Source of the DNA: Thalassospira profundimaris
GTDB taxonomy: Bacteria; Pseudomonadota; Alphaproteobacteria; Rhodospirillales; Thalassospiraceae
Direction of reading: 5' to 3'
NCBI RefSeq assembly: GCF_003326675.1
Contig: NZ_JPWF01000003.1
Coordinates: 1 to 64,000 of the forward strand
Length of the DNA stretch: 64,000 bases
The notes below the pieces were generated by a model. It was not told the origin of the DNA. It made no database searches and saw only the letters and a program-made list of their open reading frames with translations. This document shows, one piece after another, positions 1 to 64,000 of this stretch. The position numbers were made by a program, and so were the translations under genes. The first letter of the stretch is position 1, and the number at the start of each line of letters is the position of its first letter.

Positions 1-30
1 ATGAAAAAGACGGGGTTCGTCAGCAATCTG

Positions 31-56
31 AAAGGCAGGGTGTTAACCCTGCCTTT
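31..56 (-). terminator. Intrinsic terminator-like hairpin after the dioxygenase gene
   Basis: A perfect 10-bp stem (AAAGGCAGGG at 31-40 with CCCTGCCTTT at 47-56) closes a 6-nt loop. Read on the minus strand it lies about 25 bases after the stop codon of the dioxygenase gene and ends in TTT, so it probably terminates the TRAP-dioxygenase operon. The T-tract is short. Confidence 0.6.
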
Positions 57-81
57 GCTGTATCGGAACGAAGCGTGCAGA

Positions 82-1044
82 TTACTCTGCTGCTTCTGGA
101 ACCGGCGGTGTGCCATGGGTATGGAAGGACGAAATGGTTTTCAGTCCCCATGCCTGGCCTTTCATGCGGTCAGTCTCGGTCCAGGTGACGGTTTCCCAGT
201 CAGGTTGCAGGATCAGGCGGGCGCCGGCGTTGCAAACCTCGACCCGGTTGCCTGCCGGTTCATAGACATACAGGAAGAACGTGCCCTGAACGGCGTGCTT
301 GTGCGGGCCGGTTTCGATGAACACATTGTTTTCAAGGAAGATATCAGCCGCACGCAGGACGTCTTCGCGTTGATCAAGCGCATAGGTCACGTGATGGAAA
401 CGGCCCGGCGTACCGGTCGCATCCTTGGTATAGGCAATGTCATAGGTCTTGTTGTTGACGGTGAACCAGCACCCGGCAAGCACACCGCTATCCAGCATGA
501 TCTGTTCGGTCACGCGTGATCCCAGTGCCTTTTGCATGAAGTCGCGAATGGCTTCGACATTGGTTGCCAAAAGGTTCAGATGATCAATGCGACGCACCGC
601 GACACCACGGCCGTGATAACGCTGTGCAATGTTTTTCAGGGCCGGCTTTTCGGATTCCGGGGCCTGATATTTGACCGTGTCGTAATAAAGTTCGAATACA
701 TGTCCATCTGGATCGGTAAAGCGATAAGCCCGTCCATGTCCCATATCGCCATCAACCCAGCCAATGCCGCAGCCCATTTCCTCGATCACGTTGACGCGGC
801 GCATCAGGGCGGCTTCGGAACTTGCGCGATAGCCGATATGACCAACGCCAGTGGTGTCGGATCGGGTCAGTTTCAGGCTGTGGAATTCGTAATCATCCCA
901 AGCACGCAGATAGACGGAATTTTCGTCGCGGCCACTTTCAGTAAGGCCATACACGTTGATAAAGAAATCCAGGCTTTCTTCGAACTTGTTGGTAAACAAC
1001 TCGACATGACCGAGATGGGCAACATCAAAACAGGGTTCAGACAT
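82..1044 (-). CDS. Extradiol ring-cleavage dioxygenase (catechol 2,3-dioxygenase family)
   Basis: This 320-residue protein has two vicinal-oxygen-chelate (VOC) modules, roughly residues 8-125 and 150-275, the usual size and plan of type I extradiol dioxygenases. The second module carries the expected Fe(II) ligand set: His155 (RIDHLNL), His218 (RFHHVTY) and Glu269 (RVEVCN), in the spacing known for catechol 2,3-dioxygenase. Family members open catechol rings next to the hydroxyl groups using O2. The start is supported by AAAGGAAA about 6 bases upstream. The gene is the last of an operon behind dctP-dctQ-dctM (41-bp gap to dctM), so the TRAP system may import an aromatic acid or related compound. 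No other meta-cleavage gene (hydrolase, tautomerase, ferredoxin) is in the window, so the actual substrate is unknown. Confidence 0.85.
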   Translation of the reverse strand: MSEPCFDVAHLGHVELFTNKFEESLDFFINVYGLTESGRDENSVYLRAWDDYEFHSLKLTRSDTTGVGHIGYRASSEAALMRRVNVIEEMGCGIGWVDGDMGHGRAYRFTDPDGHVFELYYDTVKYQAPESEKPALKNIAQRYHGRGVAVRRIDHLNLLATNVEAIRDFMQKALGSRVTEQIMLDSGVLAGCWFTVNNKTYDIAYTKDATGTPGRFHHVTYALDQREDVLRAADIFLENNVFIETGPHKHAVQGTFFLYVYEPAGNRVEVCNAGARLILQPDWETVTWTETDRMKGQAWGLKTISSFHTHGTPPVPEAAE

Positions 1045-1085
1045 GTCCGTTTCCTTTCATTATGGGGCGTTATCAGATCGCAGGG

Positions 1086-2372
1086 TTACAGCAGGACATA
1101 TACCAGCGACGGGAAAGCAATCAGCACGGCAAGACGCACAATGTCGGAAATGACAAAGGGCATCACGCCACGGAAAATTTGACCAATCGGGATATCAGGC
1201 GCGACCGATTTGATGACAAAGGCATTCATGCCAACCGGCGGCGTAATCAGGCCAAGCTCGACCGTGATCACGGTCAGAATACCAAACCAGACCGGATCAA
1301 ACCCGGCGGCAATGACAATCGGGTAAACCACCGGCACGGTCAAAAGCAGCATGGCGATACTGTCCATGACACAGCCCAGAACAATATAAAGGGCAAGGAC
1401 ACAGAACAGGACTGCATAAGGCGGCATATCAAGCTGCGCGACCAGTTCGACCAGCGAATGCGAAATCCGCGATACCGACAGGAAATAACCAAAGATTTCT
1501 GCGCCGACCAGCATGAAGAAAATCATGATCGAAAGGGTCAGGGTTTCGCCAATTGCCTCGATGAATTGGGTTCCGGTCATACCCCGGATAAAGGCAAGGA
1601 TCATGGTAAAGAACGCGCCAACCGCGGCGGCCTCGGTCGGGGTAAAGAACCCGCCATAAATCCCGCCAATGATAAAGGCAAAGATAACCGCAAAGGGCAG
1701 AAGTCCCTTAAGCCCGATGATCTTTTCAACCAGTGTGGTCGGCTGACCGGGCCTGGCGACATCGGGTTTGAAAAACACGATGGCAGCAATGGTCGCACAA
1801 TAAAGCACAAGGCCGAGAAGCCCGGGAATGATCCCGGCCATAAACATCTGACCAACCGAATGTTCGGTAATCAGCGCATATAGCAAAAGCGCAATCGACG
1901 GCGGGATCATGATGCCAAGCGTTCCGCCCGCGGCAAGTGTCCCGGCGGCAAAGGATGGCACATACCCGTTCTTTTTCATTTCTGGCAGGGCGACACGTGC
2001 CATGCTGGCCGCGGTCGCAAGAGATGATCCCGAAATGGCGGAAAACACGCCGCATGATGTGACAGCCGCCAAGCCCATACCACCACGCCAGCCACCAAAG
2101 AATGTTTTGGCGCCGTTAAACAGCTCGGCTGACATGCGTGCCTTTGAGGCAAAAACACCAAGCAGAATGAACATGGGAACCGGACTGAAGCCATAGGCCG
2201 TCAGGGTTTCAAACGGGCCCTTTTCAAGCAGGGCAAATGCCGGCTTGAAAGCGACAATCAAGCCAAAGCCGACAAAGCCGACCGCCGACATTGCCAGTGA
2301 AATCGGACAACGAAACGCAATCAGCAGCAGCATGACTGCAACGCAGACAAGGCCAATCAGGGGCGCGCTCAT
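1086..2372 (-). CDS. TRAP transporter large permease (DctM family)
   Basis: The 428-residue protein is almost wholly hydrophobic, with about 12 membrane helices, and matches DctM/TRAP-T in length and motifs (for example GTLGIMIPPSIALLLYA and LITPPVGMNAFVI). It forms the Na+-coupled transport channel of a tripartite system, receiving substrate from the periplasmic DctP protein and working with the small subunit DctQ. Its start overlaps the dctQ stop by 4 bp, so the two are translationally coupled. Substrate specificity cannot be read from this subunit; the downstream ring-cleavage dioxygenase hints at an organic acid of aromatic origin. Confidence 0.93.
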   Translation of the reverse strand: MSAPLIGLVCVAVMLLLIAFRCPISLAMSAVGFVGFGLIVAFKPAFALLEKGPFETLTAYGFSPVPMFILLGVFASKARMSAELFNGAKTFFGGWRGGMGLAAVTSCGVFSAISGSSLATAASMARVALPEMKKNGYVPSFAAGTLAAGGTLGIMIPPSIALLLYALITEHSVGQMFMAGIIPGLLGLVLYCATIAAIVFFKPDVARPGQPTTLVEKIIGLKGLLPFAVIFAFIIGGIYGGFFTPTEAAAVGAFFTMILAFIRGMTGTQFIEAIGETLTLSIMIFFMLVGAEIFGYFLSVSRISHSLVELVAQLDMPPYAVLFCVLALYIVLGCVMDSIAMLLLTVPVVYPIVIAAGFDPVWFGILTVITVELGLITPPVGMNAFVIKSVAPDIPIGQIFRGVMPFVISDIVRLAVLIAFPSLVYVLL

Positions 2373-2914
2373 GGTCGTTTAGCTCCTGAAACAAGATAGT
2401 CAATCGCAAGCAGGGTGCAGCGCAGGGCAAGGAATGCCAGCGCGCAGGACGCAAAGCTGTAGACAATGTGAAGGGGTATCAGAAGATCCTGACTGGATTC
2501 ACCGGATCGTTTCATGCGTCCGGCAACTTCGTAAAAACGGATGGTCATGCCTGATGCGAGGGCGGCAAAGCCCAGCATATAGATGCATTCAAGGAGCATC
2601 TTGGTCTGGCGGCGCAAATTGTCGGTAAACAGATCAACAATGACCTGCCCCTTGTCGACGCCATACGGGAAAGCAAGCAGAACCATCGCCATCATGCCAT
2701 AGCTGACCAGTTCGACAGCCCCGGTAAAGGTCATATCTATGCCGCCATTCGTCGCGGCAAAGATTGTGCGGGCAATGACGTCAACAAGTGTCACTGTCAT
2801 GATGAAGACCAGAAGAACCCCGCTGCCGATCCGCATCGCCTTGGCGATGCGGTCGGTAAGGTCAAGCAGAAAGAAAGCCTTGCGGGTAGGCTCTGTGGGC
2901 GAGCTTACTTGCAT
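2369..2914 (-). CDS. TRAP transporter small permease (DctQ family)
   Basis: A 181-residue protein with four predicted membrane helices and a soluble N-terminal stretch of about 20 residues. This is the fixed small membrane subunit of a TRAP transporter. It overlaps the upstream dctP by 10 bp and the downstream dctM by 4 bp. Unlike the other transporter operons in this window, there is no gap and hence no stem-loop between the binding-protein gene and the first membrane gene. The call rests on size, helix count and its place between DctP and DctM. Confidence 0.88.
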   Translation of the reverse strand: MQVSSPTEPTRKAFFLLDLTDRIAKAMRIGSGVLLVFIMTVTLVDVIARTIFAATNGGIDMTFTGAVELVSYGMMAMVLLAFPYGVDKGQVIVDLFTDNLRRQTKMLLECIYMLGFAALASGMTIRFYEVAGRMKRSGESSQDLLIPLHIVYSFASCALAFLALRCTLLAIDYLVSGAKRP

Positions 2915-3930
2915 GTCGCGGCAAGTTCCTTGGCGCGGGCATAAACTTTGCGACCCGGAAGACCACGGCTTTCAAGATCGGCAAGATAGGTCTCGGTGGC
3001 CTGATCAAGAACCGGCTTCCATGCCGGGTTATCAACGCCGCCTTCAACTGTCAGGAAGGTATGTCCGGCATCCTGTGCCTGTTTCATGCCCTTGGCATCA
3101 AGTGCGTCAAACAGGTTCCCGGCCTTTTCCGACCAAGCCATTCCCGAGTTGTTCTTGACCACTTCCTGAAGGTCTTCGGGAAGGTTTTCAAAGCTGTCTT
3201 CGTTCATGGTGACAAGGAAGGACAGGGTATAAAGATCACCAACGCTGGTATGCGCCGTTGCAAGTTCATTCAGACGGAATGCCAATGCGCCTTCCCAGGG
3301 AAGTGCTACCCCGTCAATCACGTCAAGCTGCATGGCCTGATAGGATTCCGGTGCAGGCATGCCAAGCGGCTGTGCGCCGGCAGCTTCAAGAATATTGGCC
3401 ACAACCGATGTCGGACGGCGGATACGAAGGCCCGCCAGATCAGCCGGGGTCGCAATCAGTTTGTCGCCGGTATGCAAAAGACCCTGACCATGGGTAAACA
3501 GGAACAGCGGGCGGGTGCCCTTATATTCGTCAGAAATCAGGCCTTCGTCATAAAGGCTCTGAATGATGCAAGAACCATGTGCTGCGTTTTTGATAAGTCC
3601 CGGAAGCTCGACAACCTGGGTCAACGGGAAGCGATTGGCGGTATAGCCCTGAATGGCGGCGGCAACATCGGCAATGCCATCCTCGACTGCTTCATATTGT
3701 GCGGGCGGTGCCGCAAGGGTCGCAGACGGATACATTTCAACTTCGATACGGCCATCGGACTCTTTGGCGATGGTATCAGCCCAGACTTGGAACAGTTCTT
3801 TTTGCATTCCGGCAACCGGCGGCCACTGGTGCGAAAAGCGCAACGTGTAATCAGCAGCCTGTGCCTGGCCGAACGAAACAGCCAGCACCGATGTCATTGC
3901 ACCGGCAATCATTAGTTTGCGGAACATCAT
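2905..3930 (-). CDS. TRAP transporter substrate-binding protein (DctP family)
   Basis: A 341-residue periplasmic protein whose signal peptide ends at GQAQA before ADYTLRFSHQW. The mature part has the DctP/TAXI-like plan, including the motif around IRRPTSVVANILEAAGAQP where family members place the arginine that binds a substrate carboxylate. Two ATG codons lie in tandem (3930 and 3927); the Shine-Dalgarno GGGAGG sits better for the second, so the protein may start one residue later. It heads the dctP-dctQ-dctM-dioxygenase operon. The ligand is not identifiable from sequence but is most likely an organic acid. Confidence 0.92.
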   Translation of the reverse strand: MMFRKLMIAGAMTSVLAVSFGQAQAADYTLRFSHQWPPVAGMQKELFQVWADTIAKESDGRIEVEMYPSATLAAPPAQYEAVEDGIADVAAAIQGYTANRFPLTQVVELPGLIKNAAHGSCIIQSLYDEGLISDEYKGTRPLFLFTHGQGLLHTGDKLIATPADLAGLRIRRPTSVVANILEAAGAQPLGMPAPESYQAMQLDVIDGVALPWEGALAFRLNELATAHTSVGDLYTLSFLVTMNEDSFENLPEDLQEVVKNNSGMAWSEKAGNLFDALDAKGMKQAQDAGHTFLTVEGGVDNPAWKPVLDQATETYLADLESRGLPGRKVYARAKELAATCK

Positions 3931-4428
3931 TTTCCTCCCGAGTGTTTCGCAACAGTTAAATGCTCCTTGGGCCGGCCAGATCAGGGCAACAGCATCAGAG
4001 CCAATTTGTTTTGTCTAATTGCGTTTGGCGATCTTTTGATCGTCACAGCTAACTCCGTAGCGTCTTGACCGACGGTAATCTGATCAAGAGTGCTATTTTG
4101 GTAGCATCGGGAAGATTTTGTGGGAAATTGAATGACTGGTATGTCTATTCAAAATTGTTAATTGAATTTGACTTTGCGTGGGTGGTGGAGCCTGTTTGCA
4201 AGTTCTGACGGATAAAGCTTCTGTTTTCAAATTGCTCTAATTCGGAAATTGTGAGCTTATCTGGCACGTAACAATTTTTTCCCGAGAAATTGATTCTGTC
4301 TTACCCCGACATGCATGCGCGTCTGCGCTGCTATTTGTTTGTCATAGTTCGGGGTTGTAGAAGCCTGACTTGTGGATTTATGCCAAAGCAATTTCAAATG
4401 ATCTAGAAGCATGATCACGGCTTTAGAA
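3931..4428. other. Divergent intergenic region between the TRAP operon and imuA
   Basis: About 500 AT-rich bases with no credible ORF. It must hold the promoter of the minus-strand TRAP operon. One short inverted repeat, TGCTA-N6-TAGCA (4091-4106), lies about 160 bases upstream of dctP and could be an operator, but nothing else supports it. Confidence 0.5.
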
Positions 4429-4473
4429 TTGACTCTGGGGAGTTGTATTCCTATTTAAGAACAAATAGTGAAC
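4429..4473 (+). promoter_or_regulatory. SOS promoter with LexA box upstream of imuA
   Basis: A -35 element TTGACT (4429-4434), a 17-bp spacer and a -10 element TATTTA (4452-4457) form a good sigma70-type promoter. Immediately after the -10 lies GAAC-N7-GAAC (4459-4473), the reverse complement of GTTC-N7-GTTC, the established LexA site of Alphaproteobacteria. Bound LexA would cover the transcription start, so imuA-imuB-dnaE2 should be repressed until DNA damage. Confidence 0.88.
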
Positions 4474-4488
4474 ATATGAGTTTAAAGT

Positions 4489-5292
4489 GTGATGCTGTCT
4501 GAAAGGCTCCATGATGCCCGTGTCGCTTTGGTACAGGCAGAGAAGCAGTGGAAAGCAAACATTGCCTGCTTGTCGATGGGTGCTGGCGACGTCATTTCGA
4601 CCGCATTTGGCAATATGGAGCTGTCCGGGAATATCAGTCTCGGCGGGTTCAGTTCGATCGGCTTGCACGAAGTGATCTGTCTTCATGATGCAGGTGCCGC
4701 ATCTATCTTGGTTTGGTATCTGGCACAGCTCGATACGGCTAAACCGGAAGCAAACCCGATGGGACGGTCTATCTTCTGGGTTCGGCAAAGACGGGCGATT
4801 GATCAGGGGGGCTTTTATCATCTGGCCTTGCCGATAGATCGCGAGACGGGCTCGCAATCCTTGATGATGGTGGTTGATCAGCAGGCCACAGCACTTTGGG
4901 CATGTGAAGAGGTTGCCAAATCCGGGCAGGTTGCCTCGGTCATATTGGAGACGACGGACTATGACCTGACCGCGGCGCGACGTCTGCAACTGGCCTGTGA
5001 AGCCGCCGGGACACGGATGATTGTCATGCGGCGCGCATCCCGAAACGGGCGTTTGATGCCATCAAGTGCACTGACCCGTTGGAAGATCGAGCCGGTATCA
5101 TCTTCGCAGCAAAACATGACAGGGAATATTCATCAACTCAGCCTGATCGGGGGACGCGGGGTTCGACCGGGAAGCTGGAAAGTCAAAGCCGATGCAGCAA
5201 CGTTTTCTTTATCTGTGGTTGACCCACTGGAAAACCGACTGCCATACCATCCGTCAGGCCCTGCATCAGAAGGTCGGCACGTCCAAGTCTGA
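4489..5292 (+). CDS. imuA: ImuA, SOS mutagenesis cassette protein
   Basis: A 267-residue protein of the ImuA family, distantly RecA-like, encoded first in an imuA-imuB-dnaE2 cassette. Family members act with ImuB and the error-prone polymerase DnaE2 in damage-induced translesion synthesis. The start is uncertain: GTG at 4489 and ATG at 4492 are adjacent and neither has a strong Shine-Dalgarno sequence; the leader after the LexA-controlled promoter would be only about 25 nt. Its 3' end overlaps imuB by 101 bp, an unusually long overlap that should couple translation. The identification relies heavily on the neighbouring imuB and dnaE2. Confidence 0.85.
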   Translation: MMLSERLHDARVALVQAEKQWKANIACLSMGAGDVISTAFGNMELSGNISLGGFSSIGLHEVICLHDAGAASILVWYLAQLDTAKPEANPMGRSIFWVRQRRAIDQGGFYHLALPIDRETGSQSLMMVVDQQATALWACEEVAKSGQVASVILETTDYDLTAARRLQLACEAAGTRMIVMRRASRNGRLMPSSALTRWKIEPVSSSQQNMTGNIHQLSLIGGRGVRPGSWKVKADAATFSLSVVDPLENRLPYHPSGPASEGRHVQV

Positions 5293-6811
5293 TCCTCGTG
5301 TCACGGATAAGGCAACTGCCGATAGCGCGCAGGTGATCACCCGTGTCGATCACAAGGGGGTATTTGTCTGCGGGCTTAATCATGCGGCCGAACAGGTCGG
5401 GCTGCATGGTGGCATGCGCCTGTCTGATGCGCGCAGCATCCTGCCGGACCTGATCGATACCCCCGAAGAGGGTGACCTTTATCAATCCCATCTGGCGCAC
5501 CTGATCCGGGCGATGGACCGATACAGCCCGTGGGTGGCCCCGGACCGGGATTTGCATGATCACGGTCAAAAGGGGGATGGTGGATTGTGGCTTGAGATCA
5601 CCGGCGGAAGCCATCTGTTTGGGGGCGAAGCTGCCATGATCTTGCAAATCCTGCGGGATGTAAAAGCCCGTGGCTATGACGCCAGAATTGCCATTGCCGA
5701 TACCGCCGGTGCGGCATGGGCAACTGCGCGCTGCCACAAGGGCAAGCCATCCGACCGCATCTTGTCCCTGCCTGCCGATCATGGGGTGGCGGCATCCTTT
5801 CCTGTTTCCGGCTTGCGGCTGTCTGATGACATCATCGCACTACTATCGCGTTTGGGCCTGAAACAGCTTGGCGATATTACCCCCTTGCCACGCGCCAACA
5901 TCACCACCCGCATGGGCCCGGATGTTTTATTGCGCCTTGATCAGTTTTATGGACGCCTGCCCGAACATCTTGATTTTGAGCTGCCCGATACCCCGTGGCT
6001 GATCAAACAAAACTTTGGCGAGCCGCTTGGCGATGCAGCCAATCTGGCCCTAGCGATCCAGACCATGACCGAACAACTTTGTGAAAAGCTTGGCGCGGAC
6101 AATCTTGGTTTGCGGCGTCTGACCATTCGCACCATCCGGGTCGACGGGCATAGACACACCATAACCACGTCAACCGGCGCACCTTGTCAGTCCCCGGCGC
6201 ATATCCTGCGTCTTCTTGCTGAAAAGATGCCCGGTGTGGATACCGGATTTGGCATCGAGCAGGTGATTGTCTATGCGCCCTGGGTCGAACATATCGCCTT
6301 TCGTCAGGTGCGTCTGGACCGCCAACAGGACGAAGCCGGTGATGCCATCGCCCTTGCCCAGTTAATTGATAGGATCAGCCATCATCTCGGGCCCAAGGAT
6401 ATTCTTTATCGCCCGGCCCATCATGCAAGTCACCTGCCCGAACGCGCGGCCATTCGCCAGGCCCCGGTCGGCGCGGCAAGGTCTGCGCACTTGCCCGGCG
6501 TTACCTTGCCCAAACGTCCGATCCGGTTGCTGGAGCCTCCCGAGCCGGTCGAGGTGATTGAACGCAACCATCGCGGTGCGCCAACCCGGCTGCGCTGGCG
6601 CAAGACGGTTTTGGGTATCGTTCGGGCCGATGGCCCTGAACGGGTGTGCCCGGAATGGTGGGAAAACCTTGATCAGGATAATTATGCCCTGTCGCGGATG
6701 ACGCGTGATTATTTCCGTATTCTCGATGAAAGGGGGCGGATGTTGTGGCTGTTTCGGACCGGCCATGCCGGGCAGGATATCTGGTCGGTGCATGGGCTGT
6801 TTGCGGGATGA
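5192..6811 (+). CDS. imuB: ImuB, inactive Y-family polymerase-like protein
   Basis: This 539-residue protein begins with the ImuB-type sequence RFLYLWLTHW, followed by a Y-family polymerase fold (about residues 1-350) and a C-terminal extension of about 190 residues. ImuB proteins lack the catalytic acidic residues of active Y-family polymerases. They instead act as a hub linking DnaE2, ImuA and the beta clamp. ATG at 5192 is chosen because it gives the standard N-terminus, even though it lies inside imuA. The stop is 4 bases before the dnaE2 start. Confidence 0.92.
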   Translation: MQQRFLYLWLTHWKTDCHTIRQALHQKVGTSKSDPRVTDKATADSAQVITRVDHKGVFVCGLNHAAEQVGLHGGMRLSDARSILPDLIDTPEEGDLYQSHLAHLIRAMDRYSPWVAPDRDLHDHGQKGDGGLWLEITGGSHLFGGEAAMILQILRDVKARGYDARIAIADTAGAAWATARCHKGKPSDRILSLPADHGVAASFPVSGLRLSDDIIALLSRLGLKQLGDITPLPRANITTRMGPDVLLRLDQFYGRLPEHLDFELPDTPWLIKQNFGEPLGDAANLALAIQTMTEQLCEKLGADNLGLRRLTIRTIRVDGHRHTITTSTGAPCQSPAHILRLLAEKMPGVDTGFGIEQVIVYAPWVEHIAFRQVRLDRQQDEAGDAIALAQLIDRISHHLGPKDILYRPAHHASHLPERAAIRQAPVGAARSAHLPGVTLPKRPIRLLEPPEPVEVIERNHRGAPTRLRWRKTVLGIVRADGPERVCPEWWENLDQDNYALSRMTRDYFRILDERGRMLWLFRTGHAGQDIWSVHGLFAG

Positions 6812-6815
6812 TGTC

Positions 6816-9800
6816 ATGACCCAACGGAAACCCGCATCAGCCACAAAATCCCCCGAACCGGCCTATGCCGAACTTCAGGTCAGCAGCAATTTTTCCTTTC
6901 TGCGCGGGGCATCCCATGCCGAAGAACTGGTTCTGACCGCCGCAACCAAGGGACTGCATGCCATTGCGATCACGGATCGCAATACGCTTGCCGGTGTTGT
7001 GCGCGGACATACGGCGCATGGTAATTATGCCGACCGGTTACATTACATTGTCGGCTGTCGTCTTGATCCGATGGATGGGGCATCGATGCTGTGTTACCCG
7101 ACGGATCGGGCGGCTTATGCGCGGTTATGTCGGCTCCTGACCCTTGGCAAGCGCCGGGCGCCCAAGGGATCGTGCGAGATTTATGTCGCCGATATTATCG
7201 ACCACAAGGAAGGCCTGTCATTTATTGTCATCCCGCCACAGGTGCCTGATGAGGCCTTTCGCAATAGCCTGCCGGATTTGAAACGCCATTTTGCCGATCA
7301 GCTTTGGCTTTCGGTCGGGCGGTTCATGGACGGGTTTGACAGCGAACGCCTTGCCTTCACCGAGGAGGTGGAGGCCAATCTTGGCATACCCGCCGTCGTC
7401 ACCAATGACGTGCATATGCATCTGCGATCACGCAAACCGTTGCAGGATGTTCTGACCTGTATTCGTCATCATTGCCGGATCGAGGATGCCGGATACCGGC
7501 TGTTTCCCAATGGCGAACGCCATATCAAATCACCGGGGGAAATGGCCCGGCTGTTTCCCGATCATCCCCATTGGCTTGCCCGCACCATTGAAATTGCGGA
7601 TCGCTGTACATTCAGCCTTGAAGAACTGCGCTATGAATATCCCGATGAAAATGACGGATCGGGCGAAGGCACACAGGAACGGTTAACCCGCCTGACCTGG
7701 GAAGGGGCGGCAAAACGCTACCCCGAAGGGGTGCCGGACAAGATCAAAAACCTGATCGAGACCGAGCTTAAACTGATCGACGAGCTGGATTATGCCCCCT
7801 ATTTCCTGACCGTGCATGACATCGTGGCCTTTGCCCGGTCCAAGGGGATTTTGTGCCAGGGGCGCGGATCGGCGGCCAATTCATCGGTTTGCTTTTGCTT
7901 GCATGTCACCTCGGTTGATCCGAATGAAGTCGAATTGCTGTTTTCACGTTTTATCAGCAATGCGCGCAAGGAACCGCCCGATATCGATGTCGATTTCGAA
8001 CATGAACGCCGCGAAGAAGTCATCCAGTTTATCTATGACCGCTATGGCCGTGAACGCGCCGGGTTGACGGCCACGGTGATTTCATACCGATCACGCAGTG
8101 CCATTCGTGATGTCGGCAAGGTGTTTGGCCTGTCTGAAGACACCATTGTCAAACTGACCAAAACCATTTGGGGATCAAGCAGCAAGGGTGCGCATGACAC
8201 CATGATGCGCCAATCGGGCATCCATCCCGATGAACCCAGGCTTAAGGCTGTGCTTGATCTGGCTGGTGAATTGACCGGATTTCCCCGCCATTTGTCGCAA
8301 CATGTCGGCGGTTTTGTCATTACGCGCGGGCCGCTTTGCGAACTTTCACCGATTGCCAATGCGGCAATGGCGGATCGCACGACGATTGAATGGGACAAGG
8401 ACGATATTGATGCGCTCGGCATTCTTAAGGTCGATGTGCTTGCCCTCGGGATGCTGACCTGTATTCGCAAGGCCTTTGACGAATTGCGCAGGCACAAGAA
8501 CATCCATCATGATCTTGCATCCCTGCCCAAGGAGGACAAGGCGACTTACAGGATGCTTGAAAAGGCCGACAGTATCGGCACGTTTCAGGTGGAATCACGC
8601 GCCCAAATGAGCATGCTGCCCCGCCTGAAACCCAAAAGCATCTACGACCTGACCATTCAGGTCGCCATCGTGCGTCCCGGTCCTATTCAGGGCGGCATGG
8701 TTCATCCGTTTTTGCAGCGGCGCATGGGACGTGAAAAGGTCGAATATCCATCCAGGGAACTTGAAGCCGTTTTGAAGCGGACCTGTGGCGTGCCGCTGTT
8801 TCAGGAACAGGCCATGCAGATTGCCATGGTCGCAGCCGGTTATTCCGGGGGCGAGGCCGATAATCTGCGGCGTGCCATGGCGACCTTTAAACGTACCGGC
8901 ACCATTGGCGAACACCGCGACAAATTCATCAACGGGATGCTGAGAAACGGCTATGACATGGATTTTGCCGAACGTTGTTTCAAGCAGATCGAAGGCTTTG
9001 CCGATTACGGATTTCCCGAAAGCCATGCGGCAAGTTTTGCCATTCTGGCCTATGCGTCATCATGGCTGAAATGCCATCACCCGGATGTGTTTTTATGTGC
9101 GCTTTTAAACGCGCAACCGATGGGGTTTTATGCCCCGGCACAGCTTGTGGCGGATGCCAGAAGTCATGGTGTGCGGGTGCTGGAAGTCGATATCAATCAC
9201 AGTTTTTGGGACAATCAGCTCGAACGCGAAATGGGCCGGTCGGCCGGGTATCACGCAGTCCGGCTGGGGTTCCGCCAGGTTAAGGGATTTGGCGAGTTTG
9301 ATGCGCTTGCCCTGATTTCCAACCGTCCGACGGGCGGGTTTCAGGATATCTATCTGATGGCCCGTCAAACCGGGCTGTCGCCCGCCGCCCTTGAAAAACT
9401 GGCCGAAGCCGATGCTTTTCGATCCCTTGGTCTGTCACGGCGCGAAGCACTTTGGGCTGTGCGGCGTTTTGGCAAGGGGCGCAAGGCCCCGGCAAGCCTG
9501 CCCTTGTTCGAAGCCGCCCAGAACTTTAACCACAATATGGGCGTCTCGGCCGAATTCGGGCCCGAAGCCCCGGTTGATCTGCCGGTCATGGGCCCGGGCG
9601 AGGAAATTATCGAAGATTACGCCAGTCTGCGCCTGTCGCTTAAAGGCCATCCGATGAGCATGCTGCGCGATGCTTTGGGCGAAGCGGGTATCTGCAAGGC
9701 AAATGATCTGCCCGCGGTGCGCGATGGTGAACGGCTAAACCATGCCGGTCTTGCCATTGTCCGCCAAAGACCGGGAACCGCATCGGGGGTGGTCTTCATC

Positions 9801-10130
9801 ACGCTTGAAGATGAAACCGGCATCACCAATCTGGTGGTCTGGAACAAGGTGATGGAAAAATACCGCCGCGAAATCATGACGGCAACCGTGCTGGGTGTAA
9901 GCGGCAAACTTCAGCGCGAAGATGGCATAACCCACATCATTGCCGACAAATTGTTTGATCTGACGGGAATGTTGCAAGGCCTGACAGACAACACCAAAAT
10001 TGCCCGCAGCAACCACAACCACCCAAGGAATCTGCGCTGGGCAAGCGGGTTGGACAGTTTAAGCCAGTCACACGCATCCGAAACCCCAAAAGCCCCCAAA
10101 CTGAAAATCGACAGTCACGATTTTCATTGA
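6816..10130 (+). CDS. dnaE2: Error-prone DNA polymerase DnaE2
   Basis: A 1104-residue C-family DNA polymerase. An N-terminal PHP domain starts around YAELQVSSNFSFLRGASH. The palm domain contains PDIDVDFEHERREEV with catalytic aspartates. HVGGFVI and the conserved YGFPESHAASFA region follow, and a C-terminal OB-fold lies at about residues 960-1060. Association with ImuA/ImuB marks it as the damage-inducible DnaE2, not the replicative DnaE1. ATG at 6816 is preferred to in-frame starts inside imuB because it gives the normal N-terminus and a 4-base gap. The last 40 residues are poorly conserved. With the LexA box upstream, this forms a complete SOS mutasome operon. Confidence 0.96.
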   Translation: MTQRKPASATKSPEPAYAELQVSSNFSFLRGASHAEELVLTAATKGLHAIAITDRNTLAGVVRGHTAHGNYADRLHYIVGCRLDPMDGASMLCYPTDRAAYARLCRLLTLGKRRAPKGSCEIYVADIIDHKEGLSFIVIPPQVPDEAFRNSLPDLKRHFADQLWLSVGRFMDGFDSERLAFTEEVEANLGIPAVVTNDVHMHLRSRKPLQDVLTCIRHHCRIEDAGYRLFPNGERHIKSPGEMARLFPDHPHWLARTIEIADRCTFSLEELRYEYPDENDGSGEGTQERLTRLTWEGAAKRYPEGVPDKIKNLIETELKLIDELDYAPYFLTVHDIVAFARSKGILCQGRGSAANSSVCFCLHVTSVDPNEVELLFSRFISNARKEPPDIDVDFEHERREEVIQFIYDRYGRERAGLTATVISYRSRSAIRDVGKVFGLSEDTIVKLTKTIWGSSSKGAHDTMMRQSGIHPDEPRLKAVLDLAGELTGFPRHLSQHVGGFVITRGPLCELSPIANAAMADRTTIEWDKDDIDALGILKVDVLALGMLTCIRKAFDELRRHKNIHHDLASLPKEDKATYRMLEKADSIGTFQVESRAQMSMLPRLKPKSIYDLTIQVAIVRPGPIQGGMVHPFLQRRMGREKVEYPSRELEAVLKRTCGVPLFQEQAMQIAMVAAGYSGGEADNLRRAMATFKRTGTIGEHRDKFINGMLRNGYDMDFAERCFKQIEGFADYGFPESHAASFAILAYASSWLKCHHPDVFLCALLNAQPMGFYAPAQLVADARSHGVRVLEVDINHSFWDNQLEREMGRSAGYHAVRLGFRQVKGFGEFDALALISNRPTGGFQDIYLMARQTGLSPAALEKLAEADAFRSLGLSRREALWAVRRFGKGRKAPASLPLFEAAQNFNHNMGVSAEFGPEAPVDLPVMGPGEEIIEDYASLRLSLKGHPMSMLRDALGEAGICKANDLPAVRDGERLNHAGLAIVRQRPGTASGVVFITLEDETGITNLVVWNKVMEKYRREIMTATVLGVSGKLQREDGITHIIADKLFDLTGMLQGLTDNTKIARSNHNHPRNLRWASGLDSLSQSHASETPKAPKLKIDSHDFH

Positions 10131-10190
10131 GGAAACAAGATGTGGCTGGTGGGTGGGGCATCATAGTGCGGGGTAGCGATCTGGAGCGAC

Positions 10191-10231
10191 AAAAAAGGCA
10201 GCACCGGGAGACCCCATGCTGCCATCATTTT
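10191..10231. terminator. Bidirectional intrinsic terminator
   Basis: A 7-bp stem GGCAGCA (10197-10203) with TGCTGCC (10217-10223) is flanked by six A residues on the left and ATCATTTTT on the right. It can therefore end transcription of dnaE2 from the left and of the ABC ATPase gene from the right. It lies between these convergent genes. Confidence 0.8.
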
Positions 10232-10258
10232 TGAGATCAAGATCGAAACCCGGACCGG

Positions 10259-11290
10259 CTAATCAATTCGGTTTCCATCCTTGGCAAAAGCATGGACTGC
10301 ATTGGGTGAAGTCGTCAGTGAAATGCGATCAGCTGCGCGGACCTGCGTGCCAACCGGCTGTTCGATAATGATGGTGTCATGGCCTTTGATTTCTGCATGA
10401 ACAAGGCATGCGTTGCCCAGATATTCGACCAGCCGGACAGTGGCAGAGAGAATACCGTCGCCGTCATTAACGATCTCGAAGCTGTCCGGGCGGATGCCGC
10501 AATAATGCGCGTCTGCCGGAAGGTTCAGGTGGTCGCGCAAGGATGAAAAATCTCCGTTCAGTTCGAAGATGTTCATCTTTGGCGTACCAATGAACTGAGC
10601 GGCAAAAAGGTTCTGGGGGCGTTCATAAAGGTCACGTGGGGACCCGATCTGTTCAATCTTGCCGCCTCGTAGCAGTACGATTTTATCGGCCAGTGTCATG
10701 GCTTCGACCTGATCATGGGTCACATAGATCATTGTGCGTTTGAGCCGACTGTGCAGGTCCGAAATCTGGGTGCGCATATGAACCCGAAGTTCGGCATCGA
10801 GGTTCGATAGAGGTTCATCAAAAAGGAATGTTTCAGGTTGGCCGACAATTGCGCGACCAATGGCCACGCGTTGGCGTTGACCGCCCGAAAGTTCACGGGG
10901 AAAGCGTTCCGTAAGTTTGTCGAGCTGAAGCATTGTGACAGCCTCGTTTACGAGGCTGTCAATTTCCGCCTTGGGCGTTTTGCGGACCTTAAGACCAAAC
11001 GCAATGTTTTCGCGCACCGTCAGATGCGGATACAGCGCATAGGATTGAAACACCATCGCAATGCCGCGTTTGGCGGGTGCGATATCGTTCATCCGTTCGC
11101 CATCAATTGCAAACGTTCCGTCAGTAATGTCTTCAAGCCCGGCAATCATCCGAAGCAAGGTCGATTTGCCGCAACCCGACGGCCCGACAAAAACGCAGAA
11201 CTCGCCATCTTCGATGGTAAGGTCAATGCCCTTGATGACCTCAACCGGGCCATAGGATTTCTTGACGTCCTTAAGTTCAAGTTTCGCCAT
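10259..11290 (-). CDS. Carbohydrate ABC transporter ATPase (MalK/UgpC type)
   Basis: A 343-residue ATP-binding protein of the CUT1 (MalK/UgpC) class. It has a Walker A motif (GPSGCGKST), a signature LSGGQRQRVAIGRA, a Walker B ending in FDEP, and the extra C-terminal regulatory TOBE-like domain of about 110 residues (from about residue 230). It powers uptake through the two permeases encoded upstream. It is the last gene of a minus-strand operon, 3 bp after the FAD oxidoreductase gene. CUT1 ATPases are sometimes shared between transporters; a second one lies at 57650. Confidence 0.93.
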   Translation of the reverse strand: MAKLELKDVKKSYGPVEVIKGIDLTIEDGEFCVFVGPSGCGKSTLLRMIAGLEDITDGTFAIDGERMNDIAPAKRGIAMVFQSYALYPHLTVRENIAFGLKVRKTPKAEIDSLVNEAVTMLQLDKLTERFPRELSGGQRQRVAIGRAIVGQPETFLFDEPLSNLDAELRVHMRTQISDLHSRLKRTMIYVTHDQVEAMTLADKIVLLRGGKIEQIGSPRDLYERPQNLFAAQFIGTPKMNIFELNGDFSSLRDHLNLPADAHYCGIRPDSFEIVNDGDGILSATVRLVEYLGNACLVHAEIKGHDTIIIEQPVGTQVRAADRISLTTSPNAVHAFAKDGNRID

Positions 11291-11293
11291 GCT

Positions 11294-12913
11294 TTACTCC
11301 ACCCGTCCAAACAGTTCGAGCCGTGGTGTTTCCAGAATATGCTTCGGCCAGGAAAGCGGGATGTCAAAGCGCGTGGTCAGAAGCTTCTGGAAGTCTTCAA
11401 GCTTGTCTGCGGTTTCGCGCACTGCACGCGGGCTTAGGTCATTATCAAGGCAATAGGCCGCAAGCGCCCCGACACTTTCACCGATATTCCATTCAACCGG
11501 ATGCAGGCGATAACAGCCATTGGTGATATGGGTCGTGCCAATATTCTTGCAGGCCGGAAGCAGGTTTTTGACCCGTTGCGGGATCAGGCTTCCCAACGGG
11601 ATCTGGAACGGCCAGTTCGCGATATCAACATAGTTACGCGGGGCGGTGGAGGGATGCAGATCAATGCGATAACTGCCAACGCCAACCGAATCATGGAATT
11701 GTTCGGCCCCGATCAGACCTTCGCGGGCGTCAATGCCGACATGGTTTTCCGTAACCGTGAACAGGGCCTTGATGCGGCGACTTTCGCGGATATAGGGCGC
11801 AATCGTCAAACCATCGAGGGTGCCCATTGCATTGCCCGCCGGTTTCAGGCCGCGATAGCCAACGCCACCATCATGGCGGGGGGCTTCGGTCTGCATCCAG
11901 TACAGCATCGACAAGGAAAGCTGACGCGCGCCTTCAAGATGCTTTTTTGCTTCTTCCGGCGAAACGCCAACAATCGGACCATCGCAATAGTCAATCTGCG
12001 GCCAGTTCACCAGGCAGATGTCGGAGTTATATTGATCGCCGGTATGGTTGCAGCGATAGAAAATCCGGCGATAGTGCCAGTTGTCCGGGGCAAACTCGGC
12101 ATCGCTGTCACCGACAAACAGCGGACGGTTGTCAGGTTCCAGTGTCACCGGGTTCGGGCCAACGAATGAAAGTTGCAGATCAGGCCAGAAATCAAGCTTG
12201 TAGCTGCGCCAGTAATCATAGTCACGCGGACGTTCAATGGTGTGATCTTCGTCGGGGTGATAGCTCATTGCAAAGCACCAGCTGACCGCTTGCTGGTCAT
12301 TCGGGTCCGCATCACCTTCCAGCGCGGATGGTTCACCGGTTTCGGCCCGGCTTTCGGCGCCGATGACATGTTCGACATTGCCGAGTTCAAGCAAGTCGCC
12401 CAATTCGGTGGCGTCGACAAAATAGTCACCGGTCAAAAGCATCTCGCCATATTCAGCCGACATGACCGTGACCGAGGTAAAACTGTCATTCTTGCTGTCG
12501 ACCGCAATCGGTTTGGCATTCAGAAGGACGGTCAGCCGATCGGTTGCAAACCACGGGGCAAGCAGGGCATCAATGGCTGCGACACCGGCACGTGGTTCGG
12601 CGCAGATCGGCGAGACATTGCCACTTCCCGGATTAAGGTTTTCAGATGCGCGTGCCGCATCGGTCAACGGATAGTTCCGGCGATAATATTCGCGGATTTC
12701 CTGACGCAGTTGCTTGTAGCTTGCGGTCGAACCGTCGGTCTCGATCCAGGGGTTTTCATCTGGGGGGACGGCCTGCGTGGTCAATTGGCCACCAAGCCAT
12801 TTGAATTCTTCGGTCAGGATGACGCTGCGACCCATTTTAAGCGCTGAAAGCGCTGCGGCAACACCACCAAGTCCGCCTCCGATGATAACGATATCAGAGT
12901 GAAGTTCTTTCAT
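11294..12913 (-). CDS. FAD-dependent oxidoreductase (FAD_oxidored family) in a sugar ABC operon
   Basis: A 539-residue protein beginning with a dinucleotide-binding fold, DIVIIGGGLGGVAAA (GGGLGG at residues 12-17), and then WLGGQLTTQAVPPDE, typical of the FAD_oxidored (PF12831-like) family. No signal peptide is visible, so it is probably cytoplasmic. The start at 12913 is chosen because it begins the FAD fold and lies 2 bp after the permease gene; longer readings run into that gene. It sits between permease and ATPase genes of a CUT1 transporter, so it presumably oxidises the imported compound or a derivative. The substrate is unknown. Confidence 0.85.
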   Translation of the reverse strand: MKELHSDIVIIGGGLGGVAAALSALKMGRSVILTEEFKWLGGQLTTQAVPPDENPWIETDGSTASYKQLRQEIREYYRRNYPLTDAARASENLNPGSGNVSPICAEPRAGVAAIDALLAPWFATDRLTVLLNAKPIAVDSKNDSFTSVTVMSAEYGEMLLTGDYFVDATELGDLLELGNVEHVIGAESRAETGEPSALEGDADPNDQQAVSWCFAMSYHPDEDHTIERPRDYDYWRSYKLDFWPDLQLSFVGPNPVTLEPDNRPLFVGDSDAEFAPDNWHYRRIFYRCNHTGDQYNSDICLVNWPQIDYCDGPIVGVSPEEAKKHLEGARQLSLSMLYWMQTEAPRHDGGVGYRGLKPAGNAMGTLDGLTIAPYIRESRRIKALFTVTENHVGIDAREGLIGAEQFHDSVGVGSYRIDLHPSTAPRNYVDIANWPFQIPLGSLIPQRVKNLLPACKNIGTTHITNGCYRLHPVEWNIGESVGALAAYCLDNDLSPRAVRETADKLEDFQKLLTTRFDIPLSWPKHILETPRLELFGRVE

Positions 12914-12915
12914 TT

Positions 12916-13758
12916 TTAACCTTTCACGCCAGACATGGCGAAGCTTTCGACGATTTGGCGCTGGGCCAGAACGTAGACAATGAGCATGGGAATAACGGCA
13001 AGCGCGGTCGCTGCGAGTTGCAGGTGCCAAAGCGGCAGGCCGTAAGTATCGGTAAAGTTTGCGAGTGCCAGGGGAAGGGTGAACAATTCAATGTCATTCA
13101 CGAACACCAGCGGCTCGAGGAACAGGTTCCATGAAAACAGGAAGGTGATGATGCTAACCGCTGACAGGGCCGGTTTGGAAAGGGGCAGGGCAATCTTGAA
13201 GAAAACACCAAACCGCGTCAGTCCGTCCATGCGCCCGGCTTCTTCAAGCTCCTTGGGCAGGGCCAGAAAATACTGACGCATCAGGAAGGTCGCCATCACG
13301 CCCTGAGACCCGAAAAGCGGTAACAGGATCAAGGGCATATGGCTGTTCATCAGGCCCAGTTCCTTCATCAGGAAGAAGTTGGGAATGATGGTGACTTCTT
13401 CGGGCATCATCAAAGCCGATACCAGAACCAGCAAGATGAAGGCGCTGCCGCCAAAGCGCAGACGTGCCAGCGCATATCCCGCCATCGAGGAAATGAACAA
13501 TGTCGAGACGGTGACAACAATCGCGATATAGAGCGAATTGAAATACTGTCTGGCAAAGGGTTGATAGGCGAAAACGTCTGAAAAGTTTGACCAGTGCACC
13601 TTTGCCGGGACAAGCGACGAGGATGCAAAGACATCCGCCTGTCCCTTAAGTGCGCCCGAAAGCATCCACAAGAAGGGAAAGACAAATGGAATGGCAAGCG
13701 CGCAAAGGCCAACAATCCAGCATATGCGTGTGATTTTCTGCTGTGTTCTGTAGTTCAT
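12916..13758 (-). CDS. Carbohydrate ABC transporter permease (MalG type)
   Basis: A 280-residue inner-membrane protein with six predicted helices and the MalG-type EAA loop (ELEEAGRMDGLTRFGVFFKIALP, residues about 165-190) that docks on the ATPase. It is the second membrane subunit of a CUT1 importer. It overlaps the upstream MalF-type gene by 4 bp and is followed 2 bp later by the FAD oxidoreductase gene. Confidence 0.93.
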   Translation of the reverse strand: MNYRTQQKITRICWIVGLCALAIPFVFPFLWMLSGALKGQADVFASSSLVPAKVHWSNFSDVFAYQPFARQYFNSLYIAIVVTVSTLFISSMAGYALARLRFGGSAFILLVLVSALMMPEEVTIIPNFFLMKELGLMNSHMPLILLPLFGSQGVMATFLMRQYFLALPKELEEAGRMDGLTRFGVFFKIALPLSKPALSAVSIITFLFSWNLFLEPLVFVNDIELFTLPLALANFTDTYGLPLWHLQLAATALAVIPMLIVYVLAQRQIVESFAMSGVKG

Positions 13759-14654
13759 TTGCGGGCGGCCTTCAGTAACATTTGCACAATCGTCAACAGC
13801 AGGATCAAGGCGAACAGAACAACGGCAAGTGCCGCGGCGTAGCCGGTATTGAAGAACTTGAAACCTTGTTCGTAGATGTAAAACGCCAGAACCATTGTGC
13901 CGTTCTGTGGTCCGCCACCGGTCATCAGGTAAATATGATCAAAAACCTTGAGCGACCCGACCACCGTGATCACCATGATCACAAGCGTGGTTGGGGCAAG
14001 AAGCGGCCAGGTGATGCGCCGGAAAATCTCCCAGTTGCTGGCACCTTCAATGCGTGCCGCTTCATCGTAATCGCGCGGAATGGATTGCAGGGCGGCGATA
14101 TAAAGGATCATGTTCAGGCCCACGGTTTTAAGAACGCGGGTGAAGATGACAGATACCATTGCCCAATCAGGTTCATGCAGCCAGTTCGGGCCATCAATGC
14201 CAAAAATCGAAAGTCCCTGATTAACCGCACCGCTTTCATGTTGAAGCAAAAAGGTCCAGATAATCGCCCAGGCAACGGCGGAGGTAATGACCGGTGCAAA
14301 GAAAACAGTGCGAAAGAACACTGCACCCGGACGGGATTTTGACAGGGCAAGTGCCAGTCCAAGCGCCATTGCCATGTTGAGCGGAACCAGCCCGGCCGCA
14401 AAGACCAATGAATTGACCAGAACATCCCAGAAGGTTTCATTGCGGGTCAGTGCATCGACATAGTTTGCCATGCCGACAAAACGCGATTGCTGACTGAGCA
14501 GGTTCCATTCGGTGGTGCTGTAATAGAAAACGGCGATCAACGGGCCGACAAAAAAGATCAGAAATCCCGTCAGGATCGGACTTACGAAGAGCCATCCTGT
14601 TATGGCCTCTCTGGCCTTAAGCGATAGGGATGGCCCCTTGCGGACAGCGGACAT
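13755..14654 (-). CDS. Carbohydrate ABC transporter permease (MalF/UgpA type)
   Basis: A 299-residue inner-membrane protein with six predicted helices, a short cytoplasmic N-terminus and the EAA loop (DYDEAARIEGASNWEIFRRITWP). It pairs with the MalG-type subunit to form the translocation pore of a CUT1 importer. It follows the binding-protein gene after an 84-bp gap that contains a strong stem-loop. Confidence 0.93.
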   Translation of the reverse strand: MSAVRKGPSLSLKAREAITGWLFVSPILTGFLIFFVGPLIAVFYYSTTEWNLLSQQSRFVGMANYVDALTRNETFWDVLVNSLVFAAGLVPLNMAMALGLALALSKSRPGAVFFRTVFFAPVITSAVAWAIIWTFLLQHESGAVNQGLSIFGIDGPNWLHEPDWAMVSVIFTRVLKTVGLNMILYIAALQSIPRDYDEAARIEGASNWEIFRRITWPLLAPTTLVIMVITVVGSLKVFDHIYLMTGGGPQNGTMVLAFYIYEQGFKFFNTGYAAALAVVLFALILLLTIVQMLLKAARK

Positions 14655-14683
14655 GTTCGCTTCCTTCGAAGGGAAGGATGATT

Positions 14684-14719
14684 GCCTGCTATCGCTGTGT
14701 TGATCGGGCGATAGCAGGC
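14684..14719. other. Stem-loop between binding-protein and permease genes
   Basis: A perfect 12-bp inverted repeat, GCCTGCTATCGC (14684-14695) and GCGATAGCAGGC (14708-14719), with a 12-nt loop, lies 20 bases after the stop of the binding-protein gene and before the first permease. No T-tract follows in the direction of transcription, so mRNA stabilisation or partial attenuation is more likely than full termination. Confidence 0.75.
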
Positions 14720-14738
14720 GTAAGCAAGGATTGTACGA

Positions 14739-15998
14739 TCAGAGAAGTGGCGAAATGCCACTGCAGAGCTTTTTCATCGTTGCCGCAACATCGGCGTTCT
14801 TGGACCAAAGCGCATCAAAGTTTGGACGTGCTTCTGCTTCGATCTGCGGGAAGCGCTGATGGCTTGGGAGAACCGAACCGCTTTCAATCCCCTCGGCGAC
14901 GAAGGCCATTTTTTCCGGGGCAACCGCGGTATTGCTTGTCAGGAAGCCATCGCCGTTCAGCACCGATTTGCGGGCGGGAGGGAAAAAGGCCGCCATCTTG
15001 GCAACGTTTTCCTTGTTGGTCATATGGGCAAGGAATTCAGCCGCCAGTTCCTTGTGTTTGCCCTGTGCAAACGCAACTACAGCGGCCTGGCCAACGGTTG
15101 CTGCATCGCCAGCCGGACCGGATGGCAGTGGCGCAATGCCCCAGTCAAAGGTCGCATCGGCCAGTTTGGAAACACGTGAAATCTGGGTCACGGTCAAAGC
15201 AGCCTTGCCCGAGAAGAAGTCACCCTGTTCACCCGGTGGAACGGTGGAGCCATCTGCATAAACCATGTCATGGAACAGCTGAACGGCTTGGACAGAAAGC
15301 GGACTGTCGAGTTTGCAGCTATCGCCTTCCCAGGCGGAGCCGCCATAGGCCCGAATGATCGGGATAAGCGTGTGCCAGACGCGGCTTCCATATCCCTGGC
15401 CGTCAAAAGTTTCAAATCCCCAGACGCCTGATGATGCATCGCGCAGTGCCTTGGCATCGGACTTGAGTTGTTCCCAGGTCCAACTGCCGTCTTTTATGCG
15501 CTGATCCGGTGTTTCCAGCCCAGCGGCGTCATAAAGTGATTTGTTGTAGTAAACCAGAAACGGCGAAGTCGAGAACGGGATGCCATAGGTCGCATCGCTT
15601 GTTTCCCAAAGACCCATGGCGGGTTGGGAGAAATCGGCATAGTCATAACCATCTGCCGATTTAAGCGTGCCCGACACGTCGGCAAGTGCGCCCGCATCAA
15701 CGAAGGCAGGGGCCGAGTTTTCAAGCAACCAGCCAAGATCAGGGGCGTTGCCGCCCGCCATTTGCAGGGTGATTTTCTGAACATAATCGCCAAACGGGAT
15801 CGTGTCGAACCGAACAGTGACATCCGGGTGCGTAGCGGTAAAACTGTCGGCAATTTCACCAAGCATCTTGAGGTGGGCTTCGCTTCCGGTCCAAACCGTA
15901 AAGCGCAATTCTTCTGCACTGACGGTATTGGCCCCAAATCCCAGCGACGACGTGATCGCTGCGGAGTAAATTAAGCGCTTAATCATCAAGTCAGACAT
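14739..15998 (-). CDS. Sugar ABC transporter periplasmic binding protein (family 1)
   Basis: A 419-residue extracellular solute-binding protein of the family-1 (MalE-like) class, with a signal peptide ending at GANTVSA before EELRFTVWTG. It captures a sugar or sugar-like compound for the two permeases and ATPase that follow. The start at 15998 has GGGAGGA about 8-10 bases upstream; an in-frame ATG at 15986 is possible but less well placed. Codons 6-10 (I-K-R-L-I) are encoded by a perfect 14-bp palindrome identical to the one at the upstream lacI-type promoter, so this coding segment probably also serves as an operator. Confidence 0.92.
   Translation of the reverse strand: MSDLMIKRLIYSAAITSSLGFGANTVSAEELRFTVWTGSEAHLKMLGEIADSFTATHPDVTVRFDTIPFGDYVQKITLQMAGGNAPDLGWLLENSAPAFVDAGALADVSGTLKSADGYDYADFSQPAMGLWETSDATYGIPFSTSPFLVYYNKSLYDAAGLETPDQRIKDGSWTWEQLKSDAKALRDASSGVWGFETFDGQGYGSRVWHTLIPIIRAYGGSAWEGDSCKLDSPLSVQAVQLFHDMVYADGSTVPPGEQGDFFSGKAALTVTQISRVSKLADATFDWGIAPLPSGPAGDAATVGQAAVVAFAQGKHKELAAEFLAHMTNKENVAKMAAFFPPARKSVLNGDGFLTSNTAVAPEKMAFVAEGIESGSVLPSHQRFPQIEAEARPNFDALWSKNADVAATMKKLCSGISPLL
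15970..15983. promoter_or_regulatory. LacI-type operator inside the binding-protein coding sequence
   Basis: ATTAAGCGCTTAAT is a perfect 14-bp palindrome with a central CG, the classic shape of LacI-family sites. It covers bases 16-29 of the binding-protein gene. Including flanks, 17 bases (AATTAAGCGCTTAATCA) are identical to 17091-17107 in front of the adjacent LacI-family gene. Its position downstream of the start codon suggests roadblock repression or looping with the second site 1.1 kb away. Confidence 0.75.
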
Positions 15999-16026
15999 AT
16001 CCTACTTCCTCCCGATTATCGTTGGA

Positions 16027-17073
16027 TTAGATTTTTGTAAGCGTAGTGCCTGGGACGAAACCGCACGGAAGTGTGGCGGTGATGGCGGTGTGACCCGGCG
16101 TGCGAATCTGTGAAATCAGATTTCGAACTGCAAGTTCGCCCATCTCTTCGCGGGGGACTGAAATGCGTGTCCAGCGTTCAACGTCTTTGGATCTGTTGAG
16201 TGGTGCGGCAAGGGCGACAATGGAAATGGTTTCCGGAATGTTGCCATGTCGCGCCAAAACCTGTTGTTCCAGTGCAACGGCATGTTTGAATGTCTCGGTC
16301 AAAACAACGGTATTGCCGTCATCGAGGCATTTTTGTAGCCAGTTGGCATCAATATCGTCGGCGGCCAATCGTTCAACCGAAAGGGTTAAACCGTTGCCCT
16401 GTTTGTTTAGAAAACCCGCCTCGCGATCCATGTTCTGTTCGCGGACCTTGGTTGCGCCGACAAATTTAAGGGTTCTATGACCATTTGACGCACAACGGTC
16501 CACAACATCGGAAACGGCAGTGGTATAATCGGCGGCAACCCAGTTCAGGTCAGCGTCCTTGGTGTCGCGTCGTCCGATGGTGACGAACGGGAAGCCGGTA
16601 TCATAAAGCTGCTTCAGTTCGCTTTTGTCAGGCTCTTCGCCCAAAAGGATTGCACCATCGGCAACACCCATACGGTTTGCCCCGTTTGGGAAAATGCTGC
16701 GCGGGCCCTGTTCAAATGACGAGGATGTAAACAGCAACAAATCCTGTCCGAGCTGCATCGCGCCACGTTCAATACCCAGAAGGAACGGGTAAAAGAAGTT
16801 CTCGCTATCGGACGGGAAAATCGCCTCATAGGTGAAGACGCCAATGATGTTGCGTTTTCCACCAGCAAGCGATTGGGCGACGACATTGGGTGCATATCCC
16901 AAGGTTTCCATCGCTTCGCGGACGCGCTTCTCGGCTTCTTTGCCAACCCGGATGGTTTTGCCCGGTTTGGATGAAATTACGGCCGAAACCACTGCGGTTG
17001 ATACACCTGCCAAAGCGGCGACATCGCTTTGCGTTGCGCGTTTGGTGCGATTCTGGCCAGTGGTCACAGACAT
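16027..17073 (-). CDS. LacI-family transcriptional regulator
   Basis: A 348-residue regulator with an N-terminal LacI helix-turn-helix (TQSDVAALAGVSTAVVSAVIS, residues about 15-35), the hinge helix, and a periplasmic-binding-like effector domain. It lies 28 bp upstream of the sugar ABC operon on the same strand. Twin copies of ATTAAGCGCTTAAT, at its own promoter and at the start of the binding-protein gene, make it the probable repressor of both itself and the operon. The effector is presumably the imported sugar or a metabolite of it. Confidence 0.93.
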   Translation of the reverse strand: MSVTTGQNRTKRATQSDVAALAGVSTAVVSAVISSKPGKTIRVGKEAEKRVREAMETLGYAPNVVAQSLAGGKRNIIGVFTYEAIFPSDSENFFYPFLLGIERGAMQLGQDLLLFTSSSFEQGPRSIFPNGANRMGVADGAILLGEEPDKSELKQLYDTGFPFVTIGRRDTKDADLNWVAADYTTAVSDVVDRCASNGHRTLKFVGATKVREQNMDREAGFLNKQGNGLTLSVERLAADDIDANWLQKCLDDGNTVVLTETFKHAVALEQQVLARHGNIPETISIVALAAPLNRSKDVERWTRISVPREEMGELAVRNLISQIRTPGHTAITATLPCGFVPGTTLTKI

Positions 17074-17091
17074 TCTCCGAAACAGATTTTA

Positions 17092-17147
17092 ATTAAGCGC
17101 TTAATCAGATTGATTATGCGTATAATCATCTCGGGCGTGACTGTCAA
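17092..17147 (-). promoter_or_regulatory. Promoter and operator of the lacI-type gene
   Basis: On the minus strand a consensus -35 TTGACA (17142-17147) is followed after 17 bp by TATACG (17119-17124) as -10. Two palindromes overlap this promoter: TGATTATGCGTATAATCA (17111-17128, 7-bp arms around GCGT) on the -10, and ATTAAGCGCTTAAT (17092-17105) just after the likely start site. The second is identical to the site in the binding-protein gene. This layout fits autorepression. The rest of the gap up to 17351 must hold the divergent promoter of the ThDP-enzyme gene. Confidence 0.75.
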
Positions 17148-17351
17148 CGACAATGATCAACCTTTGCGTTGACGGTGGCTGAGCAGTGTTCAATCGAATT
17201 TGATTTTGGATGCTCTGCCAAGGTGGGGAGTTGCCAATCTTTAAGAGGACGACACTTCGTCGGTTGTTTGCGCCAATTGACGACAGGGTGTCTGTTGTTG
17301 CCGGACGGATGTGAGCGTCATTCTGCCCTTTTGCAATAAAGGGGAAGACAC

Positions 17352-19106
17352 ATGCGCGGTTCCGATATCCTTGCTGACATGTTGATCGCTTATGGCGTGG
17401 AGACCGTCTTTGGTGTTCCCGGTGATACAAACGTGCCGTTTTACGAAGCGCTTCAGGAGCGTGAAGGGAAAATTCGTCATGTGATGGCCCGGGATGAACG
17501 TTCTGCCGGTTTCATGGCCGATGCTTATGGGCGCTTTACGAACAAGCCCGGCGTTTTTGAATGTCCGTCCGGGGCGGGTGCAATGTATTCTTTGCCCCCG
17601 GTTGCAGAATCAAACGCATCCTCCGTTCCGGTGATCCTGTTGACCATCGACATCCCGCTTCCCGGTGAGGGCAAGGGGGTTCTGACCGAGCTTGATTGCG
17701 CCAAACTTTTCGAACCGGTCACCAAAATGTCGGTTCAGGTCAAATCCGTGGAAAAACTGCCGGAAATCATTCGGCGAGCTTTCCGGGTTGCGACGTCGGG
17801 CAAGCCCGGTGCTGTGCATCTTCAAATCCCGGAAGATATCCTGCAACACGAAGTCGATCCGGCGAAGGTGTCACTGCATGTCGAGGAAGAATGCAAAACC
17901 TTCCCGTCCTTTGCGACCTTGCCTGCACCGGGCAAGCTTGAAGAGTTGCTTGCCCTTTTGAAAAAGGCTGAAAAGCCGCTGATCGTTTCGGGTGGCGGGG
18001 TTAACCGGGCCTGTGCGGGGAATGCTGTTCTTGCGCTGGCCGAGAAGCTTAATATTCCGGTCTGCACGACCATGACAGGACAGGGCACGATCCCTGATGA
18101 TCATGAACTTGCCGTCGGTGTGATCGGGGATAACGGCTATCACCCCCATGCAAACCGTGCCCTTGAGGAAGCTGATTTTGCCCTGTTCATCGGGTCACGT
18201 ATCGGTTCGGTTGTGACCATCGGCTGGACCTTCCCGAAAGTGACGCTGAACAAACGTCTGGCCCAGATTGATATCAACCCGGAAATCATGGCCAACAACT
18301 ATGAAAACGTGCTTTCGGTGATCGGGGATGCTCAGCTTGTTGTTGAACAACTGGTGGAAATGATCCCGGACGACATGGATAGCAACAACCACAAGTCATG
18401 GATTGATCACCTTAACGAATTGCGCCGTCAATTCTGGGAGGGTGCTGAACCTTATTTGAGTGCCGAAAACACACCTTTGCGTCCGGAACGGGTGGTCCGT
18501 GAATTCAACAAGGCACTGGAAAATTCCGGCGAGCCTGCCCTGATTTACTCGGATGCGGGAACACCGACGCCTTATATGACCCGTTTCCTTAAAATCAATG
18601 ATCCACGCACCCGTTTTGCCATTCCGCGCGCCTTTGGCGGACTTGGTTCGGCATTGCCTGCGACCGTCGGCGCATGGTGTGCGGATAAGGAACGTCGTCC
18701 GATCGGCATGTTCGGGGATGGTTCATTTGGCATGACAGTGGGCGAGCTTGAAACCCTTGTCCGCTTGCAAGTGCCCGCCATCCTGTTGTTGTTCAATAAC
18801 GGTATCTTTGGCTGGATCAAGGGCTTGCACCGCCTTAAGGGGCATAATCAGTGCTTTAGCGTTGATTTCCTGCCGCCTCGTGGGCAGGCGATTGCCGAGG
18901 CATTCGATATGACTGCTTGGACGGCGAAGACCCCGGCTGAACTTGAAGATGCGCTGGAAAAGGCCTTTGCCCACAAAAATGGGCCTTGTTTCATAGACAT
19001 CCATGTTGAATCGCTCGCGGATCGTGTGCCGCCGGTTTACTCGTGGCTGACCAAAAAAGGCGAAGACCCACTCGAGCTGCAAACGAAGCGGGTTCCTTAC
19101 CTGTAA
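17352..19106 (+). CDS. Thiamine diphosphate-dependent enzyme (acetolactate synthase-like)
   Basis: A 584-residue enzyme with the three-domain plan of the acetolactate synthase / pyruvate oxidase superfamily. The N-terminal Pyr domain has the ThDP-activating glutamate (Glu49 in MARDERSAGFMADAYGR), a central domain follows, and the C-terminal PP domain carries GDG...NN (GDGSFGM to LLLFNNGIFG) for Mg-ThDP. Such enzymes decarboxylate or ligate 2-oxoacids. It is not a housekeeping acetolactate synthase: no small subunit is adjacent. The next genes encode an FAD amino acid dehydrogenase and a TRAP transporter, so it may process the 2-oxoacid made from an imported D- or N-substituted amino acid; this is inference. 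Start ATG has AAAGGGGAAG upstream. Confidence 0.88.
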   Translation: MRGSDILADMLIAYGVETVFGVPGDTNVPFYEALQEREGKIRHVMARDERSAGFMADAYGRFTNKPGVFECPSGAGAMYSLPPVAESNASSVPVILLTIDIPLPGEGKGVLTELDCAKLFEPVTKMSVQVKSVEKLPEIIRRAFRVATSGKPGAVHLQIPEDILQHEVDPAKVSLHVEEECKTFPSFATLPAPGKLEELLALLKKAEKPLIVSGGGVNRACAGNAVLALAEKLNIPVCTTMTGQGTIPDDHELAVGVIGDNGYHPHANRALEEADFALFIGSRIGSVVTIGWTFPKVTLNKRLAQIDINPEIMANNYENVLSVIGDAQLVVEQLVEMIPDDMDSNNHKSWIDHLNELRRQFWEGAEPYLSAENTPLRPERVVREFNKALENSGEPALIYSDAGTPTPYMTRFLKINDPRTRFAIPRAFGGLGSALPATVGAWCADKERRPIGMFGDGSFGMTVGELETLVRLQVPAILLLFNNGIFGWIKGLHRLKGHNQCFSVDFLPPRGQAIAEAFDMTAWTAKTPAELEDALEKAFAHKNGPCFIDIHVESLADRVPPVYSWLTKKGEDPLELQTKRVPYL

Positions 19107-19120
19107 TCGTTTGTGCCACG

Positions 19121-19267
19121 GCGGATACCCCGGATGATCTTGCGGGTCAGGGGTATCCGCAAGCCCGTCATGGCCCGGTTCGGGTATGCGGGGCGTTCAT
19201 TTCCGACGTTTCGTCGGAAATCGGGTCTGAAACCGGACAATGTGTCCCTTTGTTCTGACAGTCCGGT
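19121..19267. other. Three consecutive inverted repeats in a 192-bp gene gap
   Basis: Three stem-loops fill this gap. The first is GCGGATACCCC (19121-19131) with GGGGTATCCGC (19150-19160). The second is ATTTCCGACG (19199-19208) with CGTCGGAAAT (19212-19221), on a 3-nt loop. The third is ACCGGAC (19232-19238) with GTCCGGT (19261-19267). None is followed by a T-tract. The last ends about 30 bases before the dadA-like start. They could separate expression of the ThDP-enzyme gene from the dehydrogenase-TRAP genes. Confidence 0.7.
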
Positions 19268-19298
19268 GATTGAGAATAAGCAAAAGTGGAGGGGCTAG

Positions 19299-20546
19299 AT
19301 GGTGCGTCAGGTCGTTGTCCTGGGAGCAGGTATTGTCGGGGTTTCAGTTGCCTTGGAGCTTCTTGATCGGGGCTTTGAAGTCACGCTGATGGACCGCAAG
19401 TTTCCGGGCGAAGAAACGTCCTATGGTAATGCCGGGGTCTGGACCCGTTCGTCACTGGTACCGATCAATAACCCGACATTGTGGAAAAACCTGCCAAAGT
19501 TTGTCTCAAATCGGACGACAGCGTTGCGCTATTACCTGCCGTTCCTGATGCGTAATCTGAACTGGACTTTCCGGTTTCTGATGAATGCCCGGCATAGCAA
19601 GGTTCTTGAGACCGCTGCTGCCCTGGATCAGTTGATTTCACTTTCCATGCAGGAACACATGCGCCTTGTCGCCGCGGCAGGTGAAGAAAAACGACTGAGT
19701 GAAAAGGGCTGGATGTTCCTGTATCGGAACCCTGCCGGATTTGAAGCATCACAGTTGACCCGGGATATCTTTGATCGTTTCGACCTTGATACCGAAATTC
19801 TTGATGCCGATCAGATATCGGATCTGGAGCCGTCACTGAACCGTATCTTCAGCGCCGCGACCTGGATCAAGGATGCCAAAAGTATTGATAACCCCGGTGC
19901 ACTGGTTGCTGCCTATGCAAAATTGTTTGTCGCCAAAGGCGGAAAGTTTGTTCAGAAAAGCGCGCAGTCGCTTTCGCAATCTGGCAGTGGCTGGAACGTC
20001 ACGACCCAGGACGGCGACAATGTTGTCTGTGACGATTTGGTTGTGGCCCTTGGTCCATGGTCTCCTGGCCTGTTAAAAACGGTCTCGATCAATGTGCCAA
20101 TGGGGTACGAGCGCGGTTATCACATGCATTTCAGATCTGCAACTGGCGGACATTTGAACCGGCCGATTTGTGATGCAAGTGGTGGATATGTTCTTGCCCC
20201 GATGGAGCAGGGCTATCGACTGACAACCGGTGTTGAGCTTGATGCCTGCGACGCCCCGGAAAAAATCAATCAATTCGAGCAAGCTGTTTCGTCTGCCAAA
20301 GAAGCCTTTCCACTGACCGGCCCGGTTGAAAACACCCCGTGGATGGGGCGTCGTCCGACGCTTCCTGACAGCAGGCCGATTATTGGCGCCGTGCCTAAAA
20401 GAAAAGGTCTTTGGCTTGCTTTTGGTCATCAGCATATCGGTTTCTGCACCGGTCCGGGGACGGCCCGTGTTCTTGCCGATCTGATGACCGGTCAATCACC
20501 GCCAATCGACGCAAAGCCCTTCTGTGCGGAGCGTTACCTCGCATAA
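19299..20546 (+). CDS. FAD-dependent amino acid dehydrogenase (DadA/DAO family)
   Basis: A 415-residue flavoprotein of the DAO/DadA family. It has an N-terminal FAD-binding motif (VVVLGAGIVGVSVALELLDRG, glycines at residues 9-14), YGNAGVWTRSS, typical of D-amino acid dehydrogenases, and a C-terminal GXXP-like segment (RRPTLPDSRPIIGAVP). Such enzymes oxidise D-amino acids or other amines to 2-oxoacids and pass electrons to the respiratory chain. The start has GGAGGGG 5 bases upstream. It lies between a ThDP enzyme and a TRAP transporter and probably acts on the transported compound. Hydroxyproline-, sarcosine- or D-amino-acid-type substrates are all possible. Confidence 0.88.
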   Translation: MVRQVVVLGAGIVGVSVALELLDRGFEVTLMDRKFPGEETSYGNAGVWTRSSLVPINNPTLWKNLPKFVSNRTTALRYYLPFLMRNLNWTFRFLMNARHSKVLETAAALDQLISLSMQEHMRLVAAAGEEKRLSEKGWMFLYRNPAGFEASQLTRDIFDRFDLDTEILDADQISDLEPSLNRIFSAATWIKDAKSIDNPGALVAAYAKLFVAKGGKFVQKSAQSLSQSGSGWNVTTQDGDNVVCDDLVVALGPWSPGLLKTVSINVPMGYERGYHMHFRSATGGHLNRPICDASGGYVLAPMEQGYRLTTGVELDACDAPEKINQFEQAVSSAKEAFPLTGPVENTPWMGRRPTLPDSRPIIGAVPKRKGLWLAFGHQHIGFCTGPGTARVLADLMTGQSPPIDAKPFCAERYLA

Positions 20547-20584
20547 TAATAAACAAAATCCAACATCGATCATCGGAGGCTTTT

Positions 20585-21556
20585 ATGAAGTTGAAAAATC
20601 TTGTTGTTGCCGGGGGCATGCTGTCTTTCCCCCTCGCAGTTTCCGGAGCCAATGCAGAAACGTGGGATATGGCGCTTGCCTATTCCTCGTCGAACTATCA
20701 TTCGCAGATTGCTGCTGAGTTTGCCGCAGAAGTCAGTGCAGGTACCGATATTGAACTGGTGGCGCATCCGGGGGGCTCCCTGTTCCCGGGTGATCAGATT
20801 TATACGTCGGTTCGACGTGGTATCATTCCGATTGGCGAACGCCTTATTTCCGCGTTGGCGAACGAAGACCCGATTTATGGTGTTGATTCCGTTCCATTCC
20901 TGGCGACCGGTTTTGATGCATCCATGAAGCTTTATCAGGCATCAAAACCGGAACTTGAGAAAACCCTTGAAGGTGCCGGTCTGCACTTCCTGTATTCCTG
21001 CCCGTGGCCGCCCCAGGGTTTCTATTCCTCTGTCGAAGCCAAGACACCTGATGATATCAAGGGGCTTAAGTTCCGCGCCTATAATGCGACGACTTCTGCC
21101 TTTGCCGAGGAACTTGGCATGGTTCCGACCAAAATCGAAGCTGCTGAATTGCCGCAGGCCTTTGCCACCGGTGTTGCTGAATCGATGATTTCATCGGGTT
21201 CGACCGGCTATGACCAGAAGCTTTGGGAACATGTGAAATACTACTATGACGTCAAGGCTTGGCTGCCGCGAAACATGGTTGTTGTCAATGCCAAGGCTTG
21301 GGGCGGTCTGGATGACGCCACCAAGGCCGTTTTTGACAAGGCCGCTGCGACGGCTGAAGGCAAGTGCTGGGCAAAAGCCGAAGAGCTTGATGCGTGGTAT
21401 ATCGACGAGTTCAAAAAGAATGGTATGCAGGTTGCTGAAATGAGCCCTGAGCTGCGCGCTGCCTTTGAAAAGGTCGGGGCGAAGCTTCGTGCTGAGTGGC
21501 TGGAACGTGCAGGGGCGAAAGGACAGGCCGTTCTTGACGCCTACAGCGCACAATAA
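20585..21556 (+). CDS. TRAP transporter substrate-binding protein (DctP family)
   Basis: A 323-residue periplasmic protein with a signal peptide ending at SGANA before ETWDMALAYSS. The DctP-type arginine motif is recognisable as GLKFRAYNATTSAFAEELGMVP, where the usual binding arginine lies. The start at 20585 is fixed by CGGAGG about 6 bases upstream and by the signal peptide; longer in-frame readings overlap the dehydrogenase gene. It heads the membrane genes of the second TRAP transporter. The adjacent amino acid dehydrogenase suggests an amino-acid-like or keto-acid ligand. Confidence 0.92.
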   Translation: MKLKNLVVAGGMLSFPLAVSGANAETWDMALAYSSSNYHSQIAAEFAAEVSAGTDIELVAHPGGSLFPGDQIYTSVRRGIIPIGERLISALANEDPIYGVDSVPFLATGFDASMKLYQASKPELEKTLEGAGLHFLYSCPWPPQGFYSSVEAKTPDDIKGLKFRAYNATTSAFAEELGMVPTKIEAAELPQAFATGVAESMISSGSTGYDQKLWEHVKYYYDVKAWLPRNMVVVNAKAWGGLDDATKAVFDKAAATAEGKCWAKAEELDAWYIDEFKKNGMQVAEMSPELRAAFEKVGAKLRAEWLERAGAKGQAVLDAYSAQ

Positions 21557-21570
21557 GCGCCAATAACGAT

Positions 21571-21595
21571 CTGCCGTCCCTTGGCGGGGCGGCAG
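21571..21595. other. Stem-loop between dctP and dctQ
   Basis: CTGCCGTCCC (21571-21580) pairs with GGGGCGGCAG (21586-21595), a 10-bp stem with one G-T wobble and a 5-nt loop, followed by GCTTTCTCTTT. It lies 15 bases after the binding-protein stop. It may act as a partial terminator or mRNA 3'-end stabiliser, reducing permease relative to binding protein. Confidence 0.7.
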
Positions 21596-21616
21596 GCTTT
21601 CTCTTTGGAGATCGAC

Positions 21617-22153
21617 ATGTTTACCATGATTTCGCAGGCGCTTGATCGTGTCTACAAGGCGGGTGCTGTTGCTGCCGGTGCATTGTTGGTAGCGTTGTGC
21701 TGTCTGGTTCTTTACAGCACTTTTGCCCGATCCTTTGGTCTTTATGCCGGTGGGGCGACGGACATTGCCGGTTATGTAATGGCAACCGGAACATTCACAG
21801 CCCTTGCCTATACCCTGCGGGCCAAGCGCCATATCCGCATCTCGCTGATTGCCAACAAGCTGACAGGTGCCGGACGTCATGTGGTGGAAGTTCTGTGTTT
21901 GATCATTCTGGCTGTCATTACCTGCTTTGTTGCCTGGTACATGACGCAGATGACCTTGCTTAGTCACGAGTTTCAGGACCGTAGCCAAGGGGCAGATGGC
22001 ATGTTGCTCTGGATTCCCCAGACTTTCGTCGCTGCCGGTTCGTGCCTGTTTGCACTGGCCGCTGTGCATAGCCTTTTTCAGTCCCTGATCGAAGGTCATA
22101 CGCAGTCAGAGCTGTCGGAGACCTCATCTGACGAAAGCCCGCAAGAGATATGA
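21617..22153 (+). CDS. TRAP transporter small permease (DctQ family)
   Basis: A 178-residue membrane protein with four predicted helices, the size and topology of DctQ. The start at 21617 follows TTTGGAG at 7 bases; a longer in-frame start at 21581 would lie in the stem-loop. It overlaps dctM by 4 bp. It is the scaffold subunit of the second TRAP transporter. Confidence 0.87.
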   Translation: MFTMISQALDRVYKAGAVAAGALLVALCCLVLYSTFARSFGLYAGGATDIAGYVMATGTFTALAYTLRAKRHIRISLIANKLTGAGRHVVEVLCLIILAVITCFVAWYMTQMTLLSHEFQDRSQGADGMLLWIPQTFVAAGSCLFALAAVHSLFQSLIEGHTQSELSETSSDESPQEI

Positions 22154-23451
22154 CTGAAACCATTGCAATAATTGTTTTTCTGGCATCCCTGTTCCTTATG
22201 CTGGGCATGGGGGTCTGGGTTGGTGCAGCCCTTCTCGGGACCGCTGTTATCGGCATGTCGATTTTCACATCGACCCCGGTTGGCGATTCGATGGCGATCA
22301 ATATCTGGGCCGGGCAATCGTCCTGGACCCTGACGGCGCTTCCGCTTTTTGTCTGGATGGGAGAAATCCTGTTTCGCACGTCACTAAGCGAAACATTATT
22401 CAGAGGACTTGCACCATTTCTTGGTCGGCTCCCCGGCGGGTTGCTGCATGTCAATATCGGGGCGTCGGCGGTGTTTGCCGCGATTTCAGGATCGTCGGCC
22501 GCGACTGTGGCCACCGTTGGCAAGATGGCTGTTCCGGAACTGCGCAAACGCAAATATCCCGAAAAGATGATCATCGGAACCCTGTCAGGGGCCGGGACGC
22601 TTGGTCTGTTGATCCCGCCATCGATTTCGATGATCGTTTACGGTGTCACAGTAAATGAAAGCATTTCGCGTCTGTTTATGGCCGCGATGATACCGGGCAT
22701 TTTGCTTGCGGCATGTTTCAGCCTTTATGTGATTGTGTGGTCAAAGCTCAATGCAAAAAGGGTCGCCTTGATCGAACATGAAAAGACCGAAGGCAATCTT
22801 TTCAAAAATCTGGCGGACCTTTTACCGGTTCTTTGCCTGATCGGTGGCGTGATCGGATCGATTTATTCGGGCTTTGCAACAGCAACCGAGGCCGCCGCAC
22901 TTGGTGTTCTGGGATCGCTGATCTTGTCGTTTGTGCAGAAAAGTCTGACCTGGGAAAGCTTCTCTGAAAGCGTCATGCAGGCAGTTCAGACAAGCTGCAT
23001 GATCATGTTGATCCTGATGGGAGCCGGTTTCCTGTCTCTGACCATGGGCTTTACCGGGATACCGGCTGCTTTGGCGCAGCATATTTCTGCCCTTGAGCTG
23101 TCACCCTTTACGCTGATCATTCTTTTGACAGTGTTTTACATCTTTCTTGGCTGTTTCCTGGATGGATTGTCGTCGATTGTCCTGACGATGGCCGTGATCG
23201 AGCCAATGGTTCGTGCCGCGGGCTTCGACATGTTGTGGTTTGGTGTCTATCTGATGATCGTTGTTGAAATGGCACAGATTACGCCGCCAATCGGCTTTAA
23301 CCTGTTCATGCTACAAGCAATGACAGGCAAAGGGATCGGCTTTATTGCCCGGGCATCCGTGCCGTTATTCCTTGTGATGTGTGCCTTTGTGCTGGTGCTT
23401 GTGGCATTTCCGGAAATTGCGACCTGGCTTCCGGAAATTCTGCAGAATTGA
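22150..23451 (+). CDS. TRAP transporter large permease (DctM family)
   Basis: A 433-residue polytopic protein with DctM signatures (GTLGLLIPPSISMIVYGV and AQITPPIGFNLFML). It forms the Na+-driven transport core of the second TRAP system. Translation is coupled to dctQ through a 4-bp overlap, and the transcript ends in a strong hairpin a few bases after the stop. Confidence 0.94.
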   Translation: MTETIAIIVFLASLFLMLGMGVWVGAALLGTAVIGMSIFTSTPVGDSMAINIWAGQSSWTLTALPLFVWMGEILFRTSLSETLFRGLAPFLGRLPGGLLHVNIGASAVFAAISGSSAATVATVGKMAVPELRKRKYPEKMIIGTLSGAGTLGLLIPPSISMIVYGVTVNESISRLFMAAMIPGILLAACFSLYVIVWSKLNAKRVALIEHEKTEGNLFKNLADLLPVLCLIGGVIGSIYSGFATATEAAALGVLGSLILSFVQKSLTWESFSESVMQAVQTSCMIMLILMGAGFLSLTMGFTGIPAALAQHISALELSPFTLIILLTVFYIFLGCFLDGLSSIVLTMAVIEPMVRAAGFDMLWFGVYLMIVVEMAQITPPIGFNLFMLQAMTGKGIGFIARASVPLFLVMCAFVLVLVAFPEIATWLPEILQN

Positions 23452-23456
23452 GATCC

Positions 23457-23486
23457 GATAGCCCCCGGTATTTATCGGGGGCTATC
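23457..23486. terminator. Bidirectional hairpin terminator
   Basis: A perfect 11-bp GC-rich stem, GATAGCCCCCG (23457-23467) with CGGGGGCTATC (23476-23486), has an 8-nt loop. It lies between the convergent dctM and LysR genes and includes the LysR stop codon. T-tracts are weak on both sides, so termination efficiency is uncertain. Confidence 0.7.
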
Positions 23487-24375
23487 GCAAATGTTTGGTC
23501 AATTGCAAAAGCCAGTCCCGAAACCGTTTGACGGCAATCGAATGGGCCTTGCGTTCAGGATATACGACAAAAAAATTCTCGCCCGACGGAACTGGTGCCC
23601 CAAAGGGCGTATGAAGCTTGCCTTCTGCAAGCTCGTCCTCGATCAGGCAAACCGGGATTGCCGCCAGTCCATATCCGGCAATTGCGGCATTGATAAGCAT
23701 TCCGGTATTATCAAATCGTGGTCCCTGAAGCGTGCCACGATAATTGATGTCAGCCGCCCTTAACCATTTCAGCCACAAGCTTGACCTGCTGGCATTTTGC
23801 AGCAATCTGAAATTGGCAAAACCGGTTTTATCAAGCTTGGTGCCAGTCGGAATAAGATCGGGGGCTGCAACCACGACAATCTTTTCAGCAAAAAGCGGAT
23901 AGGACTTGGCCGCGGGCCAACTGCCATCCCCGCGCAGGATGGCGATGTCCATGCTGGTGCTGTTGAAATCAACATCATTATAGGTGCGGGTAAATTCCAG
24001 ATGCTCGTCGGGAAAATTACGGCTGAACGCATCAAGATACCGGGTCAACCAGCGTGATCCGAAAGTTGGCAAGGTTCCAATTTTAAGAGCTTCTTCCGCG
24101 CGCCGCCCGCGCACGATATCAATTGAGGCGATTTCAAGCTTGTCGATCGCGGCATGAATGGTTTCGGCATAGGCCTTGCCGGCATCTGTCAGGACAACGC
24201 GCGAACCATATCGTTCAAACAGCTGTATTCCCAAAAATTCTTCCAGGTTCTTGATCTGGCGGCTAATCGCACTTTGTGTGATGCCAAGATCCTCGGCTGC
24301 CTTGGTGAAACTAAGCTGTCTGGCTGCGGCTTCGAAGGCCTGAAGGGTCGATAAAGTCGGAAGAAATCTGCGCAT
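23482..24375 (-). CDS. LysR-family regulator (GcvA-like)
   Basis: A 297-residue LysR-type regulator with an N-terminal winged helix-turn-helix (LSFTKAAEDLGITQSAISRQIKNLEEFLGIQLFERYGSR region, about residues 20-60) and a substrate-binding-like effector domain of the GcvA type. It is convergent to the second TRAP operon and divergent from the asnC-racemase pair, either of which it may control. A perfect 10-bp inverted repeat about 23-45 bp upstream of its start is a candidate autoregulatory site. Confidence 0.92.
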   Translation of the reverse strand: MRRFLPTLSTLQAFEAAARQLSFTKAAEDLGITQSAISRQIKNLEEFLGIQLFERYGSRVVLTDAGKAYAETIHAAIDKLEIASIDIVRGRRAEEALKIGTLPTFGSRWLTRYLDAFSRNFPDEHLEFTRTYNDVDFNSTSMDIAILRGDGSWPAAKSYPLFAEKIVVVAAPDLIPTGTKLDKTGFANFRLLQNASRSSLWLKWLRAADINYRGTLQGPRFDNTGMLINAAIAGYGLAAIPVCLIEDELAEGKLHTPFGAPVPSGENFFVVYPERKAHSIAVKRFRDWLLQLTKHLR

Positions 24376-24397
24376 GGGAACTCCGGCTTTGATACGG

Positions 24398-24420
24398 CAT
24401 CATGACTTTTAGTCATGATG
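24398..24420. promoter_or_regulatory. 23-bp perfect palindrome upstream of the LysR gene
   Basis: CATCATGACT (24398-24407), TTT spacer, AGTCATGATG (24411-24420) form a perfect 10-bp inverted repeat in the 146-bp region shared by the divergent LysR and AsnC genes. It includes T-N11-A spacings expected of LysR boxes. It is a plausible operator for either regulator; a hairpin in the LysR 5' UTR is the alternative. Confidence 0.6.
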
Positions 24421-24521
24421 AAAGCATTTTTACACATTTTTCAGTCCGGACGCGATGTGCAAAGATTTCTCATAATTAAAAAAACAATCACACCAAACGC
24501 ATGTGAGAGGCTGAGCTGAAA

Positions 24522-25019
24522 ATGTACAGGTCTTTGGATAATGTTGATCGGCAACTGGTCGCACTTTTGGAAACGAATGCCCGGATGCCGGCAACCGAAC
24601 TTGCGAAACGCGCCGGTCTTGCCCGTTCGACGATCCATGAACGGATTTCCCGTCTGGAGCGGAAAGGCATTATTCTTGGCTATTCGGCAATTGTGCGCAA
24701 AACCGATGACACGGAAAATACCCGTGCACTGATCTATTTGAATACAACACAGAAACGGTCGTCGCATCTGCTTGGTGTTCTGGAAAGCTTTCCAGAAATC
24801 CGCAGTTGCTTTTCGACAAGCGGAACCTGTGATCTTGTCTGTTGGGCGGAGTTCAGCCATTTGGAAGATCTGGACGCGCTGCTTGACGAAATTGCGCTTT
24901 TACCCACTGTGGAGCGGGTTGAATCCAGTGTGATGCTGGCCAGTAAATTTGAAAAGGACAGCATCGGTGCGACAGTACGGAATGCCAGTACGCTTGCGGT
25001 CGTTGGGGGACAGAATTGA
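24522..25019 (+). CDS. Lrp/AsnC-family regulator
   Basis: A 165-residue Lrp/AsnC protein with an N-terminal helix-turn-helix (DRQLVALLETNARMPATELAKRAGLARSTIHERISRLERKGII region, residues 5-48) and a C-terminal RAM domain that binds amino acids. Such proteins sense amino acids and often control a neighbouring catabolic gene. Its stop overlaps the start of the racemase-like gene (TTGA), so the two are co-expressed and probably functionally linked. Confidence 0.93.
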   Translation: MYRSLDNVDRQLVALLETNARMPATELAKRAGLARSTIHERISRLERKGIILGYSAIVRKTDDTENTRALIYLNTTQKRSSHLLGVLESFPEIRSCFSTSGTCDLVCWAEFSHLEDLDALLDEIALLPTVERVESSVMLASKFEKDSIGATVRNASTLAVVGGQN

Positions 25020-25768
25020 CTGACGGATATCTGACCAAAGGACGTGCCATCTATGGCGAAAGCATTGGTGTTCTGGTCCTTAATACGACATTTCCGCGCG
25101 TGCATGGTGACATCGCCAATGCAAGAACGTTTGATTTTCCGGTTCGCTATAAAATCGTGACCCAGGCAACCCAGGGCACCATTGTTACTGAGGCCGACAA
25201 GGCACGAGTACTGCTGCCCCATTTTGTCGAAGCCGCGCAGGAACTTGAACGTGAAGGTGTTTCTGCGATTACAACCAGTTGCGGTTTTCTTTCCGTGGTT
25301 CAGGAAGAATTGGCGGCGGCTGTCACAGTGCCGGTTGTGACATCAAGTCTGCTTTTATTGCCGATGATTTTAAACATGATCGGCAAGCGCAAGGTGGGTG
25401 TGGTAACTGCCAATGCCGGTGTTTTGTCTGAACAACATTTGATGCTTGCCCAAAGTGCGGAACGCAGCAGGGTCGAGTTATGCGGCCTTCAGGATTGCCC
25501 GACTTTTCGGGCCTCAATCCTTGGCATAGAGACAAAGGGCGTTGCAGGCTTTGATATTGACCTGATCGAACAGGAAGTTGTTGCGCAGTGCCAGAAACTA
25601 AGACAGGCCAACCCGGAAATAGGCGCAATCCTGTTTGAATGCACGAACCTGCAACCCTATGCCCGTGCTGTGCAAAAGGCGACCGGACTCCCGGTATTCG
25701 GAATTTTCCATCTTATCGAAATGCTCCATACAGCCGTTCGTGCTCCGTCCTTTGATGGTGAGTGCTGA
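25016..25768 (+). CDS. Asp/Glu/hydantoin racemase-family protein
   Basis: A 250-residue protein of the aspartate/glutamate racemase superfamily. Two cysteines stand in the expected catalytic contexts, Cys89 (TTSCGFL) and Cys209 (LFECTNL), one per lobe, as in cofactor-independent racemases that move an alpha proton between them. The start is a TTG at 25016 overlapping the asnC stop, supported by GGGGGA 6 bases upstream. With an AsnC regulator in front and an FAD D-amino acid dehydrogenase 5 kb away, an amino acid racemase role is reasonable. Maleate isomerase or hydantoin racemase activities occur in the same superfamily. Confidence 0.8.
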   Translation: MTDGYLTKGRAIYGESIGVLVLNTTFPRVHGDIANARTFDFPVRYKIVTQATQGTIVTEADKARVLLPHFVEAAQELEREGVSAITTSCGFLSVVQEELAAAVTVPVVTSSLLLLPMILNMIGKRKVGVVTANAGVLSEQHLMLAQSAERSRVELCGLQDCPTFRASILGIETKGVAGFDIDLIEQEVVAQCQKLRQANPEIGAILFECTNLQPYARAVQKATGLPVFGIFHLIEMLHTAVRAPSFDGEC

Positions 25769-25788
25769 GGCGGAATTCTTTAGTGATC

Positions 25789-25823
25789 AGAGACAGTGAT
25801 TGCATTTCGCAATCGCTGTCTCT
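25789..25823. terminator. Long hairpin between convergent genes
   Basis: AGAGACAGTGATTGC (25789-25803) pairs with GCAATCGCTGTCTCT (25809-25823): 15 bp with one G-T wobble and a 5-nt loop. It separates the racemase-like gene from the convergent Gfo/Idh/MocA gene and probably terminates both, although no long T-tract is present. Confidence 0.7.
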
Positions 25824-25848
25824 TGATGAAGTTCGTCGTCACGGTTTG

Positions 25849-26976
25849 TTATAAGTCCGAAAGTGAAACTCTCGTACCTGTCCGGGCCGATTGCGCGATG
25901 GCGTGGATGGTTTTTTCGAACTCGTAGGCGTCGTCAAAGTTCGGGCATGGCGCAGTGTTATCGCGAATGGCGCGCAGCAATGCGGTGGCTTCGATAATTT
26001 TAAGATCGTTAAAGCCAAGTTGATGCCCAGGTGCCGGGCAGAACTCGCCATATGGCGGATGGCCCGGGCCGGTCAGGATGGTGGTGAAACCTTGCTGGGC
26101 AGCGTTCCCGGTATTGCGATAAATCTGCAATTCGTTCATGCGTTCCTGATCAAAGCAGATCATGCCCTTGGTGCCGTGAACTTCCCACGCCAACCGGTTC
26201 TTGCGGCCCCAGGCGGATCGGGATGTCGACAGGCTGCCATGAACGCCATTTGCAAAGCGGACCAGTGCCGATGCCGTATCCTCGTTCTCGACTTTGGCGT
26301 GACCGCTGCCATCGGCAAGCGGGCGCGTGATGTGGACGGTTTGCATGTCGGCAATCAGGCTTTCGATGGGGCCGGCAATGCCATAGGCCATCGAAGCAAG
26401 GTGGCATCCCATATCGCCAAGCGCACCAAGCCCGGCATCAGACAGTTTTGCGCGCCATGTCCAGGCAAGTTCCGGGTCGGCCTGGTAATCTTCATCGACC
26501 CAGCCGCGGAAATGTACGATATCGCCAATTTCACCTGCCTGCACCAAGCGGCAGGCATGGGTGAAGGCGGGGTTTTTGATGTAGTTATAGCCGACCATGG
26601 TTTTGACACCGGCGGCACGTGCTGCATCGCGCATGTCGCGCGCCTGATCAAGGGTCAGGGCAAGAGGCTTTTCGCAGTAAACATGCTTGCCAGCATTGAT
26701 TGCGGCAATCGCCATATCAAAATGCAGGATGTTCGGCGTGGTGATGGAGATGATATCAACATCGGGATCAGAGATCAGGGAATTCCAATCATCAGTCGCA
26801 CGCGTAAAGCCAAACTGGTCGGCCATCTGTTTGGCCTTGTCGGCCGGCGTATCGCACAGAACTGCAAGATGCACCTCTGGAACATCGCCCATAACTGCCT
26901 TGGCTGCGCCAAACGCCAATGCGTGCGCTTTGCCCATAAAGCCTGTACCAATCAGGCCGATTCCCAGAGATTTCAT
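25849..26976 (-). CDS. Gfo/Idh/MocA-family oxidoreductase
   Basis: A 375-residue NAD(P)-dependent sugar or cyclitol dehydrogenase. It has an N-terminal Rossmann fold (GLIGTGFMGKAHALAF), the family motif EKPLAL (residues about 98-103) with the lysine involved in catalysis, and a C-terminal alpha/beta domain. It is divergent from the RpiR-type regulator gene, with a shared operator-like site between them, which places it in the inositol regulon. It may oxidise an inositol isomer or related polyol, complementing iolG. The start has TGAGGAG 9-11 bases upstream. Confidence 0.9.
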   Translation of the reverse strand: MKSLGIGLIGTGFMGKAHALAFGAAKAVMGDVPEVHLAVLCDTPADKAKQMADQFGFTRATDDWNSLISDPDVDIISITTPNILHFDMAIAAINAGKHVYCEKPLALTLDQARDMRDAARAAGVKTMVGYNYIKNPAFTHACRLVQAGEIGDIVHFRGWVDEDYQADPELAWTWRAKLSDAGLGALGDMGCHLASMAYGIAGPIESLIADMQTVHITRPLADGSGHAKVENEDTASALVRFANGVHGSLSTSRSAWGRKNRLAWEVHGTKGMICFDQERMNELQIYRNTGNAAQQGFTTILTGPGHPPYGEFCPAPGHQLGFNDLKIIEATALLRAIRDNTAPCPNFDDAYEFEKTIHAIAQSARTGTRVSLSDL

Positions 26977-27000
26977 TTGAAGGAACTCCTCACCTAGTCA

Positions 27001-27022
27001 AAATAGAATTTTTGTTCTATTT
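27001..27022. promoter_or_regulatory. IolR-like operator in the divergent promoter region
   Basis: Imperfect palindrome AATAGAA-N6-TTCTATT (27002-27021) lies 25-46 bp upstream of the minus-strand oxidoreductase and 62 bp before the regulator start. The reverse complement of 27001-27022 matches 21 of 22 bases of the site at 29407-29428. The core AGAA-N6-TTCT resembles the GGAA-N6-TTCC motif reported for RpiR-type IolR in rhizobia. Confidence 0.75.
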
Positions 27023-27083
27023 AATGGATGATCATGGAACGCACGTTGCGTCAAGCAGAATCAAAAACAGGAAAATAATCGCC

Positions 27084-27914
27084 ATGAGTGATCAGAGCGC
27101 GCCCGTTTCACTAGAGGAATTCAATCACCGATTGGCCGAGATATCGGAAACCATGCCCAAACGGCTGCGCCAATGTGCGGAGTTCGTCGCCCAAAATACT
27201 GACCGGATTGCCGTATCGACGGTGGCCGAATTGTCGACCGGGGCCGGGGTGCAACCATCGGCCTTTATGCGTTTCTGTCAGTTGATGGGGTTTTCGGGGT
27301 TCTCGGACATGCAAAAGATGTTTCGGGAAACCTATGCACAGAAATGGCCCGATTATGCGACCCGGCTTGAGAACCTGCGTGCGACTGGCGATGACAGCCC
27401 AAGCGCCCTGTTGGCCGAGTTTGTCGAAGCCGGGCGTTTGTCGCTTGAAAATCTGGCGACAACCGTTGATCTGGAAACGCTTGAAACGGCGGTGAATGTT
27501 CTGGCCGCCGCCCCGATGATCCATGTCGTCGGGTTCCGGCGCGCTTTTCCGGTGGCAAGCTATCTTTCCTATGCGTTTGAGAAAATGGATATCGCCGCCG
27601 TTCTTCACGACGGGGTCGGCAACCTTAATCCGCGCCATGCGATCCGCAAGGACGATGTCGTCATCGCGATTACCTTTGCGCCATATTCGCAGGAGACGAT
27701 TGATCTGGCGGCCTATGCCCACGCGCAGGGCAACAAGGTGGTTGCAATCAGTGACGCACCAAGCGGTCCGATGCGCAAGACCGATGCCTTGATGCTGTCA
27801 GTTTCCGAGGTCGATGTCGGGGCCTTCAGGGCGTTGTCGGCGACCATATCCCTGGCGATTGCGCTGGCGGTTTCGGTGGGCGCGAAACGCGACAAAATGG
27901 ATAATGGAAAATAA
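27084..27914 (+). CDS. RpiR-family regulator, probable inositol regulator IolR
   Basis: A 276-residue RpiR/MurR-type regulator with an N-terminal helix-turn-helix domain (about residues 1-80, including VSTVAELSTGAGVQPSAFMRFCQLMGF) and a C-terminal SIS sugar-phosphate-binding domain (about 125-260). The start at 27084 is preferred because AGGAAA lies 9 bases upstream; a longer reading from 27012 would begin inside the operator. Alphaproteobacterial inositol genes are commonly controlled by RpiR-type IolR. Three related sites flank this gene, iolG and the inositol ABC operon. A phosphorylated inositol intermediate is the likely inducer (known for related IolR; inferred here). Confidence 0.85.
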   Translation: MSDQSAPVSLEEFNHRLAEISETMPKRLRQCAEFVAQNTDRIAVSTVAELSTGAGVQPSAFMRFCQLMGFSGFSDMQKMFRETYAQKWPDYATRLENLRATGDDSPSALLAEFVEAGRLSLENLATTVDLETLETAVNVLAAAPMIHVVGFRRAFPVASYLSYAFEKMDIAAVLHDGVGNLNPRHAIRKDDVVIAITFAPYSQETIDLAAYAHAQGNKVVAISDAPSGPMRKTDALMLSVSEVDVGAFRALSATISLAIALAVSVGAKRDKMDNGK

Positions 27915-27932
27915 TTATTGAAAAATAACATT

Positions 27933-27952
27933 AATGGAATAAATATTCCATT
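27933..27952. promoter_or_regulatory. IolR-like operator upstream of iolG
   Basis: AATGGAAT-AAAT-ATTCCATT is a near-perfect 20-bp palindrome containing GGAA-N6-TTCC (27936-27949), the form described for RpiR-type IolR sites. It lies just after the regulator's stop codon and about 175 bp before iolG. The remaining 214-bp gap shows no other gene. Confidence 0.72.
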
Positions 27953-28128
27953 CGTGCGGTCGGTTGATGGCACAGGTCACCACAAATGGATGCATAAGAC
28001 ATCCGCAGAATCAGTCCGAAATCACCAGAATATCAAATGGTTTGCCGGTATTTAGCTGGTTCGCAGGATGATGGTGCAGGGCGATTATCGCAAAGATGGC
28101 AGCAATGCCAAAGGGAAGGAAATTCGGA

Positions 28129-29133
28129 ATGCTTAGAATTGGTCTGCTGGGTGCAGGGCGTATTGGCCAGGTCCATGCGGTAAACATTGTTGCCCACCCG
28201 CAAAGCGAGCTGGTGGCTGTATCGGACAAATTCCCGGAAGCCGCGCAAAAACTTGCCGATGCGCATGGTGCAAGCGCCCGCACAACCGAAGAAATTATTG
28301 CTGATCCCGCCATTGATGCGGTTTTGATCGCAACCTCGACCGATACGCATGCTGATCTGATGGAGGCGGCAACCGCCGCAGGCAAAGCGGTTTTGTGCGA
28401 AAAGCCGGTTGATCTTGACCTTAAGCGTGCGGTGGATTGCCTTGCCCGGTGTGAGCCCCACGGCAAGCCGGTGATGGTTGGTTTTAACCGCCGTTTTGAT
28501 CCGAACTTCGCCAGCCTGAAGGCGGCCTTTGATCAGGGTGAAATCGGCAAGGGTGAATTGCTGTCGATCACGTCCTTTGACCCGGCCCCGCCGCCGGTCA
28601 GCTATGTCAAGGTTTCGGGCGGCATTTTCCGCGATATGGCAATCCATGATTTCGATATGGCGTGCTGGATGTATGGTGCTGTTCCCGAAAAGGTCACGGC
28701 AATCGGATCAAGCATCGTTGACCCCGCGATTGGTGAAGCCGGTGATTTTGATACGGCGATCACAACGCTTGAGTTTTCAGGTGGACGAATGGCCGTGATC
28801 AAGAACAGCCGTCGCGCGGCCTATGGGTATGATCAGCGGATTGAGTTCCTTGGTGCGGAAGGATTGCTTGTCGCCCATAACGTTTTGGAAAACACCGTCG
28901 AGAAGATCACAAATGCCGGTGCAACCAAGGCCAAGCCCGAGCATTTCTTCCTTGAACGTTATGCCAAGGCCTATCAGATCGAATGGAACAGCTTTGTTCA
29001 GAGTGTCCAGGGCACTGCAAAGCTTCCGGTGCCGCTGAAAGAGGGGATTGATGCCCTGGTGGTTGCCGAGGCGGCGGCCCTTTCCGCACGTGAAGGGCGC
29101 ACCGTTGATGTGGCAAAGGAAATCCTGTCCTGA
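28129..29133 (+). CDS. iolG: Inositol 2-dehydrogenase
   Basis: A 334-residue Gfo/Idh/MocA oxidoreductase with Rossmann motif GLLGAGRIGQVHA at the N-terminus, catalytic-region motif CEKPVDLDL (about residues 93-101) and GGIFRDMAIHDFDMACW, typical of myo-inositol 2-dehydrogenases. It converts myo-inositol to 2-keto-myo-inositol with NAD+, the first catabolic step. The start at 28129 has GGAAGGAAA 6 bases upstream; a longer in-frame start at 28096 is less likely. A strong terminator follows, so it is expressed separately from the iolCDEB operon, under its own operator. Confidence 0.9.
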   Translation: MLRIGLLGAGRIGQVHAVNIVAHPQSELVAVSDKFPEAAQKLADAHGASARTTEEIIADPAIDAVLIATSTDTHADLMEAATAAGKAVLCEKPVDLDLKRAVDCLARCEPHGKPVMVGFNRRFDPNFASLKAAFDQGEIGKGELLSITSFDPAPPPVSYVKVSGGIFRDMAIHDFDMACWMYGAVPEKVTAIGSSIVDPAIGEAGDFDTAITTLEFSGGRMAVIKNSRRAAYGYDQRIEFLGAEGLLVAHNVLENTVEKITNAGATKAKPEHFFLERYAKAYQIEWNSFVQSVQGTAKLPVPLKEGIDALVVAEAAALSAREGRTVDVAKEILS

Positions 29134-29163
29134 TCGGATAGCGGTCCTTGTGTGATGAATTTG

Positions 29164-29200
29164 AACCGGCGCGGCCCACAGGCTGCGCCGGTTTTGTTTT
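29164..29200 (+). terminator. Intrinsic terminator after iolG
   Basis: A 13-bp GC-rich stem (29164-29176 with 29181-29193, one G-T pair, CACA loop) is followed by TTTTGTTTT. This is a textbook rho-independent terminator. The rest of the gap up to 29402 shows no credible gene. Confidence 0.92.
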
Positions 29201-29402
29201 GGAAGCTGGGGGCGGGGCTGACCGAGTCGTACACATAATTGATCAGACGGTTCTTTTTACAGCTTATGGTGATGTATCGTTCGGGGTGGCTGCGTTTATT
29301 CTTTGGGTTGTTTGGTGCTTGTTTCTGGGGGCTTCTGGCGGATGCAAGGCATTGAATGAGTGGCTATCTCGCAGTGCAATGGAAAAAAAATGTTGATTTT
29401 GT

Positions 29403-29428
29403 TATAAAATAGAACAAAAATTCTATTC
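29403..29428 (+). promoter_or_regulatory. IolR-like operator and -10 element before the inositol ABC operon
   Basis: TATAAAAT (29403-29410) resembles a -10 element and runs into AATAGAA-N6-TTCTATT (29408-29427), the same site (opposite orientation) as at 27002-27021. It lies about 135 bp upstream of the binding-protein gene. A repressor bound here would block the operon's promoter. Confidence 0.7.
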
Positions 29429-29561
29429 AGAGATTTCAAGGAGGCGGGCTTTCCCGTGCCTCATCTTGCAAGAAGGCCGCATGAAGACGACCGATTGCCC
29501 GGAAATCACATAATTCGAATGGGACAACCCCAACATTATCAGCCGACTAGGGAGGCAACTG

Positions 29562-30503
29562 ATGAAAAAGGCGCTTACTGCCATTGCGGCAGCAGCATTT
29601 GCATTGACCGGCATGACAGGTGTCGCATCTGCGGAAAATGAAAAATTCGTTCTGATCAGCCATGCACCGGATTCCGATAGCTGGTGGAACGTGATCAAGA
29701 ATGCGATCAAGGTCGCAGGCAGCCAGATGGGTGCAGAAGTCGAATATCGTAACCCGCCGACCGGTGATCTGGCCGATATGGCCCGTATCGTTGAGCAGGC
29801 CGCTGCAACCAATCCGGATGGCATCATCGTTACCATCGCGGACTTTAACGTTCTTAAAGGTCCGATCACCGATGCTGTGGACAAAGGCATTCCGGTTATC
29901 ACCATTAACTCTGGCACGCAGGAACAGTCCGAAGAACTCGGTGCGCTGATGCATGTCGGTCAGCCGGAATATGATGCCGGTTTCGGTGCCGGTAAACGCG
30001 CCGCCGCAGCGGGTGCAAAAAGCTTTGTCTGTGTGAACCACTACATCACCAACCCGGCATCGGTTGAACGTTGCCGTGGCTTTGCCGATGCTCTTGGTGT
30101 CGAACTTGGCAGCCAGATGATCGATAGCGGACAGGATCCGTCGGAAGTTAAAAACAAGGTCAGTGCGTATCTGAACGCCCACAAGGATGTTGATGCCGTC
30201 CTGACGCTTGGTCCGAACTCGGCCCATCCGACCCTTGCTGCCCTTCGTGATGCCGGTCTTGCCGGTGAAATCATGTTTGGCACGTTTGATCTGTCGTCGG
30301 AAATTGCCGAAGCCATCAAGGCGGGCGAAATCAACTTCGCCATTGATCAGCAGCCGTACCTGCAGGGTTATCTGCCGGTTGTCATCCTGACCAACTATGC
30401 CCGTTACAGCGTTCTGCCGTCCGGTCATATCAATTCCGGTCCTGGCTTTATCACCAAAGAAAATATCGCCCAGGTCGAAAAGTACGCTGGCGAATACCGT
30501 TAA
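29562..30503 (+). CDS. Inositol ABC transporter periplasmic binding protein
   Basis: A 313-residue periplasmic-binding-protein-fold protein (RbsB/LacI-type, CUT2), with signal peptide ending at GVASA before ENEKFVLISH. The segment SHAPDSDSWWNVIKNAIKVA is typical of type-I sugar binders. Co-location with a permease, an ATPase and iolCDEB makes inositol the likely ligand. The gene is preceded by GGGAGGCAACTG and is separated from the permease by a stem-loop. Ribose-family specificity cannot be excluded from sequence alone. Confidence 0.9.
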   Translation: MKKALTAIAAAAFALTGMTGVASAENEKFVLISHAPDSDSWWNVIKNAIKVAGSQMGAEVEYRNPPTGDLADMARIVEQAAATNPDGIIVTIADFNVLKGPITDAVDKGIPVITINSGTQEQSEELGALMHVGQPEYDAGFGAGKRAAAAGAKSFVCVNHYITNPASVERCRGFADALGVELGSQMIDSGQDPSEVKNKVSAYLNAHKDVDAVLTLGPNSAHPTLAALRDAGLAGEIMFGTFDLSSEIAEAIKAGEINFAIDQQPYLQGYLPVVILTNYARYSVLPSGHINSGPGFITKENIAQVEKYAGEYR

Positions 30504-30513
30504 TCTTCCTCCC

Positions 30514-30545
30514 TGCCAAGGGCGCGCAATTTGCCGCCCTTGGCA
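30514..30545. other. Stem-loop between binding-protein and permease genes
   Basis: TGCCAAGGGC (30514-30523) pairs perfectly with GCCCTTGGCA (30536-30545); a short inner repeat GCAA/TTGC can extend it. It lies 10 bases after the stop of the binding-protein gene, without a T-tract, consistent with mRNA 3'-end protection. Confidence 0.75.
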
Positions 30546-30575
30546 CCCCAAACTATCAGATAAAAGAGTGATGCC

Positions 30576-31673
30576 ATGTCGGACGAGCGGCTTAAGCAAG
30601 TCTCAGCCATTCGCCGTGCCATGATCAGGCCCGAACTCGGTGCGATCTGCGGTACGATCCTGGTCTTTGTTTTCTTCTTTATGATTGCCGGCGACAGCGG
30701 CATGTTTTCCCCGGAAGGCGTTCAGAACTGGGGTGTTGTTTCCGCCCAGTTCGCGATCATTGCCGTGGGTGCCTGCCTGTTGATGATTGCGGGCGAGTTT
30801 GATCTTTCGGTCGGTTCCATGATCGGTTTTGCCGGAGTGGTCATTGCCATTCTGTCGGTGCACTGGGGCTTGCCGGTTTGGGTTTCGATTATCGCTGCCT
30901 TTGTGGTGTGTGTTGCCCTTGGCGCGTTGAACGGTTTCCTTGTGATCAAGACCGGCCTGCCAAGCTTTATCGTTACCCTTGCGTTCCTTTATATTCTGCG
31001 CGGCCTGACCATCTGGCTTTCCATTCTGACAACGCGCCAGACCATTATTGGTGGTGTGAAAGAAGCCGCGGAGGGTGATCCGCTGGCCTGGTTGTTTGGT
31101 GGCGTGATCCTGAAAGATCTGTTCCAGTGGTTTGGTGATATTGGCATCATTGATACTTTCACCCGTGGTTCGCGTATGGGGCAGCCGGTTGTCGAAGGCG
31201 TTCCGATGCTGGTTCTGTGGGCGATTGCGCTGATTATTTTCGGTCACTGGCTTTTGACCAAAACGCGGTTTGGAAACTGGATTTTTGCATCCGGTGGTGA
31301 TGCGCAGGCCGCCCGTTATGTCGGTGTGCCGGTCAATCGCGTTAAAATTTTGATGTTCATGTTCACCGCGTTTTGCGCGACCGTCTTTGCCACCTGTCAG
31401 GTGATGGAGTTCGGATCAGCCGCAGCGGACCGTGGATTGCTTAAAGAATTCGAAGCCATCATTTGCGTGGTCATTGGTGGTGCACTTCTGACCGGTGGAT
31501 ATGGTTCTGTGATCGGGGCGGCCCTTGGGGCGCTGATCTTTGGCGTGGTTCAGCAAGGCCTGTTCTTTGCCGGTGCTGAAAGCTCGCTCTTCCGCGTGTT
31601 CCTTGGCGGCATTCTGATCTTTGCCGTCATCATGAACACTTATATTCGTCGCATGATCACGGGAGAACGATGA
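30576..31673 (+). CDS. Inositol ABC transporter permease (CUT2, RbsC/FrcC type)
   Basis: A 365-residue membrane protein with about 10 helices and CUT2 permease features, including [17 protein letters not shown] and [21 protein letters not shown]. It forms the homodimeric pore for the inositol transporter. Its stop overlaps the ATPase start as TGATG. One permease plus one single-domain ATPase is the FrcBCA plan. Confidence 0.92.
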
Positions 31674-32452
31674 TGAGTACGCCTTTGATTGAAATGGACA
31701 ATATCGAAAAGCATTTCGGTCCAGTCATCGCGCTTGGCGGCGTTTCCTTCAATGTGATGGAAGGGGAATGCCACTGTCTTCTGGGGGATAATGGTGCGGG
31801 TAAATCGACCTTCATCAAAACCATGTCCGGCGTGCACAAGCCGACCAAGGGTGTGATGCGCGTAAGTGGCCAGGACGTTGTTTTTGACAGTCCGCGTGAC
31901 GCGATGGAAGCCGGGATTGCAACGGTCTATCAGGACCTTGCGATGATCCCGCTGATGTCGGTTACCCGTAATTTCTGGATGGGACGTGAACCGCGCAAAA
32001 GTTTCGGTCCGTTCAAATGGATTGATTTCAAACACGCCAATCAGGTGACCATGGATGAAATGTCATCGATGGGGATTAACCTGCGCGAACCTGAACAGGC
32101 GGTGGGCACACTTTCGGGCGGTGAGCGTCAAACCGTGGCGATTGCCCGTGCCGTTTATTTCGGGGCCAAGGTCCTGATCCTTGATGAACCTACATCGGCC
32201 CTTGGTGTGCGCCAGACATCAAATGTTCTGGCGACCATTGACCGGGTTCGCAAGGCCGGAATTGGCGTCATCTTTATTACCCACAACGTGCGCCACGCGA
32301 TGGCGGTGGGGGATCGGTTCACGGTTCTGAATCGCGGGCAGACCCATGGCACGGCAAAACGCGGTGAAATCAAACCGGAAGAACTGCAAGACCTTATGGC
32401 AGGCGGTCAGGAACTGGCCGAACTTGAAGGGTCTCTCGGAGGGACGATTTGA
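31673..32452 (+). CDS. Inositol ABC transporter ATPase (single-domain, FrcA type)
   Basis: A 259-residue ATP-binding protein with Walker [10 protein letters not shown], signature [14 protein letters not shown] and Walker [15 protein letters not shown]2 importers usually use a fused double ATPase of about 500 residues; this single-domain form is like FrcA. Two adjacent ATGs (31670, 31673) are possible; the second is better spaced from GGGAGA. The gene ends overlapping iolC. Confidence 0.92.
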
Positions 32453-34365
32453 TGAAGCGGCTTGATGTCATAACGATTGGACGGTCGTCGGTTGACCTCT
32501 ATGGCGCGCAGATTGGCGGGCGCCTGGAAGACATGGCGTCGTTCAACAAATATATCGGCGGTTCGCCGACCAACATGGCCTGCGGGACAGCGCGACTGGG
32601 GCTTAAATCAGCCCTGATTACCCGGGTCGGGGACGAGCATATGGGGCGGTTCATCCGCGAAAAGCTTGTCGCCGAGGGGGTGGATGTTCAGGGCGTGGTC
32701 ACCGATCCGGAACGTCTGACCGCACTTGTGTTGCTTGGTGTGCGTGATCAGGAACAGTTCCCGCTGATTTTCTATCGCGAGAATTGCGCGGATATGGCGC
32801 TGTGCGAGGAGGATATCGACCCTGATTTTATCGCAAGTACGCGCTGTGTCACGGTGACGGGAACGCATCTTTCGCATCCCAAAACCCGTGCAGCGGTTCT
32901 TAAGGCGGTGAAGCTTGCCCGTGATAGCGGCGCCAAAACAGCACTGGATATTGATTACCGTCCAAATCTTTGGGGGCTTTCGGGGCATGGGGATGGTGAA
33001 AACCGTTTCATTGCCTCGGACACCGTTACCAAGGAATTGCAGGGGACCTTGCATCTGTTTGATCTGATCGTCGGCACCGAGGAAGAATTCCATATTGCCG
33101 GGGGTACAACCAATACCCTTAAGGCATTGGAAAATGTCCGGGCGATTTCTGATGCAACACTTGTTTGCAAGCGTGGACCGATGGGGGCAGTTGCCTTCAC
33201 CGATCGCATCGGTGCGAAACTTGATGATGGCATTTCCGGTCCGGGCTTTGCGGTTGATGTGTTTAACGTTCTTGGGGCCGGTGACGGCTTCATGTCCGGT
33301 CTTTTGAAAGGCTGGCTCAGTGACGAGGACTGGGAAACGTCACTTAAATATGCCAATGCCTGCGGTGCCTTTGCAGTGTCACGTCATGGCTGCACGCCGG
33401 CCTATCCGAGCTGGGAAGAACTGCAATTCTTCTTTGATCGCGGAATCAAAACGCCGGAACTGCGCAACGATGCCGAACTTGAACAAATTCACTGGTCGAC
33501 CAACCGGACGGGTAACTGGCCGGAAATGCGGGTCTTTGCCTTTGATCACCGGATGCAGCTTGAAGACCTTGCCGACGAGCTTAATGTTTCGTGGGACCGC
33601 ATTGGACCGTTCAAGGAACTGTGCCTGAATGCTGTGCGCGATGTGTCGGCTGGCAAGGAAGGATATGGCATTTTATGCGACCGCCGACTGGGGCGTGATG
33701 CGCTTTATGCGGCGGCAGGTACGGGGCTTTGGATCGGACGGCCGGTTGAACTTCCGGGATCACGTCCGCTTGAACTAGAAATCGGCCCCGATCTTGGTAC
33801 GGCACTGGCTGAATGGCCGGTCGAACATGTGGTCAAGGTTCTGTGCTTCTATCATCCTGATGATGATGACGCGACCAAGTCCGATCAGGAAGCAACCATC
33901 AGCCGCCTTGCATCGGCAGCACGCGGGAACGGTTTGGAATTCCTGCTTGAAGTTATTCCGTCCAAAGTCCGCGATTGTGACGATGAAACAACGGCCAGAG
34001 TAATCAAGCGTTTCTATGAAATCGGTGTCTATCCCGACTGGTGGAAGCTTGAACCGATGAAAACTAACGCCGCATGGCGCAATGCCTGTGACGCGATAGC
34101 CAAAAACGATCCATATTGCCGGGGTATCGTGGTGCTGGGTCTTGAAGCACCCGAGGCGGAACTTGTCGAAAGTTTCGAAGTGGCGGCAAGTTTTAACATG
34201 GTCAAAGGCTTTGCTGTCGGGCGCACTATCTTTGTCGATGTTGCACGCGACTGGTTTAAAGGTACGATCAGCGATGATCAGGCCGTTGCATCAATGGCCC
34301 AAAAATATCGTGCCCTGTGTGATACCTGGGACGCGGCACGCAAAAAATCGGGAGGAGCGGCATGA
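32452..34365 (+). CDS. iolC: 5-dehydro-2-deoxygluconokinase fused to a DUF2090 aldolase-like domain
   Basis: A 637-residue fusion. Residues about 1-325 are a PfkB-family kinase (GGSPTNMACGTARLG near the N-terminus; GAGDGFMSGLLKGWL with the catalytic base near residue 275) that phosphorylates 5-dehydro-2-deoxy-D-gluconate. Residues about 345-637 are a DUF2090 domain (FAFDHRMQLEDLADELNVS), annotated elsewhere as the 6-phospho-5-dehydro-2-deoxygluconate aldolase. The protein may thus carry out two sequential steps, which would explain why no separate iolJ is present. ATG at 32452 is preferred over the TTG at 32449. It overlaps iolD by 4 bp. Confidence 0.93.
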   Translation: MKRLDVITIGRSSVDLYGAQIGGRLEDMASFNKYIGGSPTNMACGTARLGLKSALITRVGDEHMGRFIREKLVAEGVDVQGVVTDPERLTALVLLGVRDQEQFPLIFYRENCADMALCEEDIDPDFIASTRCVTVTGTHLSHPKTRAAVLKAVKLARDSGAKTALDIDYRPNLWGLSGHGDGENRFIASDTVTKELQGTLHLFDLIVGTEEEFHIAGGTTNTLKALENVRAISDATLVCKRGPMGAVAFTDRIGAKLDDGISGPGFAVDVFNVLGAGDGFMSGLLKGWLSDEDWETSLKYANACGAFAVSRHGCTPAYPSWEELQFFFDRGIKTPELRNDAELEQIHWSTNRTGNWPEMRVFAFDHRMQLEDLADELNVSWDRIGPFKELCLNAVRDVSAGKEGYGILCDRRLGRDALYAAAGTGLWIGRPVELPGSRPLELEIGPDLGTALAEWPVEHVVKVLCFYHPDDDDATKSDQEATISRLASAARGNGLEFLLEVIPSKVRDCDDETTARVIKRFYEIGVYPDWWKLEPMKTNAAWRNACDAIAKNDPYCRGIVVLGLEAPEAELVESFEVAASFNMVKGFAVGRTIFVDVARDWFKGTISDDQAVASMAQKYRALCDTWDAARKKSGGAA

Positions 34366-36191
34366 AAACCGTTCGTTTAACCGCCGCCCAAGCCATGGTG
34401 CGGTATCTGAGCGTACAGCTTAATCATGACGGCGAAGGTTTTTTCGGCGGTTGCTGGGCGATTTTCGGTCATGGAAATGTTGCCGGAATTGGCGAGGCCC
34501 TGCATGGTGCGGGCGATGCTTTCCCGACATGGCGCGGGCATAATGAGCAGGGCATGGCCCATGCCGCGATTGCCTATGCCAAGGCGGCCAATCGCAAACG
34601 CGCGATGGCGGTTACGACATCAATCGGGCCGGGGGCAACCAATATGGTTACGGCTGCGGCCCTTGCCCATGTCAACCGGTTGCCAGTGCTTTTGATCCCG
34701 GGTGATGTCTTTGCCAATCGTGCACCGGACCCGGTTCTGCAACAGGTTGAGGATTTCGGGGACGGGACGATTTCGGCCAATGACTGCTTCAAGCCAGTCA
34801 GCCGGTATTTTGATCGCATCACCCGCCCGGAACAGCTTCTGACAGCATTGCCCCGCGCAATGGCGGTTCTGACTGATCCGGCGGAATGTGGCCCGGTGAC
34901 GTTGGCTTTTTGTCAGGATGTGCAAGCCGAGGCCTATGACTGGCCCGAAAGTTTCTTTGCGCCGAAAACCTGGAAACAGTCACGCCCGCGCGCCGATCTC
35001 GATCAGATTAAAGATGCCATTGCGGCAATCAAATCGGCAAAAAATCCGCTGATCATTGCAGGTGGTGGCGTCCATTATGCAGATGCGTGCGGTGATCTGC
35101 GTGAATTTGCCCATCGTCATAATATTCCGGTAGCAGAAACCCAGGCCGGGAAATCAGCCCTGCCGTGGGATGATGACCTTAATTTGGGATCAATCGGTGT
35201 AACCGGGGCAAGCAGTGCCAATGCCATTGCCGAAAATGCCGATCTGATCATTGCGGTTGGCACACGTCTTCAGGACTTCACGACCGGAAGCTGGGCACTG
35301 TTCAAAGGCCCGAACCGTCGCATTCTTTCACTTAATGTCGCGGCCTATGACGCGCGCAAGCATGATGCGATTTCAGTGGTTGGCGATGCCAAGATCACTT
35401 TGGCGGAATTGACGGGTGCATTGGGGGACCATCGTGCAAATGCAATTGACCCGGCCCTTAAGCAGAGCTGGATCGATGCGGTTGACGATGTGACCGCCGC
35501 GCCAACCGGCAATGCATTGCCGACCGATGCACAGGTTATCGGTGCGGTTCAGCGCAGCACCGATGAAAACGCGATTGTTGTGTGTGCGGCCGGTGGTCTT
35601 CCCGGCGAGTTGCATAAACTTTGGAAAGCATCGCGGCCGAACGGCTATCACGTGGAATACGGCTTTTCCTGCATGGGCTATGAGATTGCCGGTGGCCTTG
35701 GTGTCAAGATGGCGTGCCCGGATCGTGATGTCGTCGTCATGGTCGGTGACGGGTCCTATATGATGATGAATTCCGAACTGGCGACCAGCGTGATGCTGGG
35801 CCACAAGATCATCACTGTGATCCTTGATAACCGCGGCTTTGGCTGTATCAACCGTTTGCAAATGGCAACCGGCGGCGAAAGCTTTAACAACCTGCTTGAT
35901 ACCGCACGACATGCTGTGCCGTCGGCGATTGATTTCACCGCGCATGCCGGGGCGATGGGGGCGATTGCCGAAAAAGTATCGTCAATTTCCGAACTTGAAG
36001 AAGCCATGGTGCGTGCGCGCAAGGCAGATCGTTCATACGCCATCGTGATCGATACCGATCCATTGCCAAGTACCGAGGCCGGTGGGCATTGGTGGGATGT
36101 TGCCGTGCCTGAAGTATCGGTTCGCCCGTCTGTGAATGAAGCCCGCAAAAATTACGAAGCCGCGCTGAAGAACCAGCGCCCCGGAGATTAA
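34362..36191 (+). CDS. iolD: 3D-(3,5/4)-trihydroxycyclohexane-1,2-dione hydrolase
   Basis: A 609-residue ThDP-dependent enzyme with the acetolactate-synthase fold. Features are a catalytic glutamate in [39 protein letters not shown], and the ThDP-Mg motif [12 protein letters not shown] to LDNRGFG near the C-terminus. It hydrolyses the cyclic dione made by IolE, opening the ring to 5-deoxyglucuronate. It lies between iolC (4-bp overlap) and iolE (4-bp gap), confirming the inositol assignment. Confidence 0.95.
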
Positions 36192-36195
36192 GAAC

Positions 36196-37101
36196 ATGAT
36201 CCTATACGGTACCAATCCGATTGCCTGGTCCAATGATGATGACCAGACCCTTGGTGCAGAAATCAGCCTTGAAACCTGTCTGTCCGAAGCAGGCAAGATC
36301 GGTTTTGACGGCATCGAAAAAGGCCACAAGATGCCGACCGAGCCGGTGGCATTGAAAGCCGCCCTTGATCCGCATGGCCTTAAATTCGTTTCGGGTTGGC
36401 ATTCGCTTAATCTTCTTGCCCATTCGGTCGAGGACGAGAAAAAAGCCATCCAGCCGCATCTTGATTTGCTTAAGGCCATGGGATGCAAGGTGTGTATTGT
36501 CTGCGAAACATCAAACGCCATTCACGGCAATGATGATGCGTCATTGAATGACAGCCCGGTTCTGGCCACTGACCAGTGGGCGAAATTTGGTGCCGATGTC
36601 GAAAAAATCGCGGCCTATTGTGCCGATCAGGGTGTTGATCTTGTTTATCACCATCACATGGGCACGATTGTCGAAACGGCGGATGAAATTCATGCCTTCA
36701 TGGCCAATACCGGCCCGAAAACCAAGTTGTTGCTTGATACCGGTCATGCATGGTTTGGCGGGGCGAACCCGGAAGAACTGGCCGTGCGCTATATGGACCG
36801 TGTCGGGCATATCCACTGCAAAAACGTGCGCCCCGCGATCAGCAAACAGGTCCGTGAAGAAGGGCTAAGCTTCCTTGAAGGCGTGCGTCGTGGTGTCTTT
36901 ACCGTTCCCGGTGATGTCGAGGGTGGTGTTGCGTTCGAGCCGGTTTTGAAAATTGCGGGCGAACACAATTATTCCGGTTGGCTGGTGATCGAAGCCGAAC
37001 AGGACCCCAAGCTGCGCAACCCGTTTGAATATCAGTCGCTTGGGCTGAAATCACTTCGCGACATGGCACGCAAAACCGGACTGGATAAAGGAGACGCCTG
37101 A
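36196..37101 (+). CDS. iolE: Inosose dehydratase
   Basis: A 301-residue protein of the xylose-isomerase-like TIM-barrel family, starting [14 protein letters not shown] as in IolE. The metal-binding region is seen in [18 protein letters not shown] and [12 protein letters not shown]. It removes water from 2-keto-myo-inositol to give the cyclohexane dione for IolD. It is followed by iolB with a 1-base TGATG overlap. Confidence 0.95.
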
Positions 37102-37907
37102 TGGCTGATCTGCTCAGAAAACCGAACGGCACGAATGGAAAGGTCCATGATATCACGGCGGAAAGTGCCAATTGGCATTATGTCGGGTTTGGGCTTTATC
37201 ACCTCAAAGCCGGGGAAGCCGCCGCCGAGATAACCGGTGACCGCGAAGTCATTCTGGTTCTGGTCGAAGGCAAGGCCCAGATTTCGGTCGATGATCAGGA
37301 TTTCGGTGAACTTGGCAAACGGATGAGTGTGTTTGAACGCATACCGCCAGCCTGCGTTTACGCACCCAATGACAGTTCTTGGAAAGCCGTGGCGACAACG
37401 GATTGTACCATCGGGGTCTGCACGGCACCGGGCAAGGGCAATTACCCGGCGTGCGTGATCGAGAATATTGAACTTGTGGAACGTGGAAAGGGGTCGAATA
37501 CCCGCTATATCCACCCGATTGCCATGGAAGAAAAAGACATCGCCGACAGTCTTCTGGTTACCGAGGTCTTTACCCCGCAAGGCAACTGGTCAAGCTATCC
37601 GCCGCACCGTCATGACGAGGATAACTATCCTGACATGACTTATCTTGAGGAAACCTATTACCATCGCCTGAACCCGAAACAGGGTTTTGGTTTCCAGCGG
37701 GTCTTTACCGAAGATGGCGAGCTTGATGAAACCATGGCGGTTTCGGATGGCGATGTTGTGCTTGTGCCCAAAGGCCATCATCCATGCGGCAGCCCGTATG
37801 GCTACGAGATGTATTATCTGAATGTCATGGCAGGCCCGATGCGCAAATGGCGCTTCCAGAACCACCCGGATCACGACTGGATCTTCCAGCGGGATAGTGG
37901 GTCGTAA
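37101..37907 (+). CDS. iolB: 5-deoxy-glucuronate isomerase
   Basis: A 268-residue bicupin protein with SYPPHRHDEDNYPDMTYLEETYYHRLNP, the metal-binding histidines and glutamate typical of IolB. It isomerises 5-deoxyglucuronate to 5-dehydro-2-deoxygluconate, the substrate of IolC. It is the last gene of the ABC-iolCDEB operon and is followed by a strong terminator. The last pathway enzyme, IolA, is not in the window. Confidence 0.95.
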   Translation: MADLLRKPNGTNGKVHDITAESANWHYVGFGLYHLKAGEAAAEITGDREVILVLVEGKAQISVDDQDFGELGKRMSVFERIPPACVYAPNDSSWKAVATTDCTIGVCTAPGKGNYPACVIENIELVERGKGSNTRYIHPIAMEEKDIADSLLVTEVFTPQGNWSSYPPHRHDEDNYPDMTYLEETYYHRLNPKQGFGFQRVFTEDGELDETMAVSDGDVVLVPKGHHPCGSPYGYEMYYLNVMAGPMRKWRFQNHPDHDWIFQRDSGS

Positions 37908-37925
37908 CATCTGGCCAAAGTATTC

Positions 37926-37963
37926 AAAAAGCGGTCTGCACAGTTGCGTGGCCGCTTTTTTTA
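37926..37963 (+). terminator. Intrinsic terminator of the inositol operon
   Basis: AAAAAGCGGTC (37926-37936) pairs with GGCCGCTTTTT (37950-37960, one G-T pair), followed by more T residues. A classical rho-independent terminator 18 bases after iolB. The gap up to 38150 shows no further gene. Confidence 0.92.
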
Positions 37964-38150
37964 TTTGCGGAGCAGTGTTTGTTTTGCGCGTTTCCAAGGC
38001 CTGCTGCGAATAGATCGAAACTTGGCATAAGCTGTTCCAAGCCGGTTTTAAATCCGTGGCGTATGGGGTATCTTCGCGCTGGTTTTGCGGGCTTGGCCTT
38101 GTCGGGGTTTGGCGTGCATTTGTCGAATGATACTGCGGGAATTTTGACGG

Positions 38151-39053
38151 TTGCAGGAACCCCATTTTGATCTGAACTGGGATGATTTAAAGCATCTATT
38201 GGTATTGTCGCGTGAAGGCACCCTGTCGGCGGCAGCACGTGTACTTGATACGTCGCGTGTGACGGTGAAGGCCCGGATATCCAATCTTGAAAACAGCATG
38301 GGTGTTCGCCTGTTTTCCCAGGATAAAAGCGGCTATAAATTGACGCGCGACGGACGCGAACTTGCCAGTTATGCGCAGGAATGCGAACGCCAGTTGCGTC
38401 TTGCCTTTGCCAAGCAAAACAGTCCGGCTGCCCCGCGTCTGAAAATCCGGGTTGGTGTGGTTGAAGGGATCGGCAACGGATATCTCGCCGAAAAGCTGTC
38501 CTGGTGGCTGCGCGGGCAAAATATCGATTTCGAGCTGGTGTCGCTGCCCAAACAGGCCCGGATAACCAACCGTGAAGCCGATATCTGTGTGACGCTGGAA
38601 GAACCCGAAGGCGAAAACACCATCAAGAAAATCCTGACACCCTATACCTTGGGCATCTATGCCAGCGAAGGCTATATTGCCGAACATGGGCCGCTTAAGG
38701 GCGCGCAGGATGTGCTTGATCACATGTGGGTTGGTTATGTCCGGGATCACATTTTTTCCCAGACCCTGAATTACCACGAAGAACTGTCACCAAACCTGAA
38801 ATATGCGTTTCGCGGTACCAGCATGGTGTCACAGCTTTTCGCGACGGCGGCCGGTTTGGGATTGGGGATTTTCCCGATTTATCTGGTTTCGGAATTCAAT
38901 CTGGTCCGGGTCTGTCCCGAGATTGCGTTTGAACGCAAATATTGGCTTTCGTCATCAAGTGATCTGCACCGGTTTCCCGGTTTGATGTCAGCCTGGAAGT
39001 TCCTGCTTGAAACCTGTCAGAAAGACCGTCGTCTGTTCTTTGAAGGAAATTAG
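38151..39053 (+). CDS. LysR-family regulator
   Basis: A 300-residue LysR-type regulator. The winged HTH lies at residues about 8-66 (TLSAAARVLDTSRVTVKARISNLENSMGVRLFS) and an effector domain follows. The start is a TTG at 38151, chosen because no ATG occurs before the HTH; the Shine-Dalgarno is weak (GGGA). It is transcribed towards the minus-strand nitrilase-TRAP operon and ends in a hairpin between them. Its target is unknown; that operon is the nearest candidate. Confidence 0.85.
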   Translation: MQEPHFDLNWDDLKHLLVLSREGTLSAAARVLDTSRVTVKARISNLENSMGVRLFSQDKSGYKLTRDGRELASYAQECERQLRLAFAKQNSPAAPRLKIRVGVVEGIGNGYLAEKLSWWLRGQNIDFELVSLPKQARITNREADICVTLEEPEGENTIKKILTPYTLGIYASEGYIAEHGPLKGAQDVLDHMWVGYVRDHIFSQTLNYHEELSPNLKYAFRGTSMVSQLFATAAGLGLGIFPIYLVSEFNLVRVCPEIAFERKYWLSSSSDLHRFPGLMSAWKFLLETCQKDRRLFFEGN

Positions 39054-39078
39054 CGGGACCGGATTTCTCCGGCCCCGC
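39053..39078. terminator. Hairpin between convergent LysR and dctM genes
   Basis: GCGGG-A-CCGGA (39053-39063) pairs with TCCGG-C-CCCGC (39068-39078), one internal mismatch and a TTTC loop. It starts at the last base of the LysR stop codon and could terminate both convergent transcripts. It lacks a clear T-tract. Confidence 0.55.
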
Positions 39079-39100
39079 CAACTGTTCAGATCGTTTTATC

Positions 39101-40381
39101 TTATTGCGCGTAGATCATATCGGGCAGCCACAAGGTGATCCATGGCACATAGGTGATCAGGATCAGGGCAACAATCATGATCGCGATAAACGGCAGACAG
39201 CCACGCAAGACATCGCGCAACGACATCTTTGAAACACCCATCGCAACAAACAGGTTCAAACCGACCGGCGGGGTCAGCATGCCCACCGAGAAGTTCACAA
39301 CCGTGATCAGGCCGAAATGCACCGGATCAATACCGACCTGGGCAGCAATCGGCTGAAGCAGCGGGGCAAGAACGATGATGGCCGACGCACTATCAAGGAA
39401 GAAGCCGGTCACCAGCATGACAATGTTAAACAGTGCCGCGATGGTGAAAGGATCGCTTGTGCTGCTCAGAACCTGTGATGACAGATTGCCCGGTGCCCCG
39501 GTAATCGTCAGAAGCCATGAAAAGGCTGATGCACCCGCCGTAATCAGAAGAAGGGTGGCGGCGATTGCACCCGATGATTTCAGAATGCTTTTAAGTTCGG
39601 GAAGACCGATCTGTTTATAGATCACCGCACCGACAAACCAGCCATACATGCAGGCAACAGCCGCAGACTCAGTCGGGGTGAAAACGCCGGAATAAATGCC
39701 ACCCAAAAGCAGGAAGGGCAAACCAAGACCCCATGACGAACGTTTGACAGCCAGAAGGAAGGCTGCGCGTGTCGGAAAGTCCTGACGCGGATAACCGCGG
39801 CGGATGGCAAAAATTACGCAAGCGGCAATCAGAAGTGCGCCGATCAAAAGTGCCGGGCCGACACCACCGGCAAACAGTTTGCCAACCGAGGCCCCGGTGA
39901 CCGAACCATAAATGATCAAGCCGATGCTTGGTGGTACAATCGGGCCAAGGGTGCCAGCCACAGTGATCAGGCCGATGGCAAAGAAGCGGTCATAACCCGC
40001 CGCGACGAGCGCCGGGAACATGATGCTGCCAATGGCGATTACGGTTGCCGGGCTTGATCCTGAAATCGCCCCGAAAAACAGGCAGGAAAGAACCGTTGCC
40101 GCGGCAATACCACCCGGGATCCAGCCAACAAGGACGGTTGCAAGATCGACCAGACGCTGGGACAGGCCGCCGATACGCATCAGTTCGGATGCAAGAATGA
40201 AGAATGGAATGGCCATCAGCGAGAAATTGTTCATGCCTGCGAACATGCGCATCGGAACAATTACCGGATCAAACGGCCCCCAGAAGCCAACGGCGACAAC
40301 AACGGCAAAGGCCAGTGCCGCAAAGATTGGCAGACCAAACAGAAGAAGGCCGCCAAATGAAAGCAAGAGTCCTGATAACAT
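39101..40381 (-). CDS. TRAP transporter large permease (DctM family)
   Basis: A 426-residue polytopic protein with DctM motifs (GTLGPIVPPSIGLIIYGSV and GMLTPPVGLNLFVAM). It is the transport core of the third TRAP system in the window, last gene of a minus-strand operon nitrilase-dctP-dctQ-dctM. The 50-bp gap to dctQ shows no unusual structure. Confidence 0.94.
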   Translation of the reverse strand: MLSGLLLSFGGLLLFGLPIFAALAFAVVVAVGFWGPFDPVIVPMRMFAGMNNFSLMAIPFFILASELMRIGGLSQRLVDLATVLVGWIPGGIAAATVLSCLFFGAISGSSPATVIAIGSIMFPALVAAGYDRFFAIGLITVAGTLGPIVPPSIGLIIYGSVTGASVGKLFAGGVGPALLIGALLIAACVIFAIRRGYPRQDFPTRAAFLLAVKRSSWGLGLPFLLLGGIYSGVFTPTESAAVACMYGWFVGAVIYKQIGLPELKSILKSSGAIAATLLLITAGASAFSWLLTITGAPGNLSSQVLSSTSDPFTIAALFNIVMLVTGFFLDSASAIIVLAPLLQPIAAQVGIDPVHFGLITVVNFSVGMLTPPVGLNLFVAMGVSKMSLRDVLRGCLPFIAIMIVALILITYVPWITLWLPDMIYAQ

Positions 40382-40431
40382 TATTCTTTTGCCCTGATAG
40401 AAACCGGAATTCAGCTGTTTATGGGCGCAAC

Positions 40432-40941
40432 CTACATGGCGCGCAGGTTCTCTTCGGATGCCTCGATCTGTTTGCCTTGCAGCAACTGCGCAAGTGCAAG
40501 TCCATAACGAAACAGCGACAGGAAACCGGAAACCGGAATGATGGCGTAAACGGCTGAAACGGGGATGCGCAATGCGGGGGACAACTGACCGCGGTCAAGC
40601 GTGTTCAGGAAAAGTTTGCCGCCGAAATAAACCAGTGCGAGTGCAAACAAAATCCCCAAGGCAATGGCAATGATCCGAAGGACAGGGATATGTCGCGCCG
40701 GAACGAGGGCATCCAGAAGATCAACCGAGATATGGCTGCCAAGACGGATGCCGATGCTGATGCCGACAAAGCTCATTACGATGATCGAATAGAGCACGAC
40801 TTCTTCGGCCCAGTAAAGTGGCGCGCTGAAGACATAGCGCATGACCACCTGAAGAAAAGTCAGGCAAATTGCGAGAGCCATCAGAAAGATCATTGATCCG
40901 TCTTCGAGGCGGGCAAGAGCCTTGTCAAATTTTTCGAACAT
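40432..40941 (-). CDS. TRAP transporter small permease (DctQ family)
   Basis: A 169-residue protein with four predicted helices and a typical DctQ N-terminus (LARLEDGSMIFLMALAICLTF). It is the small membrane subunit of the third TRAP transporter, located between dctP and dctM. Confidence 0.9.
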   Translation of the reverse strand: MFEKFDKALARLEDGSMIFLMALAICLTFLQVVMRYVFSAPLYWAEEVVLYSIIVMSFVGISIGIRLGSHISVDLLDALVPARHIPVLRIIAIALGILFALALVYFGGKLFLNTLDRGQLSPALRIPVSAVYAIIPVSGFLSLFRYGLALAQLLQGKQIEASEENLRAM

Positions 40942-40961
40942 GTTGCCGTCCCATTGTCAAA

Positions 40962-40997
40962 AACCGACTTGCAAGATTGCGGTCCTGCAAGTCGGTT
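40962..40997. other. Stem-loop between dctP and dctQ
   Basis: AACCGACTTGCA (40962-40973) and TGCAAGTCGGTT (40986-40997) form a perfect 12-bp stem with a 12-nt loop, 21 bases after the dctP stop on the minus strand. It probably stabilises the binding-protein mRNA or attenuates transcription into the permease genes. Confidence 0.75.
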
Positions 40998-41018
40998 CAT
41001 CATTTCAAAATGTGCAGA

Positions 41019-42017
41019 TTATTTGGGGCCTGCGCCGGTCACTGCATAAATGGAATTGATCAGTTCCGGTGTAACTACATCGGCAAAGGCCTGATGGACA
41101 GCGAAACTGCCCTTGATGAAGGCGTCTTTTTCAGCATCGGTCAGGCGGTGGACGGCGATGTCCGAGCTGATTTTCGACAGTTCTTCTGCCTCGTACGCAT
41201 TGGTCAGTTCACGGGCAAGATCACGGGCATTGTCGAACGCGGTGACAACAACAGCGCGCAGATCATCCGGAAGCGAGTTCCATGCGCCTTCGCTCATGAC
41301 TGCGGCATAGCCATGATACGCATGTGACGACAGGGTCATGTATTTCTGAACTTCATAGAACTTCATCGCAACGATGTTGGCGATCGGGTTTTCCTGGCCG
41401 TCAACAACACCTGCCTGAAGACCGCCGTAAACTTCGGCAAAGGCCATCGCAGTCGGGTTTGCACCCCATTCATTGTACTGGGTCAGGATGACCGGTGCCT
41501 GCATGGTGCGCATTTTGATGCCGGCAAGATCTTCGACCGAGGTGATTTCGCGAACATTGTTGGTGATGTTACGGAAACCAGCGCCCCAGAAGTTGACGCC
41601 ATGCATGCCGTGCTGATCAAGGGTATCAAGGATCGAACGACCGACTTCGCCATCCAGAACCTTGACCATCATTTCTTCGCTCGGAAGGATGAAGGGAAGG
41701 TCAAGAACCTGAAGCTTCGGTTCGAAGTTGCCCAGGGTCGCGGTCGGTGGAATTGCGATCTGGACCAGATCGTTCTGCAACTGCTCGATAATGTCGACAT
41801 CGCCACCGAGGCCACCAGCCGGGATCACATTGATCTCGATGCGGCCGTTGGATTTTTCTTCTACTTCCTTCTCGAATGCGCGTGCCGCCTTACCATTCGG
41901 GGTGTCTTCCATAAGAACATGGCCGAAGGTGAAGGTGAATTCCTGTGCCATCGCCTGGCTGCCAAAGCCGGCCATTGCGATTGCAGCAAATGCCGCAAAT
42001 TTGAACTTGCTGTTCAT
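41019..42017 (-). CDS. TRAP transporter substrate-binding protein (DctP family)
   Basis: A 332-residue periplasmic protein with signal peptide ending at GSQAMA before QEFTFTFGHVL. It carries the DctP arginine motif (LAGIKMRTMQAPVILTQYNEWGANP) that fixes the ligand's carboxylate. The start has CGGAGG 6 bases upstream. It follows the nitrilase-family gene by 20 bp, so the imported acid may be the hydrolase's substrate or product. Confidence 0.93.
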   Translation of the reverse strand: MNSKFKFAAFAAIAMAGFGSQAMAQEFTFTFGHVLMEDTPNGKAARAFEKEVEEKSNGRIEINVIPAGGLGGDVDIIEQLQNDLVQIAIPPTATLGNFEPKLQVLDLPFILPSEEMMVKVLDGEVGRSILDTLDQHGMHGVNFWGAGFRNITNNVREITSVEDLAGIKMRTMQAPVILTQYNEWGANPTAMAFAEVYGGLQAGVVDGQENPIANIVAMKFYEVQKYMTLSSHAYHGYAAVMSEGAWNSLPDDLRAVVVTAFDNARDLARELTNAYEAEELSKISSDIAVHRLTDAEKDAFIKGSFAVHQAFADVVTPELINSIYAVTGAGPK

Positions 42018-42037
42018 TGATGCCTCCGTGCTGATAA

Positions 42038-42925
42038 TTAGTTGGTTGGTACTGGTTGTTCGACCAGTTTGCGGCCCCGAAGGCGATCTGCCATCAGGGG
42101 GTAATTCGTGCGTGCTTCGATGAGATCGCTTTCAAGCAATTCAGCGCGAATGGTTTCGGCTGCGAACTGCCCGGCCTGTGCCAGAATGCCACTATTGGGG
42201 GAGACGATCTGGCTCAGGCCAAGGCGTTCCCAAGTCCCGACTTTTTTGCCGAGATCGAGGAAACCACAGGCATTGCATGAAACAACAAATGCCTGGTTTT
42301 GGATGGCGGTAACGGTCGGAACCGTTTCCCAGAATTTCTTTTTGGTGACCGGATCGCCGGCACCTCCCTTGATGCCGCCAGACCAGAACGACGAGGTGAC
42401 TGCAAGAATTTCTACACCCTGTCGGAAATGTTCGAGTGCAATTTCCGGGAACAGGGTTTCATAGCAAATCACGATCCCGATTTTGCCCAGCGCACAGTCA
42501 AAGGTCGTGCGGTTGTAATCCGGGGTGTAATAAAGCTTTTCAATACCCGGGAAGAAGCATTTGCGGGTGACGCCAACGATGCCTTCCGGGCCGATCAGGG
42601 CCGAGCTGTTATAGATGGTACCAACCATCGAAGAGCGTTCGTTGAAACCAACCACAGTATAGATGCCCAGAGTCTTGGCAGCTTCGGCGATTGCTTTGAG
42701 TTCAGGTCCCTCAACCTCAACCGTACCCTCGTTCCAAAGCCGTTTCAGGCCGCCTTCTTCGTGTTTGAAAAAGCTGGTCAGGTTGGTTTCGGGAAAGACG
42801 ACAAGATCGCTACCGTTTGATGCTTCGATCTGCATCTGATTAAGGATGAAAGCAAGATTCTCGTCTATGCCCCCCAACTCTACGGGTTGGTGCTGGACCG
42901 CGCTTGCTACGACCTTGCTTTGCAT
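42038..42925 (-). CDS. Nitrilase-superfamily carbon-nitrogen hydrolase
   Basis: A 295-residue cytoplasmic enzyme with the complete nitrilase triad Glu46 (VVFPETNLTSF), Lys122 (VTRKCFFPG) and Cys154 (GIVICYETLFPE). Members hydrolyse nitriles, amides or carbamoyl compounds. The length and lack of a C-terminal extension suit an amidase or N-carbamoyl amidohydrolase better than a spiral-forming nitrilase, but this cannot be settled from sequence. It is the first gene of the operon with the third TRAP transporter, so it probably acts on the imported compound. Confidence 0.88.
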   Translation of the reverse strand: MQSKVVASAVQHQPVELGGIDENLAFILNQMQIEASNGSDLVVFPETNLTSFFKHEEGGLKRLWNEGTVEVEGPELKAIAEAAKTLGIYTVVGFNERSSMVGTIYNSSALIGPEGIVGVTRKCFFPGIEKLYYTPDYNRTTFDCALGKIGIVICYETLFPEIALEHFRQGVEILAVTSSFWSGGIKGGAGDPVTKKKFWETVPTVTAIQNQAFVVSCNACGFLDLGKKVGTWERLGLSQIVSPNSGILAQAGQFAAETIRAELLESDLIEARTNYPLMADRLRGRKLVEQPVPTN

Positions 42926-43341
42926 GGAGTTTAAACCCTTTGCCTGTCAAATTTTTATCCAAGGAGCATGGACTCCTGATTTGTTGACAGGAACATTATC
43001 GACGGGTTGATACCCCGAACAGGTGGGCATTGCTTGCGCTATGTGTAAGAAAACTTACAGGGTCGGGTTTTTGCCATTTAACTCAGTTGGGTAGTTGCCA
43101 CAAAGCCTGCTTGTAACCGGTGAACATGCGGATCGCAGCAATCGGGTTTAAGATTTTCGATCTGCGGACAAATACGGAAGCACGATGAAAAAACATCGCA
43201 ATGCGATTGTTTCGTGACTAGTATCGGGTCAACGCAACGGGGCAAGTGACCTTGGTTGCGAAAGAAAACAGAAAAACAAAACCAATTTCGGGAGGCGCGG
43301 ACAACAGGCACAAAAGCCGTTGATCCGTGGAAAATAACGCA
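42926..43341. promoter_or_regulatory. Divergent intergenic region with palindrome TGTAAG-AAAA-CTTACA
   Basis: This 416-bp region holds the promoters of the nitrilase-TRAP operon and of the sensory operon. A perfect 16-bp palindrome, TGTAAG-AAAA-CTTACA (43044-43059), lies about 120 bp upstream of the nitrilase gene and is a candidate operator. A second short repeat, ATCGCA-A-TGCGAT, lies at 43195-43207, nearer the sensory operon. No gene was seen. Confidence 0.55.
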
Positions 43342-44679
43342 ATGCGTTTGTGGCCAGCGATTTCGTTTCGCGCTGTGCTCCGACTGATTGCCGGTATTGC
43401 GATATTCGCGACATACGGCAAAGCGGGCGCGTGCGAACTGAGCATTCTGACGTCCTATCCGTCGTCATTCTACAAACCGTTTATCGACCTTTTTGTTCAG
43501 CAAACGGGTGCAGAAGACGTTTGTGTTCAGAATAAAAACACCATCGGCCTGATTTCCCATGTGCGTGAAAATCGTCGTCCGGTTCCTGATATCGTTTGGG
43601 CCAGTTCGCCGGTTGCGTTCGAACTTCTGGATCAACAAGATGCCTTGGCGAAGTTCCCGGACAAGGTATCAAAACCGATTGGCGATGGTGGTATTCAGCC
43701 AGATGCGCCTGACGGATCGCGATTTGGGTTTGCGTTGTCGACAATCGGCGTGATGTCCGGGGCTGATCAGCCATTTGGAAATGGGCCGATTGAAATCGCC
43801 GATCTTGCGTCGCCGGATTATTACGGCCTGCTGGGTATGAGTTCGCCATCACGCAGCGGCACCACCCATCTTTTTGTCGAAAGCCTGTTGCAACAATATG
43901 GCTGGCAAGATGGGTGGGCCTTGTTGTCGCAAATTGGCGGGAACCTTGCGACCGTCACTGCACGCAGTTTCGGTGTGCGCGACGGTGTTGCACGCAATCG
44001 GTTCCCATACGGGATCGGGATCGATTTTCTGGCCCAGTCTGAACCGCAAACCGGTGATGCCCTGTTGTTTCAATCTTTTTCACCCGGCTGGTATTTCCCG
44101 GCCAGTGTGGCTGTGACCGGATTGGGGGCGCAAAATGCGCGGTCTCTGGAGTTCGTTGATTTCCTGCGTGGCGATGCCGCCCAGCAGTTGCTGTTGCAAC
44201 CGGAAATCCGGCGTATTCCGATTGATCCGAAATTGTGGCCGCAGGCGGGGTTCTTACCGTCTGCAAACAATCCGGCACAGGGGCTTGATCTGAAACTGGC
44301 AGCACGTCGGATGGCGGTGGTCAACGCGCTTTATGATGACATGATCACGCACCGGCTGCTTGAACTTCGAAAACTTTGGCAATCATTACGCCGGTTGGAA
44401 GCGACACCTGTGATTACCCAGTCCGACGCGACCAAGCCGCTGCTGAGTGCGGTACGTGATGCACTTGAATCCGTTCCGGTTGCTGCCTTTATGGCAAATG
44501 AACACAGCTTTGAACGGGTGTTTTCCGATGTTATACCGTCTGAAAACACGGTTGTTGGCAGACTACGGGTGCAAGACAGCTGGTCAAACGATTTCAGTCA
44601 GCGTTTCAAATCGGCCCGCGAGTTGATCGCGCGCATGGACTCGTTTCAAAGTCACCTTGATACGGGTGCCGTGAAATGA
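43342..44679 (+). CDS. PgtC-like periplasmic sensory binding protein
   Basis: About 445 residues with a signal peptide (start ATG 43342; a GTG at 43327 is possible) and a mature part beginning CELSILTSYPSSFYKPF. The AfuA/PgtC-type segment SSPSRSGTTHLFVESLLQQ and the following ARSFGVRDGVAR closely parallel the same region of the binding protein at 48245. It overlaps a histidine kinase gene by 4 bp, which is followed by a sigma54-activator response regulator; this is the gene order and size pattern of Salmonella pgtC-pgtB-pgtA. It probably binds the ligand and signals to the kinase rather than delivering it for transport. Confidence 0.82.
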   Translation: MRLWPAISFRAVLRLIAGIAIFATYGKAGACELSILTSYPSSFYKPFIDLFVQQTGAEDVCVQNKNTIGLISHVRENRRPVPDIVWASSPVAFELLDQQDALAKFPDKVSKPIGDGGIQPDAPDGSRFGFALSTIGVMSGADQPFGNGPIEIADLASPDYYGLLGMSSPSRSGTTHLFVESLLQQYGWQDGWALLSQIGGNLATVTARSFGVRDGVARNRFPYGIGIDFLAQSEPQTGDALLFQSFSPGWYFPASVAVTGLGAQNARSLEFVDFLRGDAAQQLLLQPEIRRIPIDPKLWPQAGFLPSANNPAQGLDLKLAARRMAVVNALYDDMITHRLLELRKLWQSLRRLEATPVITQSDATKPLLSAVRDALESVPVAAFMANEHSFERVFSDVIPSENTVVGRLRVQDSWSNDFSQRFKSARELIARMDSFQSHLDTGAVK

Positions 44680-46685
44680 AGTGGCGCCCAAACAGCCTTA
44701 AATCCAAGCTGACCTTGTCGATTTTTGTCATCGCCAGTGTTTCCGTGATGGCAACGGTGATTTCAAACCTGACCCTTGGCGGGGTCAGTCAGACGGTTGC
44801 CGATCTGGCATCGGAAAACCTTTCTGTGACGGCGACAAGTGCGCGTTTTGCCGAAATCGGTCAGGAAATCAGGGTTGATACACCGCGCTTGGGAAGTGCA
44901 ACGACCCAGTATGGCCGACAAGAAGCCCTGAACAGTCTGGAAGGCCATTTCAGGGATCTGAAACAGCTGAGTGACGAGCTTGCGATCTATGCGCCGGAAC
45001 TTACTGAAAAGCTGACCGGTTTGCTTGATGCCTTGATGGGAAATGTCGAAAAGCTGGATGCCAATGTCGCGGGCAAGTTCACCATGCGCGATGATCTCGG
45101 CCGACAGGTAGCAAGGATCAATCGCCTGCATAGTGACTTTTTGCTCGAAGTGGATCCGTTGCTGATTGATGCCAATTTCAACGTGACATCGGCAATTGAT
45201 CGAAGTTTCGCGACACCGGGACAGGAAATTCAGGCTGATCCCGTCATCAACGAAGTCCGGTTTACCGAGGCGCTGGGGCGTTTGCACGCGGCCTGTAACC
45301 TGATTGTGGGTTTAATGTTGCGTGCGGTTGGCGAAGATGATTTCGGGGCGATTGAACAACTTCGCCTGCGCCTGTTGGAAAGCATTTCGGAGGCCAATGA
45401 AAACCTGCCGGCGCTGCAGCAAAACAGCAGTTCCATCACCCTGCTTCAAATCTGGCGCGAAATTGCATCCTATGGCGATAGTCCGCGTGATTTGCTTGAA
45501 CTGAAGCTGCGTGAAACGGCCCTTCGTCGCCAAAATGCCCAGCTTCAAAATGAAAGTGCCATCTTGCTTGAGGCATTGGGCGGGCTTGTTGCCGATACTG
45601 TGCGCGAAAGTGGTCAGCGCACCGAGGGTGTATCCCTTCAGATCAAACAGGAAGTGCAAAACGGGCAATTGTTCGGGGTGTTGGCCGGTCTTGCCACTGT
45701 GGTGTTGTTGGTCCTGTTTTCGGTGTTCTTCATTCGCGGACAGTTGTTGCAGCGATTGATGCGCGTTTTGTCTTCGATGCAGATTATCGCCGATGGCAAC
45801 TTTGCACATCGGGTTCTGGTCGATGGGAGGGACGAGATCGGGCAGCTTGCCGATGCTGTGCGATTGTTCCGCCACAAGTCCCAGGAACTCGAAAGCCATG
45901 CCGAGGTTCTTCAGGAAACCAACAGCGAGTTGCGCCATGAGATTGCCCTGCGTCATCAGGCCGAACAGGATTTGCGTGAAACCCAGGCCGAACTTTTGCA
46001 GGCGGCCAAGCTTGCCGCATTGGGGCAGCTATCCGCAAGCATTGCCCACGAGTTTAACCAGCCATTGGCCGCACTTAGTTCCTATAACCACAATGCCGAA
46101 CTGTATCTTGAGCGCGGTGAAATCGAGAAATGCCGCGAGAAACTTGAAGATATCGACAGGCTGGTGAAACGTCTTTCCAAGACATCGAACCATCTGAAAA
46201 GCTTTGCCCGTCGACCGCAAGAAGCTGTAACACGCCATAGCGCAACCGAGGTTCTGGAACACGCACTGTCGCTGTTCGAAGACCGCGTGATGCGGGGCAA
46301 TGTCACGCTTGTTCGTGATTATCCCGAGGGTCCGGTTCATGTCCTGACCGACCCGGCCAAGCTTGAACAGGTTTTGGTCAATCTGATCAGTAATGCGATT
46401 GATGCGGTCGAACATCAGGATGACCCGACCTTGCATCTGGTGATTAGTGAAACCGACCGTCGGGCAATCATTTCAGTCGTTGATAATGGCACCGGATTTG
46501 CACCGGAAGTCAGCGATAAACTATTCGAACCCTTCTTTACAACCAAGCCGCCGGGCAAGGGACTGGGGCTTGGATTGTCGATTTCATTCAATATCATTCG
46601 TGACCTTGGCGGCCGTTTGCAGGTCTTGCCGGGCACCGGTGATCAGGGTGGAACGACCGCAACTGTGGAGCTGTTTAAAACGTGA
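44676..46685 (+). CDS. PgtB-like membrane sensor histidine kinase
   Basis: A 669-residue kinase. It has TM1 at about residues 13-34, a long periplasmic domain (about 35-325), TM2 at about 335-358 and a HAMP/coiled-coil linker. The HisKA domain has the phosphorylated His458 in ASIAHEFNQPLAAL, and an HATPase domain follows with VDNGTGFAPEV and KGLGLGLSI. The length matches PgtB. The large periplasmic part can contact the binding protein encoded just upstream (ATGA overlap). It is expected to phosphorylate the response regulator encoded next. Confidence 0.9.
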   Translation: MKWRPNSLKSKLTLSIFVIASVSVMATVISNLTLGGVSQTVADLASENLSVTATSARFAEIGQEIRVDTPRLGSATTQYGRQEALNSLEGHFRDLKQLSDELAIYAPELTEKLTGLLDALMGNVEKLDANVAGKFTMRDDLGRQVARINRLHSDFLLEVDPLLIDANFNVTSAIDRSFATPGQEIQADPVINEVRFTEALGRLHAACNLIVGLMLRAVGEDDFGAIEQLRLRLLESISEANENLPALQQNSSSITLLQIWREIASYGDSPRDLLELKLRETALRRQNAQLQNESAILLEALGGLVADTVRESGQRTEGVSLQIKQEVQNGQLFGVLAGLATVVLLVLFSVFFIRGQLLQRLMRVLSSMQIIADGNFAHRVLVDGRDEIGQLADAVRLFRHKSQELESHAEVLQETNSELRHEIALRHQAEQDLRETQAELLQAAKLAALGQLSASIAHEFNQPLAALSSYNHNAELYLERGEIEKCREKLEDIDRLVKRLSKTSNHLKSFARRPQEAVTRHSATEVLEHALSLFEDRVMRGNVTLVRDYPEGPVHVLTDPAKLEQVLVNLISNAIDAVEHQDDPTLHLVISETDRRAIISVVDNGTGFAPEVSDKLFEPFFTTKPPGKGLGLGLSISFNIIRDLGGRLQVLPGTGDQGGTTATVELFKT

Positions 46686-48040
46686 CCGATAACAGTGTAA
46701 AACCACCAGTCCTGTTGATTGATGATGAAGCCGAAATTCGTCGTGCCTGGGAAGAAACTCTGCATCTGAATGATTTCGAACCACACCCGTTCGAAGACGG
46801 GGCTGCGGCCGTTGCGACCCTTGATGCCACCTGGCCCGGCGTGGTTTTGACCGATTTGCGGATGCCGGGATTGGACGGGTTTGGTGTCCTTGACGCAGTC
46901 AAGCGCATTGATCCGAAAATCCCTGTCATTATCGTGACCGGACATGGTGATATTCCGATGGCAACCAAGGCAGTCAAAGCCGGGGCCTATGATTTCATCG
47001 AAAAACCTGCCGACCCGGACACATTACTTGCCGTGATGGTGCGCGCGGCTGAATTGCGTCGGCTGGTTTTGGAAAACCGGCGACTAAGCAATAGCAGTTC
47101 GGAAGGCTATAAAATCGAAAATCACATTATGGGTAACCATCCCAAAATCGAACGGTTACGGGCACAAATCGCCGTCGTTGCCGGGGCGGATGTCAATACG
47201 GTGATCTATGGTGAAACCGGGACGGGCAAGGAACTGGTTGCGCGTGCCTTGCATGAATTGGGACCGCGCAAGGACGGGCCGTTTATTGCCATCAACTGTG
47301 GTGCACTGAACGAAAACCTGATTGCCAGCGAACTGTTCGGTCATGAAACAGGGGCCTTTACCGGTGCGGATCGTCGCCGTATCGGCAAGCTTGAGCAGGC
47401 CAGTGGAGGGACGCTTTTCCTTGATGAAATCGAAAGCATGCCGCTTGGCCAGCAAACCCAGCTTTTGCGTGCCTTGCAGGGGCAGGTGATCGAACGGCTT
47501 GGCGGTAAATCCCAGATCAATATTGATGTGCGCGTGGTGGCGGCGGCCAAGGAAGATCTTGAACTTGCGTCCGAGGAAATGCGTTTCCGGGCCGATCTTT
47601 ATTATCGGTTGGCGGTTGCGTCCCTGACCATTCCGTCCTTGCGTGAACGCGGGGAGGATATCGCGCTTCTTTTCGTGCATTACGTGACCAAGGCCTGTCG
47701 CAAGCATGGTTTGACCATCCCGGAAATCAGCGAAATTAATCTTGATGATCTGCGTGGAAAGTCATGGCCGGGCAATGTGCGTGAACTGGTTAATGCGGCT
47801 GAACGTTATGCGTTGCAGCTTGAAAATGCCGGGATGGCATCTGATCCGCGCGATACCGGAATTATGTCATTGCCTGATCAGATTGATGCCTTTGAGAAAA
47901 AGGTCATTGTATCTGCCCTGCGCCGCTGTGGCGGGCGCGTTCAGGAAACCGCCGATTATTTGTCGATCCCGCGCAAGAAACTTTATCTGCGGATGCAGCA
48001 CCACAATATCGACAAACGTGCCTTTGCTGGCACTGAATAA
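46682..48040 (+). CDS. PgtA-like NtrC-family response regulator (sigma54 activator)
   Basis: A 452-residue regulator. An N-terminal receiver domain has phospho-acceptor Asp58 (VVLTDLRMPGLDGF). A central AAA+ domain has Walker A GETGTGKE (residues 177-184) and the sigma54-contacting loop GAFTGA (224-229). The C-terminal Fis-type HTH is GGRVQETADYLSIPRKKLYLRM. It starts with GTG overlapping the kinase stop (GTGA). GAFTGA predicts activation of sigma54 promoters; a -24/-12 element lies 135 bp downstream of its stop, before the ABC transporter genes. Confidence 0.93.
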   Translation: MTDNSVKPPVLLIDDEAEIRRAWEETLHLNDFEPHPFEDGAAAVATLDATWPGVVLTDLRMPGLDGFGVLDAVKRIDPKIPVIIVTGHGDIPMATKAVKAGAYDFIEKPADPDTLLAVMVRAAELRRLVLENRRLSNSSSEGYKIENHIMGNHPKIERLRAQIAVVAGADVNTVIYGETGTGKELVARALHELGPRKDGPFIAINCGALNENLIASELFGHETGAFTGADRRRIGKLEQASGGTLFLDEIESMPLGQQTQLLRALQGQVIERLGGKSQINIDVRVVAAAKEDLELASEEMRFRADLYYRLAVASLTIPSLRERGEDIALLFVHYVTKACRKHGLTIPEISEINLDDLRGKSWPGNVRELVNAAERYALQLENAGMASDPRDTGIMSLPDQIDAFEKKVIVSALRRCGGRVQETADYLSIPRKKLYLRMQHHNIDKRAFAGTE

Positions 48041-48075
48041 CGGGTCGTTAGTGACACGTGGTTTTTGATGGATGT

Positions 48076-48098
48076 GTCAATTTTGACCCAATTTGGGT
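48076..48098. promoter_or_regulatory. Candidate activator-binding palindromes upstream of the sigma54 promoter
   Basis: Two overlapping palindromes, GTCAA-TT-TTGAC (48076-48087) and ACCCAA-T-TTGGGT (48086-48098), lie about 77-100 bp upstream of the -24/-12 element, the usual range for an NtrC-type enhancer site. They are the most likely binding region of the adjacent regulator, but this is position-based inference. Confidence 0.5.
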
Positions 48099-48174
48099 TC
48101 GAGTAAGTCTGAGAAGGGATGAAATTATCTTTGTTTTACAACTGGTTGTGTTGAATTTAGCGGGATGAGTTTTC

Positions 48175-48190
48175 TGGCATAGCCGTTGCT
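48175..48190 (+). promoter_or_regulatory. Sigma54 (-24/-12) promoter of the ABC transporter operon
   Basis: TGGCAT-AGCCG-TTGCT has GG at 48176-48177 and GC at 48188-48189, exactly the GG-N10-GC spacing of sigma54 promoters, and matches TGGCAc-N5-TTGCw at all but one core position. The predicted start would be near 48201, giving a 44-nt leader to the GTG start of the binding-protein gene. Confidence 0.85.
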
Positions 48191-48244
48191 CTTGTTTGGT
48201 TGCCGACAGTGTCGGTCAATGAACAACCAAATAGGGAGGAACCA

Positions 48245-49600
48245 GTGTCCAACATGGTTCACAAGACTCTTCGCCACCTGGGGACAGGTGTTGCGATTGC
48301 CGCAATGCTTGCGACTGCGACGGCCCATGCCGCCGATGACAAGCTTGTCATTGTAACGTCGTTTCCATCTGATCTGACCGACGTTTTCAAAAATGCCTTC
48401 ATGAAGGAAAACCCGTCGATTTCCGTCGAGGTCGTCAATAAAAGCACCTCGTCTGGCGTGAAGTACCTGATTGAAACGGCACAGAACAACCAGTCCGACA
48501 TCTTCTGGGCATCGGCACCCGATGCGTTTGAAGTGCTGAAAGAAAACAGCCTTCTTGCGAAATATGAATCCGCCGTCGGCGGTGTTGCCACTGAATTGAA
48601 CGGTTATCCGATCAACGATCCGGATGGGTATTATTCCGGTTTTGCGCTGTCGGGTTATGGCTTCATGTGGAACGAACGTTACATGGATGCCTTCAAACTT
48701 CCCGAGCCGACCGAATGGGAAGATCTGACAAAGCCGGTCTATAATGGCCATGTCGGTATTTCTGCACCGTCGCGTTCCGGCACCACGCATCTGACCATTG
48801 AAACCATCCTTCAGGGTGAAGGCTGGGAAAAAGGTTGGCAGACCATCCGTGATATGTCGGGCAACGCCAAAACCATTACCGAGCGCAGCTTTGGTGTTCC
48901 GGACGGGGTCAACAGCGGTTCATTTGGTATCGGTATTGTTATCGACTTCTTCGGCTTCTCGTCGATGGCATCGGGCTTCCCGGTTGATTTCCGTTATCCG
49001 AGCGTCACCGCACTTGTTCCGGCCAATATCGGTGTGATCAACAATGCACCCAACAATGGACCGGCACAGAAATTCATCGACTTCCTGATGTCTGAAACCG
49101 GTCAGGGCCTGTTGTTCGATCCGAAAATCATGCGTCTTCCGGTCAATAAAAGCGTTTATGCAAATGCACCGAAGGGCCTGCCGAACCCGTTTGACGGTTC
49201 GATCAAATCCGAAGTCAACTTTGACACCGCGGTTTCCCAAGGTCGTTATAACGTTGTGAACTCGTTGTTCGATGTGATGATTACCTATCGTCTGGAAGAT
49301 CTGCGTGCAGCAGTTGTTGCCATCCAGGAAGCCGAAGTCGCACTGGCTGAAAGCGGTGCCACCAATGCCGAAGCAACCAAGCTGATTGCGGATGCCAAGG
49401 CACTTCTTCACACCTTGCCGATTGACGAAGCAAAGGCAAACGATCCTGAATTTGCCGCGATCTTCAAATCCAAACGCAAAAAGCAGACCGACAAGGTAGA
49501 AGGCCGTCAGGCCGAGATCGAACAGGAATGGGATAACCAGATCGTTCAGAACTACCAGAAAGCAGCCGAGCTCGCGAATACGGCCCGCTTCATGTTCTAA
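48245..49600 (+). CDS. AfuA/PgtC-type ABC transporter periplasmic binding protein
   Basis: About 451 residues with signal peptide ending at ATATAHA before ADDKLVIVTSF. It shares APSRSGTTHLTIETILQGEGW and TERSFGVPDGV with the sensory protein at 43342, so the two are paralogues. A C-terminal helical extension of about 80 charged residues is longer than in ordinary iron-binding FbpA/AfuA proteins. The start is taken as GTG at 48245 (GGGAGGA 4 bases upstream); ATG at 48254 is an alternative. Related AfuA proteins bind sugar phosphates, and PgtC is tied to phosphoglycerates; both suggest a phosphorylated ligand. Ferric iron remains an alternative. Confidence 0.88.
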   Translation: MSNMVHKTLRHLGTGVAIAAMLATATAHAADDKLVIVTSFPSDLTDVFKNAFMKENPSISVEVVNKSTSSGVKYLIETAQNNQSDIFWASAPDAFEVLKENSLLAKYESAVGGVATELNGYPINDPDGYYSGFALSGYGFMWNERYMDAFKLPEPTEWEDLTKPVYNGHVGISAPSRSGTTHLTIETILQGEGWEKGWQTIRDMSGNAKTITERSFGVPDGVNSGSFGIGIVIDFFGFSSMASGFPVDFRYPSVTALVPANIGVINNAPNNGPAQKFIDFLMSETGQGLLFDPKIMRLPVNKSVYANAPKGLPNPFDGSIKSEVNFDTAVSQGRYNVVNSLFDVMITYRLEDLRAAVVAIQEAEVALAESGATNAEATKLIADAKALLHTLPIDEAKANDPEFAAIFKSKRKKQTDKVEGRQAEIEQEWDNQIVQNYQKAAELANTARFMF

Positions 49601-49679
49601 GTCGTACTGACCTCCCTGGTATCATGTAGATCGACCACGCAGCCGCTGGGGGTATGCGCGGGGACTGCATGATGCTCAC

Positions 49680-49722
49680 CCTCCCTGCCAGAGAATTTCA
49701 TCACATTGACCTCTCTGGCAGG
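49680..49722. other. Stem-loop between binding-protein and permease genes
   Basis: A 13-bp perfect stem (49680-49692 with 49710-49722; CCCCTGCCAGAGA and its complement) with a 17-nt loop lies in the 152-bp gap after the binding-protein gene. It lacks a T-tract and fits partial attenuation or mRNA stabilisation. Confidence 0.75.
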
Positions 49723-49752
49723 GGCCTAATTTCCCGACATTGGAGAATACTC

Positions 49753-51483
49753 ATGTCCTCCGCCGCTATTGCGCGACCGGTGCGTTTTTCTTCGCTTGGT
49801 CCATACATGGTCGCTGGGATTGTGGTCCTGTTCCTTGGGGCATTCCTTCTGGTGCCGGTCCTGAAAGTTATTCAGGTGGCGTTCCAGGACCCGTCCAGTG
49901 GTTCGTTCACGATGGTGAACTTCCAGGACTTCTTTAACAGTTCGCTTTTCCGCCAGTCCTTCTTCAACTCGGTCTATGTGTCGGGCATGTCTGTCGTGTT
50001 TGCGTCGGCATTTGCGCTGCCACTGGCCTATTTCACGACCCGTTTTAACTTCTCGGGTTCGGTTATTATCCAAACGCTTGCCTTTGTGCCGCTGATCATG
50101 CCGCCCTTTATCGGTGCGGTGGCCATGCAGTTGCTGTTTGGATCGAATGGCAGCGTAAACCTTTTGATGCGCGACTGGTTCGGGTTCGACATTCCCTTCA
50201 TGGAAGGTTTGAATGGCGTCATCTTCGTTCAGTCCATTCACTATTTCCCGTTCATCCTGATCAATCTCAGTGCCAGCCTTCAGAACATTGACCGTTCGAT
50301 GGAAGAAGCAGGCCAGATGTTGGGTTCAAGCGGGTTCCGTCTGTTCCGCCGTATTGTCTTTCCGCTGGCCATGCCGGGCTATATCGCCGGTGCGTCGCTT
50401 GTTTTCGTCAAAGTCTTTGATGATCTTGGAACGCCGCTTTTGCTGAACGTCAACACCATGTTGGCCCCGCAGGCTTATCTGCGTATTTCGTCGATCGGTA
50501 TTTCTGATCCGATGGGATATGTGATTTCCTGTATCCTGATTGTCTTCTCGGTCTTTGCGATGTGGGTGGCTTTCCTTGGGATGCGCGGCAAGGATTATTC
50601 GACGACGCAAAAGGGCGGCGGCGGCCTTTCGAAGCGCGATCTGCGTTCGCATGAAGCCATTCTTTGCTATGTCGTCATCTTCTCGATCCTGGGGATCGTT
50701 CTGGCGCCGCATTTGGGCTTGTTGTTGCTTTCCTTTGGGTCTGTCTGGTCCTTTAGTGTCCTGCCTGACAGCTTCACCACCAGCCATTATGGCACGGCAT
50801 TTACGTCTGCCTGGACCTTTATCAAGAACACGCTGATCTATGCCGGTCTTGCCGGGGTTATTGATATCGTCCTTGGCACCGCCATCGCCTATGTGGTGAT
50901 GCGTACCAATGTGATTGGCCGCAAGTGGCTTGATTACCTTGCCGTGTCGGCCCTTGCAGTTCCGGGCGTTGTGCTTGGTATCGGTTATCTGCGTGTGTTC
51001 TATGGTGTGAATATGCCCTTCACCGACCAGCCGATGGCAACCTGGTGGGGGATTATTGTGATCGCCCTTGCTGTGCGTCGTTTGCCCTATGCACTTCGTT
51101 CCTGCACGGCTGCCTTGCAGCAGGTTTCCCCGTCGCTTGAAGAAGCATCGGAAAACCTTGGTGCTTCGAAGTTCCGTACGGTTCGACGCATTGTTGTGCC
51201 GCTGATGGCAAGTGGCCTTGTGGCCGGCTTTGTTACCAGCTTCTCGACCGCCGCTGTCGAGTTGTCAGCAACCATCATGCTTGTTTCGACTGAAAATGAC
51301 GCACCGCTTGCCTATGGACTTTACCTGTTCATGCAATCCGCGGCCGGACGTGGTCCGGGGGCGGCACTGGGTGTCATGGCTGTAATCATCGTTGGTCTGG
51401 CGACCTATCTGTCACACCGCATGGTTGACCGTGCGCGTCAGCAACGCAGCAGCATGGAACAAGCGACAGGGGACGTCGCATGA
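49753..51483 (+). CDS. ABC transporter fused permease (AfuB/FbpB type)
   Basis: A 576-residue membrane protein containing two tandem permease domains, each with about six helices and its own EAA loop (MEEAGQMLGSSGFRLFRRIVFP near residue 180 and LEEASENLGASKFRTVRRIVVP near 465). This fused form is typical of the FbpB/AfuB group. The start at 49753 has TTGGAGAA upstream; a longer reading crosses the stem-loop. It overlaps the ATPase gene by 4 bp. Confidence 0.93.
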   Translation: MSSAAIARPVRFSSLGPYMVAGIVVLFLGAFLLVPVLKVIQVAFQDPSSGSFTMVNFQDFFNSSLFRQSFFNSVYVSGMSVVFASAFALPLAYFTTRFNFSGSVIIQTLAFVPLIMPPFIGAVAMQLLFGSNGSVNLLMRDWFGFDIPFMEGLNGVIFVQSIHYFPFILINLSASLQNIDRSMEEAGQMLGSSGFRLFRRIVFPLAMPGYIAGASLVFVKVFDDLGTPLLLNVNTMLAPQAYLRISSIGISDPMGYVISCILIVFSVFAMWVAFLGMRGKDYSTTQKGGGGLSKRDLRSHEAILCYVVIFSILGIVLAPHLGLLLLSFGSVWSFSVLPDSFTTSHYGTAFTSAWTFIKNTLIYAGLAGVIDIVLGTAIAYVVMRTNVIGRKWLDYLAVSALAVPGVVLGIGYLRVFYGVNMPFTDQPMATWWGIIVIALAVRRLPYALRSCTAALQQVSPSLEEASENLGASKFRTVRRIVVPLMASGLVAGFVTSFSTAAVELSATIMLVSTENDAPLAYGLYLFMQSAAGRGPGAALGVMAVIIVGLATYLSHRMVDRARQQRSSMEQATGDVA

Positions 51484-52604
51484 CTGTAACAAGCAATCCT
51501 TCCAATAATCGTCGCGCGGAGGCCGACACCATGACCACGATGCAAACCTCACCGGTTCAGATCGACATCGAAAATCTTTCCCTGTCATTCGGCAATACCG
51601 AAGTTCTCAAAGGGGTCAATCTGGCCATTCGTCCGGGCGAATTCTTTGCCTTTCTTGGCCCGTCCGGTTCGGGTAAATCGACGCTTCTTCGTGCCATCGC
51701 CGGATTTGGTCCGACCCCGAAAGGTCAGATCAAGCTTGATGGACAGGACATTGTCGGGTCTGTGCCCTGGCAGCGTAATGTTGGCATGGTGTTCCAAAGC
51801 TATGCACTTTGGCCGCATATGACGGTTGCCAAAAACGTTGCCTTTGGCCTTGAAGAGCGCAAAGTTCCGGCATCCGAGATCGGGCCGAAAGTCCGTGCCG
51901 CACTGGAACTGGTTGGCATGGGGGACTATGCCGAACGTTTCCCGTCGCAGCTTTCAGGCGGACAGCAGCAACGTGTTGCACTTGCACGTACCATCGTTGT
52001 GGAGCCGCGTGTTCTTCTTCTTGATGAGCCGCTTTCAAACCTTGATGCCAATCTGCGTGTGCAGATGCGCCAGGATTTGCTCAAACTGCAACGTCGTCTT
52101 GGCATCACGACCATCTTCGTGACCCATGATCAGGAAGAGGCCAATACCATCTGTGACCGGATTGCGGTGATGGCAGACGGTGTGGTTCAGCAGATCGGTC
52201 GCCCGGATGAAGTATATGACAATCCGGCCAACAGCTTTGTCGCCAAGTTCCTTGGAACGGCCAACATCCTGCAGGGTGTTGTGGCGCAGGCTGATGGCGG
52301 GATGCATTTCGAATGCGGTGATAGTCTTCGTATTCCGGTTGCAGCCGACGAAAAGCCGGGCAAGGCACAGCTTGTTGTGCGCCCGGAAAGTATCGAACTG
52401 GAAGCTGCTGCGACGAGTGGCGGGCTTGCAGGTAAGGTTGATTCTGCGGAATTCCTTGGCGGTATGGTGCGCTATGCGGTGGATGTCAGTGGTCAGCAAT
52501 TGCTGGTCGATGAACGTCATACCCGTGGCAAAAAGCGCATGGACAAGGGCGAGATCGTCTCGCTGAAACTTGATCCCGAACAGGCTGTCCTGATCCGCGA
52601 TTAA
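51480..52604 (+). CDS. ABC transporter ATPase (AfuC/FbpC/PotA type)
   Basis: A 374-residue ATP-binding protein. It has Walker A GPSGSGKST, signature LSGGQQQRVALART, Walker B VLLLDEPLSNLD, and a C-terminal TOBE-type domain from about residue 260. The ATG overlaps the permease stop (ATGA); an internal ATG 17 codons later is possible. It completes a three-gene importer behind the sigma54 promoter and is followed by a strong terminator. Confidence 0.93.
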   Translation: MTVTSNPSNNRRAEADTMTTMQTSPVQIDIENLSLSFGNTEVLKGVNLAIRPGEFFAFLGPSGSGKSTLLRAIAGFGPTPKGQIKLDGQDIVGSVPWQRNVGMVFQSYALWPHMTVAKNVAFGLEERKVPASEIGPKVRAALELVGMGDYAERFPSQLSGGQQQRVALARTIVVEPRVLLLDEPLSNLDANLRVQMRQDLLKLQRRLGITTIFVTHDQEEANTICDRIAVMADGVVQQIGRPDEVYDNPANSFVAKFLGTANILQGVVAQADGGMHFECGDSLRIPVAADEKPGKAQLVVRPESIELEAAATSGGLAGKVDSAEFLGGMVRYAVDVSGQQLLVDERHTRGKKRMDKGEIVSLKLDPEQAVLIRD

Positions 52605-52614
52605 TCCATCTTGG

Positions 52615-52655
52615 TTGCACCGGGTGGCATTTGCTGTCCGGTGCAATTTCTTTTT
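52615..52655 (+). terminator. Intrinsic terminator after the ABC ATPase gene
   Basis: TTGCACCGG (52615-52623) pairs with CCGGTGCAA (52638-52646), followed by TTTCTTTTTC. A good rho-independent terminator located only 20 bases before the histidine phosphatase gene, so that gene is either read by leak-through or has its own promoter. Confidence 0.85.
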
Positions 52656-52674
52656 CAAGATTAAAGGTCTGACC

Positions 52675-53346
52675 ATGCCTGCCAACAGTTTGCCGACCAT
52701 TTTGCTGATCCGTCATGCTGAAACCCAATGGAACATCGAAGGGCGCCTGCAAGGATGGCGCGATGCGCCCTTGACGCTGAACGGTTTCAGGCAGGCAATC
52801 GCGGTTGCCGAGAATGTTCGTAAAACCTGGGCCGGCTTGGCACTTGATGGTGGCGTTCAATATCATTGCAGCGATCTTGGTCGCGCGCGTCAGACATCTT
52901 CAATCCTTGCGGATTGCTGGGGGATTCGGTTCGGTCAATTCATGGCCGAAGAACAGATCAAGGAACGGAATTACGGTGCCTGGGAAGGCATGACCCTTGA
53001 TGAAGTCGCTCAAAGCCGTCCGAACGAGTTTCAGGATCATCAGGCCGATCCGTGGGGGTATCAGGTGCCCGGTGGTGAAGCAAAGACCGCGCTTTTTGAC
53101 CGTATCTCGGCTTGGCTTGACGAATTGCCGCGCAACCGCACCCATGTCGTAGTGACTCATAGCGGGTGTTTTCGGGCTATTCGCGGGGCTTATGTAAATT
53201 CAACGCGCGCGGAGATTGATGCATATCGCGAACCGCAAACGACGTCCTTCCTTCTGCGCGAAGGCATCGCACGTGAAATTGCGATGTCACCGGTTCTGGC
53301 CGAGCAGTTTCAGCTCAGTAAAAAGGCACTGACCGTCGCGATATGA
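52675..53346 (+). CDS. Histidine phosphatase (phosphoglycerate mutase-like family)
   Basis: A 223-residue protein of the histidine phosphatase superfamily, with the phosphorylated His14 in LIRHAETQWNIEGRLQGWRD, the family glutamate region KERNYGAWEGM, and the second histidine in VVVTHSGCFRAI. It may be a phosphatase or a cofactor-dependent mutase of small phosphorylated metabolites. Its position after the PgtCBA/AfuABC-like genes suggests it dephosphorylates the imported compound, although a terminator separates it from the ATPase gene. The start at 52675 is chosen for the standard N-terminus. Confidence 0.87.
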   Translation: MPANSLPTILLIRHAETQWNIEGRLQGWRDAPLTLNGFRQAIAVAENVRKTWAGLALDGGVQYHCSDLGRARQTSSILADCWGIRFGQFMAEEQIKERNYGAWEGMTLDEVAQSRPNEFQDHQADPWGYQVPGGEAKTALFDRISAWLDELPRNRTHVVVTHSGCFRAIRGAYVNSTRAEIDAYREPQTTSFLLREGIAREIAMSPVLAEQFQLSKKALTVAI

Positions 53347-53360
53347 TCATCACGACGGTC
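53331..53360. terminator. Weak hairpin between convergent genes
   Basis: GACCGTCG (53331-53338) pairs with CGACGGTC (53353-53360) around the stop codon of the histidine phosphatase gene. An 8-bp stem with a 14-nt loop and no T-tract; possibly a terminator of the convergent genes. Confidence 0.35.
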
Positions 53361-53378
53361 TGATTGCGTTCATATTAT

Positions 53379-54209
53379 CTAGATCGACCAGATGCGTTTT
53401 GCGTTTTCGTGGGCAAAGGCAGCCTGCTCGCTTTGGGATGCGCCGCTGATAAGTGCACGAGTAACCGCCATCCACTGATCCAGTGACGAATTCAGGGTGC
53501 AGACCGGGCTGTCCGATCCCCACACCACACGATCCCAGCCAAAACACTTTATAATATGTTCGACATAGGGGCGCAGGGTATCAAGCGTCCAGTCCGGCTT
53601 GGCATAGGCGGTGATGCCGGAAATCTTTGCATTCACATGCGGCCGTTCGGCAAGGGCGGCAATCGACTTTGCCCAGTCGGCAAAACCGTCACCGGCAATG
53701 TCTGGCACTCCGCAATGATCAAGAACAAACACAGTATCAGGGCAGGCATCAACAAGGTCCTGCGCGATGGGAATCTGGCGTTGCAAAACACAGATATCAA
53801 ACGGCAGTCCCTTGTTGCCGATCCGGCGCACATTTTCGCGGAACAGATCACCTTGTGAAAGGTCGTCGGGCACGACATGCAAAACGCGCCGGATGCCCTT
53901 GACGATATCAAGGTCGAGGGTATCGAGAAACGCGGCACAGTCTTCGGACTCTGGCCGGGCCGATGAAATGGCCCCGCGCATCAGGCTTTGCGGTCTTGCC
54001 ATCAGTTCACCGACAAAGACGTTTTCGGTGACGATATCTTCGGGGGCGCAATCGACTTCCATATGCAGCACGCCATCAATCCCGATCCGTTTGGCCGTTT
54101 GTTCGTAATCCTCGAACGTCCAGTCACGGTCAAGCACCGGCACGTCTTTAAGCCACGGATAAGAGATACGGTCACGGGCAACGAGGTGCAAATGGGTGTC
54201 GATGAACAT
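53379..54209 (-). CDS. Amidohydrolase-family sugar lactonase (L-fuconolactonase-like)
   Basis: A 276-residue amidohydrolase-2 family protein with metal-binding His6/His8 (IDTHLHL), FVLDHCGVPD and VVWGSDSPV, the pattern of L-fuconolactone, L-rhamnono-lactone and 2-pyrone-4,6-dicarboxylate lactonases. It would hydrolyse the aldonolactone made by the sugar dehydrogenase. It is divergent from the ABC-dehydratase operon and shares its promoter region. The start has AGAGGAAA 6 bases upstream. Specificity for L-fuconolactone is inferred from the neighbouring pathway. Confidence 0.85.
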   Translation of the reverse strand: MFIDTHLHLVARDRISYPWLKDVPVLDRDWTFEDYEQTAKRIGIDGVLHMEVDCAPEDIVTENVFVGELMARPQSLMRGAISSARPESEDCAAFLDTLDLDIVKGIRRVLHVVPDDLSQGDLFRENVRRIGNKGLPFDICVLQRQIPIAQDLVDACPDTVFVLDHCGVPDIAGDGFADWAKSIAALAERPHVNAKISGITAYAKPDWTLDTLRPYVEHIIKCFGWDRVVWGSDSPVCTLNSSLDQWMAVTRALISGASQSEQAAFAHENAKRIWSI

Positions 54210-54321
54210 AACGTTTCCTCTTTCTTTTTAGATTTCCCGGAAGTGTCACGGGGCAGCGTGCTAGCGTTTGGCGCGCCAATCTTATGTTTTTTCAGCTTTA
54301 AGGTGATTTCTTGTGGAGTTC

Positions 54322-54348
54322 AACTTGACTCACTGATCAAGTCAAGTT
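54322..54348. promoter_or_regulatory. Inverted-repeat operator candidate in the lactonase/ABC divergent promoter
   Basis: AACTTGACT (54322-54330), 9-bp spacer, AGTCAAGTT (54340-54348): a perfect 9-bp inverted repeat. TTGACT inside the left arm could be a -35 element, with TTAAAT 17 bp later as -10, 93 bp before the binding-protein gene. A repressor bound here could control both divergent units. No regulator gene for this cluster is in the window. Confidence 0.6.
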
Positions 54349-54445
54349 TAAATATAAAAGATGCTTCCGAATATGAAAGTCACAACAAGAATGACCTCGG
54401 AAGTGATATTCGGTCGGGAAAGACCGTTCCTTCAGGGAGGATAGA

Positions 54446-55771
54446 ATGAAAACGTTATTGAGCGGTGCATCCCGTGCCGTGCTTGCGACTGCTTCTTTGA
54501 CTGCTGCAATTTCTGCATTTGGCACCGCACAGGCGGGCGAGTTTGATGGTGTAACCATCGAGGCAAAACTTATCGGCGGTCAGCAATACGAAGCGCTTTA
54601 TGCCCGCATCCCGGAATGGGAAGCCGCAACCGGCGCCAAAGTGGACATCATTTCGAAGAAGAACCACTTCGAACTGGACAAAGAATTCAAATCCGACATC
54701 GCAGCTGGTACGACCAGCTGGTGTGTGGGTTCAAACCATTCATCTTTCGCATCCCAGTATCCGACCCTTTATACCGACCTGACCGGTCTGGTTGCCAAGG
54801 ACGTGGTTGCCGAGTTCGTGCAGGCCAATATCAAGGCCGCAACCTTTGACGGAAAACTCGTGATGCTGCCGCGTGCACAGTTCGATGTGTCGGCGCTGTA
54901 TTACCAGAAAGATCTTTATAACGATGCTGACAAGGCCAAGGCATTCGAAGCCAAGTTCGGCTATTCGCTTGCTGTGCCGGAAACCTGGGCGCAGGTAAAA
55001 GATCAGGCAACCTTCTTTGCCGATCCGCCAAACTTCTATGGCACCCAGTATGCAGGCAAGGACGAGGCGATTGTAGGTCGTTACTATGAAATGGTTGTCG
55101 CCGAAGGTGGCAAACTGTTTAACGACGATTTCTCGCCGGCCTTCAATTCAGAAGAAGGCAAACGCGCTCTTCAGTGGTTTGTCGACCTTTACGAAGCCAA
55201 AGCCGTTCCGGCCGGTACCACCAACTATCTTTGGGATGACCTTGGCAACGGCTTTGCGTCGGGCACCATTGCGCTGAACCTGGATTGGCCGGGTTGGGCT
55301 GGTTTCTTTAACGATCCGTCTTCTTCGAAAGTTGCCGGTAATGTCGGTGTTGCACCGGCACCCAAAGGGTCTTCTGGTGCACGTACCGGTTGGTCCGGCT
55401 TCCACGGTTTCTCTGTGACCGAGGATTGCGCGAACAAGGAAGCGGCTGCGTCGCTGGTCGAATTCCTGACCAACGAAGACAGCCAGAAACTTGAAAGTGC
55501 TGCCGGTCCGCTTCCAAGCCGCACCGCGGTTTGGGAATATGTCTCCGAGCAGGCAAAAGACGATCCGTATCGCAGCGAAGTTCTGGCTGCGTTCAAGGAA
55601 ACGGCTGCAACCGCTTTTGCTGTTCCGCCGACCCCGCTTTGGATCGAAGCAACCAACCTGATCTATCCTGAACTTCAGGCCGCCATTCTTGGTGACAAAA
55701 CCGTCGATGAAGCCCTTGAGGATGCATCGGATGCGGTTGACAGCCTGATGCAGGAAGAAGGCGTCTACTAA
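54446..55771 (+). CDS. Sugar ABC transporter periplasmic binding protein (family 1)
   Basis: A 441-residue family-1 solute-binding protein with a signal peptide ending at GTAQA before GEFDGVTIEAKLIGG. It delivers sugar to the MalF/MalG-type permeases encoded downstream. The start has CAGGGAGG 6 bases upstream. It heads an operon that continues into deoxysugar-acid catabolic genes, so L-fucose or a related 6-deoxyhexose or pentose is a likely ligand. Confidence 0.92.
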   Translation: MKTLLSGASRAVLATASLTAAISAFGTAQAGEFDGVTIEAKLIGGQQYEALYARIPEWEAATGAKVDIISKKNHFELDKEFKSDIAAGTTSWCVGSNHSSFASQYPTLYTDLTGLVAKDVVAEFVQANIKAATFDGKLVMLPRAQFDVSALYYQKDLYNDADKAKAFEAKFGYSLAVPETWAQVKDQATFFADPPNFYGTQYAGKDEAIVGRYYEMVVAEGGKLFNDDFSPAFNSEEGKRALQWFVDLYEAKAVPAGTTNYLWDDLGNGFASGTIALNLDWPGWAGFFNDPSSSKVAGNVGVAPAPKGSSGARTGWSGFHGFSVTEDCANKEAAASLVEFLTNEDSQKLESAAGPLPSRTAVWEYVSEQAKDDPYRSEVLAAFKETAATAFAVPPTPLWIEATNLIYPELQAAILGDKTVDEALEDASDAVDSLMQEEGVY

Positions 55772-55782
55772 GACAGATTTCG

Positions 55783-55818
55783 GGCGGCGCAGTTTGCACT
55801 TACGGGAATTGCGCCGCC
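55783..55818. other. Stem-loop between binding-protein and permease genes
   Basis: GGCGGCGCA (55783-55791) pairs with TGCGCCGCC (55810-55818), a perfect GC-rich 9-bp stem, 12 bases after the binding-protein stop. No T-tract follows. It matches the pattern in the other transporter operons. Confidence 0.72.
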
Positions 55819-55878
55819 TGACCATCCCCTGACCCAAATGCATGGGCAAAGACCCGTGCCGACTAATGGGACATCCCG

Positions 55879-56775
55879 ATGAATCGCTTGAAGCTTCCCC
55901 CGTGGTTGGTTCTTTTGTTGCCAGCCATCATTATTCTATCGGCCGTCGTGCTGATTCCGCTCGTACTGTCATTATATTCGAGTTTCACCTCGTATCGGCT
56001 GACACGGCCTGACAGCATTTTTAACTGGGTGGGCTTTTTCAACTATGAAAAGGCACTGACGGATGTGAAGTTCTGGGCGGCTTTCGGGCGGACAGTTCTG
56101 TTGCTGACGGTGGCACTTAATCTTGAGATGCTGCTTGGTCTGGGGCTGGCCTTGATGGTGTCCAAGGTGACGCAGGGACAACGTCTTTTGCGCACCATGA
56201 TGATGTTCCCGATGATGTTTTCGCCGATCCTTGTCGGCTTCCAGTTCAAATTCATCTTCAATGACAATGTCGGTCTGGTGAACAACGCGCTTCAGTCGCT
56301 TGGCTTGACAGATCGTGCGATCCCGTGGCTGGTGGACGGGCATCTTGCCATGTTCTCGATCATCTTTGCCGAGATTTGGACGGCAACCTCGGTCTTTGGA
56401 ATCCTTATTCTTGCCGGTCTGTATGCGATACCGCGTGATCCGCTTGAAGCGGCAAAGGTGGATGGTTGCACCGCATGGCAGTCGTTCCGTTATGTAACCC
56501 TGCCGTTCCTGATGCCCTTTATTTATATCGCGATGGCCATCCGGTCCCTTGATGTCGCACGTGCCTATGACATCGTGCAGATCATGACCAATGGGGGCCC
56601 GGCGCGTCGTACCGAACTGCTTTGGACCCTGATCGGGCGAACCGGCTATGTCGATGCCCGCATGGGGTATGCCAATGCCATGGGCTATATCTCGATCTTC
56701 CTGGCGATTTTCTTCACCATCTATTTCTTCAAGAAACTGACGCAGTCGCGCAAAGAACTCGGGATGGGGGCGTAA
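55879..56775 (+). CDS. Carbohydrate ABC transporter permease (MalF/UgpA type)
   Basis: A 298-residue membrane protein with six predicted helices and an EAA loop (PLEAAKVDGCTAWQSFRYVTLP). It is the first membrane subunit of the second CUT1 importer in the window. A 3-bp gap leads to the MalG-type gene. Confidence 0.93.
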   Translation: MNRLKLPPWLVLLLPAIIILSAVVLIPLVLSLYSSFTSYRLTRPDSIFNWVGFFNYEKALTDVKFWAAFGRTVLLLTVALNLEMLLGLGLALMVSKVTQGQRLLRTMMMFPMMFSPILVGFQFKFIFNDNVGLVNNALQSLGLTDRAIPWLVDGHLAMFSIIFAEIWTATSVFGILILAGLYAIPRDPLEAAKVDGCTAWQSFRYVTLPFLMPFIYIAMAIRSLDVARAYDIVQIMTNGGPARRTELLWTLIGRTGYVDARMGYANAMGYISIFLAIFFTIYFFKKLTQSRKELGMGA

Positions 56776-56778
56776 ATC

Positions 56779-57645
56779 ATGGCGAGTAATCTTAATCATC
56801 GCGTCCGCCGCTATTCCCTTAAAGGACTGCATTTCTTTGGGCTGTTCACAGCCATGATGGTCCTGTGCGTGCCGGGCCTGTGGATTGTGCTGAACTCTTT
56901 CCGCCCGACGGTGGAAATCATGGCCAAACCGCCGGTCTGGATTCCCAACGAGCTTAACCTTGATCATTACCGCGCCATGTTCAGCGGTATCGGCGAGGGC
57001 GGGGTTCCGGTTCTGACCTATTTCGCCAATTCTCTGGTGATTTCGGTAACGTCGACGGTCATTGCGCTTCTGATCGGAATGGCGGGCGGCTATGCCTTTG
57101 CGCGCTATAAGTTCAACTTCAAGGGCGGCATGTTTGTCGGCTTGATGGTGACGCGTGCCGTGCCGGGCGTTGCCTTGTCTCTGCCGCTATTTATCCTGTT
57201 TGCGCGGGTCGGTATCATCGATACCCATTTCGGATTGATCCTGGCCTATGTCGCGCTGAATGTACCGTTCACGATCTGGTTGATTGACGGCTTCTTCCGC
57301 CAGGTGCCGCCGGAACTTGCCGAGGCCGCCGAGATTGATGGCTGCACCCGCTGGCAGGCATTCTGGCGTGTCGAATTCCCGGTCGCACGTGCCGGAATTG
57401 CGTCGGCTGGCATCTTTGCCTTCCTGACATCGTGGAACGAATATGCGCTGGCATCCCAGCTTACCCGTTCAACCACGTCAAAGACGATGCCGGTTGGTCT
57501 TCTCGATTTTACTTCCGAATTTACCCTGAACTGGGGCGGGATGTGTGCGCTTGCGGTGTTGATGATTATCCCCGCGCTGATCCTGACATTCCTCGTGCAG
57601 AAACATCTCATAGCCGGCCTTACCTTTGGCGGCGTGAAAGGATAA
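56779..57645 (+). CDS. Carbohydrate ABC transporter permease (MalG type)
   Basis: A 288-residue membrane protein with six predicted helices and an EAA loop (PELAEAAEIDGCTRWQAFWRVEFP). It ends with the FGGVKG motif common to MalG-type subunits. It pairs with the preceding permease; the ATPase gene follows after 4 bp. Confidence 0.93.
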   Translation: MASNLNHRVRRYSLKGLHFFGLFTAMMVLCVPGLWIVLNSFRPTVEIMAKPPVWIPNELNLDHYRAMFSGIGEGGVPVLTYFANSLVISVTSTVIALLIGMAGGYAFARYKFNFKGGMFVGLMVTRAVPGVALSLPLFILFARVGIIDTHFGLILAYVALNVPFTIWLIDGFFRQVPPELAEAAEIDGCTRWQAFWRVEFPVARAGIASAGIFAFLTSWNEYALASQLTRSTTSKTMPVGLLDFTSEFTLNWGGMCALAVLMIIPALILTFLVQKHLIAGLTFGGVKG

Positions 57646-57649
57646 TAAA

Positions 57650-58735
57650 ATGGCTCAGGTCCACCTTCGCGATGTCGTCAAGAAATACGGCCCGCTTGAA
57701 GTTGTTCATTCCATCAATCTTGATATCGCAGACGGCGAGTTTGTCGTTCTCGTCGGTCCTTCGGGCTGTGGCAAATCGACCACGTTGCGTATGGTTGCCG
57801 GTCTTGAAGGTATTTCCGGCGGGGAAGTGCATATCGGTAATCGTGTCGTAAACGATCTGCCGCCGCGTGAACGAAACATCTCGATGGTGTTCCAGAACTA
57901 TGCGCTTTATCCGCATATGACGGTGCGTGAAAACCTTGGTTTCTCGCTTAAAATCGCCAAACAATCGCAGGCCGATATCGACAAGGCGGTTGATGTAGCC
58001 GCCGAAATACTGTCACTGACGCCTTTGCTTGATCGGAAACCGGGCGCCTTGTCCGGTGGTCAGCGCCAGCGTGTTGCGATGGGGCGTGCGATTGTTCGTC
58101 ACCCGGAAGTCTTCCTGTTCGATGAACCGCTTTCAAACCTTGATGCCAAGCTGCGTACGCAGATGCGCGTTGAAATCAAAAAGCTTCATCAGAAACTGAA
58201 ATCAACCATCATCTATGTCACGCACGATCAGGTCGAAGCCATGACGCTTGCCGACCGGATTGTGATCATGCGCGATGGTCATATCGAACAGGTCGGCACG
58301 CCGCTTGATGTCTTTGAAAATCCGGTAAATACCTTTGTCGGGACTTTCATTGGCTCCCCGCCGATGAACCTTTTGGATGGTGTGGTGAAAGGCTTTGAAC
58401 TCGAATTTGCCGGCGGCACCCGTCTGCCGGTTCCGCCGGGTTATGCAACACAGGACGGTCAGGCTGTGACCTTTGGCGTGCGTGCCGATAATATCATGCC
58501 GGTTGGTCATGCCCTGCCACGGGGCGAACATATGGCCGAAGTCGAAATGGCAGTTGATCTGACAGAGCCGCTTGGCACCGAAACCCTGTTGTTTGCAACG
58601 CTGGCCGGAACCGAAGTTCAGGCCAAGATGCTTAATCCGCGTCCGGTCCAAAGTGGCGAGCGCATGACGTTCCAGATCATGCTCGATAAATGTCATCTGT
58701 TTGATGCCGAAACCGGCGCAACCCTTCGTACGTGA
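57650..58735 (+). CDS. Carbohydrate ABC transporter ATPase (MalK/UgpC type)
   Basis: A 361-residue CUT1 ATPase with Walker A GPSGCGKST, signature LSGGQRQRVAMGRA, Walker B VFLFDEPLSNLD and a C-terminal MalK-type regulatory domain (from about residue 235). It energises the importer encoded just upstream. It is followed after 9 bp by the enolase-superfamily gene, so transport and catabolism are in one operon. Confidence 0.93.
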   Translation: MAQVHLRDVVKKYGPLEVVHSINLDIADGEFVVLVGPSGCGKSTTLRMVAGLEGISGGEVHIGNRVVNDLPPRERNISMVFQNYALYPHMTVRENLGFSLKIAKQSQADIDKAVDVAAEILSLTPLLDRKPGALSGGQRQRVAMGRAIVRHPEVFLFDEPLSNLDAKLRTQMRVEIKKLHQKLKSTIIYVTHDQVEAMTLADRIVIMRDGHIEQVGTPLDVFENPVNTFVGTFIGSPPMNLLDGVVKGFELEFAGGTRLPVPPGYATQDGQAVTFGVRADNIMPVGHALPRGEHMAEVEMAVDLTEPLGTETLLFATLAGTEVQAKMLNPRPVQSGERMTFQIMLDKCHLFDAETGATLRT

Positions 58736-58744
58736 GGTTGATCA

Positions 58745-59863
58745 ATGGCGCGCATTACATCTGCAAATGCCTTTATGGTCGATCTTGAACCCAAGGTCGT
58801 GCGCACAGATGCGATTCAGTCGTTCAATTCACAGGAAACGATCTTTGTCGTTGTGCGTGATGCGGATGGCACCAAGGGCATGGGATACAGCTACACCATT
58901 GGTGATGGTGGACCTGCGATCCTGTCGCTTTTGAAAGAAACGCTTTTGCCGCGTCTGATGGGGCAGGATGCCGACCGGATCGAAGCCATCTGGCGCGATC
59001 TGTTGTTCTGTTCCCATGCCACGGCGGTCGGACCGATCATGTCGCTTGCACTTGCGGCGATTGACACCGCCCTTTGGGACATGCGCGGGCACAAGACCGG
59101 CTTGCCGCTTCATATTCTGGCGGGCGGGGCGAAATCATCGGTGCCGATGTATACGACCGAGGGCGGGTGGCTTCATCTGTCGCCTGATGCACTGGTCGAA
59201 GATGCCGTTGCCTCAAAAGAAGCCGGTTTCCTTGGTTCCAAGGTAAAGATCGGCAAGCCGACAGTGGCACAGGATTGCGAACGTCTGGAAGCCGTGCGCA
59301 ATGTGCTGGGCGACGATTATGAAATCATGACCGATGCCAATCAGTCGATGACTTCGGGCGAGGCCAAGCGTCGTCTGCCGATGCTTGAACGCCTTAACAT
59401 CGCATGGTTTGAAGAACCGCTTCCGGCGGATGACATTGCCGGGCACGCGCGGTTGCAATCACTGTCGCGTGTGCCGGTTGCTGTCGGCGAAAGCATGTAT
59501 AGCCCCGGTCAGTTTGCCGATTACATCGCACAGGATGCCTGTGAAATCGTGCAGGCCGATGTCGCGCGGATTGGCGGAATTACGCCATGGCTTAAGGTCG
59601 CGCATATGGCCGAGGCCCATAACATCGCGATCTGCCCGCATTTCCTGATGGAACTGCATGTAAGCCTTGTTTGTGCGGTGCCCAATGCGCCCTGGCTTGA
59701 ATATATCCCCCAGCTTGAAGACATCGCAGCCCCGATGGCGCGCGATGGCGGTAATGCGCTTGCGCCAATGACGCCGGGTTTGGGGATCGAATGGGATCAC
59801 GACAAACTTGCCGCATTGACCGTTGCGGGAAGCGCGTTTGACATCAAGGAGGCACATCAATGA
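58745..59863 (+). CDS. Enolase-superfamily sugar-acid dehydratase (mandelate racemase subgroup)
   Basis: A 372-residue enzyme with a complete mandelate-racemase-type active site: KxK motif Lys166/Lys168 (SKVKIG), metal ligands Asp197 (MTDAN), Glu223 (WFEEPL) and Glu249 (VAVGES), and the Asp272/His299 dyad (QADVARIGG; CPHF). This subgroup contains sugar-acid dehydratases and racemases. In this operon it probably dehydrates an aldonate to a 2-keto-3-deoxy acid. It is shorter than classic L-fuconate dehydratase (about 440 residues), so the substrate may differ. It overlaps the mutarotase gene by 4 bp. Confidence 0.88.
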   Translation: MARITSANAFMVDLEPKVVRTDAIQSFNSQETIFVVVRDADGTKGMGYSYTIGDGGPAILSLLKETLLPRLMGQDADRIEAIWRDLLFCSHATAVGPIMSLALAAIDTALWDMRGHKTGLPLHILAGGAKSSVPMYTTEGGWLHLSPDALVEDAVASKEAGFLGSKVKIGKPTVAQDCERLEAVRNVLGDDYEIMTDANQSMTSGEAKRRLPMLERLNIAWFEEPLPADDIAGHARLQSLSRVPVAVGESMYSPGQFADYIAQDACEIVQADVARIGGITPWLKVAHMAEAHNIAICPHFLMELHVSLVCAVPNAPWLEYIPQLEDIAAPMARDGGNALAPMTPGLGIEWDHDKLAALTVAGSAFDIKEAHQ

Positions 59864-60189
59864 CCCGTCATGGACAATTGATCGGTATCGGGGCGGACGC
59901 CATTGCCGAATATAAACGGCTGCATGCGGATGCATGGCCCGGTGTGCTTGCCAAGATAACCGATTGCAATATCCGCAATTATTCGATTTTCCTCAAAGAA
60001 CCGGAAAACCTGCTGTTTGCCTATTTTGAATATGTCGGCACCGATTTCGAAGCTGACATGGCAAAAATGGCCGCCGACCCGGAAACCCAGCGGTGGTGGT
60101 CCAAATGTATGCCGCTTCAGCGTCCGCTGGACAGTCGGGCCGAAGGCGAATGGTGGGCGGAAATGCCGGAGGTATTCCATCATGACTGA
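59860..60189 (+). CDS. L-rhamnose/L-fucose mutarotase-family protein (RhaM-like)
   Basis: A 109-residue protein of the L-rhamnose mutarotase (DUF718) family, with the typical segment YKRLHADAWPGVLAKI containing the active-site histidine (His22) and a tryptophan-rich C-terminus (RWWSKCMPLQ). Members interconvert alpha and beta anomers of 6-deoxy sugars. It overlaps its neighbours by 4 and 8 bp within the deoxysugar operon and would supply the anomer used by the dehydrogenase. Confidence 0.88.
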   Translation: MTRHGQLIGIGADAIAEYKRLHADAWPGVLAKITDCNIRNYSIFLKEPENLLFAYFEYVGTDFEADMAKMAADPETQRWWSKCMPLQRPLDSRAEGEWWAEMPEVFHHD

Positions 60190-61237
60190 TTTACGCCAGA
60201 CCGTTGAAATGCCGGAAAAAGTCACGCCGGTTGTGATTTTCGGGTCAGGGTCCATCGTCACCGATGCCCATCTTCCGGCCTATCGTGATCTTAAGGTGCC
60301 GGTTGCAGGTATTTTTGACCCCGATCGGGCAAAGGCACAGAAAGTTGCGGGTGAATGGGGCACGATTGCCTTTGAAACGCTTGAACAGGCGGCAAGTCAG
60401 GACGATGTTGTCTTTGATCTTGCTGTGCCACCCGCGGCCATCCCGGAATTGCTTGAAGCTTTGCCCGACGGTGCGATAGCCGTGATCCAGAAGCCGCTTG
60501 GTTCTGATCTGGGCGAAGCGGACCGGATTATTTCGGTTCTGCGTCGCAAGAACATCAAGGCCGCGGTTAATTTCCAGCTTCGCTTTGCGCCGAATTCGCT
60601 TGCAATCAAGGATGCCATTGCCAAGGGCCTGCTTGGCGATATCGTTGATTTCGACGCGTGGCTGGCACTGGATACGCCGTGGCATCTTTGGGCGTTTCTT
60701 GCCGATTTGCCACGTGTCGAGATTTTGTTGCACTCGATCCATTATCTGGATTTCGTCCGCGACTTGCTGGGCAACCCGGCGGGCGTTCATGCGCGCACCA
60801 TTGGCCATCCGTCATCAACAGTTTCCAATACCCGCAGCGCAATCATGCTGGATTACGGAACGGATGTTCGCTGCAACCTGTCGATCAATCACAATCATGC
60901 TTTTGGCCGTAAATTCCAGGCCTGCGAATTCCGCATCTGCGGCACCAAGGGGGCGGCCTATATGAAAATGGGTGTCAACCTTGATTACCCGAAAGGGGAG
61001 CCTGACGAGTTGTGGCTGAATACTGACGGTGAATGGCGTCAGATTGATCTGGTCGGGAACTGGTTTATCGAAGCCTTCCACGGGCGGTTTGCCCAGGTTC
61101 AGCGCTTTGCGGCCGGAATGGACGACGCGCTTGAAGGTTCGGCCGAAGACGCATGGCATACGATGGCACTGGTCGAGGCAGCCTATGAAAGTTCTGCCCT
61201 GCCGATGCATCCGATCAAAGGGGCACCTGATGCTTGA
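60182..61237 (+). CDS. Gfo/Idh/MocA-family oxidoreductase (putative deoxysugar 1-dehydrogenase)
   Basis: A 351-residue NAD(P)-dependent oxidoreductase with Rossmann motif VVIFGSGSIVTDAHLPAY and the family motif IQKPLGSDL in place of EKP. It starts at ATG 60182, overlapping the mutarotase gene by 8 bp; longer readings lie inside that gene. In context it is the best candidate for oxidising the imported sugar to its lactone, feeding the lactonase at 53379. This role is inferred. Confidence 0.85.
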   Translation: MTDLRQTVEMPEKVTPVVIFGSGSIVTDAHLPAYRDLKVPVAGIFDPDRAKAQKVAGEWGTIAFETLEQAASQDDVVFDLAVPPAAIPELLEALPDGAIAVIQKPLGSDLGEADRIISVLRRKNIKAAVNFQLRFAPNSLAIKDAIAKGLLGDIVDFDAWLALDTPWHLWAFLADLPRVEILLHSIHYLDFVRDLLGNPAGVHARTIGHPSSTVSNTRSAIMLDYGTDVRCNLSINHNHAFGRKFQACEFRICGTKGAAYMKMGVNLDYPKGEPDELWLNTDGEWRQIDLVGNWFIEAFHGRFAQVQRFAAGMDDALEGSAEDAWHTMALVEAAYESSALPMHPIKGAPDA

Positions 61238-61676
61238 GCAAACCAAATATTACGAAGATTACGAAATCGGCGATGGGCGTGACACGGTTGGGCGCACGAT
61301 CACGGAAACCGATTTCGTTGTTCATGCCGGTCATTCCGGGGATTTCTTTCCCCACCACCTTGATGAAGAATTCTGCAAGACTTTGCCGTTCGGACAGCGG
61401 ATTGCCCATGGCACCATGGTCTTTACCATCGGTGTCGGCTTAACCGCGACCATCATCAATCCGGTGGCGTTTTCATACGGATATGACCGGATGCGGTTCG
61501 TGAAGCCGGTCTTTATCGGTGATACGATCAAATCGCGGGTGGAAATCATCGCCAAGGAAGTGATGGAAAAACGCCCGGGATACGGACGCGTGACCGAACG
61601 TTTGACCGTGACCAAGCAAAATGGCGAAACCGCCCTTGTGGCCGATCACATCTATATGGTGGAGATGAAGCCATGA
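61230..61676 (+). CDS. MaoC-family hot-dog-fold hydratase
   Basis: A 148-residue single hot-dog-domain protein with the R-specific hydratase motif: Asp and His in GDFFPHHLDEEFC followed by FGQRIAHGTM. MaoC proteins usually hydrate 2-enoyl-CoA thioesters, so its presence in a sugar-acid operon is unexpected. It overlaps the dehydrogenase gene by 8 bp and the next gene by 4 bp, so it is clearly part of the operon. It may act on a non-CoA unsaturated or enol intermediate; function unknown. Confidence 0.83.
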   Translation: MLEQTKYYEDYEIGDGRDTVGRTITETDFVVHAGHSGDFFPHHLDEEFCKTLPFGQRIAHGTMVFTIGVGLTATIINPVAFSYGYDRMRFVKPVFIGDTIKSRVEIIAKEVMEKRPGYGRVTERLTVTKQNGETALVADHIYMVEMKP

Positions 61677-61987
61677 CGGGGCCTTTCCTGCATCTTCATC
61701 CTGATGACAATGTGCTGGTGGCGCGGGCCTCGGCCCCGGCCGGGACAGAGGTCAAGCTGGCAAACATCACGGCAACGCTCGCCCATGCCGTCCCGCTTGC
61801 CCACAAGATCGCCTATCGCGATATCGTGGCGGGTGAACGCATTCTGAAATACGGGATGCCGATTGGCATTGCGACCGAGGACATCGCAGCCGGCGCACAT
61901 GTTCACATTCACAATATCCGTTCTGCCTATACGCCGACCCATGCGCTTCAGGATGCGAATGGTCAAAGCCCGGAGGCGTCCAAATGA
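61673..61987 (+). CDS. UxaA-family dehydratase small subunit (SAF domain)
   Basis: A 104-residue SAF-domain protein equal to the N-terminal part of altronate dehydratase UxaA (HLHPDDNVLVARASAPAGTEV; HKIAYRDIVAGERILKYGMPIG). It is encoded separately, overlapping the large-subunit gene by 4 bp. Together they should form a two-subunit iron-dependent sugar-acid dehydratase. Confidence 0.88.
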   Translation: MTGPFLHLHPDDNVLVARASAPAGTEVKLANITATLAHAVPLAHKIAYRDIVAGERILKYGMPIGIATEDIAAGAHVHIHNIRSAYTPTHALQDANGQSPEASK

Positions 61988-63186
61988 CCGAAAAATTCCA
62001 AGGCTATCTGCGTTCTGACGGACGCAAGGGGATCCGCAATACGATTGTTGTCGCCTATCTGGTCGAATGCGCGCATTTCGTCGCCTCCAAGATCGTTGCC
62101 GGTTTTGACGATGAAGACGTGCAATTGATCGGATTTCCGGGATGTTTTCCCAACGAATATGCCGCCCGTGTGATGGGGCAGCTTTGCACCCATCCCAACG
62201 TTGGTGGTGTTCTGTTCGTGTCGCTTGGCTGTGAAAGCTTTGACAAGGTGCGGGCGTCTGGAACGGTGGCAAGCACCGGGCGTCCGGTCGAAACCCTTGT
62301 GATTCAGCGATCCGGCGGTACGGCCAAAACAGTTGAAACCGGTCGCGCCTGGGTACGGTCTGCATTGCAAGAAGTCGCCAAGGTCGAACGTGCCCCGATG
62401 GGGGTCGATGAATTGATCATTGGCACGATTTGCGGTGGTTCGGACGGCACATCGGGCATTTCCGGTAACCCGGCGGCGGGCAAGGCGTTTGATCTTCTGA
62501 TTGCCGAGGGGGCTGCTTGTATCTTTGAAGAAACCGGCGAACTGATAAGCTGCGAAGATATCATGGCAGAACGTGCCAAAACGCCGGAACTCGGCGAAGA
62601 ACTGCGTGCAGCGGTGCAAAAGGCCGAACGGTATTACGCAACGCTTGGCTATGGCTCGTTCGCGGCCGGAAATGCGGCTGGCGGCCTTTCGACGATCGAG
62701 GAAAAAAGTCTAGGTGCCTATGTCAAATCCGGGGACAGCCAGATATCCGGTTTGATCAAGCCCGGTGACGTGCCGCCACGCGGCGGGCTTTATCTGATGG
62801 ATGTGGTGCCTGATGGCGAAGTCCGGTTTGGCTTCCCCAACATTTCCGACAATGCCGAAATCGTCGAGATGATTGCAAGCGGGGCGCATATGACCCTGTT
62901 TGTTACCGGGCGTGGATCGGTTGTCGGATCGGCCATTTCTCCGGTCATCAAGATTTGTGCAAACCCCGACACCTATCGCGCCCTTGAAGGTGACATGGAT
63001 GTGAATGCCGGTGACATCATCGAAGGCAAGCGATCCATTGCCGAGGTCGGTCAGGAAATCCGTGATCTGGTCGTCAATGTTGCCAAGGGTGCGCAAACCA
63101 AATCCGAGGCGCTTGGCCATCGGGAATTCATTTTGACATATAAATCGTTCGATCCAATCGGGCCGTCGTGCCTGCCAGCGGTTTGA
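61984..63186 (+). CDS. UxaA-family sugar-acid dehydratase large subunit
   Basis: A 400-residue protein matching the C-terminal catalytic part of UxaA/GarD-type dehydratases, with conserved cysteines in FPGCFPNEYA, SLGCESFDK and GTICGGSDGTSGISGNPA. Family members dehydrate altronate, galactarate or aldonates to 2-keto-3-deoxy acids. It is the second dehydratase of this operon, beside the enolase-superfamily enzyme, so the cluster may handle two sugars or two stereoisomers. It is followed after 9 bp by an SDR gene. Confidence 0.9.
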   Translation: MTEKFQGYLRSDGRKGIRNTIVVAYLVECAHFVASKIVAGFDDEDVQLIGFPGCFPNEYAARVMGQLCTHPNVGGVLFVSLGCESFDKVRASGTVASTGRPVETLVIQRSGGTAKTVETGRAWVRSALQEVAKVERAPMGVDELIIGTICGGSDGTSGISGNPAAGKAFDLLIAEGAACIFEETGELISCEDIMAERAKTPELGEELRAAVQKAERYYATLGYGSFAAGNAAGGLSTIEEKSLGAYVKSGDSQISGLIKPGDVPPRGGLYLMDVVPDGEVRFGFPNISDNAEIVEMIASGAHMTLFVTGRGSVVGSAISPVIKICANPDTYRALEGDMDVNAGDIIEGKRSIAEVGQEIRDLVVNVAKGAQTKSEALGHREFILTYKSFDPIGPSCLPAV

Positions 63187-63195
63187 GGAGGAACC

Positions 63196-63933
63196 ATGAA
63201 AAGACTTGAAGGAAAACTGTGTTTGATCACCGCTGCGGGGCAGGGCATTGGTCGTGCATCGGCTGAACGTCTTGCTGCCGAAGGTGGCCGGGTCATTGCA
63301 ACGGACGTCAATGATGCCGCCCTTGCCGAACTTGCTGCCATTGATGGTATCGAAGCCCGCAAGCTGGATGTGACCAACAAGGATGCGATCACCGCATTGA
63401 TCAGTGAAGTCGGCCCGGTCGATGTTCTGTTTAACTGTGCTGGTGTTGTTCATAACGGCACCATTCTTGAGGCAACCGAAGAAGAATGGGACTTTGCGTT
63501 TGAACTGAATGTCAAAGCCCAGTTCCGCATGATCCGTGCGGTTCTGCCCGGTATGCTTGAAAAAGGCAAAGGTTCGATTATCAATATGGCCTCGGTCGCT
63601 GGTCCGGTAACCGGGCCGGTCAACCGCCTGATCTATTCCGCGTCAAAGGCGGCGGTTGCGGGCATGACCAAGGCGATTGCCAATGATCACGTGACCCAGG
63701 GCATTCGGTGTAATGCGATTGCACCGGGAACGGTTGACAGCCCAAGTCTGCATGAACGTCTGCGGGCGACGGGGGACTACGAAGGCGCGCTTAAGGCATT
63801 TATCGCGCGCCAGCCGATGGGCCGTATCGGCAAACCGGAAGAAATAGCAGCACTGGTTGCGTATCTCGCATCTGACGAGAGCGGCTTTACCACCGGCGCT
63901 GTGCATGTTGTAGATGGTGGTTGGACCGCCTGA
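63196..63933 (+). CDS. SDR dehydrogenase, probable 2-keto-3-deoxy-L-fuconate dehydrogenase
   Basis: A 245-residue short-chain dehydrogenase with the NAD-binding motif AAGQGIG (residues 13-19), Asp37 favouring NAD+, and catalytic Ser133, Tyr147, Lys151 (YSASK). Its sequence closely resembles human BDH2/DHRS6 (for example GIRCNAIAPGTVDSPSLHER), the group that contains bacterial 2-keto-3-deoxy-L-fuconate dehydrogenase. It would oxidise the 2-keto-3-deoxy acid to a 2,4-diketo acid. GGAGGAA lies 4 bases upstream, and the next gene is a probable diketo-acid hydrolase. Confidence 0.9.
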   Translation: MKRLEGKLCLITAAGQGIGRASAERLAAEGGRVIATDVNDAALAELAAIDGIEARKLDVTNKDAITALISEVGPVDVLFNCAGVVHNGTILEATEEEWDFAFELNVKAQFRMIRAVLPGMLEKGKGSIINMASVAGPVTGPVNRLIYSASKAAVAGMTKAIANDHVTQGIRCNAIAPGTVDSPSLHERLRATGDYEGALKAFIARQPMGRIGKPEEIAALVAYLASDESGFTTGAVHVVDGGWTA

Positions 63934-63963
63934 TCGGAATTTGAACGAAGGATTGGATTTAAG

Positions 63964-64000
63964 ATGAAATTCGCACGTTACGGAGAACGCGGTGCAGAAA
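63964..64000 (+). CDS. Start of a probable FAH-family hydrolase (truncated by window end)
   Basis: Only 12 codons are present (MKFARYGERGAE). This is the typical N-terminus of fumarylacetoacetate-hydrolase-family enzymes, including 2,4-diketo-3-deoxy-L-fuconate hydrolase. GAAGGA lies 11 bases upstream. Such an enzyme would follow the SDR and cleave the diketo acid to pyruvate and lactate. The call rests on this short match and context. Confidence 0.6.
   Translation, partial: MKFARYGERGAE

Follow-up and report, generated by a model that had tools for sequence, protein, structure and literature searches.

A predicted sigma54 promoter with a tandem operator between a PgtCBA-like sensory system and an ABC importer operon in Thalassospira profundimaris

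The window that we analyzed is a 64,000-nucleotide (nt) stretch of the Thalassospira profundimaris genome. Within it, three overlapping open reading frames (ORFs) on the forward strand (43327-48040) encode a solute-binding protein (SBP), a membrane sensor kinase, and a response regulator. The sensor SBP (43327-44679), which has SBP_bac_11/SBP_bac_6 domain matches and a PgtC-like position, is a paralogue of the transporter SBP encoded downstream (about 35% identity). It had no match by sequence among solved structures, and its AlphaFold2 model has a pLDDT of 80.9. The kinase (44676-46685) has HAMP, HisKA, and HATPase domain matches and is 29% identical to Escherichia coli PgtB over 560 columns; its best NCBIfam match is PgtB. 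The regulator (46682-48040) has the parts of an NtrC-type activator, namely, a receiver, a sigma54-interaction AAA+ domain with the GAFTGA motif, and a Fis-type helix-turn-helix (HTH), and is 30% identical to E. coli PgtA. Neither protein reached the NCBIfam equivalog cutoffs for membership in PgtCBA: the kinase scored 241 bits as PgtB (cutoff, 1000), and the regulator scored 314 bits as PgtA (cutoff, 650) and 377 bits as NtrC (cutoff, 559).

The idea that the sensor SBP is a recent copy of the neighboring SBP was not supported. In the SBP tree, the sensors group apart from the transporter SBPs with support of 84/71, although long branches were flagged and the sensor of G328, a genome from another genus, is placed among the PgtC-like rows. 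The gap upstream of the sensor gene contains no listed sigma54 match that retains both GG and GC at ≤2 mismatches. At window positions 43215-43224, where the window has TGACTAGTAT, four relatives have TGAATAGTAT in common; this is perhaps a -10 element.

Downstream of the regulator gene, on the same strand, lies a transporter operon (48245-53346). Its first gene encodes the transporter SBP (48245-49600; domain and structure-relative matches; AlphaFold2 pLDDT, 88.6) and starts with GTG at 48245, preceded by AGGGAGGA. It is followed by genes for a fused two-domain ABC permease (49654-51483, with a true start possibly near 49753), an ABC ATPase with TOBE_2 (51480-52604), and, last, a member of histidine phosphatase superfamily branch 1 (52615-53346), all identified as ORFs with domain matches. 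All four further Thalassospira loci (about 60% identity) and G328 (30%) have a relative of this phosphatase at the equivalent position. Compared with Thalassospira genome G018, the region 51525-53343 stands out: the ATPase is 90% and the phosphatase 61% identical, versus 98 to 99.8% elsewhere in the locus, a pattern that would fit replacement of the 3′ part of the operon by recombination.

The -24/-12 consensus for sigma54 is TGGCAY-N5-TTGCW. The sequence-only reading had placed such a promoter between the sigma54 activator and the ABC operon, and the letters of the window bear this out. Positions 48175-48190 of the forward strand (TGGCATAGCCGTTGCT, TGGCAT-N5-TTGCT) lie inside the 204-bp gap between regulator and operon and agree with the consensus at 11 of 11 defined positions; GG at 48176-48177 is followed by 10 bases and then by GC at 48188-48189, which is the GG-N10-GC spacing. 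The same reading gave a distance of 135 bp from the stop codon of the GAFTGA-containing regulator to 48175, which is correct for the ORF 46682-48040, and a 44-nt leader, which holds as a prediction: about 12 nt past the GC, +1 is predicted at 48201, giving a leader of 48201-48244 before the GTG. At the predicted 5′ end is a hairpin, CCGAC-AGU-GUCGG (48195-48231), whose stem is kept in the five Thalassospira while its loop varies. We do not propose a role for this hairpin as a riboregulator (z, -1.57; 17 of 200 shuffles fold equally well). The DNA around the predicted +1 also contains TTTGGTTG...CAACCAAA.

Is the promoter match a chance one? Exact matches to the consensus number 13 in the 4.88-Mb genome versus 12 for a reversed control, so the genome-wide count was set aside as proof, and because there is no excess, we judged the promoter by its conservation and its company. 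(Within the window, matches at ≤2 mismatches number 111 versus 82.8 expected. A second exact match, TGGCACCGGATTTGCA at 46487-46502, lies within the kinase gene and is probably due to chance.) Among 29 genomes of the genus, the sensor gene is found in 5 (E ≤1e-20). Across these five copies, the -12 element is invariant in 5 of 5 columns and the -24 element in 5 of 6, the sixth being T or C; the leader is invariant in 40 of 44.

Wider searches covered 385 genomes of the class and 398 of the phylum and gave three more full systems, each in another genus (G328, G584, and G487). The phylum search by kinase alone, in which at most 4 candidates per genome were scored, found G584 and missed G487; the search by SBP alignment found both. 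No further system was found among 43 genomes of the order of G328. All eight full systems, that is, the five from Thalassospira and the three from other genera, have the sensor-kinase-regulator/ABC layout, a regulator with GAFTGA, and a 10-11/11 site before the gene for the transporter SBP (8/8, in 4 genera). In contrast, such a site was present in 0 of 13 transporter-only loci, defined as loci in which the fetched stretch contains the transporter and neither a kinase nor a regulator match; the best score there was 9, reached twice. Counted by lineage, the comparison is 4/4 versus 0/13, or 1 in 2380. It leaves out G319, G385, and G402, which the searches had also found, and L079-L083, the last five having no ABC permease or ATPase match beside the SBP or not having been closely examined; L079 has a kinase-like match near its SBP.

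These results make it very improbable that 48175-48190 is a chance match and that the operon depends on a sigma70 promoter or on read-through from the sensor operon. The genomic count of 13 versus 12 would suit that explanation, as would the single strand shared by the sensor operon, regulator, and transporter and the lack of any terminator found between them. Yet chance would hardly account for a 10-11/11 site in 5/5 Thalassospira and 3/3 distant full systems and in 0/13 transporter-only loci, nor for an operator motif at a suitable distance upstream, and the region 48030-48300 gave no sigma70-like site in a simple scan. A sigma54 promoter may be accompanied by read-through from the sensor operon. 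The genome has rpoN (Sigma54_DBD, 232 bits). Thus, it is by its place and conservation, and not by the consensus alone, that the predicted promoter goes beyond chance.

Upstream of the promoter, the palindrome TGNGTCA-N4-TGACNCA occurs twice on the forward strand, at an interval of 32 bp. Putative upstream activator site 1 (CGGGTCGTTAGTGACACG, 48041-48058, or -160 to -143) begins directly after the regulator stop codon, differs from the motif at 3 of 12 positions, and is invariant in 10 of 18 columns in the five Thalassospira. Putative site 2 (TGTGTCAATTTTGACCCA, 48073-48090, or -128 to -111) is exact and invariant in 12 of 18 columns. The stretch from site 2 to the promoter has drifted, with only 8 of 84 columns invariant. 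Sigma54 enhancers sit about 70 to 150 bp upstream of the promoter (PMC3844500); site 2 is within this range, and site 1 is at its far edge. We do not claim an IHF site between operator and promoter, the best candidate in the window having 2 mismatches.

When the operator pair was compared with shuffled sequence, 12 of 150 shuffles of the window matched equally well; the numbers were 0 for G003 and G487, 2 for G018 and G027, 11 for G014, 17 for G584, and 99 for G328. Because this single-sequence test is weak alone, genome-wide and genus-wide tests were used. The T. profundimaris genome has two exact operators, both 102 to 136 bp before exact sigma54 sites. The second (C9:46824-46841) is on another contig; it is paired with a further copy at 32 bp, and a different member of the set of 13 exact sigma54 sites follows 136 bp downstream. 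Allowing ≤1 mismatch gives no enrichment of the motif (6 places versus 7 for the reversed control), and none of the four one-mismatch places has a downstream sigma54 site above 7/11. The 29 Thalassospira genomes together contain 11 exact operators versus 1 for the reversed control, the motif having been derived partly from the same loci in which it is counted. Among the exact operators in genomes bearing the system, 5/5 have an 11/11 sigma54 site 101 to 136 bp downstream, and 5/5 have a partner at 32 bp (2 to 3 mismatches); for the six in Thalassospira genomes without the system, the best partner has at least 6 mismatches. Of these six, the one in G004 is followed at 140 bp by a 10/11 site, which is absent from its counterpart in G005. 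G003, which has the system, has no exact operator but two one-mismatch copies 32 bp apart.

Outside the genus, a single operator copy, two mismatches from the motif, is present in G328. The putative operators of G584 and G487 are pairs of the form TGTTACC-N4-TGACCCA, 34 bp apart and with ≤2 mismatches to that form, and have just one half-site in common with the Thalassospira operator. The presumed recognition helix reads PRKKLYLRM in the regulators of Thalassospira and G328 and SRKTLYLKM in those of G584 and G487, a difference that fits a change of regulator and operator together but does not prove it. In G328, a further 10/11 sigma54 site (L110:5137-5152) precedes the sensor gene, with an operator-like site of two mismatches downstream of it (L110:5287-5304); these sites possibly reflect autoregulation. 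Operator-like pairs 34 bp apart with 1 to 2 mismatches also occur outside the regulator gap at L093:4545/4579, L094:4002/4036, L095:5615/5649, and L096:13126/13160, and the neighbors of the L093 pair include genes for GDPD and a phosphonate-type binding protein.

The promoter could be real and yet serve another NtrC-family activator (e.g., NtrC, under nitrogen limitation), with the sensory genes as bystanders. Enhancer sites of related sigma54 activators can resemble one another, and the regulator scores higher as NtrC (377 bits) than as PgtA (314 bits), below the cutoff in each case. We consider this explanation very improbable given that, in the 29 Thalassospira genomes, the 32-bp partner accompanies 5/5 exact operators where the system is present and 0/6 where it is absent, that no 10-11/11 promoter was found at the 13 loci where sensor genes were not found, and that the palindrome recurs at E. 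coli pgtP, near the PgtA gene. The proposal that the site ties the sensory genes to transporter expression is supported by the comparison, given the presence of rpoN, the 8/8 versus 0/13 loci, the tandem operator, and GAFTGA.

The second exact operator and its exact sigma54 site precede a gene for a PAP2, PhoC-like protein (C9:45855-46643; Pfam, 56.6 bits; PhoC model, 81 bits with a cutoff of 430). By our own reading of the sequence, its N terminus is signal-like, and the protein is probably secreted. Within the 29 genomes of the genus, the gene was found only in this one (E ≤1e-20). In 20 other genomes, 4 of them in the genus, there was a copy 74% identical in G328 and one 29% identical in G753, and none at E ≤1e-15 in the remaining 18. 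The G328 copy is directly upstream of the G328 sensor gene and has an 11/11 sigma54 site plus a weak, 3-mismatch operator. The operator-promoter pairs here and in G328 thus make the phosphatase a predicted regulon member in these two genomes but not throughout, and most likely the regulator also turns on this PAP2 acid phosphatase in T. profundimaris.

What is transported? The transporter SBP is closest by both sequence and fold to glucose-6-phosphate (G6P)- and pyridoxal-phosphate-binding proteins. Its three best sequence matches among solved structures are VcA0625, P5PA, and AfuA (names partly from the fold listing), and its three best Foldseek folds are sugar-phosphate binders, the nearest being the G6P-binding VcA0625 and AfuA. 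The hexose-phosphate ABC importers AfuABC and VcA0625 (PMC4546632) are thus its nearest solved relatives. The SBP loop SRSGTTH aligns with QSSGTAY of AfuA, but the sugar-binding His205-Asp206 of AfuA, with numbers matched to letters by our own assignment, is replaced by Ile-Asp. I233 and D234 are invariant in 21 SBPs. Also unlike AfuABC, the system here has a single fused permease, attached sensor genes, and about 130 further C-terminal SBP residues. These extra residues, predicted to be mostly helices, are present in both SBPs (49230-49597 and 44300-44676), beyond the 320-residue AfuA fold.

Ferric-ion-binding proteins have this SBP fold too, so iron might be what is sensed and imported. The close folds found by Foldseek include FutA, FbpA, and HitA; iron-binding proteins come nearest for the sensor model, with a G6P binder fourth; and the iron transport protein 2pt1 ranks fourth among the sequence matches of the transporter SBP. 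We think iron unlikely, since the three best matches of the transporter SBP, in sequence and in fold, are those given above, and since the operon phosphatase, the PAP2 cotarget, and the kinship with PgtCBA also count against it. From that kinship, the phosphatases, and the fold, the ligand is probably a small phosphate ester; our best guess is that it is perhaps a C3 compound, as for PgtC.

PgtC, PgtB, and PgtA, with PgtP, serve 3-phosphoglycerate sensing and uptake in Salmonella and E. coli (PMC11077982). As in PgtCBA, genes for an SBP-like sensor (so assigned by position), a membrane kinase, and a receiver-AAA-HTH regulator are found together here. The two differ in that the predicted target here is an ABC importer and the Pgt target is the MFS carrier PgtP, and in that the regulator here has GAFTGA and the target a sigma54 site, whereas E. 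coli PgtA, in the one record used, has no GAFTGA. The palindrome is nevertheless common to both: in that E. coli record, pgtP has an exact copy, TGTGTCACAATTGACACA (L099:1150-1167), 91 bp before the annotated start, and the 442 bp before pgtP contain no GG-N10-GC site above 5/11. We infer that PgtA binds this copy, but VrpA is reported to bind the Salmonella pgtP promoter (PMC7873081), so the palindrome there could belong to another regulator.

In L080 and L081, the triad adjoins an MFS-like carrier, so named from its sequence, and the regulators have no GAFTGA. L081 has one exact and one one-mismatch palindrome, L080 has two one-mismatch copies, and no GG-N10-GC core was found in L080 8656-8890 or L081 8558-8790. 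(A blastn search of E. coli genomes with the L080 MFS gene gave no match.) The palindrome at pgtP, L080, and L081, with neither sigma54 site nor GAFTGA, suggests one operator and two sigma classes. Outside the class but within the phylum, L093-L098 have related kinase-regulator pairs, with GSFTSA in five and GSFTGA in one, and a 10-11/11 sigma54 site follows the regulator in 6/6; L095 has an 8/11 site in the corresponding position and its 10/11 site beyond it. For Salmonella PgtA, use of sigma54 has been suggested on the basis of a model (PMC11077982); E. coli PgtA may work without sigma54. Tentatively, and with somewhat less than even confidence, we propose that the TGNGTCA-N4-TGACNCA family is read by regulators that switched sigma class (GAFTGA and sigma54 at ABC importers, neither at pgtP), that the sensor SBPs of this branch form an old lineage of their own, related to PgtC, which has been joined to no fewer than two transporter clades, and that the regulon can include a PAP2 phosphatase.

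Our main reading, to which we assign a probability of about 0.88, is that a PgtCBA-like three-component sensor induces the ABC importer via sigma54, with 48175-48190 as the promoter of operon 48245-53346. Sequence comparison provides its elements: the promoter, operator motif, gene order, GAFTGA, rpoN, and second operator-promoter pair. The sensor-kinase contact, phosphotransfer, DNA binding, sigma54 dependence, and ligand are conjectural and would fit together as follows. A periplasmic SBP turned dedicated sensor (43327-44679) would signal ligand to the PgtB-like kinase, which would phosphorylate the NtrC-type regulator. The regulator would bind the palindromes at -160/-143 and -128/-111, whose 32-bp separation is about three helical turns, loop to sigma54 polymerase waiting at -24/-12, and open the promoter by means of its GAFTGA loop. 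The compound then imported would be the one sensed or a similar one.

In HptA-HptS-HptR, the G6P-sensing system of Staphylococcus aureus, an SBP-type sensor likewise passes a sugar-phosphate signal to a kinase, as an SBP-type sensor would here; its target, UhpT, is not an ABC importer, and to our knowledge sigma54 is not involved. For both SBPs, the fold matches include 6lkg, a two-component signaling protein taken here as HptA. A link of a sigma54 activator and RpoN to an ABC importer operon, as proposed here, is described for AauR and the glutamate importer aatJQMP of Pseudomonas aeruginosa; the substrate there is an amino acid, and the part of the paper available mentions no SBP-type sensor (PMC7962211).

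It is an ordinary arrangement for a sigma54 promoter to separate a sigma54 activator from the genes that it controls. What sets this locus apart is the tandem operator, the probable phosphatase target, and, in comparison with PgtA, the apparent sigma switch. For PgtA-like regulators, no operator description was found in the part of the literature sampled, older subscription papers being outside the sample, and one is now proposed for this family. What began as a bare promoter match becomes a complete, testable circuit of sensor, kinase, activator, operator, promoter, and two predicted targets, and it points to the uptake of phosphorylated compounds by marine bacteria.
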